Assembly (NCBI RefSeq): GCF_000744705.1
Contig: NZ_JQML01000001.1
Coordinates: 9,000,017-9,064,016 of the forward strand
Direction: 5' to 3'
DNA from: Streptacidiphilus albus JL83
GTDB taxonomy: Bacteria; Actinomycetota; Actinomycetes; Streptomycetales; Streptomycetaceae
Length of the DNA: 64,000 nt
Below are positions 1 through 64,000 of the stretch, one piece after another. Each line of letters starts with the position of its first letter. Position 1 is the first letter of the stretch. Both the position numbers and the translations under genes were made by a program. The notes under the pieces were generated by a model, which saw nothing but the letters and a program-made list of their open reading frames with translations, did no database searches and had not been told where the DNA came from.

Positions 1-62
1 CAACCGGCCTTCCCGAGACCACCGCCTTCGTAGAACGCTATGACGTACTGACCGCCACCTGA
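1..62 (+). CDS. 3' end of an unidentified upstream gene
   Basis: One frame stays open from the window edge to a TGA at 60-62 and ends with residues ERYDVLTAT. The stop lies 16 bases before the next start, which suggests co-transcription with the acetyltransferase. Too little is present to name a family. Confidence 0.35.
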   Translation, partial: TGLPETTAFVERYDVLTAT

Positions 63-78
63 CAGGGAGAACCCGACC

Positions 79-627
79 GTGGACGCCGCCACACTGACTG
101 TGAGCTACTACACCGCCGCCGACCTGCCCGCCATCGAGGACAAGCTCGTCGCGGTGTACGCGGAGGTCTACAGCGCCGAGGCGGCCACGGACCCGTTCTT
201 CACCGTCGACCGCGACACCGAACGCTTGCGCGCGCACGCGTCCGCCCCGCGCTGGGGCTGCGCGTTCGTCGACGTCGAAGGCCGGCCGGTCGGCTACGCG
301 TACGGCTTCGCCCGCACCGCTGCCTACCACTGGCACGGACTGGTCACCGACGCGCCGGCCGACCAGCTCGCCGAGACCGACACCCGCACCTTCGCCCTGT
401 GCGAGGTCATGGTCCGCGACCCGTGGCGTGGAACCGGCATCGCCCGCCTCCTCCACGACGAACTCCTGTCCCACCGCATCGAGGAGCGCTCTCACCTCCT
501 GGTCGAACCGGACCACCCCAAGGTCCGGGCTCTCTACGAGCGGTGGGGATACCAGTGGATGGGCGTCATGCAGCCCTACACCGACGCCCCGAGGTACGAC
601 TCCCTGCTCCGGCCTCTCGGCCACTGA
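79..627 (+). CDS. GNAT-family N-acetyltransferase
   Basis: A 182-residue protein with a single GNAT fold. The acetyl-CoA binding signature is seen around residues 110-130 as VRDPWRGTGIARLLHDEL (R-G-x-G-x-A core), followed by the usual final strand and helix (HPKVRALYERWGYQWMG). The substrate cannot be read from the sequence. The GTG start is preceded by CAGGGAGAAC. It follows closely on a gene tail and is convergent with the epimerase gene. It shows no sign of belonging to the arabinose regulon. The family call is firm and the substrate is unknown. Confidence 0.85.
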   Translation: MDAATLTVSYYTAADLPAIEDKLVAVYAEVYSAEAATDPFFTVDRDTERLRAHASAPRWGCAFVDVEGRPVGYAYGFARTAAYHWHGLVTDAPADQLAETDTRTFALCEVMVRDPWRGTGIARLLHDELLSHRIEERSHLLVEPDHPKVRALYERWGYQWMGVMQPYTDAPRYDSLLRPLGH

Positions 628-746
628 GAACGAAGCAGGCATACGCGAGCCCCGGACAGGCAGCGTGTTGACGCTCAGTGATTTAGGTACGTCGGTGGCG
701 CCGGCAGTGCAGCAGTACCTCGACGGGGAACTGTGGCAGTCGGGGG

Positions 747-1862
747 TCAGCACACGGCCAGTGATGACACGGTCGGCTGGTCGGCGAAGAAGCGGTAGAC
801 GGTGGTGGATCGGTAGGGCAGGCCTGGGCGCAGCACGACGGTGGGGAAGTCGGGCCGGTTGGGTGAGTCGGGGAGGGGCTGGGTTTCCAGCGCCACCGCT
901 GAGTGGCGGAGGTAGGGTCGGCCGCCGAGGCCGGTGAGCGTGCCGTCGAAGCCATTGGCGGTGTACACCTGCAGTCCTGGCTCGGTGGTGGCGATGCTCA
1001 GTCCGCGACCGCTGCCGGGGTGGGTGAGCCGGGCCACCGTGCGGCAGTCGGCTGCGCGGCCGCCGTCCAGGATCCAGCAGTGGTCGTAGCCGCACGCCGG
1101 GCCCAGCTGCTCGTCGCCGGAGCCGATGCGCGCACCCAGGGTGTCGGCTGCGGTGAAGTCGAACGGGGTTGCGGCCACGGGGCGTGGGCGATCCTCCGGT
1201 ATCAGGTGCCGGTCCACCGGAAGGTAGCGGTCGGCGGCGATCTGCAACCGGTGGTCGAGCACGCTCGGCGAGCCTTCCCCGGCCAGGTTGAAGTAGGAGT
1301 GGTTCGTCATCCCGACCACGGTGGGTGCGTCGGTCGTGGCCTGGTAGTCGATGCGCAGCTCCGCCCGGTACAGGGTGTAGCGAACGACGGCGTGCAGGGT
1401 TCCGGGGAAGCCCTCCTCGCCGTCGGGGCTGGTGCGGCTGAGTTCGACCGCCGCGCCGGGACCGGCGGACAGGGGCCTCGCCTGCCACAGCCGCTTGTCG
1501 AAGCCGTTCTGACCGCCGTGCAGGGTGTTGGGCCCGGCGGGGTCGCTCAGAGGCAGGGCGTACTGCTTCCCGTCCAGGGTGAAGCTGCCGCCGGCGATTC
1601 GGTTGGCGTAGCGTCCGACGGTCGCCCCGAGGTAGGGGTGGCTGCCCAGGTAGTCCTCCAACCGGGGCAGGCCCAGGACGACACCGGCGAACTGCCCCTG
1701 CCGGTCGGGGACGTCGAGGGACTGGAGGATCGCGCCGAAGGTGAGTACGGAGGCGGTGACGCCCGAACCGTCGGACAGGGTCCACCGCTGGACTTCCGAG
1801 CCGTCGGGAAGTCGTCCGAAGGCCTCCACTCGGGGCGGCGGGGTGGAGCGGTGAGCTGACAA
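747..1862 (-). CDS. aldose 1-epimerase (sugar mutarotase)
   Basis: A 371-residue galactose-mutarotase-like protein that interconverts alpha and beta anomers of aldoses. Family landmarks are seen in order: NRIAGGSFTLDGK, NTLHGG with its histidine, GMTNHSYFNLAG with the catalytic-region histidine, the GYDHCW segment, and E near TTEPGLQVYT. I chose the TTG at 1862 because AGGAG lies six bases upstream. A longer ATG frame up to 2033 would add 57 residues without family similarity and would run through the operator at 1918-1933. It is divergent from araBDA, and that operator lies in its promoter region. This suggests it supplies the arabinose anomer used by the isomerase. Confidence 0.85.
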   Translation of the reverse strand: MSAHRSTPPPRVEAFGRLPDGSEVQRWTLSDGSGVTASVLTFGAILQSLDVPDRQGQFAGVVLGLPRLEDYLGSHPYLGATVGRYANRIAGGSFTLDGKQYALPLSDPAGPNTLHGGQNGFDKRLWQARPLSAGPGAAVELSRTSPDGEEGFPGTLHAVVRYTLYRAELRIDYQATTDAPTVVGMTNHSYFNLAGEGSPSVLDHRLQIAADRYLPVDRHLIPEDRPRPVAATPFDFTAADTLGARIGSGDEQLGPACGYDHCWILDGGRAADCRTVARLTHPGSGRGLSIATTEPGLQVYTANGFDGTLTGLGGRPYLRHSAVALETQPLPDSPNRPDFPTVVLRPGLPYRSTTVYRFFADQPTVSSLAVC

Positions 1863-1917
1863 GGCTGACTCCTGGCTCGGGGAAGGGGTGTTGTTGCGGA
1901 ACTTCTGCGAGTGGTTG

Positions 1918-1933
1918 GTGTTAGCGATAACAA
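1918..1933. promoter_or_regulatory. LacI-type arabinose operator, site A (epimerase promoter)
   Basis: The 16-mer GTGTTAGCGATAACAA is an imperfect palindrome. Read on the minus strand it is TTGTTATCGCTAACAC, matching the other four sites of the island. It lies 56 bases upstream of the epimerase start. Confidence 0.75.
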
Positions 1934-2152
1934 ATGGGTGATCGCGTGAGTCGGTCGATGGGGGAGAACGGGGGAGGAGTTCCTGGACGGCCGGAACCGG
2001 CATGACTATCGTGCTCGCCGGAGTGGCTGTCAATCAGCCCGCGTGGGAGCGGGCGGCATCCGCTCCTCCAGGGGCGGAGCCACGGCCCGACGTGTTGCCC
2101 GCAGGCCGACAGGCAATCGAGGGAATCGTGTGTGATCTCTTGCGATCCCCAT

Positions 2153-2168
2153 CTGTGAGCGCTAACAA
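2153..2168. promoter_or_regulatory. LacI-type arabinose operator, site B (araB upstream)
   Basis: CTGTGAGCGCTAACAA, the upstream of two operators before araB. Its centre is 181 bases from that of site C and 235 from that of site A, so loop formation across the divergent promoter region is possible but not shown. Confidence 0.8.
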
Positions 2169-2333
2169 TAGGTCGTCGCGTCAGGGCGGCGGGCGGTTCG
2201 GGGCTGCGTCAACCCCCGTCCACTGCCGTGCACTTCCGACCTGTGCCCGTACCTGGAACCCGGAGCCACTGCCGTGGTTCCCGCCCTTCACCTCGCGCTG
2301 TGCCGATCGCCGTCCGCGCCAAGCCCGGAGAAA

Positions 2334-2349
2334 TTGTGAGCGTTAACAA
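2334..2349. promoter_or_regulatory. LacI-type arabinose operator, site C (overlaps araB start)
   Basis: TTGTGAGCGTTAACAA. The proposed araB GTG start is bases 3-5 of this operator, and the next codons (S-V-N-K) are also written by it. A repressor bound here would cover the initiation region of the gene. Confidence 0.8.
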
Positions 2350-4009
2350 AATGCAGGTGACCGTCGGGGTCGACTTCGGCACCCTGTCCGGACGGGCCGT
2401 CGTGGTGTCCGTCGCGGACGGTACGCAGCTCGCCGACGCCGTGCACGAATACCGCCACGGCGTGCTGGACCGCACGCTGCCGGACGGGGTCACCGGGCTC
2501 GGCCCGGACTGGGCGCTGCAGCTCCCCGACGACTGGCGGGACGTGCTGCGCATCGCCGTCCCCGAGGCGCTCGCGCTGGCCGGGGTGACGGCGGATCAGG
2601 TCATCGGTATCGGAACGGACTTCACCGCCTGTACGGTGCTGCCGACCACCGCCGACGGCACGCCGCTCTGTGAGCTGCCGGGCCTGGCGGCCCGTCCGCA
2701 CGCCTACCCCAAGCTGTGGCGGCACCACGCCGCCCAGCCGCAGGCCGACCGGATCAACGCCCTGGCCGAGGAGCTCGGCGAGCCCTGGCCGGCCCGCTAC
2801 GGCGGGAAGATCTCCAGCGAGTGGCAGTACGCCAAGGGCCTGCAGCTGCTGGAGGAGGACCCGGAGCTCTACGCCGTGACGGAGCGCTGGATCGAGGCCG
2901 CCGACTGGATCGTCTGGGAGCTGACCGGCGCGGAGAGCCGCAACGTCTGCACGGCGGGCTACAAGGGCATCGTCCAGGACGGCGCCCCTCCCTCGCGGGA
3001 GTACCTGGCCGCGCTCCACCCGGGCTTCGCGGACTTCACCGCCAAGCTCGACCACCCGCTGTCGCCCCTGGGCGCGGCGGCGGGCACCCTGACCGCCCGG
3101 GCGGCGGCGATGACCGGGATCAATGAGGGGACCCCGGTCAGCGTGGGCAATGTCGACGCCCACGTCACCAACGCCGCCGCTCGGGCGCTGGACCCCGGGC
3201 ACATGCTCGCCATCATGGGCACCAGTACCTGTCACATCCTCAACTCCGAGGTCCTGGCCGAGGTCCCGGGGATGTGCGGGGTCGTCGACGGCGGAGTCGT
3301 CCCGGGTCTGTGGGGCTACGAGGCCGGGCAGTCGGGCGTGGGCGACATCTTCGCCTGGGCCGTGCGGACCGTCGCCACCGCGCCGTACGCGGCCGAGGCC
3401 GAGGCGCGCGGGCTGAGCCCGCACCAACTGCTGACCGAGAAGGCCGCCGCGCAGCCCGTCGGCGGGCACGGCCTGGTGGCCCTGGACTGGCACAGCGGCA
3501 ACCGCTCCACCCTGGTCGACCACCACCTGTCCGGACTGGTCCTCGGGCTGACCCTGGACACCCGTCCCGAGGACGTCTACCGGGCGCTGCTGGAGGCCAC
3601 CGCCTTCGGCACCCGGGTCATCGTCGAGGCGTTCGAGCAGTCGGGTGTTCCGGTCACCGAGTTCACCGTGGCCGGGGGACTGCCGAAGAACCGGTTCCTG
3701 ATGCAGATCTACAGCGATGTGCTGCGCCGCCCGGTCAATGTGATCGGCTCCGAACAGGGGCCGGCCCTGGGCTCGGCGATCCATGCCGCCGTCGCGGCCG
3801 GCGCCCACCCCGACATCCGCACCGCCTCGGCCGCCATGGGCCGGATCGACCTGGCCGTGCACACCCCCGACCCGGCCCGCGCCGACGCCTACGACCGGCT
3901 GTTCGCCGAGTACCGCGAGCTGCACGACCACTTCGGCCGGGGCGGAAGCGACAGCATGCACCGGCTGCGCGCCCTGCGCGACGCCGCCCTCGTGGAGGAG
4001 ACCCGATGA
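2336..4009 (+). CDS. araB: ribulokinase
   Basis: A 557-residue FGGY-family kinase that phosphorylates L-ribulose to L-ribulose 5-phosphate. The N-terminal nucleotide-binding strand VGVDFGTLSGRAVVV is at residues 9-23. FGGY landmarks follow: the DFTACTVLP segment, WIEAADWIVWELTG, the hinge GTSTCHI, and the C-terminal AGGLPKNRFLMQIYSDVL with the ADP-binding glycines. Length is normal for AraB. I chose GTG 2336 because GGAG ends five bases before it. ATG 2351, the alternative, has no well-spaced ribosome site. The stop overlaps the araD start as ATGA, so the two genes are translationally coupled. Two LacI-type operators lie upstream and across the start. Confidence 0.93.
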   Translation: MSVNKMQVTVGVDFGTLSGRAVVVSVADGTQLADAVHEYRHGVLDRTLPDGVTGLGPDWALQLPDDWRDVLRIAVPEALALAGVTADQVIGIGTDFTACTVLPTTADGTPLCELPGLAARPHAYPKLWRHHAAQPQADRINALAEELGEPWPARYGGKISSEWQYAKGLQLLEEDPELYAVTERWIEAADWIVWELTGAESRNVCTAGYKGIVQDGAPPSREYLAALHPGFADFTAKLDHPLSPLGAAAGTLTARAAAMTGINEGTPVSVGNVDAHVTNAAARALDPGHMLAIMGTSTCHILNSEVLAEVPGMCGVVDGGVVPGLWGYEAGQSGVGDIFAWAVRTVATAPYAAEAEARGLSPHQLLTEKAAAQPVGGHGLVALDWHSGNRSTLVDHHLSGLVLGLTLDTRPEDVYRALLEATAFGTRVIVEAFEQSGVPVTEFTVAGGLPKNRFLMQIYSDVLRRPVNVIGSEQGPALGSAIHAAVAAGAHPDIRTASAAMGRIDLAVHTPDPARADAYDRLFAEYRELHDHFGRGGSDSMHRLRALRDAALVEETR

Positions 4010-4803
4010 CCACCGAGTTCCACGCCCCCGACAACCCTGAAGCCTCCGCGCCCCACAGCCCCGACAGCCCCAGCACCCCCGCTGCCTCCGACAGCCCCGA
4101 CGCTCCCGACGCCCCCGACACCTCCGCGCTGGACGCGCTGAAGGCCGAGGTCTGCGCCCTGCACGCGGAGCTGCTCCGCTGGGGCCTGGTCGCCTGGACC
4201 AGCGGCAATGTCAGTGCCCGGGTGCCCGGGCAGGAGCTGATGGTGATCAAGCCGAGCGGCGTGTCCTACGAGGACCTGACGCCCGAGCAGATGATCGTCT
4301 GCGACCTGGACGGCAAGCAGCTCGCCGGCGAGCTGTCGCCCTCCAGCGACACCGCCGCCCACGCCTACGTCTACCGCCACCGCCCCGACGTCGGCGGCGT
4401 GGTCCACACCCACTCCCCGTACGCGACCGCCTGGGCGACGGCGGGGGAGCCGATCCCCTGTGCGATCACCGCCATGGGCGACGAGTTCGGCGACGACATC
4501 CCGCTCGGCCCGTTCGCCCTGATCGGCGACGACTCGATCGGCCAGGGCATCGTCGCCACCCTCGCGGGCAGCCGCTCCCCGGCCGTGCTCATGCGCAGCC
4601 ACGGCGTGTTCACCATCGGCAGGGACGCCAAGGCCGCCGTCAAGGCTGCGGTGATGTGCGAGGACGTCGCCCGCACCGTCCACCACGCGCGGCAGTTGGG
4701 CCGGGTGGACCGCCTCCGGCAGGAGCAGATCGACTCGCTCCACGACCGCTACCAGAACGTCTACGGCCAGCACGCCGCAACGCCCCGAGGAGACCGAGGA
4801 TGA
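4006..4803 (+). CDS. araD: L-ribulose-5-phosphate 4-epimerase
   Basis: A 265-residue class II aldolase-fold enzyme that converts L-ribulose 5-phosphate to D-xylulose 5-phosphate. Motifs are [30 protein letters not shown], the metal-binding histidines in [15 protein letters not shown], and [10 protein letters not shown] with the third histidine. The first 40 residues are an unusual low-complexity segment rich in Pro, Asp, Ser and Ala (PDSP and PDAP repeats) that ordinary AraD proteins lack. It starts at the ATGA overlap with araB and ends at an ATGA overlap with araA. An internal start downstream of the repeats is possible but has no obvious ribosome site. Confidence 0.92.
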
Positions 4804-6302
4804 CCAACCCCCCCAGCCGCGAGATCTGGTTCCTCACCGGGAGCCAGGGCCTGTACGGAGCGGAGACGCTCCGTCAGGTCGCCGCGCAGTCGCGCGAGAT
4901 CGCCGAGACCCTGGGCTCGGGTCCGCTCCCGGTTCGGGTGGTGTGGCAGCCGGTGCTCACCGACGCCGACGCGATCCGACGGGTCTGCCTGGAGGCGAAC
5001 AGCGACGACGGGTGCGTCGGCGTGGTGGCCTGGATGCACACGTTCTCGCCGGCCAAGATGTGGATCGCCGGACTGGACGCGCTGCGCAAGCCGCTGCTGC
5101 ACCTGCACACCCAGATCAACGTGGAGCTGCCCTGGGCGTCCATCGACATGGACTTCATGAACCTGAACCAGGCCGCCCACGGCGACCGGGAGTTCGGATA
5201 CATCCAGTCGCGTCTCGGCGTCGCCCGCAAGACGGTCGCCGGACATGTCAGCGACCCCGCCGTCATCGCCCGGGTCGCGAGCTGGACCCGGGCCGCGCTC
5301 GGCCGCGCCGAGCTCGCGACGCTGCGGCTGGCCCGCTTCGGCGACAATATGCGGGACGTCGCGGTCACCGAGGGCGACAAGGTCGAGGCCCAGCGCCGGT
5401 TCGGGGTCTCGGTCAACACCTACGGGGTCAACGACCTGGTCGAGGCCGTCGACGCGGCCTCCGACGCCGCCGTCACCGAGCTGGTGAAGGAGTACGAGGA
5501 GGTCTACCGCCTCGCCCCGGAACTGCGGGCGGGCGCCGACCGGCACGAGTCGCTGCGCTACGCCGCGCGGATCGAACTGGGACTGCGCGGCTTCCTGGAG
5601 GACGGTGGATTCCGGGCCTTCACCAGCAACTTCGAGGACCTGGGCGGGCTGCGGCAGCTGCCGGGGCTGGCGGTGCAGCGACTGATGGCCGACGGCTACG
5701 GCTTCGGCGGCGAGGGCGACTGGAAGACCTCCGCCCTGCTGCGCACCCTCAAGGCCGCCGCCGGGGGGCTGCCGGGCGGCACGTCCTTCATGGAGGACTA
5801 CACCTACCACCTGGACCCGGGGCGGGAGTTGATCCTGGGCGCGCACATGCTGGAGGTCTGCCCCAGCATCGCCGCGGACATCCCCTCCTGCGAGATCCAT
5901 CCGCTGGGCATCGGCGGGCGCGAGGATCCGGTCCGGCTGGTCTTCGACGCCGCCCCCGGCCCGGCCGTGGTCGTCGGGCTGGCGGACCTGGGCGACCGGT
6001 TCCGGCTGGTCGCCAACGAGATCGACACGGTCGCCCCGCCGGAGCCGCTGCCGGCCCTGCCGGTGGCCCGTGCGGTCTGGAGCCCGCGCCCGGACCTGCG
6101 CACCTCGACGGAGTCCTGGCTGACCGCCGGCGGCCCCCACCACACCGTCTACACCAGTGCGTTGGGCGCCGAGGAGCTGGGCGACCTGGCCGACATGCTC
6201 GGCACCGAACTCGCGCTGATCGACGCCGGGACCAGCACCCGCCGGTTCACCCAGGAGCTGCGCTGGAACCAGGCCTACCACCGGCTGGCGCAGTCCCTGT
6301 GA
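4800..6302 (+). CDS. araA: L-arabinose isomerase
   Basis: A 500-residue enzyme converting L-arabinose to L-ribulose, the first catabolic step. The metal-binding residues expected from the E. coli enzyme are visible: E305 in [16 protein letters not shown]332 in [14 protein letters not shown]349 in [10 protein letters not shown], and H447 or H448 in GGPHHTVYT. The N-terminal [13 protein letters not shown] is typical. Its start overlaps the araD stop (ATGA), which completes a coupled araB-araD-araA operon. This gene order is common in actinomycetes and Bacillus relatives. Length is normal. Confidence 0.95.
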
Positions 6303-6360
6303 CGGCCCGCACGGCCGGTGGGGTCCGGTCTCGGCTCGATAACGTTGGCTGCGCGACCTG

Positions 6361-6389
6361 TTGACGCACTGCCATGTGAGCGCAAACAA
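6361..6389 (+). promoter_or_regulatory. promoter and LacI-type operator, site D, of the repressor gene
   Basis: The 16-mer ATGTGAGCGCAAACAA at 6374-6389 is the weakest match of the five operators. A TTGACG hexamer at 6361-6366 lies where a -35 would be if transcription starts just after the operator. This suggests autoregulation of the repressor gene 94 bases downstream. Confidence 0.6.
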
Positions 6390-6482
6390 TGTGGCATCCG
6401 AAATCCCGGCGAAAGAGGGCCTCGACGGATTCACCGCCACTGAGTCGTTTTCTCGGAGACCCGGACCCGGAAAGAGGAAGCC

Positions 6483-7505
6483 ATGAACACGACGGTAGCC
6501 GCCGCCGGTCGGCAGCCGGTCATGGCCGACGTCGCCAAGCTCGCCGGGGTCTCGCACCAGACGGTCTCCCGGGTGCTGAACGACAGCCCGCACGTCAAGG
6601 AGCAGACCCGGGACCGGGTGCTGGCGGCGATCCGGGAGCTGGACTACCGTCCCAACTCGGCCGCCCGGGCGCTGGTCACCCGCCGCTCCAAGACCCTGGG
6701 CGTGGTCAGCTTCGACACCACCCTCTACGGCCCCGCCTCCATGCTCTACGGGATCGAGCAGGCGGCCCGCAGCGCCGGGTACTTCGTCAGCATCGCCAGC
6801 ATCCGCTCGCTGGAGGGGCGGTCCATGCAGGAGGCCCTGGACCGGCTGCTCGACCAGGCCGTCGAGGGGGTGCTGGTGATCGCCCCGCAGACCTCGTCGG
6901 TCGGCGCACTGGCCCGGGTCCGCAGCTCGGTGCCGGTGGTCGCGGTGGGGTCGGGGGCGCAGGCCCGGATGCCCGGGGCGGCCGTCGACAACGAGGCCGG
7001 CGCCCGGGCCGCCACCCGGTACCTGCTCGACCTGGGCCACCGCACGGTGCACCACATCGCCGGTCCGGCCAACTGGCTGGACGCCCGCGCCCGGGAGACC
7101 GGCTGGCGCGAGGTGCTCGCCGGGGCGGGGGCCGAGGCGCCCCCGCCGTTCGGCGGGGACTGGAGCGCCCGGGCCGGGTACGAGGCCGGGCTGCGGCTGC
7201 AGGCCGACCCCCGGGTCACCGCCGTGTTCTGCGCCAACGACCACATGGCGCTGGGCCTGCTGCGGGCCCTGAACGAGTCGGGGCGCGGCATCCCGCGGGA
7301 CATCAGCGTGATCGGCTTCGACGACATCCCCGAGTCCTCCTACTTCACCCCGCCGCTCACCACCGTCCGCCAGGACTTCGGCGAGCTCGGCCGGCGCGGC
7401 CTGGAACTGCTGGTCTCGCAGGTCGAGGCAGGCGACCGGCCGAGCGGCCGGTCGCTGGTCGCCACCGAACTCGTCGTACGCGGCAGCACCGCCGCCGTCA
7501 GGTAG
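6483..7505 (+). CDS. LacI-family transcriptional repressor, probable arabinose regulator
   Basis: A 340-residue LacI/GalR protein. The N-terminal helix-turn-helix reads MADVAKLAGVSHQTVSRVLN, followed by the hinge helix region RPNSAARALVTRRSKTLG. The rest is a periplasmic-binding-protein-like sugar-sensing core ending in VIGFDDIPESSYFTPPLTT. It lies between araA and the sugar transporter, and its own promoter carries operator D. I infer that it binds all five operators of the island and responds to L-arabinose or a catabolic intermediate. The effector cannot be read from sequence. AGGAAG precedes the ATG. Confidence 0.9.
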   Translation: MNTTVAAAGRQPVMADVAKLAGVSHQTVSRVLNDSPHVKEQTRDRVLAAIRELDYRPNSAARALVTRRSKTLGVVSFDTTLYGPASMLYGIEQAARSAGYFVSIASIRSLEGRSMQEALDRLLDQAVEGVLVIAPQTSSVGALARVRSSVPVVAVGSGAQARMPGAAVDNEAGARAATRYLLDLGHRTVHHIAGPANWLDARARETGWREVLAGAGAEAPPPFGGDWSARAGYEAGLRLQADPRVTAVFCANDHMALGLLRALNESGRGIPRDISVIGFDDIPESSYFTPPLTTVRQDFGELGRRGLELLVSQVEAGDRPSGRSLVATELVVRGSTAAVR

Positions 7506-7584
7506 ACCGCGCCGGCGTCCCCCACCGACTTCCCCACCCCCGCACCGCTTCCCACCCGTCACCGACCCGGCATTCCACCCTCAT

Positions 7585-7600
7585 TTGTTAGCGCTCACAA
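7585..7600. promoter_or_regulatory. LacI-type arabinose operator, site E (transporter promoter)
   Basis: TTGTTAGCGCTCACAA, which is TTGTGAGCGCTAACAA on the other strand, the closest match to the island consensus. It lies 49 bases before the start of the binding-protein gene. Confidence 0.8.
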
Positions 7601-7648
7601 TTCTGTGTGCCACCCACCCTGGTACCGCCCAAGGAAAGGCAGAGATCA

Positions 7649-8836
7649 ATGAACCTCGCCAAGTCCGGCAGATCGACCGTCGCCCTCGCCGCCGCCGTGA
7701 CGGTCGTCCTCGGGGTCGCCGGCTGTTCCAAGTCGGCCACCGGCAGCACCGCCTCCGCCGGTGTTCCGGCGGCTTCCGCCACGGCCGCCGTCGCGGCCTG
7801 CGGCTCCTCCCCGTCCGCCTCCCCGGACCCGGCCAACGACCCGGTCGCCTTCAACAACGCGAACCTGACCGAGCTCGACGCGGCGCTGGCCTGCGCGCTC
7901 AAGGGCAAGAGCCTGTCCGGCGTCAACATCGCGATGGTGGTCAACGTCGCGGCGGACTACTGGAACGCGGGTCAGACCGGCTTCAAGGCCGGCTGCAAGG
8001 CGATCGGCCTGTCCAGCAGCGACTGCACCTTCTTCGCACCGCCGAACGGCACCCTGACCGAGCAGAACTCCGAGCTGGAGACCCTGCGTTCGCAGGGCAT
8101 CACCGGCTACTCGATCTCCGCGATCGACCCGGCCTCGGCCAAGGGCACCATCGCCACCGACGTCTCCAACGGCGTCGACGTCCTCGCCATCGACTCGCCG
8201 CTGCCCGGCACCGCCGCGGCCTCGCTCTACCTGGGCACCGACAACTACTCGGCCGGCTTCGAGGCCGGTACCGAGATGAAGACCGCGCTGGGCAGCGCCG
8301 GCGGCAAGGTCGCGATCCTGGTCGGCTCGCTCACCGCCGCCAACGCCACCGGCCGGATCGCCGGCTTCGAGGCCGCGATCAAGGGCTCGAACATCACCGT
8401 GGTCCAGAAGGTCAACGACAACCTCTCCGCCAGCACCGCCCAGACCGACGCCGAGACCATCCTGGCCAACAACTCCGGCATCAACGGTCTCTACGGCGTC
8501 TACTCCTACGACGGCCCGGCGCTGGCCCAGGCGGTGCTCACCGCCAAGAAGACCGCGACGGTCAAGGTGGTCTGCGACGACTCCGACACCCAGACCCTCG
8601 GCTTCATCAACTCCGGCGCCATCTCCGGCACCGTCGTGCAGATGCCCTACGAGCAGGGCTACACCGGGGCCTACCTCCTCGCCGCCGAGCACGTCCTGGG
8701 CACCGCGGCCACCATGGCCCTGGTCAAGCCCTACCTGGAGTCCGACGGCTCGACCCTGAGCTCCGGCGTCGGCCTGATCACCGGCTCCGACCTCAGCGCC
8801 TACAAGGCCCTTGAGGCCCAGCTCGGGATCGGCTGA
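7649..8836 (+). CDS. sugar ABC transporter substrate-binding lipoprotein
   Basis: A 395-residue periplasmic-binding-protein type 1 lipoprotein. The signal peptide is followed by the lipobox VAGCSKS, which predicts a diacylglyceryl cysteine near residue 24. The mature part has the ribose/galactose-binding-protein pattern (VNVAADYWNAGQTGFKAG, then AIDSPLPGTAAASLYLGTDN, then GVYSYDGPALAQAV). It starts an apparent three-gene operon with the ATPase three bases downstream. The ATG at 7649 follows AAGGAAAGG. The operator at 7585-7600 places it in the arabinose regulon, so L-arabinose is the likely ligand, though a related pentose or hexose is possible. Confidence 0.9.
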   Translation: MNLAKSGRSTVALAAAVTVVLGVAGCSKSATGSTASAGVPAASATAAVAACGSSPSASPDPANDPVAFNNANLTELDAALACALKGKSLSGVNIAMVVNVAADYWNAGQTGFKAGCKAIGLSSSDCTFFAPPNGTLTEQNSELETLRSQGITGYSISAIDPASAKGTIATDVSNGVDVLAIDSPLPGTAAASLYLGTDNYSAGFEAGTEMKTALGSAGGKVAILVGSLTAANATGRIAGFEAAIKGSNITVVQKVNDNLSASTAQTDAETILANNSGINGLYGVYSYDGPALAQAVLTAKKTATVKVVCDDSDTQTLGFINSGAISGTVVQMPYEQGYTGAYLLAAEHVLGTAATMALVKPYLESDGSTLSSGVGLITGSDLSAYKALEAQLGIG

Positions 8837-8838
8837 CC

Positions 8839-10470
8839 ATGACCAAGTCCGCGGACAGCCCGGGCCGCGTGGTCACCGCGCGGCTGCGGGGGGTGCACAA
8901 GTCATACGGTCCCACCCGGGTCCTGGACCTGCCCGAACTGGACCTCTACGCCGGCCAGGTCATCGGCGTGGTCGGCGAGAACGGGGCCGGCAAGTCCACC
9001 CTGATGGGCACCCTGGCCGGGTCGGTCCACCGGGACGGCGGCGAGATCGAGATCGACGGCAAGCCGCTGCCGTCCGGCTCCACCCAGGCCGCCCAGCAGC
9101 TCCGGGTCGCCCTGGTCTCCCAGGAGTTCCCGCTGGTCGGCCAGCTCTCGGTGATCGAGAACCTGATGCTGGGACGCCGCCCCAAGGCGTCCCGCCGCCG
9201 GATCCTGGTCGACCACAAGGCCCAGCGGGCCGAGGCCGCCGCCATGCTCACCGACATCGGGCTGCCGGCCGACTCGGTCCCGCTGGGCCGCGAGGTCCGG
9301 CTGCTGCCCGCCCCCACCCGCCAGCTGCTGGAGATCGCCAAGGGCTGGGGCCGTTCGCCCCGGCTGCTGATCCTGGACGAGCCCACCTCCTCGCTCGGCC
9401 CGGTCGAGGCGGCCCTGGTGCTGGCGCTGACCCGGCGACTGGCCGACGAGGGCGGCACCGTCCTCTTCATCGGCCACCGGCTCGACGAGGTCCGGCAGAT
9501 CTCCGACCGGGTGCTGGTGCTGCGCAACGGCCGGTTGGTCGCCGACCTGGACCGCGAGGAGGCCGACGAGGACCGGCTGATCCGCGAGATGGTCGGCGGC
9601 GAGATCAGCCACATGGCGCCCAAGGAGCAGCTCACCGAGGGCGAGGTGCTGCTCGGACTGTCCGGCGTCACCGCCGACGGACTGGGCCCGGTGGACCTGG
9701 AGATCCGCCGCGGCGAGATCCTCGGCGTGGCCGGACTGATGGGCTCGGGGCGCAGCCGGCTGGTCCACACCGTCGCCGGGGCCCAGCCCGCCACCGGCGG
9801 GACGATGGTCCTCGACGGCCGCCCCTACCGTCCCCGGCACGCCATGGACGGCGTCGGGGCCGGGGTGGCGTTGATCCCGGAGGACCGCAAGGAACAGGCG
9901 CTGGTGCTGTTCGCCCCGATCAGGGCGAACGTCACTGTCGGAGTGCTGCGCGAGATCAGCACGCGCGGCCTGCTGCGGCCCAGGCGGCAGCGCGCGGAGG
10001 CCCAGCGGATCGCCGAGGGCGTCAACGTCCGGATGCAGTCGGTGGACCAGCCCATCGGCTCGCTGTCCGGCGGCAACCAGCAGCGGGCCATCTTCGGCCG
10101 GGCGTTCGCCGCCGGACCGAAGCTGCTGCTGCTCGACGAGCCGACCCGGGGCGTCGACGTCGGCGCCAAGGCCGAGATCTACGAACTGGTCGACCGGGCC
10201 GCCGAGGCCGGGACAGCGGTGCTGGTGGCCTCCTCCGAACTGGAGGAACTGCTGTGGATCTGCCACCGGATCGCGGTGATGAACCACGGCCGCGTGGTCG
10301 CCGTGCTGGACCGGGCCGAGGCCACCAAGGAGCGGATCATGACCGCTGCGGCGGGCACTGCGGCGGGCACTGCGGCCGGGCCCGAACCAGGTGCCGTTCC
10401 GGAAGCCGGGTCGGATGCCGATCCGGATGCCAACCCGTCCACTGAACAAGGTACTTGGGGTGCCCTATGA
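8839..10470 (+). CDS. sugar ABC transporter ATPase, two fused ABC domains (MglA/AraG/RbsA type)
   Basis: A 543-residue double ATPase that energises sugar import. Domain 1 (about 15-255) has an intact Walker A, GENGAGKST, and Walker B LLILDEPTSSLG, but the signature region reads LPAPTRQ in place of LSGGQ. Domain 2 (about 265-505) has a degenerate Walker A (GLMGSGRSRL) but an intact LSGGNQQRAIFGR and LLLLDEPTRGVDVG. The composite site formed by the intact halves is typical of this subfamily. The C-terminus has about 35 extra residues rich in Ala, Gly, Pro and Asp. The stop overlaps the permease start (ATGA). Confidence 0.92.
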   Translation: MTKSADSPGRVVTARLRGVHKSYGPTRVLDLPELDLYAGQVIGVVGENGAGKSTLMGTLAGSVHRDGGEIEIDGKPLPSGSTQAAQQLRVALVSQEFPLVGQLSVIENLMLGRRPKASRRRILVDHKAQRAEAAAMLTDIGLPADSVPLGREVRLLPAPTRQLLEIAKGWGRSPRLLILDEPTSSLGPVEAALVLALTRRLADEGGTVLFIGHRLDEVRQISDRVLVLRNGRLVADLDREEADEDRLIREMVGGEISHMAPKEQLTEGEVLLGLSGVTADGLGPVDLEIRRGEILGVAGLMGSGRSRLVHTVAGAQPATGGTMVLDGRPYRPRHAMDGVGAGVALIPEDRKEQALVLFAPIRANVTVGVLREISTRGLLRPRRQRAEAQRIAEGVNVRMQSVDQPIGSLSGGNQQRAIFGRAFAAGPKLLLLDEPTRGVDVGAKAEIYELVDRAAEAGTAVLVASSELEELLWICHRIAVMNHGRVVAVLDRAEATKERIMTAAAGTAAGTAAGPEPGAVPEAGSDADPDANPSTEQGTWGAL

Positions 10471-11498
10471 CCACTCATCTGACCCGGCCCGCCACCGGGA
10501 CCGACAAGTCCGCACCTGCGGCGGCGAGCAGGCTCCGGAGCCTGACCCGGGTACTGGTGGAGACCCCGGAGGCGGGCATCATCGCCGCCTGCGTCGTGGT
10601 CTTCGTCAGCATCGCCGCCAACGCCTCGACCTACGCCTCGATCGGCAACCTGCAGGTGATGGGCCGTGACCTGGCCCAGGTCGGGATCCTGGCGATCGGC
10701 GAGTCGCTGGTGATCCTCACCGGCGGGATCGACCTCTCGGTCGGGGCGCTGGCCGGCCTGGCCGGGATCCTCGCCGCCTGGTTCAACGTCTCGGCCGGGA
10801 TGCCCGCGCCGCTGGCGATCCTGCTGACGCTGGTGATCTGCGGGGTGATCGGCTGGTGGCACGGGATGATGGTGACCAAGCTGAACGTCCCGCCGTTCGT
10901 GATCACCCTGGTCACCTACACCGTCTCCATCGGCGCGGCGCTGGCCATCACCGGCGGGTCGCCGATCAACGGGATCGACCCGCTGTTCGGCAACCTCAGC
11001 GCCTACTACGTGGACGACGTCCCGGTGCCCGCGCTGTTCTTCGTCGGCGCGGCCGTGATCGCCTGGTTCGTGCTGGAGCGCACCTATTTCGGTCGGCAGG
11101 TGTACGCGGTGGGCGGCAACAAGGAGGCCGCGCGACTGGTCGGCATCCCGGTCGCCCGCCGGATCACCGCCACCTACGTGGCCAGCTCCTGCCTGGCCGC
11201 AGTGGTCGGCATCCTGGTCATCGGCCGGATGAACGTGGCCGACCCCTCGGTCGGCGGCTCCGGCTGGGAGCTCACCGCGATCGCCGCGGCCGTGGTCGGC
11301 GGGGTCTCGCTGTTCGGCGGCGAGGGCCGGATCATCGGCATCGCGGCCGGGGCCATCCTGCTGGAGTTCATCAGCAACGGCCTGCTGGCGCTGAAGGTCA
11401 GCGCCTACGACCAGGAGATGGTCCAGGGCGCGGTCCTCGGCGTCGCGATCCTGCTCGACCGGCTCCGGGCCCGCCGCTTCACCCGAATCCGGAGCTGA
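10467..11498 (+). CDS. sugar ABC transporter permease (AraH/RbsC type)
   Basis: A 343-residue inner-membrane protein with about eight to ten hydrophobic segments. Family motifs are LVILTGGIDLSVGALAGLAG, then TYFGRQVYAVGGNKEAARL, and GGVSLFGGEGRIIG. It presumably works as a homodimer with the double ATPase. I start it at ATG 10467, which overlaps the ATPase stop, since the earlier TTG adds only four residues. A strong hairpin follows at 11537-11566, so the transporter operon ends here. Confidence 0.92.
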   Translation: MTTHLTRPATGTDKSAPAAASRLRSLTRVLVETPEAGIIAACVVVFVSIAANASTYASIGNLQVMGRDLAQVGILAIGESLVILTGGIDLSVGALAGLAGILAAWFNVSAGMPAPLAILLTLVICGVIGWWHGMMVTKLNVPPFVITLVTYTVSIGAALAITGGSPINGIDPLFGNLSAYYVDDVPVPALFFVGAAVIAWFVLERTYFGRQVYAVGGNKEAARLVGIPVARRITATYVASSCLAAVVGILVIGRMNVADPSVGGSGWELTAIAAAVVGGVSLFGGEGRIIGIAAGAILLEFISNGLLALKVSAYDQEMVQGAVLGVAILLDRLRARRFTRIRS

Positions 11499-11536
11499 GC
11501 CCGGCCGGTCGCGGCCGGCCGCAGCCGTCGAACCGA

Positions 11537-11566
11537 GCCCCGGGTGGGGCCGGTCCCACCCGGGGC
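11537..11566 (+). terminator. hairpin terminator after the transporter operon
   Basis: Perfect 12-base arms GCCCCGGGTGGG and CCCACCCGGGGC are separated by six bases. No U-tract is present, as is common in high-GC actinomycetes. Confidence 0.7.
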
Positions 11567-11635
11567 CGACTCCACCCGGGGCTCGGGCACGGCCCGGACC
11601 GGCGTCCGCACCGCCGGGGGTAGTAGCCTCCGGTC

Positions 11636-12058
11636 ATGGGCCGTCAGAAGCAGAACAAGCCGCGCCGCGAGCGTCCGTCCGCCCCGAACGCCGCGTTCGC
11701 GGCCGGGCAGGGGCAGGGGCAGGGGCAGGGTCCGGGGCGCGGGCGGATGTCGGACATCGCCGCCATGCTCGACCTGCCGACGGCCATCGCCGAAGGGGGG
11801 ACGGGAGTCGCTCTTGAGGTCGCGGGCGTCGGCTTCGCCGGAGACGGCGCCGACACCGAGGCCGGGACCGAGGGCAGGCCCGCGTACGTCCGGCTCACCG
11901 ACGGCTCGGTCAAGCTGCTGCCCGAGGGGCTCCGCCCGTGGGCGCGCAGCGTCATCGCCGCCGAAGCCGAGCTGCGCACCGCCGGCGAGGCGTCGGCGTT
12001 CCCGCGCCGCATCGAGTTCGGCGTCACGGACGGCGCGGAGTACGCCGAGCCGGTCTGA
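11636..12058 (+). CDS. hypothetical protein
   Basis: A 140-residue protein that I do not recognise. It has a basic N-terminus, a short repeat of Gly-Gln pairs at about residues 24-31 (written by GGGGCA repeats at 11706-11732), and a more protein-like C-terminal half with ALEVAGVGFAGDG and AYVRLTDGSVKLLPEGLR. Codon use is typical for a GC-rich coding region, and the start has little ribosome-site support. There are no signal peptide or membrane segments. Its distance from the transporter terminator indicates its own transcript. Confidence 0.55.
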   Translation: MGRQKQNKPRRERPSAPNAAFAAGQGQGQGQGPGRGRMSDIAAMLDLPTAIAEGGTGVALEVAGVGFAGDGADTEAGTEGRPAYVRLTDGSVKLLPEGLRPWARSVIAAEAELRTAGEASAFPRRIEFGVTDGAEYAEPV

Positions 12059-12082
12059 GCCACTGGCGGCAGCGCCCCGTGA

Positions 12083-12223
12083 GAACCCGGTCCCATCCAG
12101 ACCCCCGGCGGCACACCGGGCGTCGCCCACGCCACCACCCGCACCGCCGGCACCTCCTTCTCGGTCGCCGGCACCGCGAGCGACACCTCCACCGTGGCCT
12201 GGATGATCGTCGAACCTGCGTAG
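12083..12223 (+). pseudogene. relic of the C-terminus of a larger protein
   Basis: After a TGA at 12080-12082 the frame stays open to TAG 12221 and reads as an ordered protein end (TTRTAGTSFSVAGTASDTS then TVAWMIVEPA). There is no start codon. Ser/Thr-rich beta-strand tails of this style occur at the ends of secreted or phage tail-like proteins. I infer a deletion remnant, but chance coding is possible. Confidence 0.35.
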
Positions 12224-12301
12224 TACCGACCACCCCACCACCCGCGCGGAGCACCGACGCAAGAGGCGGGCCTGAGCGGGCATCAGGCCACCACGCCCGG
12301 G

Positions 12302-12344
12302 CTGCACTGCGGCGGGAAGCCACGCGCCTCCCGCCGCAGTGCAG
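12302..12344. terminator. long perfect hairpin
   Basis: Arms of 16 bases, CTGCACTGCGGCGGGA and TCCCGCCGCAGTGCAG, match perfectly around an 11-base loop. It works on either strand as a stem and probably ends transcription of the region upstream. Confidence 0.65.
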
Positions 12345-12473
12345 GGCCGTACGGACCGTGGCCGACCCTCCGGTCAACTCGCCGTGCCGAACGACCCGGG
12401 CGATGATCGAAGCCGGATCGCAACCTGGCACCGTGTACACAGGTCTGAGGGTTTCCTATGCTCACGACTCGTG

Positions 12474-12731
12474 ATGATCGCCTTCAGTACGGAGTCAGGC
12501 GCCTACAGGGCTGGGCAGGACGCCGGCCCGTTCATCGACGCCGCCATCTTCCTCGTCATTCTCTGGATCTCTACCCGCGACTGGCGTCGGCCCAAGCCTG
12601 CCAGGATCCCCGAGGATCTGGAGTCAACGGCCCAGCTCGCGCGAAAGCGCACCCGCGTGGTGGCTCTCTGGACCGTGGCCGCCATCGCGGCGGCCGTCGT
12701 GGCTTCCGTGATTCAGAGCCGCCAGCCCTGA
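12474..12731 (+). CDS. small membrane protein of unknown function
   Basis: An 85-residue protein with two predicted membrane helices, about residues 19-34 (FIDAAIFLVILWIST) and 62-80 (VVALWTVAAIAAAVVASVI), joined by a charged cytoplasmic-looking stretch. No family is recognised. The ATG at 12474 directly follows a GTG that could also start it. The upstream sequence has no strong ribosome site, so the exact start is uncertain. Confidence 0.55.
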   Translation: MIAFSTESGAYRAGQDAGPFIDAAIFLVILWISTRDWRRPKPARIPEDLESTAQLARKRTRVVALWTVAAIAAAVVASVIQSRQP

Positions 12732-12891
12732 CGCTCGAAGAGTCGGCTCAGGCCGAAGAGCGTGCCACCTGGTCCTACTGACGCCCCGCGGGCTGCGGTC
12801 CGCAGCCGTGACGGCGCGTCACCTCCGGCCCGGCGGAGGGGACGCGCTGCCTGCACGGCGGAGGCCACGTCCGGCTCCGTCTGCCTGGACG

Positions 12892-13107
12892 TCAGAAATC
12901 CCACTTCATCATGCCTACGAAGAAATAGAGTGCGACCAGGGCGATGATGAAGCCCGCAACGGCCAGGGCGCCTGCGGCCACCAGCCCCACGACCGACCAC
13001 GAGCCGGAGGTGCGGAGGAGGAACACGAACCCGCCGGTGCCCAGCACACTCACACCGAGTGGAATCCCGCAGGCCACCAGCAGGAATGCCCTGTGTCGCC
13101 GCCACAT
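12892..13107 (-). CDS. small membrane protein of unknown function
   Basis: A 71-residue, almost wholly hydrophobic protein with two or three membrane helices (AFLLVACGIPLGVSVLG, SVVGLVAAGALAVAG, FIIALVALYFFVGMM). The start at 13107 is well supported by GGAGGACGC directly upstream. It lies just downstream of the PPOX-fold gene on the same strand, with 58 bases between them, so it may be co-transcribed. No function is assigned. Confidence 0.65.
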   Translation of the reverse strand: MWRRHRAFLLVACGIPLGVSVLGTGGFVFLLRTSGSWSVVGLVAAGALAVAGFIIALVALYFFVGMMKWDF

Positions 13108-13165
13108 GCGTCCTCCACCGACAGTCGCTCTCCGGAACCGGTGTCCGCGCGGGCGCACGTCAGCA

Positions 13166-13615
13166 CTACTCCTGGGCAGGGACGGGGCCGCCGGGCCGGA
13201 ACCGCTCGACCCCGACGATGTGCCGCACCTTGACCGGGCGCACGACCACCGCGACCCGCTGCTCACCCGGCATGGTCCACTCGAAGCGCTCGACGCCCAG
13301 GTACTTGCGGGCCAGCCGGTCCATCCGGTGGTGCGCCTCCTCGCCCTCGATGAAGCGGGCCACCACACCACTGATCTGCACGCGGTCGAAGGGATCGGCG
13401 GCGTCCGCGTGCGAGAGGTAGACGCGCGGGTCGCGACGCAGGTTCTCCTCCTTCACCCGCCCGGCCGAGGTGTTGAACGTCAGCTGCGCCTCTCCCTCCA
13501 GATCCACCCACATCGGGCTGACCTGCGGTGCCCCGTCGGCGAACACCGTGCCGACGTACCAGATGTTGGGCGCCTGCAGCCGGGCGCGGACGGCTTCGTC
13601 GAATGTCGCAGTCAT
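13166..13615 (-). CDS. PPOX-class pyridoxamine 5'-phosphate oxidase-fold protein, possibly F420-dependent
   Basis: A 149-residue split-barrel flavin/F420-binding protein. The typical pattern is seen: a start helix, WYVGTVFADGAPQVSPMWVDL, FNTSAGRVKEENLRRDPRV, and the C-terminal RVAVVVRPVKVRHIVGVERF. Many actinobacterial members reduce small substrates with F420H2 or bind haem degradation products. The cofactor cannot be decided here. The ATG start is well placed and the length is typical. Confidence 0.85.
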   Translation of the reverse strand: MTATFDEAVRARLQAPNIWYVGTVFADGAPQVSPMWVDLEGEAQLTFNTSAGRVKEENLRRDPRVYLSHADAADPFDRVQISGVVARFIEGEEAHHRMDRLARKYLGVERFEWTMPGEQRVAVVVRPVKVRHIVGVERFRPGGPVPAQE

Positions 13616-13771
13616 TCCGGGAGGCTACCAACCGCCCGCGAGGACACCGCCCGCCCCGGCCGGCAGGTGCGCGTGCTGATTCGTCCTCACGAAAGCTTGA
13701 CGCAACGTCTCGGTGAACGTCGACAGGCGAAGGGGTCAAGCCAGTCCCGGGGCTGCGCACGGCCGGTGGGG

Positions 13772-14641
13772 TCAGCGCCGGCCGACGTCGCCCCGGGCCG
13801 ACAGACCGATGGGGTTGGGGGAGGGCAGCACCGCTATGGCCGCCTCGGCCAGGGGTTCCAGCAACTCCTGGAGCCGCGTCACGGCGGTGTCGTCCAGTGC
13901 CTGCCAGGGACCGGCCGCCAGCGCGTCGGTGTGCGCCTCGATCTCCACCCGGGCAGCCAGCGCCACGTCCGTCGGGCGGCCGTCCGGGTGCAGCCAGCCG
14001 CGAGCCGTCAGCCGGGAGACGGCGGCCTCCCACTCCAGGTCCGACCAGCCCCGGGCGGGCTGCAGCAGCCGCCGGTCGTTGTCCAAGGCCGCGCGCCACA
14101 CCAGGCTCTCGCAGCCGTCCAACCCGGCGACCAGCAGCGACGCGACATGGCCGTCACCCCGGTGCTCACGCAGCACGGTCGCCGCCTGCCAGAGCACATC
14201 CAGCGGATCCTCCGGCCAGGGCAGCGCGGCGTTCGCCGCCGCCAGGACCCGGCCGGTGAGGTCGGCCGCCTCCGCCGCCTCCCGGCACAGCCCGGCCGCC
14301 TCCGCGACGTCGACGTCACCGAGGAGGTCGCGCAGCGCGGCGCGGGCCCCGGAAGAGCGGGCGGCGAGGGCCTCCGCCGGATCGGCCAGCTGCCACACCG
14401 CCGGCAGGGCACGCTCGACCATCGGGCGGGCGAAGCCGTAGAACGCGGCATACACCGGTCCCGGACCGACCGGGCCGAGGGGTGCGCCGCGTCCGGCGAA
14501 GTAGCCGCGCCAGAAACCGCGCAGGCCGACCTGCTCGAACGCGGCCCGTGCCTGCGGGGCGAAGTAGGTGACCGCATGCAGCGGTTCGAACAGGGTCCAC
14601 ATCGTCCGCGCGGTCCGCGCGGGATTCCGGTCGAGGCTCAC
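13772..14641 (-). CDS. SCO6745-family (SalK-like) protein
   Basis: A 289-residue, mainly helical protein of the actinobacterial SCO6745 family. The N-terminal signature TMWTLFEPLHAVTYFAPQ is followed by a GFWRGYFAGRGAPLGPVG segment and a C-terminal winged-helix-like part (DLEWEAAVSRLTARGWLHPD). No enzymatic role is established for the family. I use GTG 14641, just before the conserved region. An ATG upstream adds 76 non-conserved residues. The next upstream minus-strand gene (SsgA-like) ends 71 bases away. Confidence 0.7.
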   Translation of the reverse strand: MSLDRNPARTARTMWTLFEPLHAVTYFAPQARAAFEQVGLRGFWRGYFAGRGAPLGPVGPGPVYAAFYGFARPMVERALPAVWQLADPAEALAARSSGARAALRDLLGDVDVAEAAGLCREAAEAADLTGRVLAAANAALPWPEDPLDVLWQAATVLREHRGDGHVASLLVAGLDGCESLVWRAALDNDRRLLQPARGWSDLEWEAAVSRLTARGWLHPDGRPTDVALAARVEIEAHTDALAAGPWQALDDTAVTRLQELLEPLAEAAIAVLPSPNPIGLSARGDVGRR

Positions 14642-14711
14642 TCGGAGCACTCTAGCCCCGTTCGCCGGTGGCGCTCCGGCGAACATGGGCGGACGGTGCC
14701 GCCCCACGCCC

Positions 14712-15167
14712 TCACCGTCCCGATGGGGACTCCAGCAGCCGAAGCAGCAGGGCGTCGAGGTCGAGATGGTCGCTCTCGGACCCGAGGGGAACGAGGCACT
14801 CGGTGCGCCGGACGAACGTCCTGATGTCCTCCTCCTCGGCCTGCAGCAGGGCCTCGCGCTCCTCCCCACGAAGCAGGATGAACACGGTCCGGGCGTCGCC
14901 CGCGCCCGGGAACACCGACACGTCGCCCGTGCCCGCCCGCTCGCTGAGCCCGGTGGCCAGCAGCTCCCGGGCGAAGAGCCAGGTGACGGTCTCGTCGCGG
15001 TCGACGTAGTTGTCCATCCGGACCGCGTAGGGGTCCGTGGTGTCGTACTTCAGGCAGGCGGGTGCGTGCACCTTGAAGCCGGGACAGACCACGGACCACA
15101 GGTCGAGGCGTACGGTCACGGCCGAGTCGGCGGAACGCTGCACCGGTACAGAGGGCATCTGATCCAC
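14712..15167 (-). CDS. SsgA-like sporulation and cell division regulator
   Basis: A 151-residue member of the SsgA-like protein family, which is restricted to morphologically complex actinomycetes and guides septum and spore-wall placement. Family signatures are seen: LKYDTTDPYAVRM, ETVTWLFARELLATGL, GTGDVSVFPG, FVRRTECLVPLG and the acidic LDLDALLLRLLE end. The GTG at 15167 has GGAG eight bases upstream. GTG 15173 and ATG 15155 are alternatives. A small frame upstream ends two bases before the start. Divergence from SsgA/SsgB in the N-terminus prevents assignment to one paralogue. Confidence 0.8.
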   Translation of the reverse strand: MDQMPSVPVQRSADSAVTVRLDLWSVVCPGFKVHAPACLKYDTTDPYAVRMDNYVDRDETVTWLFARELLATGLSERAGTGDVSVFPGAGDARTVFILLRGEEREALLQAEEEDIRTFVRRTECLVPLGSESDHLDLDALLLRLLESPSGR

Positions 15168-15169
15168 GG

Positions 15170-15382
15170 TCACCGCTCCACTTCTGCGCTGCGGTCCTGC
15201 AGCGGGGCAGGGGGGTCGGGCTGCTGGTGGCGAAACCTGAGCGGCGCGGTCAGACGCTGCCACTCCGGATCGGGTCGGCCCGGCACTATCCGTCCGCAGG
15301 CGCTCCAGGACACGGCAAGGTGAGCAAAGATCGGTACCTGCTGCAGAAACGTTTCTTCAATTGTCCGTGCGTCACGACTCAT
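15170..15382 (-). CDS. small hypothetical protein upstream of the SsgA-like gene
   Basis: A 70-residue frame that reads like a genuine helical protein (TIEETFLQQVPIFAHLAVSW, then GRIVPGRPDPEWQRL). Its TGA ends two bases before the SsgA-like GTG, which suggests coupling. A GTG at 15436 could give 18 more residues. The ribosome site is weak and early codons are less GC-biased than usual, so it may be a leader reading frame. Confidence 0.4.
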   Translation of the reverse strand: MSRDARTIEETFLQQVPIFAHLAVSWSACGRIVPGRPDPEWQRLTAPLRFRHQQPDPPAPLQDRSAEVER

Positions 15383-15548
15383 GCCTGGATGAACGAGAGT
15401 GCCCGCGAAAGGTAACCGCCATATCGGTGAATTCACTTGGACCGGACGGTAATTGCCGCAGTGGTTCGGCGCCGGAGGTCGACCTGGTGGTCGGGGCTCG
15501 GGCGTTCGGTCGACCCATGGCGAGACGCGGAGCTCGGTGCGGAACGCA

Positions 15549-15590
15549 CCGTCGCGCGGGCCCGGCGGTGAAGCCCGGCCCGCGCGACGG
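15549..15590 (-). terminator. hairpin terminator of the GH3 gene
   Basis: Arms CCGTCGCGCGGGCC and GGCCCGCGCGACGG, 14 bases each, are perfectly paired around a 14-base loop. It lies 53 bases past the stop of the minus-strand glycoside hydrolase gene. Confidence 0.7.
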
Positions 15591-15642
15591 CGTTCGCCCT
15601 GCGCGTGCGATCACGGTGCCCCGAGCAGCGGAGCCACCGCGC

Positions 15643-18600
15643 TCACTGCACGACGGACCAGACGAAGGTGGCCGTGCCGGAGACTCCCTTCGGGTCGGTC
15701 GCGGTGACGGTCACCGTGTAGGTCCCGAGGGTGCTGCCGGAGCCGGAGACGGTGCCGTTGGAGGCGATGGTGATGCCCGGCGGCAGCCCGGTCGCGGTGA
15801 AGGCGAGGCTCTGCGAGCTGTCGGAGTCGGTGGCCTGTACGGGGAAGGAGACCGCCGCGCCCTTCGGGCTGCTGTAGCCGAAGGGGTTGACCACCCCGAC
15901 CGTCTCCGCGCCCGGCGCCCCGGAGTTCGCGGTGACGCCGGCACTGACCGCCGTGTTGGCCAGGGACACCCCCGCACCCGAGGCACCCGCCGCGACCTGC
16001 CCGGTGAGGGTCTGGGCCAGGCTGGTCGAACCGGTCAGCGGCAGGCTGCTGGACGCGTCCCCGACCCTGATCGAGTACGTGCCCGCCTGCGCCTCCCACT
16101 GGTTGCCCGCCGACGACCACGAGGCCAGGTCGTGCACGGTGAGCGGAAAGGTCACCGTCGCACTCTGCCCGGGACTCAGCACCACCCGCTGGAACCCCCT
16201 CAGCTGTTCCGGCGGGTCCTGGCTGGCGGCCGGGTCCCCGACGTACAGCTGCGCCACGTCCGCACCGGCCACCGAGCCGGTGTTGGTGACGGTCGCGGTC
16301 GCGGTGGCGTTGCCGTCGGCGTTGAAGGCGCCGACGGCGAGGTCGGAGAAGGAGAACCTGGTGTAGGACAGCCCGAAGCCGAACGGGAAGGCGGGGGTGA
16401 TGTTCTGGGACTGGTACCAGCGGTAGCCGATGTCCACCCCCTCGCTGTAGACCACCCCGGTCGAGGTGCCCGGCCACTGCGCGGTGGTCTGCGCCGGGAC
16501 CTGGCTCAGGCTGCTCGGGAAGGTCACCGGCAGCTTGCCGGACGGGTCGACGGTGCCGAACAGCAGGGCCGCGACGGCCGCCCCGGTCTCCTGTCCGCCG
16601 TACCAGTTCTCGAAGACCCCGGCCACCGAGTTGAGCCACGGCATGACCACCGGTGAACCGCTGTTGATCACCACGACGGTGTTCGGGTTCGCCGCGGCCA
16701 CGTCCTCGATCATCGTCTCGTCCGCACTGGAGAGGTCGAGCGTGGTCAGGTCGCTCTCCTCGCCCTCAGGGGCGCTGACGTAGATGATCGCGTCGGTGGC
16801 GGCCTGGGCCGCCGCGACGGCCTGCGGGATGTCGGTGGTGCCGTTGTCGTCGCCCGGGGTGTAGGTGACCTTGGAGTTCGGTCCGACCGCGTTCTGGATG
16901 CCGGTCAGCGGCCAGACCGCGTTCGTGCTGTCGACCCCGCCACTGCCGCCGCCGGCGATCTCGACTGCCGCGCCACCGTCGGTGCCGATCACGGCGATCG
17001 ACTCACCGGCGTTCGGGTTGAGCGGCAGCAGCCCGTTGTTCTTCAACAGGACCGTGCCCTCCTCGCCCATCTGCAGCGCGGTCTGCTGGTGCGCGGCGGT
17101 GGTGACGGTCGCACTGAGCGAACCGGTCTGGGCGTTGTCGAACAGGCCGAAGGCGAACATCTGGGTCAGGATCCGGGACACGATCGCATTGACCGTCGCC
17201 TGGTTCAGCGTGCCGGCCGTCAGGGCGGCGGACACGTCGCTCGCGTCGGAGAACGGCATCGCTATGTCCATACCGCCCTCGGCGTCCGCCACCGCATTGC
17301 CGGCGGCACCCCAGTCGGAGGCCACGAAGCCGCCGTAGTCGGCCTGTTCGTCGAGTCCGTCCTGCAGCAGGTCGGCGTTGGCGCAGGAGGAGGCGCCGTT
17401 GACCACGGCGTAGGAGCACATCACCGAAGCCGGCGCGGACTTCTCGATGGAAGTCTGGAAGGGCGCCAGGTAGAGCTCCTCCAGGGCCTGCTGACCGACC
17501 GTCTCGTTGTTGGTGCCGTTGGGGTACTGCTCCTGGTCGTAGGCCGCCGCGTGCTTGACCATGGCCATCACGCCCTGGCTCTGCAGACCCTCGACCTCGG
17601 CCGAGGTGACCTGGCCGGCCAGGTACGGGTCCTCGCCGTAGGTCTCGTAGGTCCGGCCCCAGCGCGGGTCGCGCACCAGGTTGGTCGTCGGGCCGAGCGA
17701 GATGTTCACGCCCTTGCCGGCGAACTCGGCGCCCTTCGCCGCGCCCTCCTGCTGGATCAGCGCCGGGTCCCAGGTCGCGGCGGCGTTCTCGCCGTCCGGG
17801 AAGGCGGTCACGCCCCCGTTCCCGTCACCGACGCCGGACGGACCGTCCTCCATGTTGTCCGGCGGGATGCACAGGTCGGGGACGCCGGGAACCTGACCGA
17901 TGTAGGACGAGGCGCCGTCCCCGGACAGCAGGGTGGCCTCCTCCGACTGGTCCATGGTGTTCAGCACCTGCTGGACCCGCTGGGCGACCGGCACGGTGGA
18001 GCCGACCCAGGGACAGACCCCGTTGCCGCCGTTGCCGTTGCCGCCGGTGATGGGAGCGACGGTGGTGAGGCCGTAGACGTCGAACTCGAAGATCGAGTAG
18101 CCGAACTGGGTGCCCCGCGCGGTGCCGTACATCCGGACGTAGCGGGCGGTCACCGAGACCGGGAAGGACTGGTTGCCGCCGGTGCCGGTGGTGGTGGAGT
18201 AGACCGTGGTCCAGGTGGAGTTGTCGTTGGACACCTGGACCTGGAAGGCCGTGGCGTAGGCGGCCTCCCAGAGGATGCCCACATTGCAGATCTGCTGCTG
18301 GGAGCCGAGGTCGACCTCCAGCCACTGCGGGTCGCTGGATGCGCTCGACCAGCGGGTGCCGGGGTCGCCGTCGGTGGCGTCGGCCGCCGGGTAGTCGGTG
18401 GCGTCCTGGGTGGAGGAGGCCGTGGTCGGCTGGTCCAACGCCAGGTCCTGGGTGCCGCAGTACTCGGTCGGACCGGTACCGCCGCCGGTACCGCCGCCCC
18501 CGGTGCCGCCGCCGCCCGAGCCCTGGGTGAAGGCGAGGTAGTGGAAGTTCCAGCCGTTGGAGTCCTGGTCGACGGTGAGCGTCTGTCGGCCGGCGGGCAG

Positions 18601-19671
18601 GGTGACGCTGGCGGTGACGGTGGTCCAGGTCTCGTAGCCGCCGGTGTTGGGGACGGAGACCGAGCCGGTGAGGTTGGCGCCGGAGGCGTTGGCGATGTGC
18701 AGGGCGTCGGCGATCGCGTAGGGCGAGGCCACCCGGAGGCTGACCGTGTAGCTGCCGGCGGTCGCCACGTTCACCGTGTAGTCGAACCACTGGCCCGGCG
18801 TGGTCCAGCCCAGGTCGTAGCCGCCGCCGGCCGGACTGGTGTCCGCCGTGTCAGCGGTGGTCTCCAGGTCGATGCCGTCCGAGCGGTAGCTGTTGGCGGT
18901 GCCGTTGGTGGAGCTGACGCTGTAGGCCACGCCCTGGCCGCCGGTGTCGTAGTTGGCGGCCTGGAGCGTGCCCGGCACGGCGGCCGGGGTCCCGCCGAAC
19001 GGTTGGCCGCTGCTGGAGCCGCCGCCTGCCGCCTGGCTGAACGAGAGGTAGTGGAAGTTCCAGCCGTTGGAGTCCTGATCGACCGTCAGCGTCTGTACTC
19101 CTGCGGGCAGGGTGACGCTTGCGGTGACGGTGGTCCAGGTCTCGTAGCCGCCGGTGTTGGGGACGGAGACCGAGCCGGTGAGGTTGGTGCCGGAGGCGTT
19201 GGCGATGTGCAGGGCGTCGCTGATCCCGTACGGCGAGGAGACGCGGAGGCTGACCGTGTAGCTGCCGGCGGTGGCGACGTCGACGGTGTAGTCGAACCAC
19301 TGGCCCGGCGTGGTCCAGCCCAGGTCGTAGCCGCCGCCGGCCGGGCCGGTGTCCTGCGTGTCCGCGGTGGTCTCCAGGTCGACGCCGTCGGCGCGGTAGC
19401 TGTCGGCGCTGCCGTTGGCGGAGGCGACGCTGTACGCCACGCCCTGGCCGCCGGTGTCGTAGTTCGCGGCCTGGACCGTACCGGGGACGGCGGCCGGGGT
19501 GCCGCCGAAGGCGGCGCTGCCGGCAGCGCTCGCCACGGTGGGCGCGCCGGCCAGCGACAGGGCTAACAGCGCCGCGACTGCGAGCAGCGCGCGTAGGCCC
19601 GGCCGACGGCGGCGCGGTCGCGGTCCGCGGCGCGCAGGCGCTGGCGACCGCAGGAGAGGGAGTGGCCTCAT
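15643..19671 (-). CDS. secreted multidomain glycoside hydrolase family 3 enzyme (CBM6-CBM6-F5/8C-GH3)
   Basis: A 1342-residue exported enzyme. A signal peptide with an arginine-rich start covers about residues 1-48. Two CBM6-type modules follow (about 52-210 and 222-375) and are almost identical. A Gly/Thr linker leads to an F5/8-type discoidin domain (about 395-530). The GH3 N-domain has GPTTNLVRDPRWGRTYETYG and the nucleophile D786 in GFVASDW. The GH3 C-domain, an Fn3-like domain and a terminal putative-Ig domain (GLPPGITIASNGTVSGSG) complete it. GH3 members include beta-glucosidases, beta-xylosidases and arabinofuranosidases. Specificity is unproven and no arabinose operator is seen upstream. 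The ATG follows GAAGGGAACGG. Confidence 0.9.
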   Translation of the reverse strand: MRPLPLLRSPAPARRGPRPRRRRPGLRALLAVAALLALSLAGAPTVASAAGSAAFGGTPAAVPGTVQAANYDTGGQGVAYSVASANGSADSYRADGVDLETTADTQDTGPAGGGYDLGWTTPGQWFDYTVDVATAGSYTVSLRVSSPYGISDALHIANASGTNLTGSVSVPNTGGYETWTTVTASVTLPAGVQTLTVDQDSNGWNFHYLSFSQAAGGGSSSGQPFGGTPAAVPGTLQAANYDTGGQGVAYSVSSTNGTANSYRSDGIDLETTADTADTSPAGGGYDLGWTTPGQWFDYTVNVATAGSYTVSLRVASPYAIADALHIANASGANLTGSVSVPNTGGYETWTTVTASVTLPAGRQTLTVDQDSNGWNFHYLAFTQGSGGGGTGGGGTGGGTGPTEYCGTQDLALDQPTTASSTQDATDYPAADATDGDPGTRWSSASSDPQWLEVDLGSQQQICNVGILWEAAYATAFQVQVSNDNSTWTTVYSTTTGTGGNQSFPVSVTARYVRMYGTARGTQFGYSIFEFDVYGLTTVAPITGGNGNGGNGVCPWVGSTVPVAQRVQQVLNTMDQSEEATLLSGDGASSYIGQVPGVPDLCIPPDNMEDGPSGVGDGNGGVTAFPDGENAAATWDPALIQQEGAAKGAEFAGKGVNISLGPTTNLVRDPRWGRTYETYGEDPYLAGQVTSAEVEGLQSQGVMAMVKHAAAYDQEQYPNGTNNETVGQQALEELYLAPFQTSIEKSAPASVMCSYAVVNGASSCANADLLQDGLDEQADYGGFVASDWGAAGNAVADAEGGMDIAMPFSDASDVSAALTAGTLNQATVNAIVSRILTQMFAFGLFDNAQTGSLSATVTTAAHQQTALQMGEEGTVLLKNNGLLPLNPNAGESIAVIGTDGGAAVEIAGGGSGGVDSTNAVWPLTGIQNAVGPNSKVTYTPGDDNGTTDIPQAVAAAQAATDAIIYVSAPEGEESDLTTLDLSSADETMIEDVAAANPNTVVVINSGSPVVMPWLNSVAGVFENWYGGQETGAAVAALLFGTVDPSGKLPVTFPSSLSQVPAQTTAQWPGTSTGVVYSEGVDIGYRWYQSQNITPAFPFGFGLSYTRFSFSDLAVGAFNADGNATATATVTNTGSVAGADVAQLYVGDPAASQDPPEQLRGFQRVVLSPGQSATVTFPLTVHDLASWSSAGNQWEAQAGTYSIRVGDASSSLPLTGSTSLAQTLTGQVAAGASGAGVSLANTAVSAGVTANSGAPGAETVGVVNPFGYSSPKGAAVSFPVQATDSDSSQSLAFTATGLPPGITIASNGTVSGSGSTLGTYTVTVTATDPKGVSGTATFVWSVVQ
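18531..19508 (-). repeat. tandem duplication of a CBM6-coding module, 510-bp period
   Basis: The segments at about 18531-18998 and 19041-19508 are nearly identical at the DNA level with an offset of exactly 510 bases (170 codons). Long stretches match without change, including silent sites, so the duplication is recent or kept uniform by gene conversion. Confidence 0.85.
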
Positions 19672-19975
19672 TCCGTTCCCTTCGGTTGACTGATCTGCTT
19701 CCCCGGCGCCGGGCCGTTGGGCCGGTCGGCGGGTGGGACCGTGGTGGCGCAAAGAACCCGCCGCCGAACGTGGTTGTTCTGCGGCGGGCCGTCGAAGCGG
19801 CAGTTGCGCGCGCCGGATGGCGTCGTGCCTGCCGGGGGGATCGTGCCGTGTGCGGTGGTGCACATCGGGGTGGCTCTGCCACCGTCCGGGGCGAACCCCG
19901 ATCGGCGACCGACCTCAGCGGTTCGGCGCGACAGTCGGGAGGGTGGCGGCCGTCGTCAACCGAGGAGGAACCGGT

Positions 19976-20152
19976 TCACGACGCCGGAGTTGCCGCCGGA
20001 GCCGAGGGTGGGGGCGATGCGTGGGCGCCGCCGTTGACGGCCGGTTCGATGTGCTTCCGAGCCGTGTCGAGGCCGGCGTCGGACAGGTTGACCACCGAAG
20101 ACCCGACAGGGCGCACGGCCGAGGCCGAGGCCAGCCTGCGGCGAGACATCAT
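19976..20152 (-). pseudogene. short reading frame behind a LacI-type operator, possible truncated secreted protein
   Basis: A short frame starting MMSRRRLASASAVRPVGSS has a good GAGGAGTG ribosome site and a Tat/Sec-like basic start, but it loses protein character and stops after about 58 residues. It lies just downstream of a perfect GAGAGCGCTCTC palindrome and just upstream of the GH3 gene. I infer a frameshifted or deleted start of an extracellular protein. Confidence 0.35.
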
Positions 20153-20180
20153 GGGACACTCCTCTTCACCCCGATCTCGG

Positions 20181-20192
20181 GAGAGCGCTCTC
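20181..20192. promoter_or_regulatory. LacI-type palindrome distinct from the arabinose operators
   Basis: GAGAGCGCTCTC is a perfect 12-base palindrome with the AGCGCT core of LacI/GalR operators. It lies upstream of the truncated frame at 19976-20152 and about 510 bases upstream of the GH3 start, so it may once have governed polysaccharide hydrolase expression. The cognate regulator is not in this window. Confidence 0.5.
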
Positions 20193-20224
20193 TCTGCCAC
20201 AGCGCAGAATCCTCCCGGGCCCGC

Positions 20225-20578
20225 AGAGTGTCAAGAGAAGCCACAGAAATCCGGCGGCACCGCCGACTTCCTTGCGCAGGATGTCCCTCTCGGCAGCCGG
20301 CTTCCGTTCGCTGGCTTCAAGCTCGGCCGACCGGGCCTCCAACTGCCGGACCGCTCGTCTGGATCATCGGGCGCAGCTGCCTGTCCCGTCCGGGCCGCAG
20401 CCGACCCGCTGGTGCGCGTGCCGGTGGGAGCAATGCGGCGGTGTTCGCGGTCCCGCAGCACCCACTCGCGCAGCGTCGCCCTGTTGATGCTCAGGTCAGC
20501 GGCGATGTCCTTGTACGTCGCCCCGGGCGTGGAACAGCGTGTCCACCCCCCAGGCGATCTCCAGCGCCTTGGCCGGAT
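20225..20578 (-). pseudogene. decayed IS3-family transposase OrfA fragment
   Basis: Three frames must be joined to read a transposase. First comes YPAKALEIAWGVDTLFHARG, then the helix-turn-helix YKDIAADLSINRATLREWVL, and finally the coiled coil RQLEARSAELEASERK with AAERDILRKE. At least two frameshifts are needed and no OrfB follows. No terminal inverted repeats were found. This is a relic lying directly behind the stop of the WD40 gene. Confidence 0.6.
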
Positions 20579-20580
20579 AT

Positions 20581-23500
20581 TCAGCCGCAGGGCGCGGTAA
20601 CCGGCAGTCCTGGGGCGTCGCGCGACCAGGCTTGCTTGTCCAGGGCCTGACCGAGATCAGCGCACAGGTCGCTCTGGGCTGCGGTCGGCTTTGGCACCCA
20701 GAGCCGGACGACGCCCTCGGCACCTCCGGCGGCCAGGAGGTTCCCGTCAGGGCTGAACGCCACGGTGTACAACGCGTCGGTGGCTCCGGTGAGGGTTGCG
20801 GACACGCTTGGGTGGCGCAGGTTCTTGACGTTCCAGAGCCATACGTCGTCGTCTGTGTCGGCGGCGGCGAGAGTACTTCCGTCGGGGCTGAAGTCGATCG
20901 CGTAGGTGTATCCGAGCGGCCCGGTCAACGGCTGCCCGAGGGGTTCCGGGCGCGGCGGGTCGCCCAGGTTCCACAGTTGGACGGTGCCGTTGGCAAGCCC
21001 GACGGCAAGTGCGATCCCGTTCGGTTGGAAGGCCACGCTGTAGACGTAGGCGGGCAGGCGGGTCAGTGCCGCGAGGGGCCGGGCGATGCCGTTGGCGTTC
21101 AGTGACCACAGACGAACGGATCGGTCGATGCTCCCCGCTCCCAGTAACGTGCCGCGCGAGTTGAACGCGAGGCTGTAGACGCCCGCCGTGAAACCGGGCA
21201 GAACCTGCCGGAGTGTCAGCCCCCGGGCACTCGTGACATTCCACAGCCGCACGAGTGTGTCGTCGGAGCCGGTGGCCAGCAGCGTGCCGTCGGGACTGAA
21301 GGCGATGTTCTCGACGATTCCCGCAGTGGTGGCCGGTTGCGGCGGTCCGACGGGGACGGGCGCGGCGGGGTCGGAGACGTTCCATAGCCGCACACTGCCG
21401 TTGGAGAGCGCCGTGGCGAGCAGTGGCGCGGTCGGGCTGAACGCGACCGCCTCGGCCGGGAGGCCGCCTGTGCCGATAGGCGGGGATGCCGGGGTCCGGT
21501 CCGCGGCGTACCAGAGTTGGAGCGTGTTGCTGGCAACTGCGATCAGATGGTCGTCGGATGAGAAGGAGACCTCGTTGATCACGCCCTTTCCCGGGAGTTG
21601 TGGGACCGGCAGCGACCAGAAGCGGAGCACTCCGTCGGCGCATCCACTGATCAGCGTGGAGTCGCGGTCCCAGGCGATGCTCGCTACCGGCTCGGGATGC
21701 GGCAGGGTGGTGATGAGAGCGTGAGTGGCGGGGTCCCACAACTCCACGCTCTTTGCGCTGGTCGCCACGGCGAGTTGGGAGCCGTCCGGACTGAATGCGA
21801 GCGCGTTGATCCAGCTGTTGCCGATGGTCAGCGCCGGTCCGTCGGGGCGTGTCCCCCCTGACGTGGTGACCGTCCACAACTGCAGTGCCGAGGTCTTCGT
21901 GCCGGTCGCGAGGGTGTTGCCGGCCGGGTTGAACGCCAGTCCCAGAACCGGGCCGCCGAGGCCGGAGTGGTCGGCGGTAGGAGCCGGGGCCAGTGTGGCG
22001 TCGGGTGCGACGGGCCAGGTCAGCAGCTGGCCGTCTGAGGTGGTCGCGGCGAGCATCGTGCCGTTGGGGTTGAACGCCAGGCTCTGTACGTACGCGGTGG
22101 GGCTGACGGTGACTGTCTGCGTCGGGGTCAGTGCCGTGCTGGAAACGTGCCACAGCCGGATGGTGCCGTCGGCGCTGCCTGCAGCCAGCAGCGTGCCGGC
22201 CGGGTTGAACGCGAGTGTGTACACGGTGTTGGTCGGCCCGGTGAGTGCGGGCAGGGCGTGTACCACCGCCGGATTGGCGATGTTCCAGACACTGATGGTT
22301 TCTTCGCTGCCGGACGCCGCCAGCAGCCGGCCGTCCGGGCTGATCGCGACGGCGAAGAGCTGCCGGTCCTGGAGGTGCAGCAGTGGCTGGCCGATCGCGG
22401 TCGGGACACCGGGGCGGGAGATGTTCCACAGCCGCAGGGTCCCGTCCGCATCGGCTGCGGCAGCCAGATTGCGGTCTGCCGTGCCGGCCAGCGCCTCGAC
22501 GACCGAGGCTGCGTCGACCACACGGCTGGCCTGCGCTGTGCCGGTGGATTCGAGCAGCGCCGAGCGGGATTGGATGGTCGGGTTCATCCGGTAGGAGGCC
22601 AGGCTCAGTTGGGCTGCGGCGGTCGGGTCGAGCCCGCGCACTGCACCGGCCGCCTCGGCCACGGCTCGCGCATCCGCCGTGCGCGTGGCGCTCTGCGCGT
22701 CGCCTCGTTGTACGAAGGCGTAGAAGGCCATACCGGTGGCGACGAAGAGCAGGCTCGCGAGCGCTCCTGCCAGGATCCGAAGGCGGCGCGCGGCCAGTAT
22801 CCTGGCTCGCTCCTCAACACTCCGCTGCACGCGGGAGGCTTCGAGGAACTCGCGTTCGAGCGCTGTCGGCCGCCAGCGTTCGCCGGCCTCCTGCACGCGC
22901 AGGTCCATGACGGTCAGCGGGCCGCCGCGCAGCAGTGCGGCCGGATCGCGACCGGCCTCCACCCAGTTCTCTGCGGCGAAAGCGAGCCTGCGCTGAGCAA
23001 TGAGCACGGCCCTGTCAGTGTCGAGCCAGGCACGCAGCCGAGGCCATGAGCTGATCAACGCCTCGTGTGCGATCTGCACGGTGCCCGCGTCGACGGTCAG
23101 CAGCCTACGGTCGATGAACTCCTCCATCGGCTCCGGCAGTTCACTGCCGGCGTGCGTTCCGCCGGGCAGACTGTCGAAGGCAACCTTGCGCGCGGTGTCG
23201 GCAACCCCCTCGCCGACATGTACGAGGTGCACGAAGATGATGCGCACGAGCTCGCGGTCCGGGGGACCGAGCCCGCCGTAGGCTTCCTCGGCCGAGTGGG
23301 CGATCGCGTCGGCTATGCCACCGGTGGCCAGATAGTCCTGCGATGTGAGGATGTCGCCCTCGTGCCGGGACCAGGTCGCGAGCAGGGCGTGCGAAAGCAG
23401 TGGCAGCGTGCCGACATGGTCCCGGCCGAGCCGGAAACACTGTTCGATGAGCAGCTCCACCAAGCCGTCGGCCACCTCCGCGCCGGCCAGTCGAGCTGGA

Positions 23501-24321
23501 CGGACGATCGCCTCACGGATCTGTCCGGTGTTCATCGGCCCGACGATCACCTGGCCATCCTGCATGGCTGGCGCGAGTCCGGGTTCGACGAGCGCCGCCG
23601 CATAGAAGTCCGCTCGCAGGCCGATGACGACTCCGCTGCGCGAGCATCGGTGCAGCAGCTCCTCGATGAAGGAGGCACGCTCCGACGTGGGTAGCTCGTG
23701 CGTGAACACCTGCTCGAACTGATCAACCACGATCCAGTCCGCAGGCTGCTCCAGCGGTGCGGCTGCTGCCAGGGCGGCGAGCGCATCGCGGCCCGGGGTG
23801 AGCAGGGCGGCGGTTCCCTCGGCACGCAGCGACGGGATCAGGCCGGCCCGTAACAAAGAGGACTTGCCCGAGCCGGACGGTCCGACAACGAGCAGCGGCA
23901 AGCCTTCCCGGCGCCGCTCTGCAGCGCGGCGGCGCACCGTCGCGACGAGTTCAGCGCGTCCGAAGTACCACTCGGCATCCTCGGCCTCGAAAGGAGCCAG
24001 GCCACGGTACGGCGGTCGCCGATCCCCTGTGCGCCGCCGCCCGGACCTGCGCAGCCGACGCGCGGCCTCTCGCCAGGCCTCCAGCTGAGCCTCATCACGC
24101 ACTCCGAGAGCGATCAGCAGCTGCGTGAACTCCGAGCCCAGGAGCCTCAGAGCCGGCAGGTGCGTTCCAGCGAAGTAGCCGCCGGCCGTCGCCGGCGCGA
24201 GGCCACTCTTGCGCGCCACCTCGCGAACGGTCAACCGGGCTCGTTCGCGTAATTCCGTGAGCAGAGCGCCGAATTCGGCCGCGCTGCTCACGCCGGCCAG
24301 GCGTTCCTCCGGCATTGGCAT
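20581..24321 (-). CDS. HTH - STAND NTPase - membrane helix - WD40 repeat protein
   Basis: A 1246-residue signalling ATPase. Residues about 15-85 form an XRE-like helix-turn-helix (LTVREVARKSGLAPATAGGY). The STAND NTPase starts at PYRGLAPFEAEDAEWYFGR and has Walker A GPSGSGKSS (about 147-155) and Walker B WIVVDQFEQVF. A single hydrophobic helix (LAGALASLLFVATGMAFYAF) lies at about 510-530. Some twelve to fourteen WD40 repeats fill the rest (SPDGRLLAASGSEETISVWN type). ATG 24321 and ATG 24315 are close alternatives. Such proteins are frequent in streptomycetes and resemble regulators and anti-phage STAND sensors. The ligand is unknown. The stop lies against an IS remnant. Confidence 0.85.
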   Translation of the reverse strand: MPMPEERLAGVSSAAEFGALLTELRERARLTVREVARKSGLAPATAGGYFAGTHLPALRLLGSEFTQLLIALGVRDEAQLEAWREAARRLRRSGRRRTGDRRPPYRGLAPFEAEDAEWYFGRAELVATVRRRAAERRREGLPLLVVGPSGSGKSSLLRAGLIPSLRAEGTAALLTPGRDALAALAAAAPLEQPADWIVVDQFEQVFTHELPTSERASFIEELLHRCSRSGVVIGLRADFYAAALVEPGLAPAMQDGQVIVGPMNTGQIREAIVRPARLAGAEVADGLVELLIEQCFRLGRDHVGTLPLLSHALLATWSRHEGDILTSQDYLATGGIADAIAHSAEEAYGGLGPPDRELVRIIFVHLVHVGEGVADTARKVAFDSLPGGTHAGSELPEPMEEFIDRRLLTVDAGTVQIAHEALISSWPRLRAWLDTDRAVLIAQRRLAFAAENWVEAGRDPAALLRGGPLTVMDLRVQEAGERWRPTALEREFLEASRVQRSVEERARILAARRLRILAGALASLLFVATGMAFYAFVQRGDAQSATRTADARAVAEAAGAVRGLDPTAAAQLSLASYRMNPTIQSRSALLESTGTAQASRVVDAASVVEALAGTADRNLAAAADADGTLRLWNISRPGVPTAIGQPLLHLQDRQLFAVAISPDGRLLAASGSEETISVWNIANPAVVHALPALTGPTNTVYTLAFNPAGTLLAAGSADGTIRLWHVSSTALTPTQTVTVSPTAYVQSLAFNPNGTMLAATTSDGQLLTWPVAPDATLAPAPTADHSGLGGPVLGLAFNPAGNTLATGTKTSALQLWTVTTSGGTRPDGPALTIGNSWINALAFSPDGSQLAVATSAKSVELWDPATHALITTLPHPEPVASIAWDRDSTLISGCADGVLRFWSLPVPQLPGKGVINEVSFSSDDHLIAVASNTLQLWYAADRTPASPPIGTGGLPAEAVAFSPTAPLLATALSNGSVRLWNVSDPAAPVPVGPPQPATTAGIVENIAFSPDGTLLATGSDDTLVRLWNVTSARGLTLRQVLPGFTAGVYSLAFNSRGTLLGAGSIDRSVRLWSLNANGIARPLAALTRLPAYVYSVAFQPNGIALAVGLANGTVQLWNLGDPPRPEPLGQPLTGPLGYTYAIDFSPDGSTLAAADTDDDVWLWNVKNLRHPSVSATLTGATDALYTVAFSPDGNLLAAGGAEGVVRLWVPKPTAAQSDLCADLGQALDKQAWSRDAPGLPVTAPCG

Positions 24322-24586
24322 CGCAGGCCCACCAGGTGATTCGAAGGTGCAGAGAGGCTGCCGTACGCACGGTAACACCGACACCTGTTGGTTGAGGGAC
24401 CATCACAAGCACGATCAAGGGGGCACCGCACGGCCAGCGACCTGTACGAGCTTGTCCGAGGTCTGTCCGGAGCTGTACGAGGTCGGCCCTGTCCATTGAG
24501 TCGATCGCTTCCGCCGACGAGAGTCCCTGGTCAAGGGTCTCAGCCAGCAGACCCGTCCACTTCGAGAGATGGAAGAGGGAATCGCC

Positions 24587-25066
24587 ATGAACATCACGAA
24601 ACCCCGCCCGAATCGGGCCGGCGCCACGGCCGTCCTGGCCAGCATGGTGGCCGTCGCCGCACTGTGTGCGGCCGCCCCCGCGTCGGCTGCCACGAAGCCC
24701 GCCCGTCCCGCCGCAGCCGCCGCGCACGCCGTCCGCCCCGACGACGGTGTGGTCGGCAGCTGCGCCGGCAGTGGTGACCCCGACCACAACACGTGCATCA
24801 CCGTCTACACCGAGACCAAGAACACCACCAACCACACCCAGTACGTGGGCCAGATCGTCGTCACCGCCCCCGATTCCTGGGCGCCGGGGGGCCTGTTGGA
24901 GGCGTGGGCCGGGAACGGACCCACCGGCATCGCCTGGTACCAGTCCGAGTACGGCACCTACCAGGTGTGGACGATCGACCAGTGGATCAAGAATGGCTCC
25001 GGCATCTGCGGTTCCTACACCGCGGGTTCGTCCCGCTCGGTCGCCTGCATCAGCATCTCGGTGTGA
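24587..25066 (+). CDS. small secreted protein of unknown function
   Basis: A 159-residue exported protein. A signal peptide ends near AAAPASAATKP, followed by an Ala/Pro-rich stretch and a compact domain with four cysteines (GSCAGSG, NTCITVY, GICGSY, VACISISV) that could form two disulfides. No family is recognised. GGAAGAGGGA precedes the ATG at 24587. It is divergent from the STAND gene and is followed by two strong hairpins. Confidence 0.7.
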   Translation: MNITKPRPNRAGATAVLASMVAVAALCAAAPASAATKPARPAAAAAHAVRPDDGVVGSCAGSGDPDHNTCITVYTETKNTTNHTQYVGQIVVTAPDSWAPGGLLEAWAGNGPTGIAWYQSEYGTYQVWTIDQWIKNGSGICGSYTAGSSRSVACISISV

Positions 25067-25083
25067 CTCGGCAGTGAACCATG

Positions 25084-25115
25084 AAGGGCGGCCCGGTCGC
25101 GACTGGGCCGCCCTT
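25084..25115 (+). terminator. hairpin terminator after the small secreted protein
   Basis: Arms AAGGGCGGCCC and GGGCCGCCCTT pair perfectly around a ten-base loop, 17 bases past the stop. Confidence 0.8.
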
Positions 25116-25129
25116 GTCGGAACAGCTCC

Positions 25130-25165
25130 CCGTGCGGTCGGCCCGCCACGCGGCCGACCGCACGG
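25130..25165. terminator. second strong hairpin
   Basis: Arms CCGTGCGGTCGGCC and GGCCGACCGCACGG pair perfectly around eight bases. With the hairpin just before it, this makes a tandem terminator. From here to 25534 I see no gene. Confidence 0.6.
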
Positions 25166-25534
25166 AACTGCCTCAGACCACCCAAGAATTGGCTTGAGGC
25201 TGAGCTGAGAGACGGCCCGAACCCGGTGCGGCACAAAGGCGTCCACTGGCCGCACCGGTGCAGCCGGCCGGACGGCCCCAGGCACCCGGGCCAGCGCGCC
25301 GCCCCTCGGGTACGCCCGACGCGCCCCGCCCGCCCGTCACAGCAGCGGGCGGGCACGGGAGGCTCGGATCCGGGCAACGCAGCGGGTCGCGCAGGCGGGT
25401 ACGTAGCTTTGAGCGCCAGGTGTGCGAACCATGCCGTGTGACCTGCATGCCAACTCCCCTTATGGGGGCGCGTGTTGACGCTGCTTCAGCTGCTGGCAGC
25501 ATGGCCTGCCCATAGAAGTCGCAAGGGGGTGCCC

Positions 25535-26326
25535 ATGGGCGAGACCATCGGCGTTTTGCTGTCCACCGGTGTATTGGTGTTTGTCGTTGGCTTGGTAGGC
25601 GGGACTGCGCCGGTGCGGTGGGTTCCCGCGATCAAGGACATGCACCGGGCGGAGAAGGTCACCTGCGAGGTGCTGGGTGCGCTCCTGATGCTGGCAGGGG
25701 CCGCACTGATTTTCGTCGCGTTGACAGCCAAGACCGGTGACGGCTCCGCCGCACCCGAGCCGGTCCCTTCGGCGGCCGCTCTGTCTGAGAGTCCGACGCC
25801 GACGCCTATCCAGACGCCGACGCCTATCGCGGGGCCGACGCCCACGGCAGCGAGCGTGCCGTCCGACTCGCCCTCGACAGGAGATTCGTCCGCCGCACTG
25901 ACGCCGGTCGCGCTGGCACAAATTTCGCCAGTGAGTCACGCCGAGAATATCAACGTTCAGGAGGTGAAATTCGGAGGGACTGACTACGGCCAGACCTGGA
26001 TAGAATCCTGCGTCTCCACGGAGGAGAATGGTCCGCAATACGACACGTGGGATGTGAGCGGTTATACGAAACTGACACTCACTCTCGGTGTCCCCAGCGA
26101 TTTGCCACCGAGCGGTGTCGGGGCTGTCGCAAGGTTTACCTTCACAGACAACGGCAAGGCGCTTACGCCCACGGTAACGGTCTCCGCCAGTCAATCGAGA
26201 ACCTTGACGATTCCCTTGGCGGGTGTTGACGACTTGACCATTGGGTGCCTGGATGAACCGGGACCGAGCGAGGATCCAGGTGGGGCCGTCATCACGTTCG
26301 GGCTCGGAAACGCGACCCTCAGCTGA
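25535..26326 (+). CDS. membrane-anchored protein with Pro/Thr linker and carbohydrate-binding-like C-terminal domain
   Basis: A 263-residue protein. Two membrane helices lie near the N-terminus (IGVLLSTGVLVFVVGLVGG and VLGALLMLAGAALIFVAL). A low-complexity linker with TPTPI repeats follows. The C-terminal domain of about 125 residues (GTDYGQTWIESCVS, YDTWDVSGYTKLTLTLGVPS, VARFTFTDNGKAL) resembles NPCBM-type sugar-binding domains. This domain has visibly lower GC than its neighbours, which suggests transfer. ATG 25535 follows AAGGGGGTGCCC. The function is unknown. The domain comparison is from memory and not certain. Confidence 0.65.
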   Translation: MGETIGVLLSTGVLVFVVGLVGGTAPVRWVPAIKDMHRAEKVTCEVLGALLMLAGAALIFVALTAKTGDGSAAPEPVPSAAALSESPTPTPIQTPTPIAGPTPTAASVPSDSPSTGDSSAALTPVALAQISPVSHAENINVQEVKFGGTDYGQTWIESCVSTEENGPQYDTWDVSGYTKLTLTLGVPSDLPPSGVGAVARFTFTDNGKALTPTVTVSASQSRTLTIPLAGVDDLTIGCLDEPGPSEDPGGAVITFGLGNATLS

Positions 26327-26374
26327 TCAGCCGGCACCGGCAGTGGCCAGCCCGACCTGGCGGCGTGCTATTTG

Positions 26375-26401
26375 CCCGCCCGACCCACCGGGTCGGGCGG
26401 G
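26375..26401 (+). terminator. hairpin terminator
   Basis: Arms CCCGCCCGACCC and GGGTCGGGCGGG pair perfectly around a three-base loop, 48 bases after the preceding gene. Confidence 0.75.
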
Positions 26402-26479
26402 TACTGGACGCCGGCTGAAGGACCGCAGGTCCCAGGTGATCCACCGGCCCTGTCTGTCCGCACGTCAATACGGAGGATC

Positions 26480-26710
26480 GTGAGGGTGCGGGACTCGCCG
26501 CTACTCCCGCTACCGACTGCGCATCGCCGCCCGCGCCCGCGACCTGGTCACCACCGGAAGCTCCGTCGAGGGCGCCTGCCGCATCGTCATCCTCGAAGAC
26601 CAACTCGCAGAAGCCCTAAGCCTCATCGAAGAGCTCCGGGCCGCAGCCCCACCCAAGGACGCGGCTCCGGCGTCCAGCGGGCCGCGCTGGTCGTGGAAGG
26701 AGGGGTCTGT
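26480..26710 (+). pseudogene. possible frameshifted small gene
   Basis: A GTG at 26480 has GGAGG four bases upstream, but its frame soon becomes an arginine/proline-rich shadow. The frame one base over reads like a true helical protein (YRLRIAARARDLVTTGSS, then ACRIVILEDQLAEALSLIEE). A single frameshift near 26485-26505 would join them. I do not recognise the family. Confidence 0.35.
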
Positions 26711-26776
26711 ACTCCCGGTGCGCGTTGCCCACTCCTGGGGCGGCGCGCACCGATGCCGTGCCCTCCAAGTGGACTG

Positions 26777-26790
26777 GGGACCAGTGGCCC
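26777..26790. promoter_or_regulatory. candidate DevR box, Rv1733c-like gene
   Basis: GGGACCAGTGGCCC has the 5-4-5 layout GGGAC-N4-GGCCC. It lies 98 bases upstream of the start of an Rv1733c-like gene, a family that belongs to the DosR regulon in M. tuberculosis. Confidence 0.55.
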
Positions 26791-26888
26791 TATGGCCGGA
26801 GACGACCGGTCCCTGCTGCCGCGCACCCCGCCGGACGCACCATGAGTCCGACGGCGAGCGGCGCCGTGACCCTAGGAGGCGAACGGCG

Positions 26889-27506
26889 ATGGCGACACCC
26901 GCAGCGACACCCACTCCACCCTTCCCCGCCGGGCGGCGCTCCCGCCTGGGCACTGCCCTGGCACGGCGGCGCAACCCGCTGTGGCGGCCCAGCGACAGCC
27001 TGCGCAGCCGACTGCGCGCCCTGATCGTGATCGGGCTGCTGGCGAGTGTCGGGGTGTCCGCCGGCTTCGCCCTGGCCCTGTACCGGGACGACCGTGCGGC
27101 AGCGCTGCGCCGCGACGCCCAGCTGCACAGCGTCCAAGCCGTGCTGGTGACCGCTCCGAGCAGGGCGCCCGCGAGTGACCCCGATGCGCAGTCCGCAGCC
27201 CGGGTCCGCTGGAGCGCTCCCGGCGGGACGGCCCGCGAGGCGAGCGTCGACGTCTGGGACGGTGCCGTCGTCGGTAACCGGATCCAGCTGTGGCTGGACG
27301 CCACGGGCAAGGTCAGCGCCGCACCCGTCACCGCCGGCGACTCGGTGACGTCTGCGGCCTACCTGGGAGTCCTGTGCCTGCTGTGCTCCCTCGGCCTGGT
27401 CACGAGCGCGGACAGCGCCGTGAGGGCGTGGGCGGACCGCACCGACGAGAACCACTGGGAGCGGGACTGGCGGCTCTTCGAACCCGTCTGGTCCCACCGC
27501 AGCTGA
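26889..27506 (+). CDS. Rv1733c-family membrane protein
   Basis: A 205-residue protein with two membrane helices, about residues 46-66 (LRALIVIGLLASVGVSAGFAL) and 155-175 (AAYLGVLCLLCSLGLVTSA), flanking an extracellular loop. The N-terminal RRRNPLWRPSDSLRSR and the loop arrangement match the Rv1733c family. The function of the family is unknown, but in M. tuberculosis its gene is induced by DosR in hypoxia. AGGAGG lies nine bases before the ATG. A DevR-like box is 98 bases upstream, and a universal stress gene follows. Confidence 0.75.
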   Translation: MATPAATPTPPFPAGRRSRLGTALARRRNPLWRPSDSLRSRLRALIVIGLLASVGVSAGFALALYRDDRAAALRRDAQLHSVQAVLVTAPSRAPASDPDAQSAARVRWSAPGGTAREASVDVWDGAVVGNRIQLWLDATGKVSAAPVTAGDSVTSAAYLGVLCLLCSLGLVTSADSAVRAWADRTDENHWERDWRLFEPVWSHRS

Positions 27507-27688
27507 CAGGCGGCGCAACCGCGCCACGTCTCCAGGCCGCCCAGCCTGCAGGGACCTGGAAGCAGCAGCACGTCGACGGATGCGACCCCGTCCTGGCCGT
27601 CGGCCCACAGGGCCCGATGGGCGAGCGGCTCGCACGCCGGCGAAGCACCTACCTGACGCACCGTCAACAAGTGATCGAGGAGCCGACA

Positions 27689-28582
27689 GTGAACCAGTCG
27701 CCCGTATCCGGAGTCGTCGTGGGAATCGATGCCTCCCCCCGCGCCCAGCAGGCCCTGGACTGGGCCGCCGACGAGGCGGACCGGCGCGGGGTACCGCTGC
27801 ACATCGCCCACTCCTGGAGCCTGGCGCCCTACCAGGAGCCGCCCGGGGACCGCGGCGACATCCCCGAGGACCTGCTGCAGGCCGCCCGGCAGCTGGTGCA
27901 CGAGGCCGAGGCCCACGTCCGTGAGCGGCAGGTCGGAATCGAGGTGCACAGGCACCTGCTGTCCGAGCGGACGGTGCCAGGCCTGGTGCAACTCGCCCAG
28001 CACGCACAGCTGCTGGTCGTCGGAACCCGTGGACGCAACCGTCTCTCCTCCACCCTGCTGGGCTCGGTCAGCCAGGGCCTGGCCGCGCATGCCGCCTGTC
28101 CGCTGGTCGTGTTCACCGGCCCCGAGGGGACGGCCGGCCCGGGGGAGTGGACTGGTGATGACGGAGTGGTGGTACTGGGGGCCGGCCCGGGGGAGGCGGC
28201 CGCTCCGGTCGAGTTCGCCTTCGCCGAGGCCGCGCGGCGGGGCGTGCCGCTGAAGGTGATCCGCACCTGGATGTACCCGCAGGCGTATCCCGGGATCCTC
28301 GCGGTGGGGCCGGTCGAGGAGGCCACCCGCACCCGCGACGAGAGTGCGGACCTGGCCGAGGTCCTGGCCGCAGGCCGCAAGGCGTTCCCCGACGTCCAGC
28401 TGGTCACCGAGGTCCGGCTGGACGAGGCCGACGCCGCCCTGGTCGACGCCTCCGCCGGGGCCGCCCTGGTGGTCCTGGGCGCCGAGCGCCACCGGCGCCG
28501 GTTCACCCTGCCGATGGGTCCGGTCACCCACCGGGTCCTGCACCATGCCCACTGCCCCGTCGCCGTCGTCCCGCACGTCTGA
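27689..28582 (+). CDS. universal stress protein, two UspA domains
   Basis: A 297-residue tandem UspA protein. Domain 1 begins VVVGIDASPRAQQALDWAAD and has the nucleotide-binding turn VVGTRGRNRLSSTLLGSVSQ. Domain 2 begins VVVLGAGPGEAAAPVEFAFA and ends with a less complete GAERHRRRFTLPMGPVTHRV. Double USPs of this type bind ATP and are common in dormancy regulons of actinobacteria. The GTG start has GAGGAG six bases upstream. A weak half-match to the DevR box lies at 27610-27623. It is followed by a second USP gene in the same direction. Confidence 0.88.
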   Translation: MNQSPVSGVVVGIDASPRAQQALDWAADEADRRGVPLHIAHSWSLAPYQEPPGDRGDIPEDLLQAARQLVHEAEAHVRERQVGIEVHRHLLSERTVPGLVQLAQHAQLLVVGTRGRNRLSSTLLGSVSQGLAAHAACPLVVFTGPEGTAGPGEWTGDDGVVVLGAGPGEAAAPVEFAFAEAARRGVPLKVIRTWMYPQAYPGILAVGPVEEATRTRDESADLAEVLAAGRKAFPDVQLVTEVRLDEADAALVDASAGAALVVLGAERHRRRFTLPMGPVTHRVLHHAHCPVAVVPHV

Positions 28583-28729
28583 GCGCGGACGCGGTTGGCG
28601 ACCGGGAGTCGCCGGCGTCCTATTCCACCGAGGCGGCGAGGCGGCGAGGCGGCGGAGCATCCGCTCACCCGCCTTGCCCCGCACCGGTACCCGCCCGTCC
28701 CGGATCAGTATCCGAAGAGGAGTCACATC

Positions 28730-29581
28730 ATGTCCCATCCCGTCATCGTCGGTGTCGACGACCCGCAGGGCAGCAGCGCCGCCGTCGACTGGGCCGCCGA
28801 CGAGGCCCGGCTGAGCGGCCTGCGGCTGCACCTGGTCCACGGCCTGCCCTGGTACCACCGGCCCGATTCCGGAAGCCTGGCCGAACAGTTGGTCCACAGC
28901 GCGAACCGCGAGGCCCTGCGCGCGCTCGCGAATCAGGCCGCGGACCGCCACCCCGGACTGGAGGTCACCAGCGGACTGGTCGACGTGTCGGCCCGCGAGG
29001 CGCTGGTGCACCTCAGCGCCGGGGCCGCCATGGTGGTCGTGGGGACGCGCGGAGCCGGAGGCTTCCCCGGACTCCTGGTCGGCTCGACCAGCCTGTACGT
29101 CACCGCCCAGGCAGCCTGCCCGGTCGTGGTCGTCCCTGGCGCGCACGGCAGCCGGCGCGGGGTGGCTGTGGGCGTGCACGGCGGCGAACCGTGCGGCGAG
29201 TTGCTCGCCTTCGCCTTCGAGGAGGCCCAGCGCCGCGAACTGCCGCTGCGGGTTGTCCACGCCTGGAGTCACCCGCTGATCGTGGGCTCGGGACATGCGT
29301 TCCCGCCGCTCCACGAGGAGGGCCAGGTCGTCGCCGAGCAGGTTCGGCTGCTGGCCGGGATCCTGACCGGCTGGCGGGAGAAGTACCCCGGGGTCGCGGT
29401 CACCGAGGACATCGTGCGCTCCGGCGCCGCCAAGCGGCTGGTTGAGGTCTCGGCCACGCAGCAGCTCCTGGTCGTCGGCCGCCACGGCCACCCGAACGGT
29501 CCGGTCGGACGCCTCGGATCGGTCAGCCAGGCGGTGGTGCACCACGCTCACTGCCCGGTCGCCGTCCTGCCGGCGCCCTGA
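28730..29581 (+). CDS. universal stress protein, two UspA domains
   Basis: A 283-residue paralogue of the preceding USP. Domain 1 starts VIVGVDDPQGSSAAVDWAAD and has VVVGTRGAGGFPGLLVGSTS. Domain 2 starts RGVAVGVHGGEPCGELLAFA and has the full ATP turn VVGRHGHPNGPVGRLGSVSQ. GAAGAGGAGT precedes the ATG at 28730. The gap of 147 bases to the first USP carries GAGGCGGC repeats. A perfect hairpin follows. The role is presumably in energy-limited or hypoxic survival, inferred from the neighbours. Confidence 0.88.
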   Translation: MSHPVIVGVDDPQGSSAAVDWAADEARLSGLRLHLVHGLPWYHRPDSGSLAEQLVHSANREALRALANQAADRHPGLEVTSGLVDVSAREALVHLSAGAAMVVVGTRGAGGFPGLLVGSTSLYVTAQAACPVVVVPGAHGSRRGVAVGVHGGEPCGELLAFAFEEAQRRELPLRVVHAWSHPLIVGSGHAFPPLHEEGQVVAEQVRLLAGILTGWREKYPGVAVTEDIVRSGAAKRLVEVSATQQLLVVGRHGHPNGPVGRLGSVSQAVVHHAHCPVAVLPAP

Positions 29582-29608
29582 GCGCCGACACGCGCGAGGC
29601 GACAGAGC

Positions 29609-29642
29609 AGTGGTCCGTGCGGCGCATGCCGCACGGACCACT
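29609..29642. terminator. bidirectional hairpin terminator
   Basis: Arms AGTGGTCCGTGCGGC and GCCGCACGGACCACT pair perfectly around a GCAT loop. It lies between the convergent USP and CBS-BON genes and can serve both. Confidence 0.85.
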
Positions 29643-29664
29643 CTCACTTCTCCCGGATCGCCCT

Positions 29665-30378
29665 TCAGCGGTGCCCCGGGTGTCCCGCTGTGAGCTGCTG
29701 CCCGGCCGATGCGCGGTTCGCCAGGGTGTCGTCGCTGCGGTAGCGGAGGTTCTCGGTCACCGAGACCACGCCGTCGACCCCGCGGCACAGACCGGCCAGG
29801 GCGGTGGCCACGCTGCGGTGCTCCAGCGTTCCGGCGAGCGTCACCTGGCCCTCGTGGACCTGGACGTCGATCTCGTCCACGGAGAGGCCCAGGATCTTTA
29901 CGAGCACGTCGTGGCGTATCTCCTCGCGGATCGCGGGATCGTGCCGTAGGAAGACCCGCAGCAGATCGCTCCGGCTCACGACGCCGATCCGGCGTCCGGC
30001 CTCGTCGACGACCACCAGGCGCTTGCAACCGCGCCGGTCCATCAGCCGGGCGGCCTCCACCACCGTCCATTCGGGCCGCGCGCACACTGCCGGGCTGCTC
30101 ATCAGCCCCTGGGCTGTGGTGGCCAGGCTCCGGGCGCGGTCCCGGTCCGTCAGGCTCGGCGCGGGCAGCAGGCCGGCCGGGTCCTCCACCGTGGCTTCGT
30201 GCCGCAGCAGATCGGCCTCGGAAACCACGCCCAGCGGCCGGTCCTGGTCGTCCAGCACCGGCACGGAGGTGATGTCGTGCTCCGCAAGCAGGCGGGCGAT
30301 CTCCTTGAAGGAGGCGTCGGGCCGCACGCACACGACAGCCGACGTCATCAGCTCCCCCACCATTCGGTGTCGCATCAT
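29665..30378 (-). CDS. CBS-pair protein with C-terminal BON domain
   Basis: A 237-residue protein. Two CBS motifs bind adenosyl ligands (VGELMTSAVVCVRPDASFKE with LGVVSEADLLRHE, and GLMSSPAVCARPEWTVVEAA with IGVVSRSDLLRVF). A BON domain follows (VQVHEGQVTLAGTLEHRS), which often contacts membranes or proteins. Such CBS-BON proteins are typical of actinobacterial hypoxia regulons. Two adjacent ATGs (30378, 30375) follow AAAGGAC. Two candidate DevR boxes lie about 101-135 bases upstream. Confidence 0.88.
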   Translation of the reverse strand: MMRHRMVGELMTSAVVCVRPDASFKEIARLLAEHDITSVPVLDDQDRPLGVVSEADLLRHEATVEDPAGLLPAPSLTDRDRARSLATTAQGLMSSPAVCARPEWTVVEAARLMDRRGCKRLVVVDEAGRRIGVVSRSDLLRVFLRHDPAIREEIRHDVLVKILGLSVDEIDVQVHEGQVTLAGTLEHRSVATALAGLCRGVDGVVSVTENLRYRSDDTLANRASAGQQLTAGHPGHR

Positions 30379-30478
30379 CAGAAGTCCTTTCAGATAAGGA
30401 TGACGGGCGACGGGCCCGCAGCCGTTGCGGGGCGATCGCAATACCCCCACTGTGGTCCTCGTGACCCGGCCGTGCCTT

Positions 30479-30513
30479 GGGCCGTGAGGCCTGCTCCGAC
30501 TGCCGATCGGCCC
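30479..30513. promoter_or_regulatory. tandem candidate DevR boxes, 21 bp apart
   Basis: Box 1 at 30479-30492 is GGGCCGTGAGGCCT, one mismatch from the 5-4-5 pattern. Box 2 at 30500-30513 is CTGCCGATCGGCCC with an intact right half. They are exactly two helical turns apart. The site is in the divergent region between the CBS-BON gene and the DevS-like kinase. Confidence 0.5.
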
Positions 30514-30757
30514 TCCCCGACAACGGGTGTCGGCCAGGGACCCGATCGGACGGACCTTGGAACGCCGGCCGTGCCGCGATCGCGGACCACATTCGGACGT
30601 TCGGTCGCCGCACAGGCCGCGCCCCATGGGGAACTGCCGGCGGGCAGTTGCAGAGAGCCCGACGGGGCCGGCGCTGCGCGTGGGCCCTCGCGTTGAGGGT
30701 CTGCGGTTCCGGGCGGATCTCGGCGCCCGCTACGGTGAACCATGACAGCTCCCGTGA

Positions 30758-32503
<1,746 letters not shown>

Positions 32504-32524
32504 CGGGCGCCCGGCCACGCAGGG

Positions 32525-32923
32525 TCAGGGGAGTGCGGCGGCGGGCGGTGATTCAAGGCGGCGGCCGGTCACCACTTCCGGGTGGATGCGGATCAGCACC
32601 CGGTCGGTGCCGGCCGCAGCTCCGGGTCGGGCTGACCGATCGGGTGCCACGCCGGCCCGTCCCAGGATGGTGACGCTCCAGCCGCTGCCGTCGACGCCGC
32701 TGACCTCACCGGTCTCGAAGGCGACCACCGCGCCGTCCACGGCCCGAACGAGTTCGGAGGCCGCGCTCTGCGCGAGCACCACGGAGCCGTCGGCGTCGAG
32801 CCGGAAGGGGACCGGCAGGACCGCCGGCATGGCTCCCTTGGTGTACACGATGCGCCCCACCGCCATGCCTGCCAGCAACCGCAGGCACTGCTGGGTGTCG
32901 AGGGACGCGTCTTCGAACTCCAT
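32525..32923 (-). CDS. PPOX-fold (pyridoxamine 5'-phosphate oxidase-like) protein
   Basis: A 132-residue split-barrel protein. The start LDTQQCLRLLAGMAVGRIVYT and the following AVLPVPFRLDADGSVVLAQS are characteristic of the small actinobacterial pyridoxamine 5'-phosphate oxidase-like family that is common in DosR-type regulons. The middle GSGWSVTILGRAGV is the usual flavin-side segment. Catalytic activity is unproven. It is convergent with devS. A candidate DevR box lies 37 bases upstream of its start. Confidence 0.8.
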   Translation of the reverse strand: MEFEDASLDTQQCLRLLAGMAVGRIVYTKGAMPAVLPVPFRLDADGSVVLAQSAASELVRAVDGAVVAFETGEVSGVDGSGWSVTILGRAGVAPDRSARPGAAAGTDRVLIRIHPEVVTGRRLESPPAAALP

Positions 32924-32959
32924 ACCCTGATCCTGCCCTGAGGGGCAGGATCAGGGTGA

Positions 32960-32973
32960 GGGCCATTGGTCCC
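32960..32973. promoter_or_regulatory. candidate DevR box, PPOX-like gene
   Basis: GGGCCATTGGTCCC fits GGGCC-N4-GTCCC. It is 37 bases from the start of the minus-strand PPOX-like gene. A weaker repeat, GGGCCTACCGGAGC, begins at 32982, 22 bases further on. Confidence 0.55.
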
Positions 32974-33030
32974 CGGACATGGGGCCTACCGGAGCAGACG
33001 CGTGACGTGGTCGCGGATCAGGGCTGCAGT

Positions 33031-33750
33031 TCAGGGCCGCGGGCGGGCGGCGCTGTGCGGCGCACGTGCTCCGGCCTGCTGGTCGTCGGCGGCGTGGGTG
33101 GCGATGACCGCTGCCTGGACCCGACGCTCGACGCCCAGCTTGGAAAGCAGACGGGAGATGTGGTTCTTCACCGTCTTCTCCGCCAGGAACAGCCGCTGTC
33201 CGATCTCCCGGTTGGTCAGCCCCTCGCCGATCAGCGCCAGGATCTCCCGTTCGCGCTCGGTCAGCGTCTCCAGGAGCTTCGGCTGCTTGTCGTGGGTGCT
33301 GTCCCCGCGCATCCGGGCCATCAGCCTGGTCGTGGCACCGGCGTCCAGCATCGACTGTCCGCCGGCCACCGTGCGTACGGCGGTGACCAGGTCCGTGCCG
33401 CTGATCTGCTTGAGGACGTAGCCGGAGGCACCTGCCATGATCGCGTCCAGCAGCGCCTCTTCGTCGTCGAAGGAGGTCAGCATCAGGCACGCCAGGCCGG
33501 GCACCCGTGAGCGCAGCTCACGGCAGGTGGTGACGCCGTCGCCGTCCGGCAGCCGCACATCCAGCACCGCCACGTCCGGACGCAGCGCGGGCACCCTGGC
33601 CAGGGCCTGTGCGACCGTGCCGGCCTCCCCGACGACCTCCAGGTCGGGCTCTGCCTCCAGCAGGTCGCGCACGCCGCGCCGCACCACCTCGTGGTCGTCC
33701 AGGAGGAAGATCCGCACCGGCGGCTCGGCACCGGCTGCACTGTCCGACAT
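33031..33750 (-). CDS. devR: DevR/DosR-like response regulator (NarL/FixJ family)
   Basis: A 239-residue two-component regulator. The receiver domain has [20 protein letters not shown], the phospho-acceptor aspartate in [13 protein letters not shown], the [11 protein letters not shown] switch threonine/serine region, and GYVLKQISG with the conserved lysine. The LuxR-type DNA-binding domain reads [18 protein letters not shown] and [16 protein letters not shown]. The block is strikingly like mycobacterial DosR. Its C-terminal tail of about 20 residues is low complexity. A perfect 14-base 5-4-5 box lies 78 bases upstream, which suggests autoregulation. Confidence 0.9.
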
Positions 33751-33827
33751 GGCACGACTCCCTGCTCCTGGCCTGGTCCGCTGCGGCGGGACCTTCGCAT
33801 CCTGACCCTTGGAAGGACCGGGGTCCA

Positions 33828-33841
33828 GGGCCGATCGGCCC
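33828..33841. promoter_or_regulatory. candidate DevR box, devR promoter
   Basis: GGGCCGATCGGCCC, a perfect palindrome (AGGGCCGATCGGCCCT when extended), 78 bases upstream of the regulator start. It is the best match of the set. Confidence 0.65.
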
Positions 33842-33891
33842 TATTGGCACGGGTTTCCCCCCAGGAGGCGCCAGGCCGTAGGCATGGCCTG

Positions 33892-34665
33892 TCAGGGGCG
33901 GTGGCCGGGAACGGGTGTACGTGTGTCGTCGGTCTGCCAGAACAGGTCGTCGGCGAGGTCCGCGAGGCCCTCGACGGCGAGCACGCGCTCGCGCAGTGTC
34001 TCCGCCTGGCTGCGCCGGGCCGTTGTGGCCCGTAGCGCGACCCGACCCTGTTGGCAGTCCACGAGGAGAGTGGAACGTTCGACGTCCAAGTCCTGGCGCA
34101 CGGCTATGAAGAGGACTTCGGAGCGGATCGCGTCGTCGCTCCGGTCCAGCGCGCCGAGCAGGTCGCACAGGCACACCATTCCCACCAGATGTTCCTGGTC
34201 GTCGACGACGGGGACGTGGTGGAGGTGGTGGCGTGCCGCGAGGCGGGCGGCTTCGGCGGCGGTGGCGTCGACACTGACGGTGAAGACGGGGGCGGTCATC
34301 AACTCACCGGCGACCACTGCGGCAGCGCGTCGGCGCAGCGCGTGCGGCAGACGAGCATCCGGCACGCGCAGGTGCGACGGCAGGGCCTGCCGGGCGAGTC
34401 TGGCGAGCAGGTTCGAGGCACTGACCGTGCCCACGACCCGGCGCTGGTCGTCCACCACGGGGACGAGCCCGTGGTGGTGGGTGCGCAGGGCCGCCACCAC
34501 CTGAGCGAAGCCCGTCCAGGGATCGACGGTCGTCACCTTGGGGGTCATCAGCTCGCCGACCAGGGTGCGGTGCGGTAGGCCGTCCCTGCCCGGGGGCTGC
34601 GACTGTAACTGCACCATGATCGGCGGCCCGGTACAGACGGTGCTGGCGTGCGTTCTGGCTCGCAT
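33892..34665 (-). CDS. CBS-pair protein
   Basis: A 257-residue protein with two CBS motifs: VGELMTPKVTTVDPWTGFAQ with VVGTVSASNLLARL, and AGELMTAPVFTVSVDATAAE with LVGMVCLCDLLGAL. The C-terminal 60 residues (LVDCQQGRVALRATTARRSQ) look like a reduced BON-type domain. Histidine-rich turns (LRTHHHGLVPVVDD, AARHHLHHVPVVDD) are unusual, though the ligand is probably a nucleotide. AGGAAGG lies before the ATG. Two candidate DevR boxes 21 bp apart lie upstream. Confidence 0.82.
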   Translation of the reverse strand: MRARTHASTVCTGPPIMVQLQSQPPGRDGLPHRTLVGELMTPKVTTVDPWTGFAQVVAALRTHHHGLVPVVDDQRRVVGTVSASNLLARLARQALPSHLRVPDARLPHALRRRAAAVVAGELMTAPVFTVSVDATAAEAARLAARHHLHHVPVVDDQEHLVGMVCLCDLLGALDRSDDAIRSEVLFIAVRQDLDVERSTLLVDCQQGRVALRATTARRSQAETLRERVLAVEGLADLADDLFWQTDDTRTPVPGHRP

Positions 34666-34743
34666 GACATTCCTTCCTGACTACTGCTTCGGGTTGTGGT
34701 TCGGCACTTCTCAACTGTGGCTGTTCGCAGACCACCGGACGTC

Positions 34744-34778
34744 GGGCCGAACGTCCCTCGCCTGGGGCCGACCGGGTA
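34744..34778. promoter_or_regulatory. tandem candidate DevR boxes, 21 bp apart
   Basis: Box 1 at 34744-34757 is GGGCCGAACGTCCC, a full 5-4-5 match. Box 2 at 34765-34778 is GGGCCGACCGGGTA with an intact left half. The spacing equals that of the pair at 30479-30513. The pair lies 79-113 bases upstream of the CBS gene. Confidence 0.6.
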
Positions 34779-34806
34779 CGAGCCGCTTCCGGTGAGCGTG
34801 GGCGCC

Positions 34807-34857
34807 GGACCTGGGCCATGGCCCAGGTCCACTTGCCGAAGAACCCGGAGGGGTTCT
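34807..34857. terminator. perfect 24-bp palindrome and adjacent hairpin
   Basis: A perfect palindrome fills 34807-34830 (half-site GGACCTGGGCCA). A hairpin with arms AGAACCC and GGGTTCT follows at 34840-34857. The second lies 18 bases past the minus-strand HAD gene and is a plausible terminator. The palindrome may be a second stem or a protein site. Confidence 0.45.
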
Positions 34858-34874
34858 GGAACACCGGTCACGGC

Positions 34875-35612
34875 TCAGGGGGTGAGCAGATCGCCCAGGT
34901 CCCGGACGACGATGTCCGCTCCGTGTCGTCGGAGTTCGTCGGCCTGGCCGGCGCGGTCGACGCCGATGACGCAGCCGAAGCCGCCGGTGCGGCCGGCGTC
35001 CATCCCGGCGAGGGCATCCTCGAAGACCGCGGCCTGCACGGCGGTGACGCCGAGGGCCTGTGCTGCGGCGAGGAAGGTGTCGGGCGCGGGTTTGCCCGAC
35101 AGTTTGCGGTCGGCGGCGACCAGTCCGTCGATCCGGACCTCGAACAGGTCGGCGATCCCTGCGGCGAGCAGCACATCGTGGCAGTTGGCGCTGGAGGAGA
35201 CGACGGCCCGTCGCAGCCCGGCGGCCCGTACGGCCTCGACGTAGCGGATCGAGCCCGGATAGGCCTCGACGCCCTTCTCCTTGATCAGTTCCAGGACGAG
35301 CGCGTTCTTCCGATTGCCGAGACCGTTCACGGTCGCGCGATCCGGAGGGTCCTGCGGGGTGCCCTCGGGCAGGTGGATGTCCCGGGAGGCGAGGAAGGCG
35401 CGGACGCCGTCGGCCCGGGGCAGTCCGTCCACGTACCGGTTGTAGTCGGCGACGGGGTCGAACGCTTGGAACGAGTCGCCCTGGCGCCGGCGCAGGAAGT
35501 GGTCGAAGGTCGACTTCCAGGCTGCCGCGTGGACGGTGGCTGTCTCGGTGAGCACGCCGTCCAGGTCGAACAGGCAGGCGCGAATGCCGTCGGGGAGTCC
35601 CAGGGCGGCCAT
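34875..35612 (-). CDS. HAD-family beta-phosphoglucomutase-like phosphatase/mutase
   Basis: A 245-residue HAD enzyme. Motif I is ACLFDLDGVLTETATVHA with the nucleophile and acid aspartates. Motif II is VVSSSANCHDVLL, motif III KLSGKPAPDTFLAA, and motif IV VFEDALAGMDAG. Placed directly after a GH65 phosphorylase, it probably isomerises the beta-glucose 1-phosphate that enzyme releases to glucose 6-phosphate. I use ATG 35612, preceded by AGGAG at six bases. An ATG at 35642, sharing a base with the GH65 stop, would add ten residues. Confidence 0.88.
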   Translation of the reverse strand: MAALGLPDGIRACLFDLDGVLTETATVHAAAWKSTFDHFLRRRQGDSFQAFDPVADYNRYVDGLPRADGVRAFLASRDIHLPEGTPQDPPDRATVNGLGNRKNALVLELIKEKGVEAYPGSIRYVEAVRAAGLRRAVVSSSANCHDVLLAAGIADLFEVRIDGLVAADRKLSGKPAPDTFLAAAQALGVTAVQAAVFEDALAGMDAGRTGGFGCVIGVDRAGQADELRRHGADIVVRDLGDLLTP

Positions 35613-35641
35613 GGCTGTCTCCTGCCCGCGGTCGGCGCCCA

Positions 35642-38017
35642 TCAGTGCAGACCGCCTTCGATGCCTGCGGACCAGCTCCGGTGGGCCGGGCTGCGACCTG
35701 CGGGCTGCCGTACGTCGGGGGGACGGTGCGGCACCGGCACCGGTCCCTCGCCCGGGACCTCCTTGGTCACGGTGACTGCTGTGCCGTGGTGCCGGATGCC
35801 CAGCTCGGCTCCCTCCAGCAGGGTGTAGACGGCGCGCTGGTGGGTGATCTCCACGCGCAGGCAGCACTGCCGGAACCGCACGGTGAAGGCCAGGCGGGTC
35901 AACTGCTCGGGCAGGCGTGGGGAGAAGGACAGCGCGTCGCCGCTGTGACGCATTCCGCCGAAGCCCGAGACCAGGGCGATCCAGGTGCCGGCGAGCGAGG
36001 CGATGTGGAGGCCGTCCCGGGTGTTGTGCTCCAGGTCGGCGAGGTCCATCAGCGCCGCTTCGCCGAGGTAGTCGTAGGCCAGCGACAGATGGCCGACCTC
36101 GGCTGCGATCACCGCCTGGCTGCATGCGGACAGCGAGGAGTCCCGGACGGTGACCCGCTCGTAGTAGGCGAAGTTGGCGGCCTTCTGCTCGGCGGTGAAC
36201 AGGTCGCCGCGCTGCTGCATGGCGAGGACCAGGTCGGCCTGCTTGGACACCTGCTTGCGGTACAGCTCGACATAGGGGAAGTGGAGCAGGAGCGGGTAGT
36301 GCTCGGGCGGGGTTCCGTCGAAGTCCCACAACTGGTGACCGGTGAAGCCGACCGACTGCTCGTGCACGCCGAGCGCCTCGTTGAAGGGCAGCGCGATCCG
36401 GGCTGACGTGTTCCGCCAAGCGGCTGTCTCCTCGGCGTCGACGCCCAGCAACGCCGCCCGGTCGGGGTGGCGTTCGGCGGCGTCGGCGGCCGCCCGCAGG
36501 TTCTGTTGGGCCATCACGTTGGTGTAGACGTTGTCGTCGGCCAGCGCGCTGTACTCGTCGGGGCCGGTCACACCGTCGAGATGGAAGACTCCGTCCCGGT
36601 CGTGGTGGCCGAGTGAGGCCCACAGGCGTGCGGTGTGCACCAGCAGTTCCAGCCCGGCCTCGCGGTCGAACTCCTGGTCTTCGCTGGCCGAGGTGTAGCG
36701 CTGGACAGCCGACGCGATGTCGGCGTTGATGTGGAAGGCGGCGGTGCTCGCGGGCCAGTAGGCGGAGCACTCCTGGCCGTCGATGGTCCGCCAGGGAAAC
36801 GCCGCTCCGGCCGGGCCGAGCTGCCGGGCCCGCTCCAGCGCCGCGGGCAGCGTCGAGTGCCGCCAGCGCAGGGCCTGGCCGGCGGCCCTCGGCGCGGTGT
36901 AGGTGAGCACCGGCAGTACATACGCCTCGGTGTCCCAGAAGCAGTGGCCGTCGTAGCCGGAACCGGTCAGCCCCTTGGCGGGAATCGCCCGCTCCTCGGC
37001 TCGTGCGCCGGCCTGCAGCACGTGGAACAGGGCGAACCGCACCGCCTGCTGGATCTCCGCGTCGCCTTCCACCTCGACATCGGCCTGCGCCCAGAACTCG
37101 TCCAGGCGCTCGCGCTGCTCCCGGAGCAACCCCTCCCAGCCGGTCTCGCCGGCCCCGGCCAGCGCGGCGTCCACCTGGTCGTGCAGAGCGGGCACCGACC
37201 GCAGCGCGGACCAGCCGTGGGCGACGATCTTCTCCACCCGCAGGCACTGCCCGGGGCGCAGCAGCGAGACGACGGTGAGACGGCTCAGATCCGGGCTGCT
37301 CTCGGCGGAGGTGCTCGTGCCCGTCGGGCCGGAGACCCGGTGGTCGGCGGCGACAGCGACCCGCAGCCCGCTGCGGGTGGTCCGGTGCACCAGCCGCAGC
37401 TTTCCGTCCCGGGCGAAGTCGTGCTCGGACCGGAGCACCGAGTCCAGGGTGGCCCCTAGCCGCGGGTCGCCCTGCTGCTCGGGCAACTGCTCGTTGGCGA
37501 CCAGTTCGGACTGCAGTACCACGCGAATCTCCGCGTCCACCGCCTCGACCTCGTAGGCGATCGCGGCAATGGCCCGCTGGGTCAGCGAGACCAGCCGGGT
37601 CGAACGGACCCGCACGGTGCCCCCGGAGGGTGCCGTCCACTCGAAGCTGCGCCGAAGGACTCCGCTTCGGAAGTGCAACTCCCGCTCGTGGCTGTGCAGC
37701 CGGCCGAGACGCAGGTCCAAGGGCTCGCCGTCGACCAGTAGCCGGATCAGCTTGCCGTTGGTGACATTGATGATCGTCTGACCGGACTCCGGGTCGCCGT
37801 AGCCGGCCTCCGCGTAGGGCAGCGGACGGAGTTCGAACACGCCGTTCAGATAGGAGCCGGGCAGGCCGTGCGGTTCGCCCTCGTCCAGGTTGCCGCGCCA
37901 GCCGATGTGGCCGTTGGACAGCGCGAACACCGACTCGCTCTGGGCCAGCACGTCGAGGTCCAGCTCCTGCTCGCGCAGGGACCAGGGGTCCACGGCGTAG
38001 GCGGGGTGGCTGATCAT
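35642..38017 (-). CDS. GH65 disaccharide phosphorylase (trehalose/kojibiose/maltose phosphorylase type)
   Basis: A 791-residue glycoside hydrolase family 65 protein with an N-terminal beta-sandwich, a linker and an (alpha/alpha)6 barrel. Landmarks are FALSNGHIGWRGNLDEGEPH, the phosphate-site region GYDGHCFWDTEAYVLP, FPWRTIDGQECSAYWP, and the general acid glutamate in HLDGVTGPDEYSALADDN. It cleaves an alpha-glucosyl disaccharide with phosphate to beta-glucose 1-phosphate, used by the following HAD enzyme. Trehalose is a likely substrate in a spore-forming actinomycete, but kojibiose or maltose cannot be excluded. The ATG follows GGAGG. A 5-4-5 box lies 130 bases upstream. Confidence 0.88.
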   Translation of the reverse strand: MISHPAYAVDPWSLREQELDLDVLAQSESVFALSNGHIGWRGNLDEGEPHGLPGSYLNGVFELRPLPYAEAGYGDPESGQTIINVTNGKLIRLLVDGEPLDLRLGRLHSHERELHFRSGVLRRSFEWTAPSGGTVRVRSTRLVSLTQRAIAAIAYEVEAVDAEIRVVLQSELVANEQLPEQQGDPRLGATLDSVLRSEHDFARDGKLRLVHRTTRSGLRVAVAADHRVSGPTGTSTSAESSPDLSRLTVVSLLRPGQCLRVEKIVAHGWSALRSVPALHDQVDAALAGAGETGWEGLLREQRERLDEFWAQADVEVEGDAEIQQAVRFALFHVLQAGARAEERAIPAKGLTGSGYDGHCFWDTEAYVLPVLTYTAPRAAGQALRWRHSTLPAALERARQLGPAGAAFPWRTIDGQECSAYWPASTAAFHINADIASAVQRYTSASEDQEFDREAGLELLVHTARLWASLGHHDRDGVFHLDGVTGPDEYSALADDNVYTNVMAQQNLRAAADAAERHPDRAALLGVDAEETAAWRNTSARIALPFNEALGVHEQSVGFTGHQLWDFDGTPPEHYPLLLHFPYVELYRKQVSKQADLVLAMQQRGDLFTAEQKAANFAYYERVTVRDSSLSACSQAVIAAEVGHLSLAYDYLGEAALMDLADLEHNTRDGLHIASLAGTWIALVSGFGGMRHSGDALSFSPRLPEQLTRLAFTVRFRQCCLRVEITHQRAVYTLLEGAELGIRHHGTAVTVTKEVPGEGPVPVPHRPPDVRQPAGRSPAHRSWSAGIEGGLH

Positions 38018-38146
38018 GAAGGTTGACCTCCGTGGCTTCCCTCGGACGCGGTTGCGGGGCTTCGCTCTTGCCAGGGGCCGGTTCGGCTCGGTGCGACACG
38101 CCGATGCAGTAGCTCCAGTCTGCGCCCGGATCCCAGCCCGGGCATG

Positions 38147-38160
38147 GGGCCTATCGGCCC
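38147..38160. promoter_or_regulatory. candidate DevR box, GH65/VOC divergent region
   Basis: GGGCCTATCGGCCC fits the 5-4-5 pattern and lies in the divergent region between the GH65 gene (130 bases) and the VOC gene (about 197 bases). A looser GGGCC...GGCCC pair with a six-base gap follows at 38166-38181. Confidence 0.55.
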
Positions 38161-38356
38161 CGAGCGGGCCCCGAGCGGCCCAAGACGGGATCGCCGCGCA
38201 GCAGGAGAGTGGAACATGCGGGCGCGGACACGGACGTTTCAGGGCAGTAGGAGCAGTCGAGCAACGTCCAGCGAGATCCGCCGGCGCCGCGTCGCCCCCC
38301 CGGTCCCACAGCGATCCAGAGCCCCGAAACCCCGCCGGCATGAAAGGACATCTCCC

Positions 38357-38851
38357 ATGCGACACCCCGTGCAGTCGACAGCCTCCGTCGCCGAGCCGCA
38401 GGAACAGCGGCCCGATGACTCGGCCGCCGCCGCTCCGATGCCGGGGCTGCGGCTGGCCTCGGTCGCGTTGTACGTTGCCGACCTCGCGCGCTCGGTGCGT
38501 TTCTACCGCGAACTGCTGCGCCTGACGGTGGGTGCGGAGACCGGGACTGCCGCGCTTCTGGTCGGCGCGGACGGCTCGCAGCTCTACCTGCGCTCGGTCG
38601 GCGCCCGCGCCCCGCACGTCGTCGGCGGACTCGGTGTCCAGTGCACTGTCTGGACGGCTGCGAGCGCGGCCGAGTTGGGGCGGTGCGAGCAGGTGCTCAA
38701 AAGCTGGAACGCACACACTGCCAGCAGAGCCGACGACGGCTTCGACTGGGTTGAGGGCCGTGACCCCAGCGGCGTACCGGTCATGGTGAGCTATCCCGGT
38801 CCCGAGCACGCCCCCCGCCGTCGAATCATGCCCCGGATCTACGCCTGGTGA
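38357..38851 (+). CDS. VOC-superfamily (glyoxalase-like) protein
   Basis: A 164-residue protein with one vicinal-oxygen-chelate fold from about residue 28: LRLASVALYVADLARSVRFY, FYRELLRLTVGAE, and the C-terminal GFDWVEGRDPSGVPVMVSYP. Only some of the usual metal ligands are evident, so it may be a binding protein rather than a metalloenzyme. GAAAGGAC precedes the ATG. The 28-residue start is low complexity. The following 450 bases to 39298 contain a small hairpin (39149-39170) and no gene that I can support. Confidence 0.72.
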   Translation: MRHPVQSTASVAEPQEQRPDDSAAAAPMPGLRLASVALYVADLARSVRFYRELLRLTVGAETGTAALLVGADGSQLYLRSVGARAPHVVGGLGVQCTVWTAASAAELGRCEQVLKSWNAHTASRADDGFDWVEGRDPSGVPVMVSYPGPEHAPRRRIMPRIYAW

Positions 38852-39298
38852 CCGTGCGTGTGCCAACAATCCCCCCGGGTCGGCAGGACCGCGTGCATCC
38901 CCGGTCCGGGATCGGCTTCCTGAGCTCGACGCCACCAGGCGGAGGAATGCGGCAGGGCGGAACAGGTGCCTCACCTGCAAGATCAGCGGCGGAATGCGCC
39001 ACCGCACCCTTCACCCCTGAAAGACCGTGACCCGAAGCCGGGTGCGGCTATCCTCGTCGGCGCCGGCGCCGACGCTGTGGGTCTGCTGTCGATGCTCCTG
39101 GGTTCGCGTCGGCTCCGCACATGCGCACAGTCGGCCCCGCACCAGCCGCGACGTCTCACCGGAGACGTCGGCGGGTGGCGGCTGCGCAGCAGCGGGGGAG
39201 GATGGGGGGAGGACGAACGCAGGCCGGTGGGCCCGAGGCGACGGCGTGGTCCCGCCCTCGGGCGGCCGGCGCCGGGCGGGCCGAAGGAGGGCAGGCGC

Positions 39299-41398
39299 AT
39301 GGGCGTGTCCGATGCGTTGCGAGGTGAGCCCGGCGTGGTCGAGGTCGCGCCGTCGGAGCCGGGCGGTCTGCTGGATGTGCTGAGCGTGGCCGCGGTGGTG
39401 CTGGGCGCCGACGGACGGATCGTGCTGTGGAGCCCGCAGGCCCAGGAACTGTTCGGGTGGAGCGCGCAGGAGGCGCTGGGCCGGTCCGCGGCCGCGCTGC
39501 TGGTCCCGGACGAGTACGTCGACCTGGTCCTCGGGCTCTTCGCGAAGGTCATGGCGGGCGACGGCGCCTGGGCCGGGGTCTTCCCCGTGCGGCACAAGGA
39601 CGGCTCCAGTCGGCTGGTGGAGTTCCGCAACATGCGGCTGCTCGACGAGCAGGGCCGCGTCTACGCGCTGGGACTCGCCTGCGACGAGGCGACCGTGCGC
39701 GGCGTGGAGCGCGACCTCGCACTGTCGGTGCGGCTGGTGGCACAGTCCCCGATCGGGCTGGCCGTGCTGGACACCGAGCTGCGCTACGTCCTGGTCAACC
39801 CCACGCTGGAGCGGATCAACGGCCTCCCCGCCGACGAGCTCCTCGGCCGCCGGGTCCGCGAGGCACTGCCGTTCCTGGACGTCGATGTGGTCGAGGCCGC
39901 GATGCGCCAGGTCGCGGCCACTGGCGTGCCGCTGCTCGACCAGTTCGCGGTCGGCCGCACACCGGCCGACCCCGGCCATGACCACGCCTGGTCCAGCTCG
40001 TACTACCGACTGGAGGACTCTGCCGGGCGGGTGCTCGGCGTCGCGCTGTCGGTCGTGGACGTCACCGATCAGCACCGCGCGGCCACGGAAGCGGCCGAAA
40101 CCCGGCGGCGGCTGGCCCTGATCGACCGCGCCTCGGTGCACATCGGCACCACTCTGGACCTGGACCGGACCGCCCACGAGCTGGCGGACCTCGTGGTCGC
40201 CGACCTGGCCGACCTCGCCGCAGTCGACGTCCTCGACTCGGCCCTGCAGGGCAGCGACACCGCAACCGCGACCAGCGCGGTGCCCGCGCTCTTCCGGGCA
40301 CTGGCCGTGGCGGCGGGCTACGAGACCGACGCCGTCGACGCCGCCGATCCCCCCGGCGAAATCGCCAGCTACCCCGCCGACCGCCTGGTCACCCGGTGCG
40401 TGAGCACCGGACGTCCGATACTGGTGGCGCGCGTCGGCCACCGGGACCTGCTCCGTATCGCCCGCGACACCGACGCCGCCGCCCTCCTCGCAGCCGAGGG
40501 CGTGCACTCCTACCTGGCCGTGCCGCTCAAGGCACGCGGCCAGGTACTGGGCGTCCTCGACCTCCTGCGCACCCGCAACCCGCGACCCTTCGACGCCGAC
40601 GACGTGGTGCTGGCCGGCGAACTGGCCGCCCGTGCCGCCGTGTGCATCGACAATGCCCGCTGGTACCAACACGCCCGGGACACCGCGCTGACCCTCCAAC
40701 GCCACCTGCTCCCGCACGCCCCACCACAACCCGCCGGTCTCCAGATCGCGTACCGGTACCAACCGGCGGCAACGGCCAGCGGGATCGGCGGCGACTGGTT
40801 CGACGCCATCCCACAGACCCAGGACCGGACCGCCCTGGTCGTCGGCGACGTGATGGGACACGGTGTGCAGGCCGCCGCCACCATGGGACAGCTGCGCACC
40901 GCCACCCGCACCCTGGCCAACCTCGACCTGGACCCCGCCCAGGTCCTGGAACAGCTCGACCACATCACCTCCGGCCTGGACCGGACCATGGCCACCTGCG
41001 TCTACGCCGCCTACGACCCGCACCGTTCCCGCTGCCGCATCGCCCTCGCCGGCCACCTGCCCCCGGTGCTGACCAGGCCCGGCCGCGCCCCGGAACTCCT
41101 CGACCTGCCCGCCGGCGTCCCCCTGGGCACCGGCGACCTCGGCAGCGGCTCGTTCGAGGCCACCTTCCTCACCCTGGACCCCGGCGACCAACTGGTCCTG
41201 TACACCGACGGCCTGGTCGAGACCCGCGGCCAGCCCCTCGACGAGCGCCTCGCCCTGCTCCTGGACCTGCTCACCGAACCCGGCCGACCGCTGGAGGAGA
41301 CCTGCGACCTGCTCCTGGCCGCCCTCCGCCACCCCGACGCCCACGACGACGTCGCCCTCCTCATCGCCCGCGTGGCCCCGAACCGGCCTCCCGGGTGA
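39299..41398 (+). CDS. PAS-PAS-GAF-PP2C (SpoIIE-type) phosphatase
   Basis: A 699-residue signalling phosphatase. PAS-1 spans about 20-130 (AAVVLGADGRIVLWSPQAQE) and PAS-2 about 142-255 (SPIGLAVLDTELRYVLVNPT). A GAF domain spans about 270-455, and the SpoIIE-type PP2C domain fills the rest, with metal-binding motifs GIGGDWFDAIPQ, VVGDVMGHGVQAAATM, LVLYTDGLVETRG and the final DDVALL. Proteins of this design dephosphorylate STAS anti-sigma antagonists and so release SigB-type sigma factors. It lies 6 kb from the sigma module. ATG 39299 follows GGAGGGCAGGCGC. Confidence 0.9.
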   Translation: MGVSDALRGEPGVVEVAPSEPGGLLDVLSVAAVVLGADGRIVLWSPQAQELFGWSAQEALGRSAAALLVPDEYVDLVLGLFAKVMAGDGAWAGVFPVRHKDGSSRLVEFRNMRLLDEQGRVYALGLACDEATVRGVERDLALSVRLVAQSPIGLAVLDTELRYVLVNPTLERINGLPADELLGRRVREALPFLDVDVVEAAMRQVAATGVPLLDQFAVGRTPADPGHDHAWSSSYYRLEDSAGRVLGVALSVVDVTDQHRAATEAAETRRRLALIDRASVHIGTTLDLDRTAHELADLVVADLADLAAVDVLDSALQGSDTATATSAVPALFRALAVAAGYETDAVDAADPPGEIASYPADRLVTRCVSTGRPILVARVGHRDLLRIARDTDAAALLAAEGVHSYLAVPLKARGQVLGVLDLLRTRNPRPFDADDVVLAGELAARAAVCIDNARWYQHARDTALTLQRHLLPHAPPQPAGLQIAYRYQPAATASGIGGDWFDAIPQTQDRTALVVGDVMGHGVQAAATMGQLRTATRTLANLDLDPAQVLEQLDHITSGLDRTMATCVYAAYDPHRSRCRIALAGHLPPVLTRPGRAPELLDLPAGVPLGTGDLGSGSFEATFLTLDPGDQLVLYTDGLVETRGQPLDERLALLLDLLTEPGRPLEETCDLLLAALRHPDAHDDVALLIARVAPNRPPG

Positions 41399-41409
41399 CA
41401 CGAGGCCGG
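41383..41409 (+). terminator. hairpin overlapping the phosphatase stop
   Basis: Arms CCGGCCTC and GAGGCCGG are separated by 11 bases that include the stop codon. Confidence 0.5.
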
Positions 41410-41460
41410 AGTTCCCACACAGGTCGGGCACCGACCGTCCCACCCTGGCGGGGAGAGCAC

Positions 41461-41635
41461 CCGAGGCGCCCTGGCGGGGGAGGGGGCCGGCGGCCGGTCA
41501 CTGTGAGCAGGATGTCCTTGACGGGCAGCTCCACCACACGGCCCGTCCCCAGGCGGAACTCCGCGTCGGTCGCACACAGCTCGACGCCGGCGAGGTCGAC
41601 GCCGAAGCAGGCCGGTCGGACACCCCGCCTCTGCC
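41461..41635 (-). pseudogene. coding-like relic without a start
   Basis: On the minus strand the stretch ACFGVDLAGVELCATDAEFR and GRVVELPVKDILLTVTGR reads like part of a real protein. There is no ATG/GTG with a ribosome site in frame, and the upstream part loses protein character. It may be a deletion remnant. The family is not recognised. This is the only content I see between 41410 and 41723. Confidence 0.3.
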
Positions 41636-41723
41636 GCGGTGCGCCGGGGGGTGGGTCGAGCCCAGAAGGGGCGGCGTACTGTTCGGGGGACGATCGAACG
41701 TTCACGGGGAGAGAAGGACGGTT

Positions 41724-42218
41724 GTGCCGAACTACGGCCGGCGGGTGGGACAGAGCAGGCGCGGTTTCATGGACGGCGCCACGGTGTCGCGGGGGCTGCT
41801 GTTCATTGCGGCGGGCGGGCTGTTCATGGCGATCCTGGTCCCCATGCTGCTGACCGCGCTGCAGTTGAACGGGAAGCCGGGGACGCTGACGGTGTCCTCC
41901 TGCGTGACCGGAGGAGGTTCTCATCCGGTGATCACCTGCACCGGGGACTTCCAACTGACCAGCGGCGGCCCCCGGTACACCGGGGCGTCACTGTCGGAGC
42001 AGCAGTCCTACCCGGCCGGCACCCTGCTGAAGGTGCAACAGGCGACGGACGGGTCCCTGCAGGCAGTGTCGGGGGAGGACCAGGCGGGCCTGGCCGTCGG
42101 CGTCGGCCTCGGCGCGGTCGCCGCCGTGACCGGCCTGATCACCGTGGTCGCCGCCGTGCGGCAGCAGCGCCGACGACGCGAGAGCGGCGTCCGGCCGATG
42201 CCGATGCGGGTGGGATAG
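41724..42218 (+). CDS. two-helix membrane protein of unknown function
   Basis: A 164-residue protein. A basic start leads to a membrane helix at about residues 24-46 (GLLFIAAGGLFMAILVPMLL), an extracellular loop with two cysteines (VSSCVTGG, VITCTGDF), and a second helix at about 124-144 (VGLGAVAAVTGLITVVAAV), then a basic tail. GAGAAGGACG lies before the GTG start. No family is recognised. Confidence 0.65.
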   Translation: MPNYGRRVGQSRRGFMDGATVSRGLLFIAAGGLFMAILVPMLLTALQLNGKPGTLTVSSCVTGGGSHPVITCTGDFQLTSGGPRYTGASLSEQQSYPAGTLLKVQQATDGSLQAVSGEDQAGLAVGVGLGAVAAVTGLITVVAAVRQQRRRRESGVRPMPMRVG

Positions 42219-42411
42219 GCCGAGGCCGTCCCGCTTCTCCGGCACCCAGGTCGCCTTCCGTCGAAGCCCGGCGCCATGTTCTGGCGGATCAGGCCACGGC
42301 GGGCGCGGAGCGGGCCGGTCATGACGGCGGTCGAGCGTCCGTGCGGGGGCCGAAGAAATCGGGGGAGTCCGGTGGGGGTCGTGTCATGATCACATGATGG
42401 TCTTCTCCTCA

Positions 42412-43401
42412 TCAGGACGGCTTGCAGGCGGGGACGACCTTGCTCCACTGGGCACGGCTGCCGGTCGTCAGGTAGCGGTCGTTGACGAAACCGGTGAAGT
42501 TGGCGCCGTCGTCGACCGCGAACCAGTACCGGTCACCGGTTCCGTGGGCGTCCGGGGCGCCGGTGGTCCAGCAGTCCAGGATGAGCTCGTTGCCGTTGTG
42601 GCCCTGGTAGCCGTTCCTGCCGCTCGTGTAGTTCGGCTGGTTCCACATGGACAGGACCGAGTCGGCCTGGACGGCGGTGACCCGGGCGCACCAGTCGTGG
42701 GCGTCGCCGCCGATGTCGCAGTGGAACGGTCCGGTCGCGCCCGAGGGCGGCACCGGGCCGGTGCACTGCGGGACGCCGGGCAGCCAGGCCGGTCCCTTGA
42801 CGAACACGTTGCTGATCCAGCCGTGCCGGTCGGAGAGGTAGGACCACACGTTGTTGGTGACGCCTCCGTAGGTGACGGACTCCGCGTGGGTCTGGCAGGC
42901 CGCGTAGACCGTCGTCGGGGCGGCCAGCGTGGCCACGATCTCGGAGTCGGTGGCCGGAGCGCTGCGGACGCGGACATCGGTGCCGAGCGTCTGCTCGGGC
43001 GTTCCGTACGGTGGCCGCGAGGGCAGCGGGTGCAGTTCGTAGTACTGGGCCATGGCGGCCGAGGCGGCCTCGCCGGCGACCTGGTCGGCGAGGACCCGGG
43101 CCGGGCCGGGCAGGCCGTACGTGGTGTGCGGGAACGGCTGCCCGGACAGGGCGAGCTGGACGAAGGAGAACAGGTCCTGCTGCCAGGCCAGGGTGCCCGG
43201 CCGGGTGTGGGTGTCACAGACGAGGTCGTCCACCCGGCAGACGTCGAAGTAGCGGCCGTCGCCGGAGAACCCGGCGAACACGGACGGGACCGGGATCCGC
43301 CCGGTCAGCCCGCCGGAGCCGGGATGGCGCATGCCCTCCAGGGGTATTCCCGGCTCACTCCTGAAGGCGGGTACCGGCGCCCACCGGGGAGTCGGCTCCA
43401 C
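42412..43401 (-). pseudogene. 5'-truncated secreted hydrolase (cutinase-like tail) with SH3-like domain
   Basis: The open frame gives up to 329 residues but has no signal peptide. Its beginning reads like the end of a cutinase-type catalytic domain (GRIPVPSVFAGFSGDGRYFD then VCRVDDLVCD). Residues about 140-205 are a bacterial SH3-like module (VRVRSAPATDSEIVATLAAP, WSYLSDRHGWISNVFV), followed by a cysteine-containing tail. The first 47 bases overlap the end of the next gene upstream. I infer that a deletion removed the signal peptide and most of the catalytic domain. Expression of a cytoplasmic fragment cannot be excluded. Confidence 0.5.
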
Positions 43402-44167
43402 CGGGCCGTGACGCGTGGATGTACTGGTTGGCCCAGGCGCTGATGATGTGGGCGGCTCGCTGCGCCTGCCCCCGCGCGGTCAGGAGGTGGTCCGCGCCCT
43501 CCAGGGAGACGAAGCTTCGCGGGTGTCGTGCCTCGCGGAAGATCTCCCCGGCATTGGCGATGTCGACGGTGTCGTCGGTGGGCGAATGCAGGACGAGCAG
43601 CGGCAGGTTCAACTCGCTTATTCGGTCCCGCAGGCGGGCCTGGCGGACATCGTCGACGAAGGCGCGCTTGAGCACCAGAGTCCTTCCGCCGACGAACCAC
43701 TCGTGCGATCCCTCGCTGAGAACGCGGTCCACCACCGCGTCGTACTGTCGCTCGACATGGCTGGGGTCGGCAGGCGCCCCGATCGTGGCCACCGCGCGGA
43801 CGCCGGTCGCCCCGGCGGCGGCGGCGATGGCGGCCGCGCCGCCCCAGGAGTGCCCCACCAGCAGGTCTGCCGGAGTGCCCCGCTCCGCCATCAGCGCCGC
43901 CGCGCGGACGGTGTCCTGGACCTTGACGGTGAAGGAGCCGTCTCCCCAGTCGCCGTCGGAGTCCCCGATCCCGAGGTTGTCGTAGCGCAGCATGCCGATC
44001 CCCTCGCGTGCCAGCTGCTTGCTGACACGCGAGGCGGCCGGCGAGTTCTTGCCCAGGGTGAACCCGTGGACGAAGATTCCCCAGCCCCGGATCTCGCCCT
44101 CCGGCAGGTCGATCGACCCGGCCAGTTCGGGGCCGACGACGCTGTTGAATCTCACTTCTTCGCTCAC
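43355..44167 (-). CDS. alpha/beta hydrolase
   Basis: A 270-residue cytoplasmic alpha/beta hydrolase. The oxyanion strand is GWGIFVHGFTLGKNSPAA, the nucleophile elbow is LLVGHSWGGAAAIAAA (catalytic Ser in GHSWG), the acid is in LLVLHSPTDDTVDIANA, and the histidine is in LEGADHLLTARGQ. It resembles small esterases and osmotically induced hydrolases. The natural substrate is unknown. I choose GTG 44167 with GGAGTG upstream over a longer ATG frame that reads as low-quality sequence. Confidence 0.82.
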   Translation of the reverse strand: MSEEVRFNSVVGPELAGSIDLPEGEIRGWGIFVHGFTLGKNSPAASRVSKQLAREGIGMLRYDNLGIGDSDGDWGDGSFTVKVQDTVRAAALMAERGTPADLLVGHSWGGAAAIAAAAGATGVRAVATIGAPADPSHVERQYDAVVDRVLSEGSHEWFVGGRTLVLKRAFVDDVRQARLRDRISELNLPLLVLHSPTDDTVDIANAGEIFREARHPRSFVSLEGADHLLTARGQAQRAAHIISAWANQYIHASRPGGADSPVGAGTRLQE

Positions 44168-44272
44168 GGTGTGCTCACTCCGGCAGAACTGTACGTGGGT
44201 AAGGGCAGGTGGGCGCCCGCGCTGGCGTGCGAGGGCGACACCACTGTTACCACACGCGTGCTCCGCGGGTGT

Positions 44273-44302
44273 CAGGACGTCGGCACTCAGGACGTCGGCA
44301 CT
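44273..44302. repeat. perfect 15-bp tandem duplication over a stop codon
   Basis: CAGGACGTCGGCACT occurs twice in a row. On the minus strand it encodes V-P-T-S-stop twice, so the lipase reading frame has a duplicated end. Confidence 0.8.
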
Positions 44303-45630
44303 GTGCGCTCCGGCGCCAGCGAGTTGCCGGCGGGGATCCGGCCGCAGTCGGACGGCGCGGCCTTGCCCGCGAAGCGGTCGTTGAGCCATGACACCGCCAG
44401 CGGCGCCCAGACCGCGGCCGTTCCGACGTGGCTGAGCGCGTCGAACTGGTTGTACTCGATGGAGCCGTCGCCGGTGGCGCAGTACTGGTTGGCCAGGGCC
44501 CGCACATCGCCGACGACCATGACGCCGTCACCGGTGCCGATGCCGGCCGGGTCGCCGAAGGTCCCCTCGAACACGCCCCCGTCGCCCTGGGCGATGTACC
44601 CGGGGACGGTCGGGGTGGGCGCCGAGCCGAGGTTGATCCGGTTGACCGCGGCGACGAACGCCGGTGCCGAGTCCGGGTCGGCGTACTGCGGTTTCGCCAT
44701 GTCCTGCCAGGTCAAGCCGGGGTAGTGGCCGAGGGCGTCGACGATCGAGGCGCTCTGCAGCTGGTTGTACACCTGCTGGCCGTAGCTGCTCATGTACTGG
44801 GTGAGGTCGATGTCGTACGACCGGGAGACCCCGATGAGCGCCATGGGTATGACGCCGGACCAGGCCAGGGCGCCGCTGACGTAGCTGAGGTTGTGCGCCG
44901 GATCGACCAGCAGGCCGCCCTCGGCGAAGCCCACCAGGTTCCTGTTGACGTCGGGCGCGTAGCTCGGGGCCAGCGCCGCCGCCCAGTCGGTCGCGATGGC
45001 GCCGCCGGAGTAGCCCATCAGACCGAACTTGGTGTCGGAGTTCAGCCCGGTCGCGACGGAGCTGGTCGCGGCCCGGATCGAGTCCAGGGTGTCCGTGCCG
45101 TACTCGGGCCCGGCCGCGAAGTCCGCGGACTGCCCCTCGGTGTCCGGGATGACGAGGTTGTAGCCCTGGGCCAGCAGTGCCGACAGGGCCACCGATTCGA
45201 AGTTGGCGATGGTGCCGCCCAGGCTCACGTCGCCGGCGATGGCCCGGGACGGCCCGTCCGCCGGGTTCAGCGAGTCGTAGAAGGACTGGTAGGACACGGC
45301 CTTGCTGCTGTCGCCAGTGAGGCTGCGCACCACCGTGGTCACGTTGGCGGACGGCCGGCCCAGGGCGTCGGTGGTGCGGTAGAGCAGCTGGATCGCGGTG
45401 AGCGGCGTGGAGATGCCCTCGACGTGGTACTGCAGCGTCCGGGTCCTGAGCACGGTGCCCGGTGCGAAGGAGGACAGCGGTGCGCTGCCGTCGTAGCTGT
45501 AGAACGAGTCGGCTGTGGCGGCGCCGGGTGTCGCGGCGCGCGCCGCCGTCGCGGTGGCGAGCGGGGCGGCGGTGATCGCCATCGCTGCGGCGGTGGCGAC
45601 GGTCAGCCGTCGAACGGACTGTCTGGACAT
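44287..45630 (-). CDS. secretory lipase-family protein
   Basis: A 447-residue exported alpha/beta hydrolase of the secretory lipase (LIP) family. A signal peptide ends near ATAARAATPGAA. The start of the mature protein, FYSYDGSAPLSSFAPGTVLR, and LLYRTTDALGRPSANVTTVV are typical. The nucleophile elbow is FGLMGYSGGAIATDWAA (Ser in GYSGG), with later acid and histidine in NQFDALSHVGTAAVWAP. GGGGGA precedes the ATG. It probably hydrolyses esters outside the cell. The C-terminal tail ends at a 15-bp duplication. Confidence 0.88.
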   Translation of the reverse strand: MSRQSVRRLTVATAAAMAITAAPLATATAARAATPGAATADSFYSYDGSAPLSSFAPGTVLRTRTLQYHVEGISTPLTAIQLLYRTTDALGRPSANVTTVVRSLTGDSSKAVSYQSFYDSLNPADGPSRAIAGDVSLGGTIANFESVALSALLAQGYNLVIPDTEGQSADFAAGPEYGTDTLDSIRAATSSVATGLNSDTKFGLMGYSGGAIATDWAAALAPSYAPDVNRNLVGFAEGGLLVDPAHNLSYVSGALAWSGVIPMALIGVSRSYDIDLTQYMSSYGQQVYNQLQSASIVDALGHYPGLTWQDMAKPQYADPDSAPAFVAAVNRINLGSAPTPTVPGYIAQGDGGVFEGTFGDPAGIGTGDGVMVVGDVRALANQYCATGDGSIEYNQFDALSHVGTAAVWAPLAVSWLNDRFAGKAAPSDCGRIPAGNSLAPERTVPTS

Positions 45631-45708
45631 GGGTCCCCCGAAATAGTGAGGTGGGTCACAGATCTGACTCGGGAGTAAGTTACCTTCGGGTAGAAAGGCT
45701 GTACAGGG

Positions 45709-47430
45709 TTACGACCGAGCATTCTGCGATGCGCCGTCAGGTGATGCCGCGGGCCGTCCGGCGACCGGCGGCGGCTCCTTGCGGACGAAGGCCCGGCGCA
45801 GGGCGTGGTACGGGTGGGTGGGGTCGTCGAAGATCCGCCGCATCCGGGCGAGTTCCTCGTCCCGGTGGGCAGCCAGCGGCTTGACGCTCTCGGCGCGCTC
45901 CCGCTCGGTCTTCTTGGCGGCGATCCGGCTCCGGGTCGAGGACATGGCGGAGAGCCGCACGGCGAGCCCGGCGACCTGGTCGGTGAAGTCCTGTGCGCTG
46001 CTCTCGATCAGCCGGTCCACGAGTCCGAGGCGGTGCCCGCTCGCGGCGCTCACCGGCAGCGCCCTTTCGGTGAGCCGCTCGGCGGCCCGGGCACCGACCC
46101 GGCGCGGCAGGGAGTAGGTCCAGTACTCGGAGCCGTAGAGCCCCATCAGCCGGTAGTGCGGGTTGAGCACCACGCCGGTCCGGCACCAGACCTCGTCCGC
46201 CGCCAGGGCGAGCATCACTCCGCCGGCGGCGGCGTTGCCGCCGAGCGCGGCGACCACCAACCGGTCCGTGGTGGTGAGGACGGCCTCCACCAGGTCGTCG
46301 ATGGCATTGAGGTTGGCCCAGGACTCCGCCCCGGGGTCGGCGGCGGCCTCGATGACATTGAGGTGGATGCCGTTGCCGAAGAAGTCCCTGGCACCGCCCA
46401 GGACCAGGACGGAGGTCGGGCGGGCGCAGGCGTAGTGGTAGGCGGCCAGCAGCCGCTCGCACTGGGCGGTGCCCATGGCGCCGCCGGGGAAGGAGAAACG
46501 CAGGAACCCGACCTCGCCGGTCTCGCGGTACCGGATGTCGGTCCACCCGGGACCGTCCCACTGGGGATCCAGGGGCAGTGGCAGGTCGGGCACCGCCGGC
46601 AGCAGCCCGCCGAGGGCGACGGTCGCCGGAAGCGTGAAGGTGGGCGGCTGTCCCGGCAGGCGTCGCGGCCGCAGTTGCGGGATCCAGACCGCACCGTCCA
46701 CGGTCGCCCGGCAGATCGCGCCCGCCCGGGTGGCCAGCACCTCCCCGGGCGTGCCGGTCAGGGTGGGCTCGCGATACCCGCCGTGCAGGAACCACTGCCC
46801 GCCCAGCAGCTCGTCCGGCACGCCCGGCTGGGAGTCGGCCGCGCGCAGCTCGCGCAGCACGGTTCCGGTGCGGTCGGCGGTCCAGTCGATGCGCCGCTGC
46901 TCCTGGCGGAGGAACGGCCGGGTGCGGACGGCGGTCCGCTGACCCGGACCGCTCTGGGCGGCCGGGCGGAACGTGCCGGAGGCGAAGCGGTCCACGGCGA
47001 GCAGGACCGCCTCCAGCGCCGCGTCGGAGACCTCGTTGCGGTACAGGTCGCTCTTGCCCACCGGGGGCACGGGAAAGGAGGCCGACGCCCAGACGTCCCC
47101 GGCGTCCATCTCGCCGTTGGCCTGGAGGACCGTCACCCCCCACCGGTCGACGCCCTCCCGCACGGCCCGGTCCAGCGAGGAGGGGCCGCGGTCCCCGGGC
47201 GGCCCCGGGTGCACGATCAGGCAGGTGCGGGCCCGCCACACCGATTCCGGAATCGCCGTCCTCAGCATCGGTGCGATGATCAGCGCCGGGTCGTGCCGGT
47301 GCAGCGCCTCGTGCAGGTCCTCCTCCCGGCAGGACAGCTGCACCGGGACGGTGTGTCCGCGATCCGCGAGTTCCACCGACACGCGCTGGGTCAGGCTGTT
47401 GAACGCACTGGCGACGAGCAGGATGATCAC
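45709..47430 (-). CDS. hypX: HypX-like hydrogenase maturation protein
   Basis: A 573-residue two-part protein. The N-terminal half resembles formyltransferases that use N10-formyltetrahydrofolate (IVHPGPPGDRGPSSLDRAVR and NGEMDAGDVWAS). The C-terminal half is an enoyl-CoA hydratase-type fold (VLVLGGARDFFGNGIHLNVI, then ALGGNAAAGGVMLALAADEV). HypX makes the CO ligand of [NiFe]-hydrogenase under aerobic conditions. No hydrogenase or other hyp gene is in this window, so its partners must lie elsewhere. GGAGG lies five bases before the GTG start. The order of domains and the length agree with the family. Confidence 0.88.
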   Translation of the reverse strand: MIILLVASAFNSLTQRVSVELADRGHTVPVQLSCREEDLHEALHRHDPALIIAPMLRTAIPESVWRARTCLIVHPGPPGDRGPSSLDRAVREGVDRWGVTVLQANGEMDAGDVWASASFPVPPVGKSDLYRNEVSDAALEAVLLAVDRFASGTFRPAAQSGPGQRTAVRTRPFLRQEQRRIDWTADRTGTVLRELRAADSQPGVPDELLGGQWFLHGGYREPTLTGTPGEVLATRAGAICRATVDGAVWIPQLRPRRLPGQPPTFTLPATVALGGLLPAVPDLPLPLDPQWDGPGWTDIRYRETGEVGFLRFSFPGGAMGTAQCERLLAAYHYACARPTSVLVLGGARDFFGNGIHLNVIEAAADPGAESWANLNAIDDLVEAVLTTTDRLVVAALGGNAAAGGVMLALAADEVWCRTGVVLNPHYRLMGLYGSEYWTYSLPRRVGARAAERLTERALPVSAASGHRLGLVDRLIESSAQDFTDQVAGLAVRLSAMSSTRSRIAAKKTERERAESVKPLAAHRDEELARMRRIFDDPTHPYHALRRAFVRKEPPPVAGRPAASPDGASQNARS

Positions 47431-47608
47431 GAGTTCCTCCGACCGGGCCCGAGCCGGAGTGAGGGCCCCGACCTGGAGCGATCCTCGCCCGCCGCGCGCG
47501 CTCCGCGGCCGGTCCGCGCCAGCGGTGTCACCCGAACGACACGCCGTGACCCGGTGCGGCCCGGCCTCCTGCCCGGGGAGGGCGCGGGAAATTCCCTGCC
47601 GCTGAGTA

Positions 47609-47633
47609 GCATGGAGAACGGTGAGGGGGGTAC
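47609..47633 (+). promoter_or_regulatory. candidate SigB-type promoter of the first sigma gene
   Basis: GCAT, 15 bases, then GGGTAC matches the S. coelicolor sigma-B pattern (GNNT-N14-16-GGGTAC/T). It lies 40 bases upstream of the ATG, which suggests autoregulation. Confidence 0.55.
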
Positions 47634-47672
47634 ACGACGGCCGAAACGTCCCCTGCCCCGAGGAGGAACGAC

Positions 47673-48560
47673 ATGGACCGCGGTACCGCAGTCGCGTCGC
47701 ACGGCCTGCAAGCAGCCCAGGACGTCTCCCCGTCGTGGCCGCTGGTGGAGGCGCCGCCGGTGGCGGACGGTGTCGACCCGGGCGCGGTCGGTCCGGCGGA
47801 CGCGCGCGAGCTGTCGAAGGCGCTGTTCGTCCGGCTGGCGTCCCTGGAGGAGGGGACGCACGAGTACCAGTACGTCCGGAACACCCTGGTGGAGCTGAAC
47901 CTGACCCTGGTCCGGTACGCGGCGGGCCGGTTCCACCACCGCAGTGAGCCGATGGAGGACATCGTCCAGGTCGGGACGATCGGTCTGATCAAGGCCGTCG
48001 GCCGGTTCGACCCGGAGCGCGGCACCGAGTTCACGACGTTCGCGCTGCCGACGATCATCGGCGAGATCAAGCGCTTCTTCCGCGACACCAGCTGGGGCGT
48101 CCACGTCCCGCGCCGGCTGCAGGAACTGCGGCTGGCGCTGGCCCGGGCCACCGACGAGCTGGAGCAGGGCCTCGACCGCGCGCCCACCTCCGCCGAGCTG
48201 GCCGAGCACCTGGGGCTGACGCCGCAGGAGGTCTGCGAGGGGCGGGTCGCGGCGAACGGGTACTCGGTCGCCTCGCTGGACGCCCAGCCCGGCGACGACG
48301 AGAGCTGCTCCGGCGCCTCCCTCGCCGAGTACGTCGGCGCGCCGGACCCGGGGATGGAGCGGGTCGAGAACTTCGAATCCCTCAAACCGCTCATGGCCGG
48401 GTTCCCGGAGCGGGAGCGGACGATCATGTCGCTGCGCTTCGGCGCGGAGCTGACCCAGGCCGAGATCGGCGCGGAACTGGGCCTCTCGCAGATGCAGGTC
48501 TCCCGGCTGCTCACCAAGGCGCTGCGGAGCCTGCGCACCCAGCTGCTCGCGGACCAGTGA
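47673..48560 (+). CDS. SigB/SigF-family RNA polymerase sigma factor
   Basis: A 295-residue group 3 sigma factor with regions 2, 3 and 4. Region 2 has EPMEDIVQVGTIGLIKAVGR and FDPERGTEFTTFALPTIIGE. Region 3 begins IKRFFRDTSWGVHVPRRLQE, and region 4 has ERTIMSLRFGAELTQAEIGA with the final helix-turn-helix LSQMQVSRLLTKAL. Streptomycetes carry several such factors for osmotic, oxidative and developmental stress. It is closely similar to the factor at 58394. GAGGAGGAACGAC precedes the ATG, and a SigB-type promoter lies upstream. Activity is presumably set by the anti-sigma ATPases encoded downstream. Confidence 0.92.
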   Translation: MDRGTAVASHGLQAAQDVSPSWPLVEAPPVADGVDPGAVGPADARELSKALFVRLASLEEGTHEYQYVRNTLVELNLTLVRYAAGRFHHRSEPMEDIVQVGTIGLIKAVGRFDPERGTEFTTFALPTIIGEIKRFFRDTSWGVHVPRRLQELRLALARATDELEQGLDRAPTSAELAEHLGLTPQEVCEGRVAANGYSVASLDAQPGDDESCSGASLAEYVGAPDPGMERVENFESLKPLMAGFPERERTIMSLRFGAELTQAEIGAELGLSQMQVSRLLTKALRSLRTQLLADQ

Positions 48561-48639
48561 CACCGGCCGAGGGGCCGTGCCCCGCCGTCGGGCAGCAGCT
48601 GTCACACTGCCGGTCGGACGATGACGCAGGAGGATGGAC

Positions 48640-49020
48640 ATGAACCGTGCAGGTGCCGCCGCGGAGCCGCCCGCCACGAGCGGCTTCAGGGTGGGCAGCC
48701 GCCGGGTGGGAGCCGCCGTCGTCGTGGCCGTCGAGGGGGAGCTGGACCTCGACTCGGCCCCCGCGCTGACCGCCGAGCTCAACCGGGCCCTGGAGGACCG
48801 GGGGACCGGCGCGATCGTGGTCGACTGCCGGGACATGACCTTCTGCGACTCCACCGGTCTCAACGCGCTGCTCGCGGCGAGGCTCCGGGCCGAGGCGCAG
48901 GGGACGGCGCTGCACCTGGCCGCCGTTCCGCCGGCCACCAACCGGATGTTCGGGATCACCGGAGCGGATACCGTGTTCCAGCTCCACCCCGATGTCGGGA
49001 CGGCCCTGGGGGCGGCGTGA
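48640..49020 (+). CDS. STAS-domain anti-sigma factor antagonist
   Basis: A 126-residue RsbV/SpoIIAA-type protein. The strand VVVAVEGELDLDSAPALTAE and the phosphorylation loop VDCRDMTFCDSTGLNALLAA are clear, with the acceptor serine in DSTGLN. In its dephosphorylated form it should bind an anti-sigma kinase and free a sigma factor. GGAGG ends seven bases before ATG 48640. ATG 48634 is too close to it. It follows the sigma gene by about 80 bases and precedes an anti-sigma ATPase gene. Confidence 0.9.
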   Translation: MNRAGAAAEPPATSGFRVGSRRVGAAVVVAVEGELDLDSAPALTAELNRALEDRGTGAIVVDCRDMTFCDSTGLNALLAARLRAEAQGTALHLAAVPPATNRMFGITGADTVFQLHPDVGTALGAA

Positions 49021-49137
49021 ACGATCACCACAACAGCCACGACAACCCTGCTTGCGCCGACCGGTTCCGGGCAGACGACCTGTGACTGGTGACGCCTGTG
49101 TCACTGCCGAACCCTCAGTTCAGTGAAGTGAGTCGCG

Positions 49138-49584
49138 ATGAGCATGCCAGACACGCGCCCGCCGCTGGGTGGACTGCCCGAAGGCGGCCAGATCCGCCGC
49201 CTGGCCCTGGTCGGCACCAGGGGCGCGGTCGCTCGCAGCCGTGACTTCACCCGCCAGGCGCTGGAGGACTGGCAGTGGCTGCCCGGAGTGACCGAGGGAC
49301 AGCGGGAGGTGGCCGAGGACGTGCTGCTGCTCGTCTCCGAGCTGGTCACCAATGCCAACCTGCACGCGGGCGGCGCGATCGAACTGCTGCTCCACGGCAC
49401 CAAGGAGCGGCTGCGGGTGGAGGTCAGCGACGGGAGCGCGGAGCGCCCCGTCCCGCGCACGCCGTACCAGCCGTCCCGTCCCGGCGGCCACGGTCTCTAC
49501 GTCATCGCCCGGCTCTCCACCGCCTGGGGGTGCGAGCCGCGGCCCCGGGGCAAGTCGGTGTGGGTCGAAGTCGCCACCCCCTGA
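49138..49584 (+). CDS. anti-sigma factor serine kinase-type ATPase (HATPase_c_2)
   Basis: A 148-residue GHKL ATPase of the RsbW type. The N-box is VLLLVSELVTNANLHAGG, the G1-like motif is VEVSDGSAERPVPR, and the G2 part is PGGHGLYVIARLSTAWG. It likely phosphorylates the STAS protein encoded just upstream and may hold the neighbouring sigma factor inactive. Whether it is a true anti-sigma factor or only a kinase cannot be told from sequence. Confidence 0.87.
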   Translation: MSMPDTRPPLGGLPEGGQIRRLALVGTRGAVARSRDFTRQALEDWQWLPGVTEGQREVAEDVLLLVSELVTNANLHAGGAIELLLHGTKERLRVEVSDGSAERPVPRTPYQPSRPGGHGLYVIARLSTAWGCEPRPRGKSVWVEVATP

Positions 49585-49611
49585 CCACCTGCCCCGACCT
49601 CCTGGAGGTCG

Positions 49612-49637
49612 GTATCGGCCCCGTCCGTGCCGGGTAT
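49612..49637 (+). promoter_or_regulatory. candidate SigB-type promoter of the poly-HAMP kinase
   Basis: GTAT, 16 bases, then GGGTAT fits the SigB pattern and lies 57 bases before the proposed ATG. Confidence 0.4.
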
Positions 49638-49693
49638 CCTCGGCGGGAGACTGGGATGCCGTGTTTCAGCAGGTACGTACGGCGAGGGCGGGC

Positions 49694-54022
<4,329 letters not shown>

Positions 54023-54089
54023 CGTCCGGGCCGCGCCGTGGCGCAACCAGGTCCCCCGTCGGCAGTCCCCTCCTAGGAGCCAGCTTCCC

Positions 54090-56477
54090 ATGCCCCCCAG
54101 CCCCGGCGAGCCGATCGACCCCGGGCGCACCGCCGCACCCGGCAGCGTCCCCGCACCAGGATCGGACGACGCCGTGGGCCGACTGGCCACCACGGTCGCC
54201 CGGCTGCGCCGACAGGTGGACGAGGCCCAGGCTGCCGCGGGCGGCCGGGCGCTGATCGACACGGCCAGGGGGGTCCTGGTCGAGCGGCTGCACTGCGGGC
54301 CGCAGGCGGCAGGCCGGCAACTGGACGAGCTGGCCGCGAGCGCGGGCGTCCCGCTGCTGGAGCTCGCCGCCGACATCGTCAACCAGAGCGCCCAGGACGA
54401 GCTCAGCGCGATCGCCGAGGCGCTGGCGGCGGTCCCCGGCGGCAGCGGCCCGGCACCGGAGGCCGTCCGGCTGCGGACGGTGGAGAGCAGCGTCCTCGCG
54501 GCAGCGGACACCCAGGCGGTCGCCGAGTCGCTGCTGCGGTACGCCCTGGCCCCGCTGGAGGCCACCGCGGTGGCGGTGTGGGCCGCCGCCCCGGACGGCT
54601 CGCTGCGGCTGGCGGGCAGCGCCGGCTTCCCCGAGGCCGAGGCCGCCCGCTGGCACTACGTGCCGCCGGGCGTCGCCACCCTGGCCCGTCGGGCCCTGGG
54701 GGAACGGCAGGTCCTCTGGGTCCCCACCCTGGCCGGGACCCGGCTGCCCTCCATCGGCGGCCGGGCGACGCAGGAAGGAGGCCGGGTGGCCGCCCCGGCC
54801 GGCGCCGGCGGCCGGCTGCTGGGCGTCCTGGAGATCAGCTGGCCCGGGCCGCCGACCCCACGGACCCCGCAGCTGCTCCGCCAGGTCGAGGCCCTGGCGG
54901 AGCTGTGCGCCCGCACCCTGGACGGCCGGCACCCGGACGACGCCGCGCCCGCGCTGTCACCGCTGGTGGAACTGGCCGACGGGCTCTGGGACCCGGCCAT
55001 GATCCTGCGCCCGGAGCTGGACGCCGACGGCGCGGTCCGCGACTTCCGCATCCACCACCTCAACGACCACGTCGCCGACCCGGCCGGACGCCCGCGCTCC
55101 GCCCTCAGCGGCTCCTCCCTGCTGGAGAGCTACCCGATGACCGCCGAGGAGGGCGGCGTCTTCGGGAAGCTCGAACACGTCCATGCCACGGGTGAGCCCT
55201 TCCGGGCCGACCGGATGGCCACCACCACCCTGGTCGACCAGGTCGCGCTGACCACCTTCGCCCGGATCAGCATCACCCGCCACGGCGGCGAGCTGCTGCT
55301 CACCTGGCGCGCCGACGACGAGGCCACCCGGCTGGCCGACCTGCTCCAGCACGCCCAGCGGCTCGGGCGCATCGGCGGTTTCGAGGAGAACCTGCAGACC
55401 GGGGAGACCATCTGGAACAGCCAGCTCTACGAGCTGTGCGGGCTGCTCCCCACCGATCCGCCGATCCCGGTCAGCCGGCTCGCCCAGCACGCCCACCCGG
55501 ACGACGCGACCACCCTGGGACGTTTCCTGCGGACCCTGCTGCACCACCGCCGCCCCGCCTCGACCGCCTTCAGGATGCAGCGGCGGGACGGCAGCGCCCG
55601 CTACATCCGGGTCGTCGCCGAGCCCGTCCTGGACGCCCGCGACAATCTGCTGGCCGTGCGCGGGGCCTACCAGGACGTCTCCTCCCAGCACTGGACCGAG
55701 GTCGCCCTCGCCGCCACCCGCGACCAGCTCGCCCACAGCGAGAGGCAGGCGGCCGAGCAGGACCGGCTCACGCTGCAGCTCCAGCGCGCCATCATGCCGC
55801 CCACCACCGGCCCGATCGACACCCTCGGCCTGCACATCGCCGTGCGCTACCGCCCCGCCGAGAAGGACCACATGGTCGGCGGGGACTGGTACGACATCGT
55901 CACCCTGCCGTCCGAGCAGGTGATGCTCTCGGTCGGTGACATCGCCGGCCACGGCATCGAGGCCGCCACCTCCATGGTCGTGCTGCGCAACGCCCTGCGC
56001 GGGCTGGCCGCGACCGGTGCGGGTCCGGGGCCGCTCCTGGGCTGGCTGAACACCGTCGCCAACTTCCTGACCGAGGGCGTCACCGCCACCGCGGTCTGCG
56101 CCCTCTACGACCCGGCCACCCGGATCCTGCGCTGGGCCCGGGCCGGCCATCTGCCCCCGGTCCTGGTCCGCCGGGGCCGGGCGGAGGCGCTGCCGATGGT
56201 GAAGGGGATCCTGCTGGGGGCCATCGGCGAGGCCGAGTACGAGGAGGGCGAGGTGCAGCTGGAGACGGGGGACACCCTGCTGATCTACACCGACGGACTC
56301 ATCGAACAGCGGGACCGGTCCGTCCAGAGCTCCCTGGACGAGCTGCTGGCGACCGCGCAGCGCGCCACGTCCAACCTGGACGACCGGCTGGACTACCTGC
56401 TGACCCACAGCAGCGCCGACACCGACGACGACACCTGCGTCATCGGCATCCAGCTCTCGCCGCCGCCCGCGCCCTGA
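54090..56477 (+). CDS. ANTAR-GAF-PAS-PP2C (SpoIIE-type) regulatory phosphatase
   Basis: A 795-residue protein. The N-terminal ANTAR helices (ALIDTARGVLVERLHCGPQA and LDELAASAGVPLLELAADIV) would bind a structured RNA. A GAF domain (about 130-285), two PAS-type regions (about 295-405 and 425-530) and a SpoIIE PP2C domain (about 560-795) follow. PP2C metal motifs are MVGGDWYDIV, SVGDIAGHGIEAATSM, LLIYTDGLIEQRD and the final TDDDTCVIGI. It likely dephosphorylates the STAS protein nearby to release sigma factor. It follows the poly-HAMP kinase by 67 bases, with AGGAG upstream of the ATG. OsaC of S. coelicolor is a comparable but not identical multidomain regulator. Confidence 0.92.
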   Translation: MPPSPGEPIDPGRTAAPGSVPAPGSDDAVGRLATTVARLRRQVDEAQAAAGGRALIDTARGVLVERLHCGPQAAGRQLDELAASAGVPLLELAADIVNQSAQDELSAIAEALAAVPGGSGPAPEAVRLRTVESSVLAAADTQAVAESLLRYALAPLEATAVAVWAAAPDGSLRLAGSAGFPEAEAARWHYVPPGVATLARRALGERQVLWVPTLAGTRLPSIGGRATQEGGRVAAPAGAGGRLLGVLEISWPGPPTPRTPQLLRQVEALAELCARTLDGRHPDDAAPALSPLVELADGLWDPAMILRPELDADGAVRDFRIHHLNDHVADPAGRPRSALSGSSLLESYPMTAEEGGVFGKLEHVHATGEPFRADRMATTTLVDQVALTTFARISITRHGGELLLTWRADDEATRLADLLQHAQRLGRIGGFEENLQTGETIWNSQLYELCGLLPTDPPIPVSRLAQHAHPDDATTLGRFLRTLLHHRRPASTAFRMQRRDGSARYIRVVAEPVLDARDNLLAVRGAYQDVSSQHWTEVALAATRDQLAHSERQAAEQDRLTLQLQRAIMPPTTGPIDTLGLHIAVRYRPAEKDHMVGGDWYDIVTLPSEQVMLSVGDIAGHGIEAATSMVVLRNALRGLAATGAGPGPLLGWLNTVANFLTEGVTATAVCALYDPATRILRWARAGHLPPVLVRRGRAEALPMVKGILLGAIGEAEYEEGEVQLETGDTLLIYTDGLIEQRDRSVQSSLDELLATAQRATSNLDDRLDYLLTHSSADTDDDTCVIGIQLSPPPAP

Positions 56478-56564
56478 ACCGACGGTCGGAGGTTTCAGCG
56501 GCGGCGGGCGGGTTAGGCGCGCACTGCGGCCGGTTGAGGACTCTCCCCCGGGTTCCCAGGGCCG

Positions 56565-56609
56565 CTGCGGAAGGGCCCCGGCTTCCCCCCGCCGAGGGCC
56601 CTTCCGCAG
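56565..56609 (+). terminator. hairpin terminator after the PP2C gene
   Basis: Arms CTGCGGAAGGGCCC and GGGCCCTTCCGCAG pair perfectly around a 17-base loop, 88 bases past the stop. Confidence 0.8.
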
Positions 56610-56649
56610 TTCTGGCGGACCACCCGCCACCTGCGCGAGGGAGTTGGAC

Positions 56650-56946
56650 GTGACTGATGCATCCCGCCTACCCGGTCCGTTCGAGCACGCCTGGGGTTGG
56701 CAGCTCGACGCCGCCTGCCGGGGAGCCGACAGCCGGCTGTTCTTCCCCCCGGTCGGCCGGTCCGAGCGGGCCCGCCGGGAGCGGGAGGCCTCGGCGAAGC
56801 GGCTGTGTGCCGAGTGCCCGGTCCAACTCGCCTGCCGCCGCTACGCCCTGGAAGCACGTGAGTCGTACGGCGTGTGGGGCGGGCTGACCGAGGACGAGCG
56901 GTTCGCCGACACCGGTCGGCGCCCGCGCCGGCGCCGCACCGGCTGA
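56650..56946 (+). CDS. WhiB-like iron-sulfur regulator
   Basis: A 98-residue Wbl protein. Four cysteines that bind a [4Fe-4S] cluster are present, one in LDAACRGAD and three in CAECPVQLAC. The turn YGVWGGLTEDER and a basic C-terminal tail ([10 protein letters not shown]) for DNA contact complete the family pattern. Wbl proteins often bind region 4 of a sigma factor and respond to redox or NO. I use GTG 56650, six bases after GAGGGAG. TTG 56644 is an alternative. It is isolated from the upstream operon by a terminator. Confidence 0.9.
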   Translation: MTDASRLPGPFEHAWGWQLDAACRGADSRLFFPPVGRSERARREREASAKRLCAECPVQLACRRYALEARESYGVWGGLTEDERFADTGRRPRRRRTG

Positions 56947-57112
56947 CCGGTCGGCCGCGGCCCGCAGCCGCGGGCGTCCCGGCATCGTTCGGCATGCTGC
57001 GGCGGGTGTGTCGCGCCGGACCGTACCGGGCCGCATCGGCCGTGGAATACCGGGCAGAGGACCGACACGGCCAGGTCTCACGTCGAGGCGGCGAGGAACA
57101 CGGGGAGTGCGA

Positions 57113-57529
57113 ATGGAACACCGGATGCACCCCGCCGACTGCCATGCCGTCCACCGGTTCGACGGCCGGAACGGGACCGTCACCGCCGCCCGGGAGTACG
57201 CGCAGCAGTTCCTCGAACGGTGCGTTCCGCCGCTGACTGCGGCGGTCAAGGGCGACGCCCTGCTGGTGGTGAGCGAGCTGGTCTCGAATGCGGTGCGGCA
57301 CGCGCCGGGCCCGTGCACCCTCGCGCTCACGGACGACCGGCAGCGGCTGACCGTCACCGTCAGCGACACCAGCGCGGTCACGCCGGTCGCCCGCCTCCCG
57401 GACCTGGTGGCCGGGACCGGCGGGTTCGGCTGGCACCTGCTGCACCGGCTGGCCCAGCAGGTGGCGGTCGAGGTGCACGCCTCCGGTGGCAAGTCGGTCA
57501 CCGCCGTCCTCTCCTCGCGGACCGCGTAG
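57113..57529 (+). CDS. anti-sigma-type ATPase (HATPase_c_2)
   Basis: A 138-residue GHKL ATPase. The N-box is LLVVSELVSNAVRHAPG, followed by LTVTVSDTSAVTPV and GTGGFGWHLLHRLAQQV. It belongs to the large streptomycete family of RsbW-like regulators. It sits upstream of the second sigma gene with a channel gene in between, so it may control that sigma factor, but no STAS partner is adjacent. GGGGAG precedes the ATG. Confidence 0.82.
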   Translation: MEHRMHPADCHAVHRFDGRNGTVTAAREYAQQFLERCVPPLTAAVKGDALLVVSELVSNAVRHAPGPCTLALTDDRQRLTVTVSDTSAVTPVARLPDLVAGTGGFGWHLLHRLAQQVAVEVHASGGKSVTAVLSSRTA

Positions 57530-57554
57530 CGGAACGAGTGGTGCGGGGATATCC

Positions 57555-57579
57555 GCGTCGGCGGGGCGGATGCGGGTAC
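57555..57579 (+). promoter_or_regulatory. candidate SigB-type promoter of the MscS gene
   Basis: GCGT, 15 bases, then GGGTAC fits the SigB pattern. Transcription would begin only a few bases before ATG 57590, so the message would be nearly leaderless or use ATG 57626. Confidence 0.45.
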
Positions 57580-57589
57580 GCGCCGGGGA

Positions 57590-58291
57590 ATGGACACCGA
57601 ACAGAGGAAATTTCCCGGCCGCGCGATGGCCCGCCGGGTCCGCCCCAGCGGTATCAGGGTCCGGAAGGCGGTGCTGACCACGGTCCTGGCGCTGACCGGC
57701 CTGGTCGTGTCGACCCACTACGGCGGCCTGCTCGGCGAGCCCGGGCAGCACCATCCACTGGCGGACCGGGCGGTGGCCGGCGGCAGTGCGGTGGTCTTCC
57801 TGGTCTTCGCGCTGGTCGCGGTCCGCGGCGCCACCCAGGACCTGGTCTCGCTGGTCCCCGGCCGCTTCGGCGACACCCGGGTCACCACGCTGCGGATGCT
57901 GTGCCTGCTGACCGGCTACGCCATGGTCGTCCTCGGCTCGCTGAGCCTGCTGCACGTGCCCTGGAGCAGGCTCATCCTGGGCGGCGCGCTGACCGGGGTC
58001 TTCGTCGGCATCGCCGCCCAGCCGGTGCTGGGCAACATCTTCGCCGGGCTGGTCCTGCTGACCGCGCGGCCCTTCCACATCGCCGAGGACGTCACCATCC
58101 GGGCCGGCGCGCTGGGCGGCAGCGTCCAGGGGCGGGTCACCGACATGACGCTGCTCTTCGTCCAGATCCGCACTGCGGACGGGAACGTGCTGCTGCCCAA
58201 CAGCGCGGTGCTGAACGCCGCGATCGCGCCCACCGGCAGCGCGGGCGAGGCCGATTCCGGCGGCTCCGCCAGAAAATCGGACGGAAGGTGA
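57590..58291 (+). CDS. small-conductance mechanosensitive channel (MscS family)
   Basis: A 233-residue channel protein. Three membrane helices are followed by the pore-lining helix with small residues (LILGGALTGVFVGIAAQPVL then GNIFAGLVLL) and a short beta domain (IAEDVTIRAGALGGSVQGRV). It is shorter at the C-terminus than MscS of E. coli. MscS channels release solutes on hypo-osmotic shock. This fits an osmotic role for the surrounding SigB-type module. The start is uncertain (57590 or 57626). The stop is about 100 bases before the second sigma gene. Confidence 0.85.
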   Translation: MDTEQRKFPGRAMARRVRPSGIRVRKAVLTTVLALTGLVVSTHYGGLLGEPGQHHPLADRAVAGGSAVVFLVFALVAVRGATQDLVSLVPGRFGDTRVTTLRMLCLLTGYAMVVLGSLSLLHVPWSRLILGGALTGVFVGIAAQPVLGNIFAGLVLLTARPFHIAEDVTIRAGALGGSVQGRVTDMTLLFVQIRTADGNVLLPNSAVLNAAIAPTGSAGEADSGGSARKSDGR

Positions 58292-58393
58292 ATGAGACGC
58301 CGGAACCGGGGGAGACGGTCGGGACGGGGTGCCCGGCCCGCCCGCAGCGGGACGGGGCGCCCGCAGGCCAGGGCGAGACCACTGGGAGGGACC

Positions 58394-59293
58394 GTGCACA
58401 CGGGTGTGACGACGATCGATCGAGTGACTGCCCATGCCGCAGCAGGAGGGGAGAGCATCGACTACTTCCCCGGCCTCGACCTCTCGGCCCCGGACAAGGT
58501 CGCGCCGGGCGACGCGCGGGTCATGTCCAGGGTGCTGTTCGCCCGGCTGGTGGCCCTGGAGGAGGGCACCAGGGAGTACCAGTACGTGCGCAACACCTTG
58601 ATCGAGCTGAACATGGCGCTGGTGAAGTTCGCCGCCAGGCGGTTCCGCACGCGCAGTGAGCCGATGGAGGACATCCTCCAGGTGGGCACGATCGGCCTGA
58701 TCAAGGCCATCGACCGGTACGACCCCGACCGGGGGACCGAGTTCGCGACCTTCGCGCTGCCGACCGTCATCGGCGAGATCAAGCGCTTCTTCCGCGACAC
58801 CAGCTGGGCCGTCCACGTGCCGCGCCGACTGCAGGAGCTGCGCCTGGTGCTGGCCCGGGCCGCGGACGACATCGAACAGAAGATCGGGCACCCGCCCACG
58901 GCCGCCGAACTCGCCGAAGCCCTGGACCTGCCGCTGGACGAGGTCCGCGAGGGCATGGTCGCGGCCAACGGCTACACGCCCAGCTCCCTGGACGCCAAGG
59001 CCCTCGGCGCGGAGTCGGAGGACGAGGAGTCCGCCTTCCTGGCCCGGCTCGGCAAGGTGGACCCGGGTATCGAGGGGGTGGAGAACCTGATCTGCCTCAA
59101 GCCGTTGATCGCCGACCTGCCCGACCGGGACCGCCGGATCCTGTCGATGCGCTTCGGCGCGGAGATGACCCAGGCCGAGATCGGCGCCGAGCTGGACATT
59201 TCCCAGATGCACGTCTCACGGCTGCTCAACCGCACCATGGCCCGCCTGCGGGCCGGCCTGCTCGGCGAGAGCGAGAGCGAGAGCGCGAGCTGA
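58394..59293 (+). CDS. SigB/SigF-family RNA polymerase sigma factor (second paralogue)
   Basis: A 299-residue group 3 sigma factor closely similar to the one at 47673, with the same region 2 (EPMEDILQVGTIGLIKAIDR), region 3 (IKRFFRDTSWAVHVPRRLQE) and region 4 (RILSMRFGAEMTQAEIGAEL) blocks. The GTG at 58394 follows GGGAGGGACC. The C-terminus ends in a Glu-Ser repeat (GESESESAS) written by GAGAGC repeats. Together with the first factor it brackets the stress module, which suggests an old duplication of a sigma-regulator unit. Confidence 0.92.
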   Translation: MHTGVTTIDRVTAHAAAGGESIDYFPGLDLSAPDKVAPGDARVMSRVLFARLVALEEGTREYQYVRNTLIELNMALVKFAARRFRTRSEPMEDILQVGTIGLIKAIDRYDPDRGTEFATFALPTVIGEIKRFFRDTSWAVHVPRRLQELRLVLARAADDIEQKIGHPPTAAELAEALDLPLDEVREGMVAANGYTPSSLDAKALGAESEDEESAFLARLGKVDPGIEGVENLICLKPLIADLPDRDRRILSMRFGAEMTQAEIGAELDISQMHVSRLLNRTMARLRAGLLGESESESAS

Positions 59294-59317
59294 CGCCGCG
59301 CTCCGCTCCGCCCACGC

Positions 59318-59956
59318 TCACACCGCCGGCTGCGCGGCGGGCAGGCCGTGGGCGGTGACGATGCGGGTGTTGCCCTCGGCGAGGTGGTAGGCCAGACCGA
59401 CGACCGCGGCGTGACCGGAGGCGACCTGGTCGGCCAGCACCCGGGAGCGGTCCAGCAGCACGTCGACGGTGTGCCGGACGTGGACGTCTATGAAGTCGCT
59501 GTCCGCTTCCAGCCCGGCGGCCCGGGCGGCGAGGACGCTGGGGGTCACCCGTTCGACGACGTCGCGGACGTAGCCGGTGGTGGGCAGCCCGTCCTCGACC
59601 GCGGCCCGGGCCGCCGCCACCGCGCCGCAGGAGTCGTGGCCCAGGACCACGACCAGTCGGCAGTCCAGCACGCTGGTGCCGTACTCGATGCTCCCCAGTA
59701 CCTCCGGCCCCAGCACATGGCCGGCCGTGCGGACCACGAACAGGTCCCCGAGGCCCTGGTCGAAGATGATCTCAGCGGCCAGCCGGGAGTCCGAGCAGCC
59801 CAGCAGCACCGCGAACGGCCGCTGTCCCGGAGCGAGCTCGGCGCGACGGGCGGCGTCCTGGTTCGGGTGCGCACTCGTCCCGGCCACGAAACGCAGGTTG
59901 CCGGCGAGGAGGACCTCAAGGGCTTCGGCGGGGGTCTTGAAACCGGTGGTGGTCAT
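59318..59956 (-). CDS. beta-carbonic anhydrase
   Basis: A 212-residue zinc enzyme that interconverts CO2 and bicarbonate. The zinc-binding first cysteine and its Asp/Arg dyad are in VLLGCSDSRLAAEI. The histidine and second cysteine are in VVVLGHDSCGAVAAA. Length and the C-terminal VVGLAYHLAEGNTRIVTAHG agree with the prokaryotic clade. It is convergent with the sigma gene. Nothing in the sequence shows its regulation. Confidence 0.92.
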   Translation of the reverse strand: MTTTGFKTPAEALEVLLAGNLRFVAGTSAHPNQDAARRAELAPGQRPFAVLLGCSDSRLAAEIIFDQGLGDLFVVRTAGHVLGPEVLGSIEYGTSVLDCRLVVVLGHDSCGAVAAARAAVEDGLPTTGYVRDVVERVTPSVLAARAAGLEADSDFIDVHVRHTVDVLLDRSRVLADQVASGHAAVVGLAYHLAEGNTRIVTAHGLPAAQPAV

Positions 59957-60030
59957 GACCGCAGCCTACGAGCCCGGACGCCGCCGCGCGAACAAGGGGT
60001 CGGACGGTCCCCGGAACGGTGACCGCCGGG

Positions 60031-60150
60031 TCAGCGGGCGAGCCGCTCCAGCGGGATCTTCTCCCCGGCCGCCACCGGCAGCCGGTTCTCGGCGTACTGC
60101 GGCTTCGTGCCGTTCGCCGTGGACGCCGCGAAGGGCCCCGGGGGTGACTC
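60031..60150 (-). pseudogene. relic of a C-terminal coding segment
   Basis: On the minus strand a frame ends with TKPQYAENRLPVAAGEKIPLERLAR-stop (25 residues, read here in two overlapping pieces: TKPQYAENRLPVAAGEK and GEKIPLERLAR). It looks like a true protein end but has no start or upstream domain. It is the only content noted in the 294-base gap between the carbonic anhydrase and the next gene. Confidence 0.3.
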
Positions 60151-60250
60151 TGTTGCCCAACGGTGACGCCGGACGGACAGCGCGCGGACGCGTGGCTGAC
60201 AGCCTCTTCACATCGCCGAACCGCAATAATGTTCTTGGGGGAACGATCAT

Positions 60251-60940
60251 ATGATGAAGCGTCTGACAATCCGTCTGGCTCCGGCCGCCGCCGCTGTCGC
60301 CCTGGCCCTCGGCCTGGGGGCGGCCGTCGCGCCGACCGCGCAGGCAGCACCCGTCCACCCGGTCCGGACGTCGCCGTGGCTGTCCGGCGGCGAGCTCCCG
60401 CTGTCGTCCACCTTCCACTGGAAGGCGGAGCCCAAGACGGAGTACACCACCACCGGTCAGTTCCAGTGGCTGTTCACCTGCGGGATCGGCGATCCGACCA
60501 CGGAGGTGCACAGCTCCTCCGTCTCCGTGATGCAGTTCGGCGGGGCCAAGAACGTGGTGGCGAGCCAGTTGCTCTTCCACTTCAGGAGCACTGCTGTGGC
60601 GAAGGCCGCCCTCGCCAGGCTGGAGCGCGACTACTCGAGCTGTGCGGCGCGCCTGGACAAGGAGAACAGCGTCGACATCAGCTCGGGCAAGCGGCTGCAC
60701 TGGACCGTCACCCGCACCGCGAGCCTCACCGAGGGGGCTGCCTACCGGGTGACCGGCCGCGACTCCGCCGGCAAGCTCGCGGACGACCCCGACCTCTACT
60801 CGGACGCGCAGGAGCTCTTCGTGCAGCACGGCGCGACCCTCTCCATGGTCGGCATCTACGCCGAGTCCTCGAAGATCGACAACGCCGCCGGGGCCGGGTC
60901 CACGCTGCGCACCATGGACTACCGCCTGATCCACGCCTGA
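60251..60940 (+). CDS. secreted protein of unknown function
   Basis: A 229-residue exported protein. A signal peptide ends near APTAQAAPVHP. The mature part (about 190 residues) is a mixed alpha/beta domain with two cysteines (LFTCGIGDP, DYSSCAARL). The arrangement resembles the sensor-type domains found outside the membrane in actinobacterial PknH-like and LppA-like proteins, but this is a weak comparison. Two ATGs in a row start it at 60251. AT-rich CAATAATG lies just upstream and may be part of its promoter. Confidence 0.7.
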   Translation: MMKRLTIRLAPAAAAVALALGLGAAVAPTAQAAPVHPVRTSPWLSGGELPLSSTFHWKAEPKTEYTTTGQFQWLFTCGIGDPTTEVHSSSVSVMQFGGAKNVVASQLLFHFRSTAVAKAALARLERDYSSCAARLDKENSVDISSGKRLHWTVTRTASLTEGAAYRVTGRDSAGKLADDPDLYSDAQELFVQHGATLSMVGIYAESSKIDNAAGAGSTLRTMDYRLIHA

Positions 60941-60963
60941 CCCCCGCCTGACCCCCGCGCGGA

Positions 60964-61007
60964 CCGACACCGCCCCGGCAGCGTTCGCGCCGCCGGGGCG
61001 GTGTCGG
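60964..61007. terminator. hairpin terminator
   Basis: Arms CCGACACCGCCCCGGC and GCCGGGGCGGTGTCGG, 16 bases each, pair perfectly. It lies between the convergent secreted-protein and GAPDH genes. Confidence 0.85.
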
Positions 61008-61103
61008 CCCGAGCGGGAGAGCGAGCCGGTCTTGATCTGGCCGCAACCGGTGGCGACGGCGAGGTCGGCGATGGTCGTGTCGTACCGGAAAGGAGGCGCC
61101 GGG

Positions 61104-62099
61104 TCAGGCGGCGAGGAGTTCGAGGGTGTCGATCACGCGGTTGGAGAAGCCCCACTCGTTGTCGTACCAGGCGACCACCTTGATGTGGCGGCCGTCGACG
61201 CGGGTGAGCGCCGAGTCGAAGATCGACGAGGCCGGATTGCCGGTGATGTCGGACGACACCAGCGGGTCGTCCGAGTACTCGAGGACGCCGGCGAGCGGCC
61301 CCTGCGCCGCGGCGCGGTACGCGGCCAGCACGTCCTCGCGGGTCACGTCGCGAGCGACGGTGGTGTTGAGTTCGACGATCGATCCCACCGGAACCGGCAC
61401 GCGGATCGAGTCGCCGGACAGCTTGCCGTCGAGCTGCGGCAGGACCAGGCCGATCGCCTTGGCCGCGCCGGTCGTGGTCGGCACGATGTTGACGGCGGCC
61501 GCGCGGGCGCGGCGGGGGTCGCGGTGCGGACCGTCCTGCAGGTTCTGCTCCTGCGTGTAGGCGTGCACCGTCGTCATGAAGCCGTGCTCGATGCCGGCCA
61601 GGTCGTCGAGGACCGCGGCCAGCGGCGCGAGGGCGTTGGTCGTGCAGGAGGCGTTCGAGACGATGGTGTGCCGGGCCGGGTCGTAGGCGTCGGTGTTGAC
61701 CCCGAACGCCAGGGTGACGTCGGCGCCGTCGGCCGGCGCGCTGACCAGCACCCGCTTCGCACCCGCGTCGAGGTGGGCGCGTGCGGCCGTCGCCGAGGTG
61801 AAGCGGCCGGTCGCCTCCAGCACGATCTCCACGCCGAGCTCGGCCCAGGGCAGCTGCGCCGGCTCGCGCTCGGCGAGCACGGTGATCCGGCGGCCGTCGA
61901 CGACGAGGGTGTCGCCGTCCACGGTCACCGGGCGGCCGAGCCGGCCCGCCGTCGTGTCGTAGGCGAGCAGCCGCGCCAGGGTGGCGGGTTCGGTGAGGTC
62001 GTTGACGGCGACGACCTCCAGGTCGCTGTCGCGTTCGAGCAGTGCGCGCAGCACATTGCGTCCGATCCGGCCGAATCCGTTGATGGCGATGCGAGTCAT
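61104..62099 (-). CDS. gap: glyceraldehyde-3-phosphate dehydrogenase, type I
   Basis: A 331-residue glycolytic enzyme that oxidises glyceraldehyde 3-phosphate. The NAD-binding start is RIAINGFGRIGRNVLRALLE and the catalytic cysteine is in IVSNASCTTNALAPL. The S-loop region and the end VAWYDNEWGFSNRVIDTLEL are canonical. It stands alone, not with pgk and tpi, so it is probably a second gap copy used in particular conditions. GGGAGG lies before ATG 62099. A longer ATG frame to 62174 adds 25 non-family residues. Confidence 0.93.
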   Translation of the reverse strand: MTRIAINGFGRIGRNVLRALLERDSDLEVVAVNDLTEPATLARLLAYDTTAGRLGRPVTVDGDTLVVDGRRITVLAEREPAQLPWAELGVEIVLEATGRFTSATAARAHLDAGAKRVLVSAPADGADVTLAFGVNTDAYDPARHTIVSNASCTTNALAPLAAVLDDLAGIEHGFMTTVHAYTQEQNLQDGPHRDPRRARAAAVNIVPTTTGAAKAIGLVLPQLDGKLSGDSIRVPVPVGSIVELNTTVARDVTREDVLAAYRAAAQGPLAGVLEYSDDPLVSSDITGNPASSIFDSALTRVDGRHIKVVAWYDNEWGFSNRVIDTLELLAA

Positions 62100-62206
62100 G
62101 AATGGCCTCCCTTGTTTCGGTTCGCCATCAGGTTCTCGCGCCGGATCCGCCGGTGACAGCGGCGTGATCGCCATGGTCCGAAAGGATCACGCCAGCCCGC
62201 GCCGGG

Positions 62207-63163
62207 CTACTCGCCCAGGGTGAAGGTGCGCCGGTACTCGCTCGGGGTGGTGCCGAGGATCCGCTGGAAGTGCAGCCGCAGATTGGCGCCGGTGCCGAGT
62301 CCGACGTCGGCGGCGATCTGCTCGATGCCCCGCTGCGAACGCTCCAGCAGCTCACGGGCCAGGTCGATCCGGGCGCGCATCACCCACTGCATCGGGGTGT
62401 ACCCGGTGTCCTCGACGAAGCGCCGCGAGAACGTGCGCGGCGAGACCGCCGCGTGCCGGGCGAGCAGGTCCAGGGTGAGCGGTTCGCCGAGCCGGTGCAG
62501 CGCCCACTCCCGGGTGGCGGCGAACCGCTCACCGAGCGACTCGGGCACGCTGCGCGGCACGTACTGCGCCTGACCGCCGCTGCGGTAGGGCGCCGCGACC
62601 AGGCGCCGCGCCGCGTGGTTCGACGCGGACACCCCCTGGTCGCTGCGCAGGATGTGCAGGCACAGGTCGATGCCCGAGGCGGCGCCGGCCGACGTCAGCA
62701 CGCTGCCCTCGTCGACGAACAGCACGTTCTCGTCGACCCGGACCAGCGGACGCTTGGCCGCCAGGGCCCGGGTGTAGTGCCAGTGCGTGGTGGCCCGCCT
62801 GCCGTCGAGCAGGCCGGTCGCGGCGAGCGCGAAGGCGCCGGTCGAGATGGCGGCGAGCCGCGCGCCCCGGGCGTGGGCGGCGATCAGTGCCTCCACCACG
62901 GCCTGCGGCGGGTCGTCCCGGTCCGGGTGCCGGTAGCCGGGAACGAAGACGATGTCGGCCCACGCCAGCGCCTCAAGGCCGTGGGCGACGTGGTACGACA
63001 GGCCGTCGCCGCCGGTCACCGGACCGGGTGCCGCGCCGCACACCCGCACCTCGTAGGGCATGCTCGCGCGGGTCGTGAACACCTGCGCGGGAATGCCGAC
63101 ATCGAGGGGCTTGGCTCCTTCGAGCACGAGGACGGCGACGTGTTGCAGAGGTGGTACCGACAC
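62207..63163 (-). CDS. GlxA-type AraC-family regulator with DJ-1/PfpI-like domain
   Basis: A 318-residue regulator. The DJ-1/PfpI-like domain covers about residues 5-170 (VAVLVLEGAKPLDVGIPAQV, ADIVFVPGYRHP). The usual nucleophile Cys is replaced in LAAISTGAFALAATGLLDG, where Ser-Thr is seen. The AraC DNA-binding domain fills about 215-318 (LDLLARHAAVSPRTFSRRF, then GTTPSEYRRTF). It is upstream of and in line with gap on the same strand, 107 bases apart. The target genes are unknown. Confidence 0.9.
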   Translation of the reverse strand: MSVPPLQHVAVLVLEGAKPLDVGIPAQVFTTRASMPYEVRVCGAAPGPVTGGDGLSYHVAHGLEALAWADIVFVPGYRHPDRDDPPQAVVEALIAAHARGARLAAISTGAFALAATGLLDGRRATTHWHYTRALAAKRPLVRVDENVLFVDEGSVLTSAGAASGIDLCLHILRSDQGVSASNHAARRLVAAPYRSGGQAQYVPRSVPESLGERFAATREWALHRLGEPLTLDLLARHAAVSPRTFSRRFVEDTGYTPMQWVMRARIDLARELLERSQRGIEQIAADVGLGTGANLRLHFQRILGTTPSEYRRTFTLGE

Positions 63164-63250
63164 GGGAAAAGGGTACGCGGCTGCCGTCGCGGGCCGAGGC
63201 GACCCGCGCCCGCCGCCCCGGGACCGCTCGGTCCCGGGGCGGCGCAGCGG

Positions 63251-64000
63251 TCATGCGTGCTGGACGGTGCGGACGGCGGCGGCGACCGCCTCCCCGAGGG
63301 TGGTGGCGGGCCGGCCGAGCAGGCGGGCCAGGTCGCCGCTGTCGGTGCGGAGTTCCCCGCGGGCCAGACCCTGGTCGGCGTCGGCCAGGATCTCCGCGAA
63401 GTCCTGCGGCAGGCCCTGTGCCACCAGGGCCCGGACGTGGTCGGCCGCGGAGAGGTCGGTGTAGTGCACCGGCGTCCCGGCGTGCTCGGCCGTCTCGGCG
63501 GCGAGTTGCGCCAGGGTGAAGGGCTCGTCCCCGCCGAGCTCGTAGGCCCGACCGGCGTGCCCCGCGGTGACCAGGACGGCTGCTGCGGCGGCGGCGTAGT
63601 CCGCCCGGGAGGCGGCGCTGACCAGCCCCTCGCCGGCGCTGCCCAGCAGCGTCCCGTGTTCGAGGACCGCCGCCAGCTGCGCCGTCCAGTTCTCCAGGTA
63701 CCAGCTGTTGCGCAGCAGGACGAAGGGCACGCCGCTGTCGCGCAGCAGCGCTTCGGTGGCCTGATGGTCCTCGGCCAGCCGCAGGGTGCTGGTGTCGGCG
63801 TTGACGATGCTGGTGTAGGCCAGCAGTTCGACGCCGGCCTCGCGGGCCGCCTCGATGGCGTTGCGGTGCTGCTGGACGCGCACGACGGGGTCGAGGCCGG
63901 AGACCAGCAGCACCCGGTGGGCGCCGGCGAAGGCGGCTCGCAGGGACCCCGGGTCGGCGTAGTCGGCCACCCTGGTCCGGACGCCGCGCTCGGCCAGCTC
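63251..64000 (-). CDS. NmrA/SDR-type NAD(P)H-binding oxidoreductase, N-terminus beyond the window
   Basis: At least 249 residues are present and the frame runs off the window edge (ELAERGVRTRVADYADPGSL), so the Rossmann glycine motif lies outside. The visible part has VLLVSGLDPVVRVQQHRNAI, LLAYTSIVNADTS, and FVLLRNSWYLENW, which match the QorB/NmrA-like quinone oxidoreductase group. A GTG at 63970 is in frame but is unlikely to be the true start because the preceding residues also fit the family. Confidence 0.85.
   Translation of the reverse strand, partial: ELAERGVRTRVADYADPGSLRAAFAGAHRVLLVSGLDPVVRVQQHRNAIEAAREAGVELLAYTSIVNADTSTLRLAEDHQATEALLRDSGVPFVLLRNSWYLENWTAQLAAVLEHGTLLGSAGEGLVSAASRADYAAAAAAVLVTAGHAGRAYELGGDEPFTLAQLAAETAEHAGTPVHYTDLSAADHVRALVAQGLPQDFAEILADADQGLARGELRTDSGDLARLLGRPATTLGEAVAAAVRTVQHA

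Follow-up and report, generated by a model that had tools for sequence, protein, structure and literature searches.

Within the 64-kb stretch of DNA analysed here, the window, positions 26700-38300 hold an island of stress-related genes and palindromic boxes. Coordinates are those of the window, each 16-bp box starting one base before the corresponding 14-mer of an earlier note on this DNA; start codons are extrapolated, strands are given for genes, and scores refer to the weight matrix described below.

26776..26791: weak box GGGGACCAGTGGCCCT upstream of the Rv1733c-like gene, centre at -105; score 4.5
26798..26813: another weak box, GGAGACGACCGGTCCC, at 22 bp from the 26776 box; score 4.7
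26889..27506 (+): Rv1733c family gene; NF050032 106.2 bits (cut-off 80), one match in the genome
27689..28582 (+): universal stress protein (USP) gene uspA, two Usp stretches; PF00582 1.1e-44
28730..29581 (+): universal stress protein gene uspB, two Usp stretches; PF00582 2e-43
29665..30378 (-): CBS-CBS-BON protein; PF00571, PF04972
30478..30493: weak partner box, 21 bp from the 30499 box; score 0.9
30499..30514: box between the divergent genes CBS-BON and devS; score 14.3, window rank 4
30788..32503 (+): DevS/OsdK-like sensor kinase, GAF-GAF-HisKA_3-HATPase; PF13185, PF07730, PF02518
32525..32923 (-): PPOX-like protein; PF12900 4.6e-14
32924..32957: perfect 15-bp inverted repeat around a 4-base loop, directly next to the start codon of PPOX
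32959..32974: box at -44 of PPOX; score 11.2, window rank 8
32981..32996: weak partner, 22 bp upstream of the PPOX box; score 2.3
33031..33750 (-): DevR/OsdR response regulator; best PDB match M. tuberculosis DevR 3c3w (1e-78), next VraR (3.7e-44)
33827..33842: putative autoregulatory box AGGGCCGATCGGCCCT at -85 of devR; score 22.6, window rank 1
33892..34665 (-): second CBS-domain protein, two stretches; PF00571 1.4e-25
34743..34758: box at -86 of the second CBS gene; score 17.4, window rank 2
34764..34779: weak partner, 21 bp from the 34743 box, one half-site intact; score -0.8
34875..35612 (-): beta-phosphoglucomutase family HAD protein; TIGR02009 168 bits (cut-off 153), PDB 8h5s beta-phosphoglucomutase 9.9e-84
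35642..38017 (-): GH65 disaccharide phosphorylase-like protein; PF03632 5.4e-128, best PDB matches maltose and kojibiose phosphorylases
38146..38161: box at -137 of GH65; score 14.9, window rank 3
38167..38182: weak partner, 21 bp from the 38146 box; score 1.0

The regulator is of the NarL type, with M. tuberculosis DevR as its nearest structure. Its D64, K192, K195 and N196 align with D54, K179, K182 and N183 of that protein (positions counted by hand), so the phosphoacceptor aspartate and the Lys/Lys/Asn set for DNA contact are present; K179 and N183 we take to be DNA-contact residues in the M. tuberculosis protein. The best PDB matches of the kinase are 2vzw, presumably the GAF-A domain of DosT, and DevS GAF-A entries. 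Its H138 and Y160 align with H149 and Y171 of DosS as proximal histidine and distal tyrosine, predicting that the kinase binds haem. The roles of the reference residues are taken from excerpts of PMC3029386 (D54), PMC5999986 (K182) and PMC4082495 (H149 and Y171). Unlike a regulator-kinase operon, devS and devR lie on opposite strands with the PPOX gene between them, an arrangement that recurs in one related locus (L167) and, mirrored, in three others (L087, L088 and L109).

The earlier note had listed eight boxes and likened them to the GGGAC-type motif of mycobacteria. All eight sequences are found where they were placed, but the boxes are of the streptomycete GGGCC form already published for OsdR (PMC5069765). 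The pattern GGGMC-N4-GKCCC is exact at 26777, 32960, 33828, 34744 and 38147, but carries one mismatch at 30479, two at 30500 and three at 34765; further exact matches, absent from that list, lie at 2680 and, within USP coding sequence, at 28127. A position weight matrix separates sites better than this bare pattern. It was built from the S. coelicolor OsdR sites printed in Table 1 of PMC5069765 (26 listed, of which the 25 distinct ones were used); most of these are predictions, and they had been found starting from osdR promoters. By the matrix, the boxes at 30500, 32960, 33828, 34744 and 38147 hold, but those at 26777, 30479 and 34765 are weak. The four best sites of the window are all listed boxes, as are five of the best eight; ranks 5 to 7 (12343, 28126 and 40821) lie outside the island promoters. 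The strongest site, at devR, is identical to the printed 12-species OsdR consensus (PMC5069765).

In DNA of 72% G+C, palindromes rich in G and C arise often, and it is conceivable that the boxes are chance matches in an island picked for having some. The bare pattern would be compatible with this: its seven matches in the window compare with a shuffle mean of 2.96, seven or more being reached in five of 100 shuffles, which is marginal; across the genome its 231 matches fall short of the 704 obtained with the pattern reversed, and three of the listed boxes score poorly. Between 26700 and 38300 there are four matrix sites of at least 13, against a mean of 0.08 and a maximum of one in 100 shuffles. 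The strict 16-mer RGGGMCNNNNGKCCCY occurs at 37 places in the 9.9-Mb genome (101 for its backwards control), four of them within the 11.4-kb island, where 0.042 are expected (Poisson P about 1.3e-7, uncorrected for how the region was chosen). Related devR loci are dense in sites (298 in 1.52 Mb from 80 loci) compared with GH65 control loci of similar G+C (one in 153 kb from 29 loci), and 20 column-permuted palindromic control motifs gave 14-124 sites each against 362 for the real motif in the same loci. Together with the upstream boxes kept by relatives, footprints which speak strongly against chance, the shuffles and control motifs led us to rule out chance palindromes, an explanation we consider extremely improbable. 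The context of the 37 strict sites was examined where retrieved stretches covered it: the site at 8740580 lies just inside a reading frame, FtsX-like by eye, and was not taken as a promoter. The boxes of L078, L074 and L082, within long reading frames, were likewise not taken as promoters.

Relatives often keep putative boxes before devR, PPOX and Rv1733c-like genes, and less often before CBS-BON. For these counts, orthologs were the best tblastn hits passing identity and N-terminal cut-offs, lower hits being dropped; the duplicate loci L172, L177 and L180 were left out of ortholog box counts, pair counts, permuted controls and the DevR tree, L180 being kept in the inverted-repeat step and L172 in the count of distant GH65 members. 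A box of at least 13 lies upstream of 81 of 98 devR relatives, compared with 118 of 1960 segments drawn at random from these loci (the random rate ranges over 4-12% from gene to gene), although this footprint is partly circular because the matrix sites derive from osdR promoters. Among PPOX orthologs, 15 of 29 have a box of at least 13 and 21 one of at least 11, 12 of these 21 at -43 to -50. Within 350 bp upstream of Rv1733c-like genes, 10 of 11 orthologs carry a box of at least 11 (seven at -106 to -135) and five one of at least 13. The threshold of 13 is reached before 13 of 43 CBS-BON, 16 of 61 devS and 3 of 5 second CBS orthologs. The best upstream scores of the window USP genes are 0.9 (uspA) and 1.4 (uspB, inside the previous gene), and we dropped both genes as direct targets; uspA orthologs have a box of at least 13 in 7 of 10 cases, uspB orthologs in 0 of 5.

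The boxes also tend to come in pairs. Two promoters had been described as holding pairs exactly 21 bp apart, and both distances are exact (30478/30499 and 34743/34764); three further pairs at 21-22 bp had been overlooked (26776/26798, 32959/32981 and 38146/38167). Five of six window promoters therefore have a second, mostly weak box at this distance, although just two of the six partners score 2 or more and the box at 26776 is itself weak; the strongest box of the window, that of devR, stands without a partner in this range (best score -15.2 at 20-22 bp). The 30478/30499 pair may serve either CBS-BON or devS, since it sits between these divergent genes, and similar pairs were seen by eye in L168 and L088 among six relatives printed. 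Across 97 related loci, leaving out exact copies and boxes less than 230 bp from a locus end, a partner 20-22 bp away accompanies 133 of 362 boxes. The 58 other distance triples used as the null average 9.7 and reach 22 at most, their range starting from 26 bp and taking in a smaller peak at 31-32 bp. The loci are mutually dependent; after a flank filter, which removes near copies only, 123 of 333 boxes remain paired (mean 9.0, maximum 20), and the 20 permuted motifs sum to 27 of 806. By gene, pairs at 20-22 bp occur in 10 of 11 Rv1733c-like promoters (other distances average 2.4), 14 of 29 PPOX (average 2.2), 14 of 43 CBS-BON and 2 of 5 second CBS promoters. These statistics indicate a spacing preference of 20-22 bp. 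Literature searches listed no paper recognisably dealing with how OsdR or DevR boxes are spaced, and the parts of related texts available to us give no such distance; in PMC5069765, the words tandem and spacing are absent from the text, and one site pair, at -248/-268, appears in Table 1.

The case for the GH65/beta-phosphoglucomutase operon is more ambiguous. Its box ranks third in the window, with a weak partner 21 bp away, which would be in keeping with a regulated promoter. However, no box of at least 13 precedes GH65 orthologs in 29 loci (of 56 relatives with a match), and the upstream sites of distant members (27-30%) in 13 devR loci, 12 of them distinct, reach at most 8.6, leaving GH65 as a conserved target unsupported. 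On contigs that carry both a GH65 ortholog and a DevR relative, the two are separated by at least 88 kb, with one exception (G044, 28 kb from a 52% DevR relative). That the box is accidental and the operon lies outside the regulon is thus a serious possibility, if one we hold to be somewhat on the doubtful side. One of three orthologs of the HAD gene has an upstream box of at least 13. The 38146 box also lies before, or inside the start of, a divergent glyoxalase-like reading frame.

The genome encodes three DevR-like proteins at E <= 1e-50, in the window and at 0.70 and 4.73 Mb. Around the 0.70-Mb copy, on the other chromosome arm, lies a second devR/devS/USP/CBS-BON island with the same kind of genes and boxes, including AGGGCCGTTCGGCCCT before its devR and a box before its first USP gene. 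One might therefore suppose that the boxes of the window are shared with, or chiefly served by, one of the other regulators, the two islands forming one cross-wired regulon. The window copy, however, sits amid boxes and has a consensus box of its own, and the 20 kb around the 4.73-Mb copy hold no site of at least 13; we regard cross-wiring as unlikely. A DevR tree built from 100 rows places the window copy with one protein from the same genus (L169) and one from the same family (L173), at support 82/83; the 0.70-Mb copy forms a long branch.

Based on its sequence, the island is an OsdR/DevR (DosR) two-component regulon of a Streptacidiphilus-like streptomycete, a system known in kind. The earlier reading as a DevR/DosR-type regulon is supported, because the regulator, the predicted haem-GAF kinase, the consensus autoregulatory box and the boxes in relatives' promoters all fit. 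It resembles OsdR/OsdK of S. coelicolor (DevR/DevS, SCO0204/SCO0203; Urem 2016, PMC5069765) in its devR box, which equals the 12-species consensus (which the printed S. coelicolor osdR site matches except at two bases), in a predicted PPOX box (-50 at SCO0214 there), in USP genes near the regulator and in the haem-type GAF kinase; OsdR binds sites of this consensus in EMSA (PMC5069765). In contrast to S. coelicolor, where osdR and osdK form an operon, devS is convergent with devR here, the island includes the GH65/beta-phosphoglucomutase pair and the Rv1733c-like gene, and there is a second island on the opposite arm. The genome also has no TIGR01580 (narG) match, and nitrate reductase was dropped as a target; narG is a target elsewhere, not a requirement for the regulator. 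The M. tuberculosis DevR/DosR regulon has as its regulator the closest solved structure, with the contact residues conserved, but differs in target set and host, a soil actinomycete here, and in its half-sites, which here are mostly GGGCC and in mycobacteria GGGAC (consensus as quoted in the part of PMC6448022 available to us).

Low oxygen, NO or redox state is most likely sensed by the DevS-type kinase through haem in its first GAF domain. The kinase would then phosphorylate DevR at D64, and DevR would bind 16-bp palindromes of the type AGGGCCNNNNGGCCCT at devR, Rv1733c-like, CBS-BON and/or devS, PPOX, second CBS and perhaps GH65/beta-phosphoglucomutase promoters, activating these genes as a stress programme. 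At most promoters, the box would recruit one dimer, and the weaker box 21-22 bp away, two helical turns, would take a second one cooperatively, two DevR dimers on the same DNA face giving a switch-like response. We infer this cooperativity from M. tuberculosis DevR, for which the sections of PMC3029386 we drew on describe cooperative binding to a strong and an adjacent weak site. A regulon island including such paired boxes with cooperative dimers is, in our judgement, very probably the right explanation.

The present genome, which has two islands and lacks a narG match, extends the streptomycete dormancy regulon beyond S. coelicolor, where it has been studied experimentally; box pairs at a fixed distance appear to be the added feature. 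That streptomycete OsdR/DevR promoters follow a grammar of a strong palindrome and a weaker partner at 21-22 bp for two dimers, and that this lineage has captured the GH65/beta-phosphoglucomutase operon, we propose tentatively, the chances falling just short of even. If true, the capture would point to a phosphorolytic, ATP-sparing use of storage disaccharides under low oxygen, and the spacing rule would improve regulon prediction, as weak partner sites that single-site scans discard would gain meaning.

The window lies on one 9.9-Mb contig, at bases 9,000,017-9,064,016, and the genes of its devR island are, from left to right:

Rv1733c family protein (NF050032), leftmost
two USPs, right of the Rv1733c family gene
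CBS-CBS-BON protein, minus strand
GAF-GAF histidine kinase (devS), plus strand
PPOX-like protein, minus strand
NarL-type response regulator (devR), minus strand
second CBS protein, minus strand
beta-phosphoglucomutase family protein, minus strand
GH65 protein, minus strand, rightmost

The closest solved structure to the response regulator is M. tuberculosis DevR (1e-78), followed by VraR (3.7e-44), and in an alignment with DevR it keeps the phospho-Asp and the recognition-helix Lys/Lys/Asn. The first GAF domain of the kinase, in which the proximal His and distal Tyr are conserved, best matches DevS entries and 2vzw, which we take to be DosT. A kinase of this type would sense through haem and pass its phosphate to DevR, which in turn would activate the target genes. 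The roles of the two GAF residues are described in part of PMC4082495, and NO is reported to lower DevS autophosphorylation (excerpt of PMC4766573), so the system may respond to NO in either direction. Just past the island, at 38966-41398, lies a gene for a PAS-GAF-SpoIIE phosphatase, a possible stress-signalling partner.

In S. coelicolor, according to an excerpt of PMC5069765 (Urem et al. 2016), OsdR binds predicted sites, including that of osdR, in EMSA, and three target promoters active in the parental strain show little or no activity in an osdR mutant. The consensus given there, AGGGCCGATCGGCCCT, was derived from the osdR promoters of 12 Streptomyces, and the site before devR in the window is identical to it. 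We built a weight matrix on the 25 distinct sites printed in the same excerpt and scored 16-mers, which start one base before the 14-mers of the earlier note. That note had listed eight boxes; the matrix ranks four of them, 33827, 34743, 38146 and 30499, as the top sites of the window in that order, with 32959 in eighth place. The boxes that the note puts at 26777, 30479 and 34765 score 4.5, 0.9 and -0.8. The island (26700-38300) has four sites scoring at least 13; 100 dinucleotide shuffles averaged 0.08 such sites and never gave more than one. A further 5-4-5 match, missing from the earlier list, lies inside a USP coding region (28127-28140, score 12.5). The inverted repeat directly at the PPOX start codon (32924-32957) has perfect 15-bp arms and a 4-base loop and covers the probable ribosome site (z of the RNA fold, -4.1); no inverted repeat of at least 7 bp was present there in the 7 relative rows (6 distinct) that passed the filter.

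Elsewhere in the genome, four arbitrary 20-kb stretches hold one site of at least 13 in 80 kb; genome-wide there are 37 occurrences of the strict 16-mer, four of them in the island, and 101 of the pattern read backwards. A second island on the other chromosome arm (0.69-0.71 Mb) encodes two USPs, devS, a devR 67% identical to that of the window, and CBS-BON; its first USP is divergent from devS, a Band-7 protein gene adjoins it, and OsdR-type boxes occupy the USP-devS and devR-CBS-BON intervals. Two further boxes of this locus (L067:9084 and L067:9331) fall inside the long Band-7 reading frame, the real start of which is uncertain. The genome encodes a third DevR-like protein at 4.73 Mb and has no match to narG. 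A box scoring 20.1 (L071:9951-9966, genome 1466950-1466965) lies roughly 100 bp upstream of an Asp23-family gene at 1.467 Mb, not close to any devR, and marks a possible outlying target; another, scoring 16.5 (L076:8973-8988, 4.918 Mb), lies some 120 bp upstream of a gene for an amino-acid permease.

Boxes of this kind are often conserved in relatives. The 80 named devR loci contain 298 sites of at least 13 in 1.52 Mb, against one in 153 kb for 29 control GH65 loci of like G+C. An upstream box of at least 13 precedes devR in 81 of 98 relatives, PPOX in 15/29 orthologs (21/29 at 11 or more, 12 of these 21 at -43 to -50; window PPOX box, -44), the Rv1733c-like gene in 5/11 (10/11 at 11 or more), uspA in 7/10, uspB in 0/5, the second CBS gene in 3/5, CBS-BON in 13/43, devS in 16/61 and HAD in 1/3; random segments of the same loci have one in 4-12%, depending on the gene. 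The 29 GH65 ortholog loci that were fetched all lack a promoter box of at least 13. Distant GH65 family members (27-30%) occur without a good box in 13 devR loci (12 distinct), recurring at up to about 10 kb from devR in relatives' loci such as L159, L162, L117 and L119, with a beta-PGM-like HAD nearby in the first two.

Two promoters had been noted as carrying pairs exactly 21 bp apart. The matrix extends this to five of six window promoters with a partner of at least -1 at 20-22 bp (mean 0.24, maximum 2 over 58 other distance triples), the six boxes having been picked after the earlier list and one being itself weak; at a cut-off of 2 the count is 2/6 (mean 0.10, maximum 1). No partner of at least -1 stands at this distance from the devR box of the window. 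The 97 related loci contain 362 boxes, of which 133 are accompanied by a partner of at least 2 at 20-22 bp, compared with a mean of 9.7 and a maximum of 22 for other triples; 20 partners lie at 20 bp, 59 at 21, 58 at 22 and 16 at 23, and smaller peaks appear in relatives' devR loci at 31-32 bp (12 each) and 14 bp (16/362). Removal of boxes with similar flanks leaves 123/333 (mean 9.0, maximum 20), and 20 column-permuted palindromic control motifs together give 27/806. By promoter, pairs at 20-22 bp occur in 10/11 Rv1733c-like (mean at other distances, 2.4), 7/10 uspA (0.8), 14/29 PPOX (2.2), 14/43 CBS-BON (2.4), 31/98 devR (10.7) and 2/5 second CBS promoters (0.8). At least one pair is found in 55 of the 80 named devR loci, and among 15 boxes scoring at least 12 in further stretches of the window's genome, 1 is paired.

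Box spacings of two and three helical turns would fit two dimers on the same DNA face, and binding at adjacent boxes may be cooperative; in M. tuberculosis, full-length DevR cooperatively fills an adjacent low-affinity site (PMC3029386, in part). The observation of boxes and island was largely right, and its interpretation from sequence as a DevR/OsdR regulon is supported. The regulatory system of the island is of an already known kind; it is the paired-box rule that deserves further attention.
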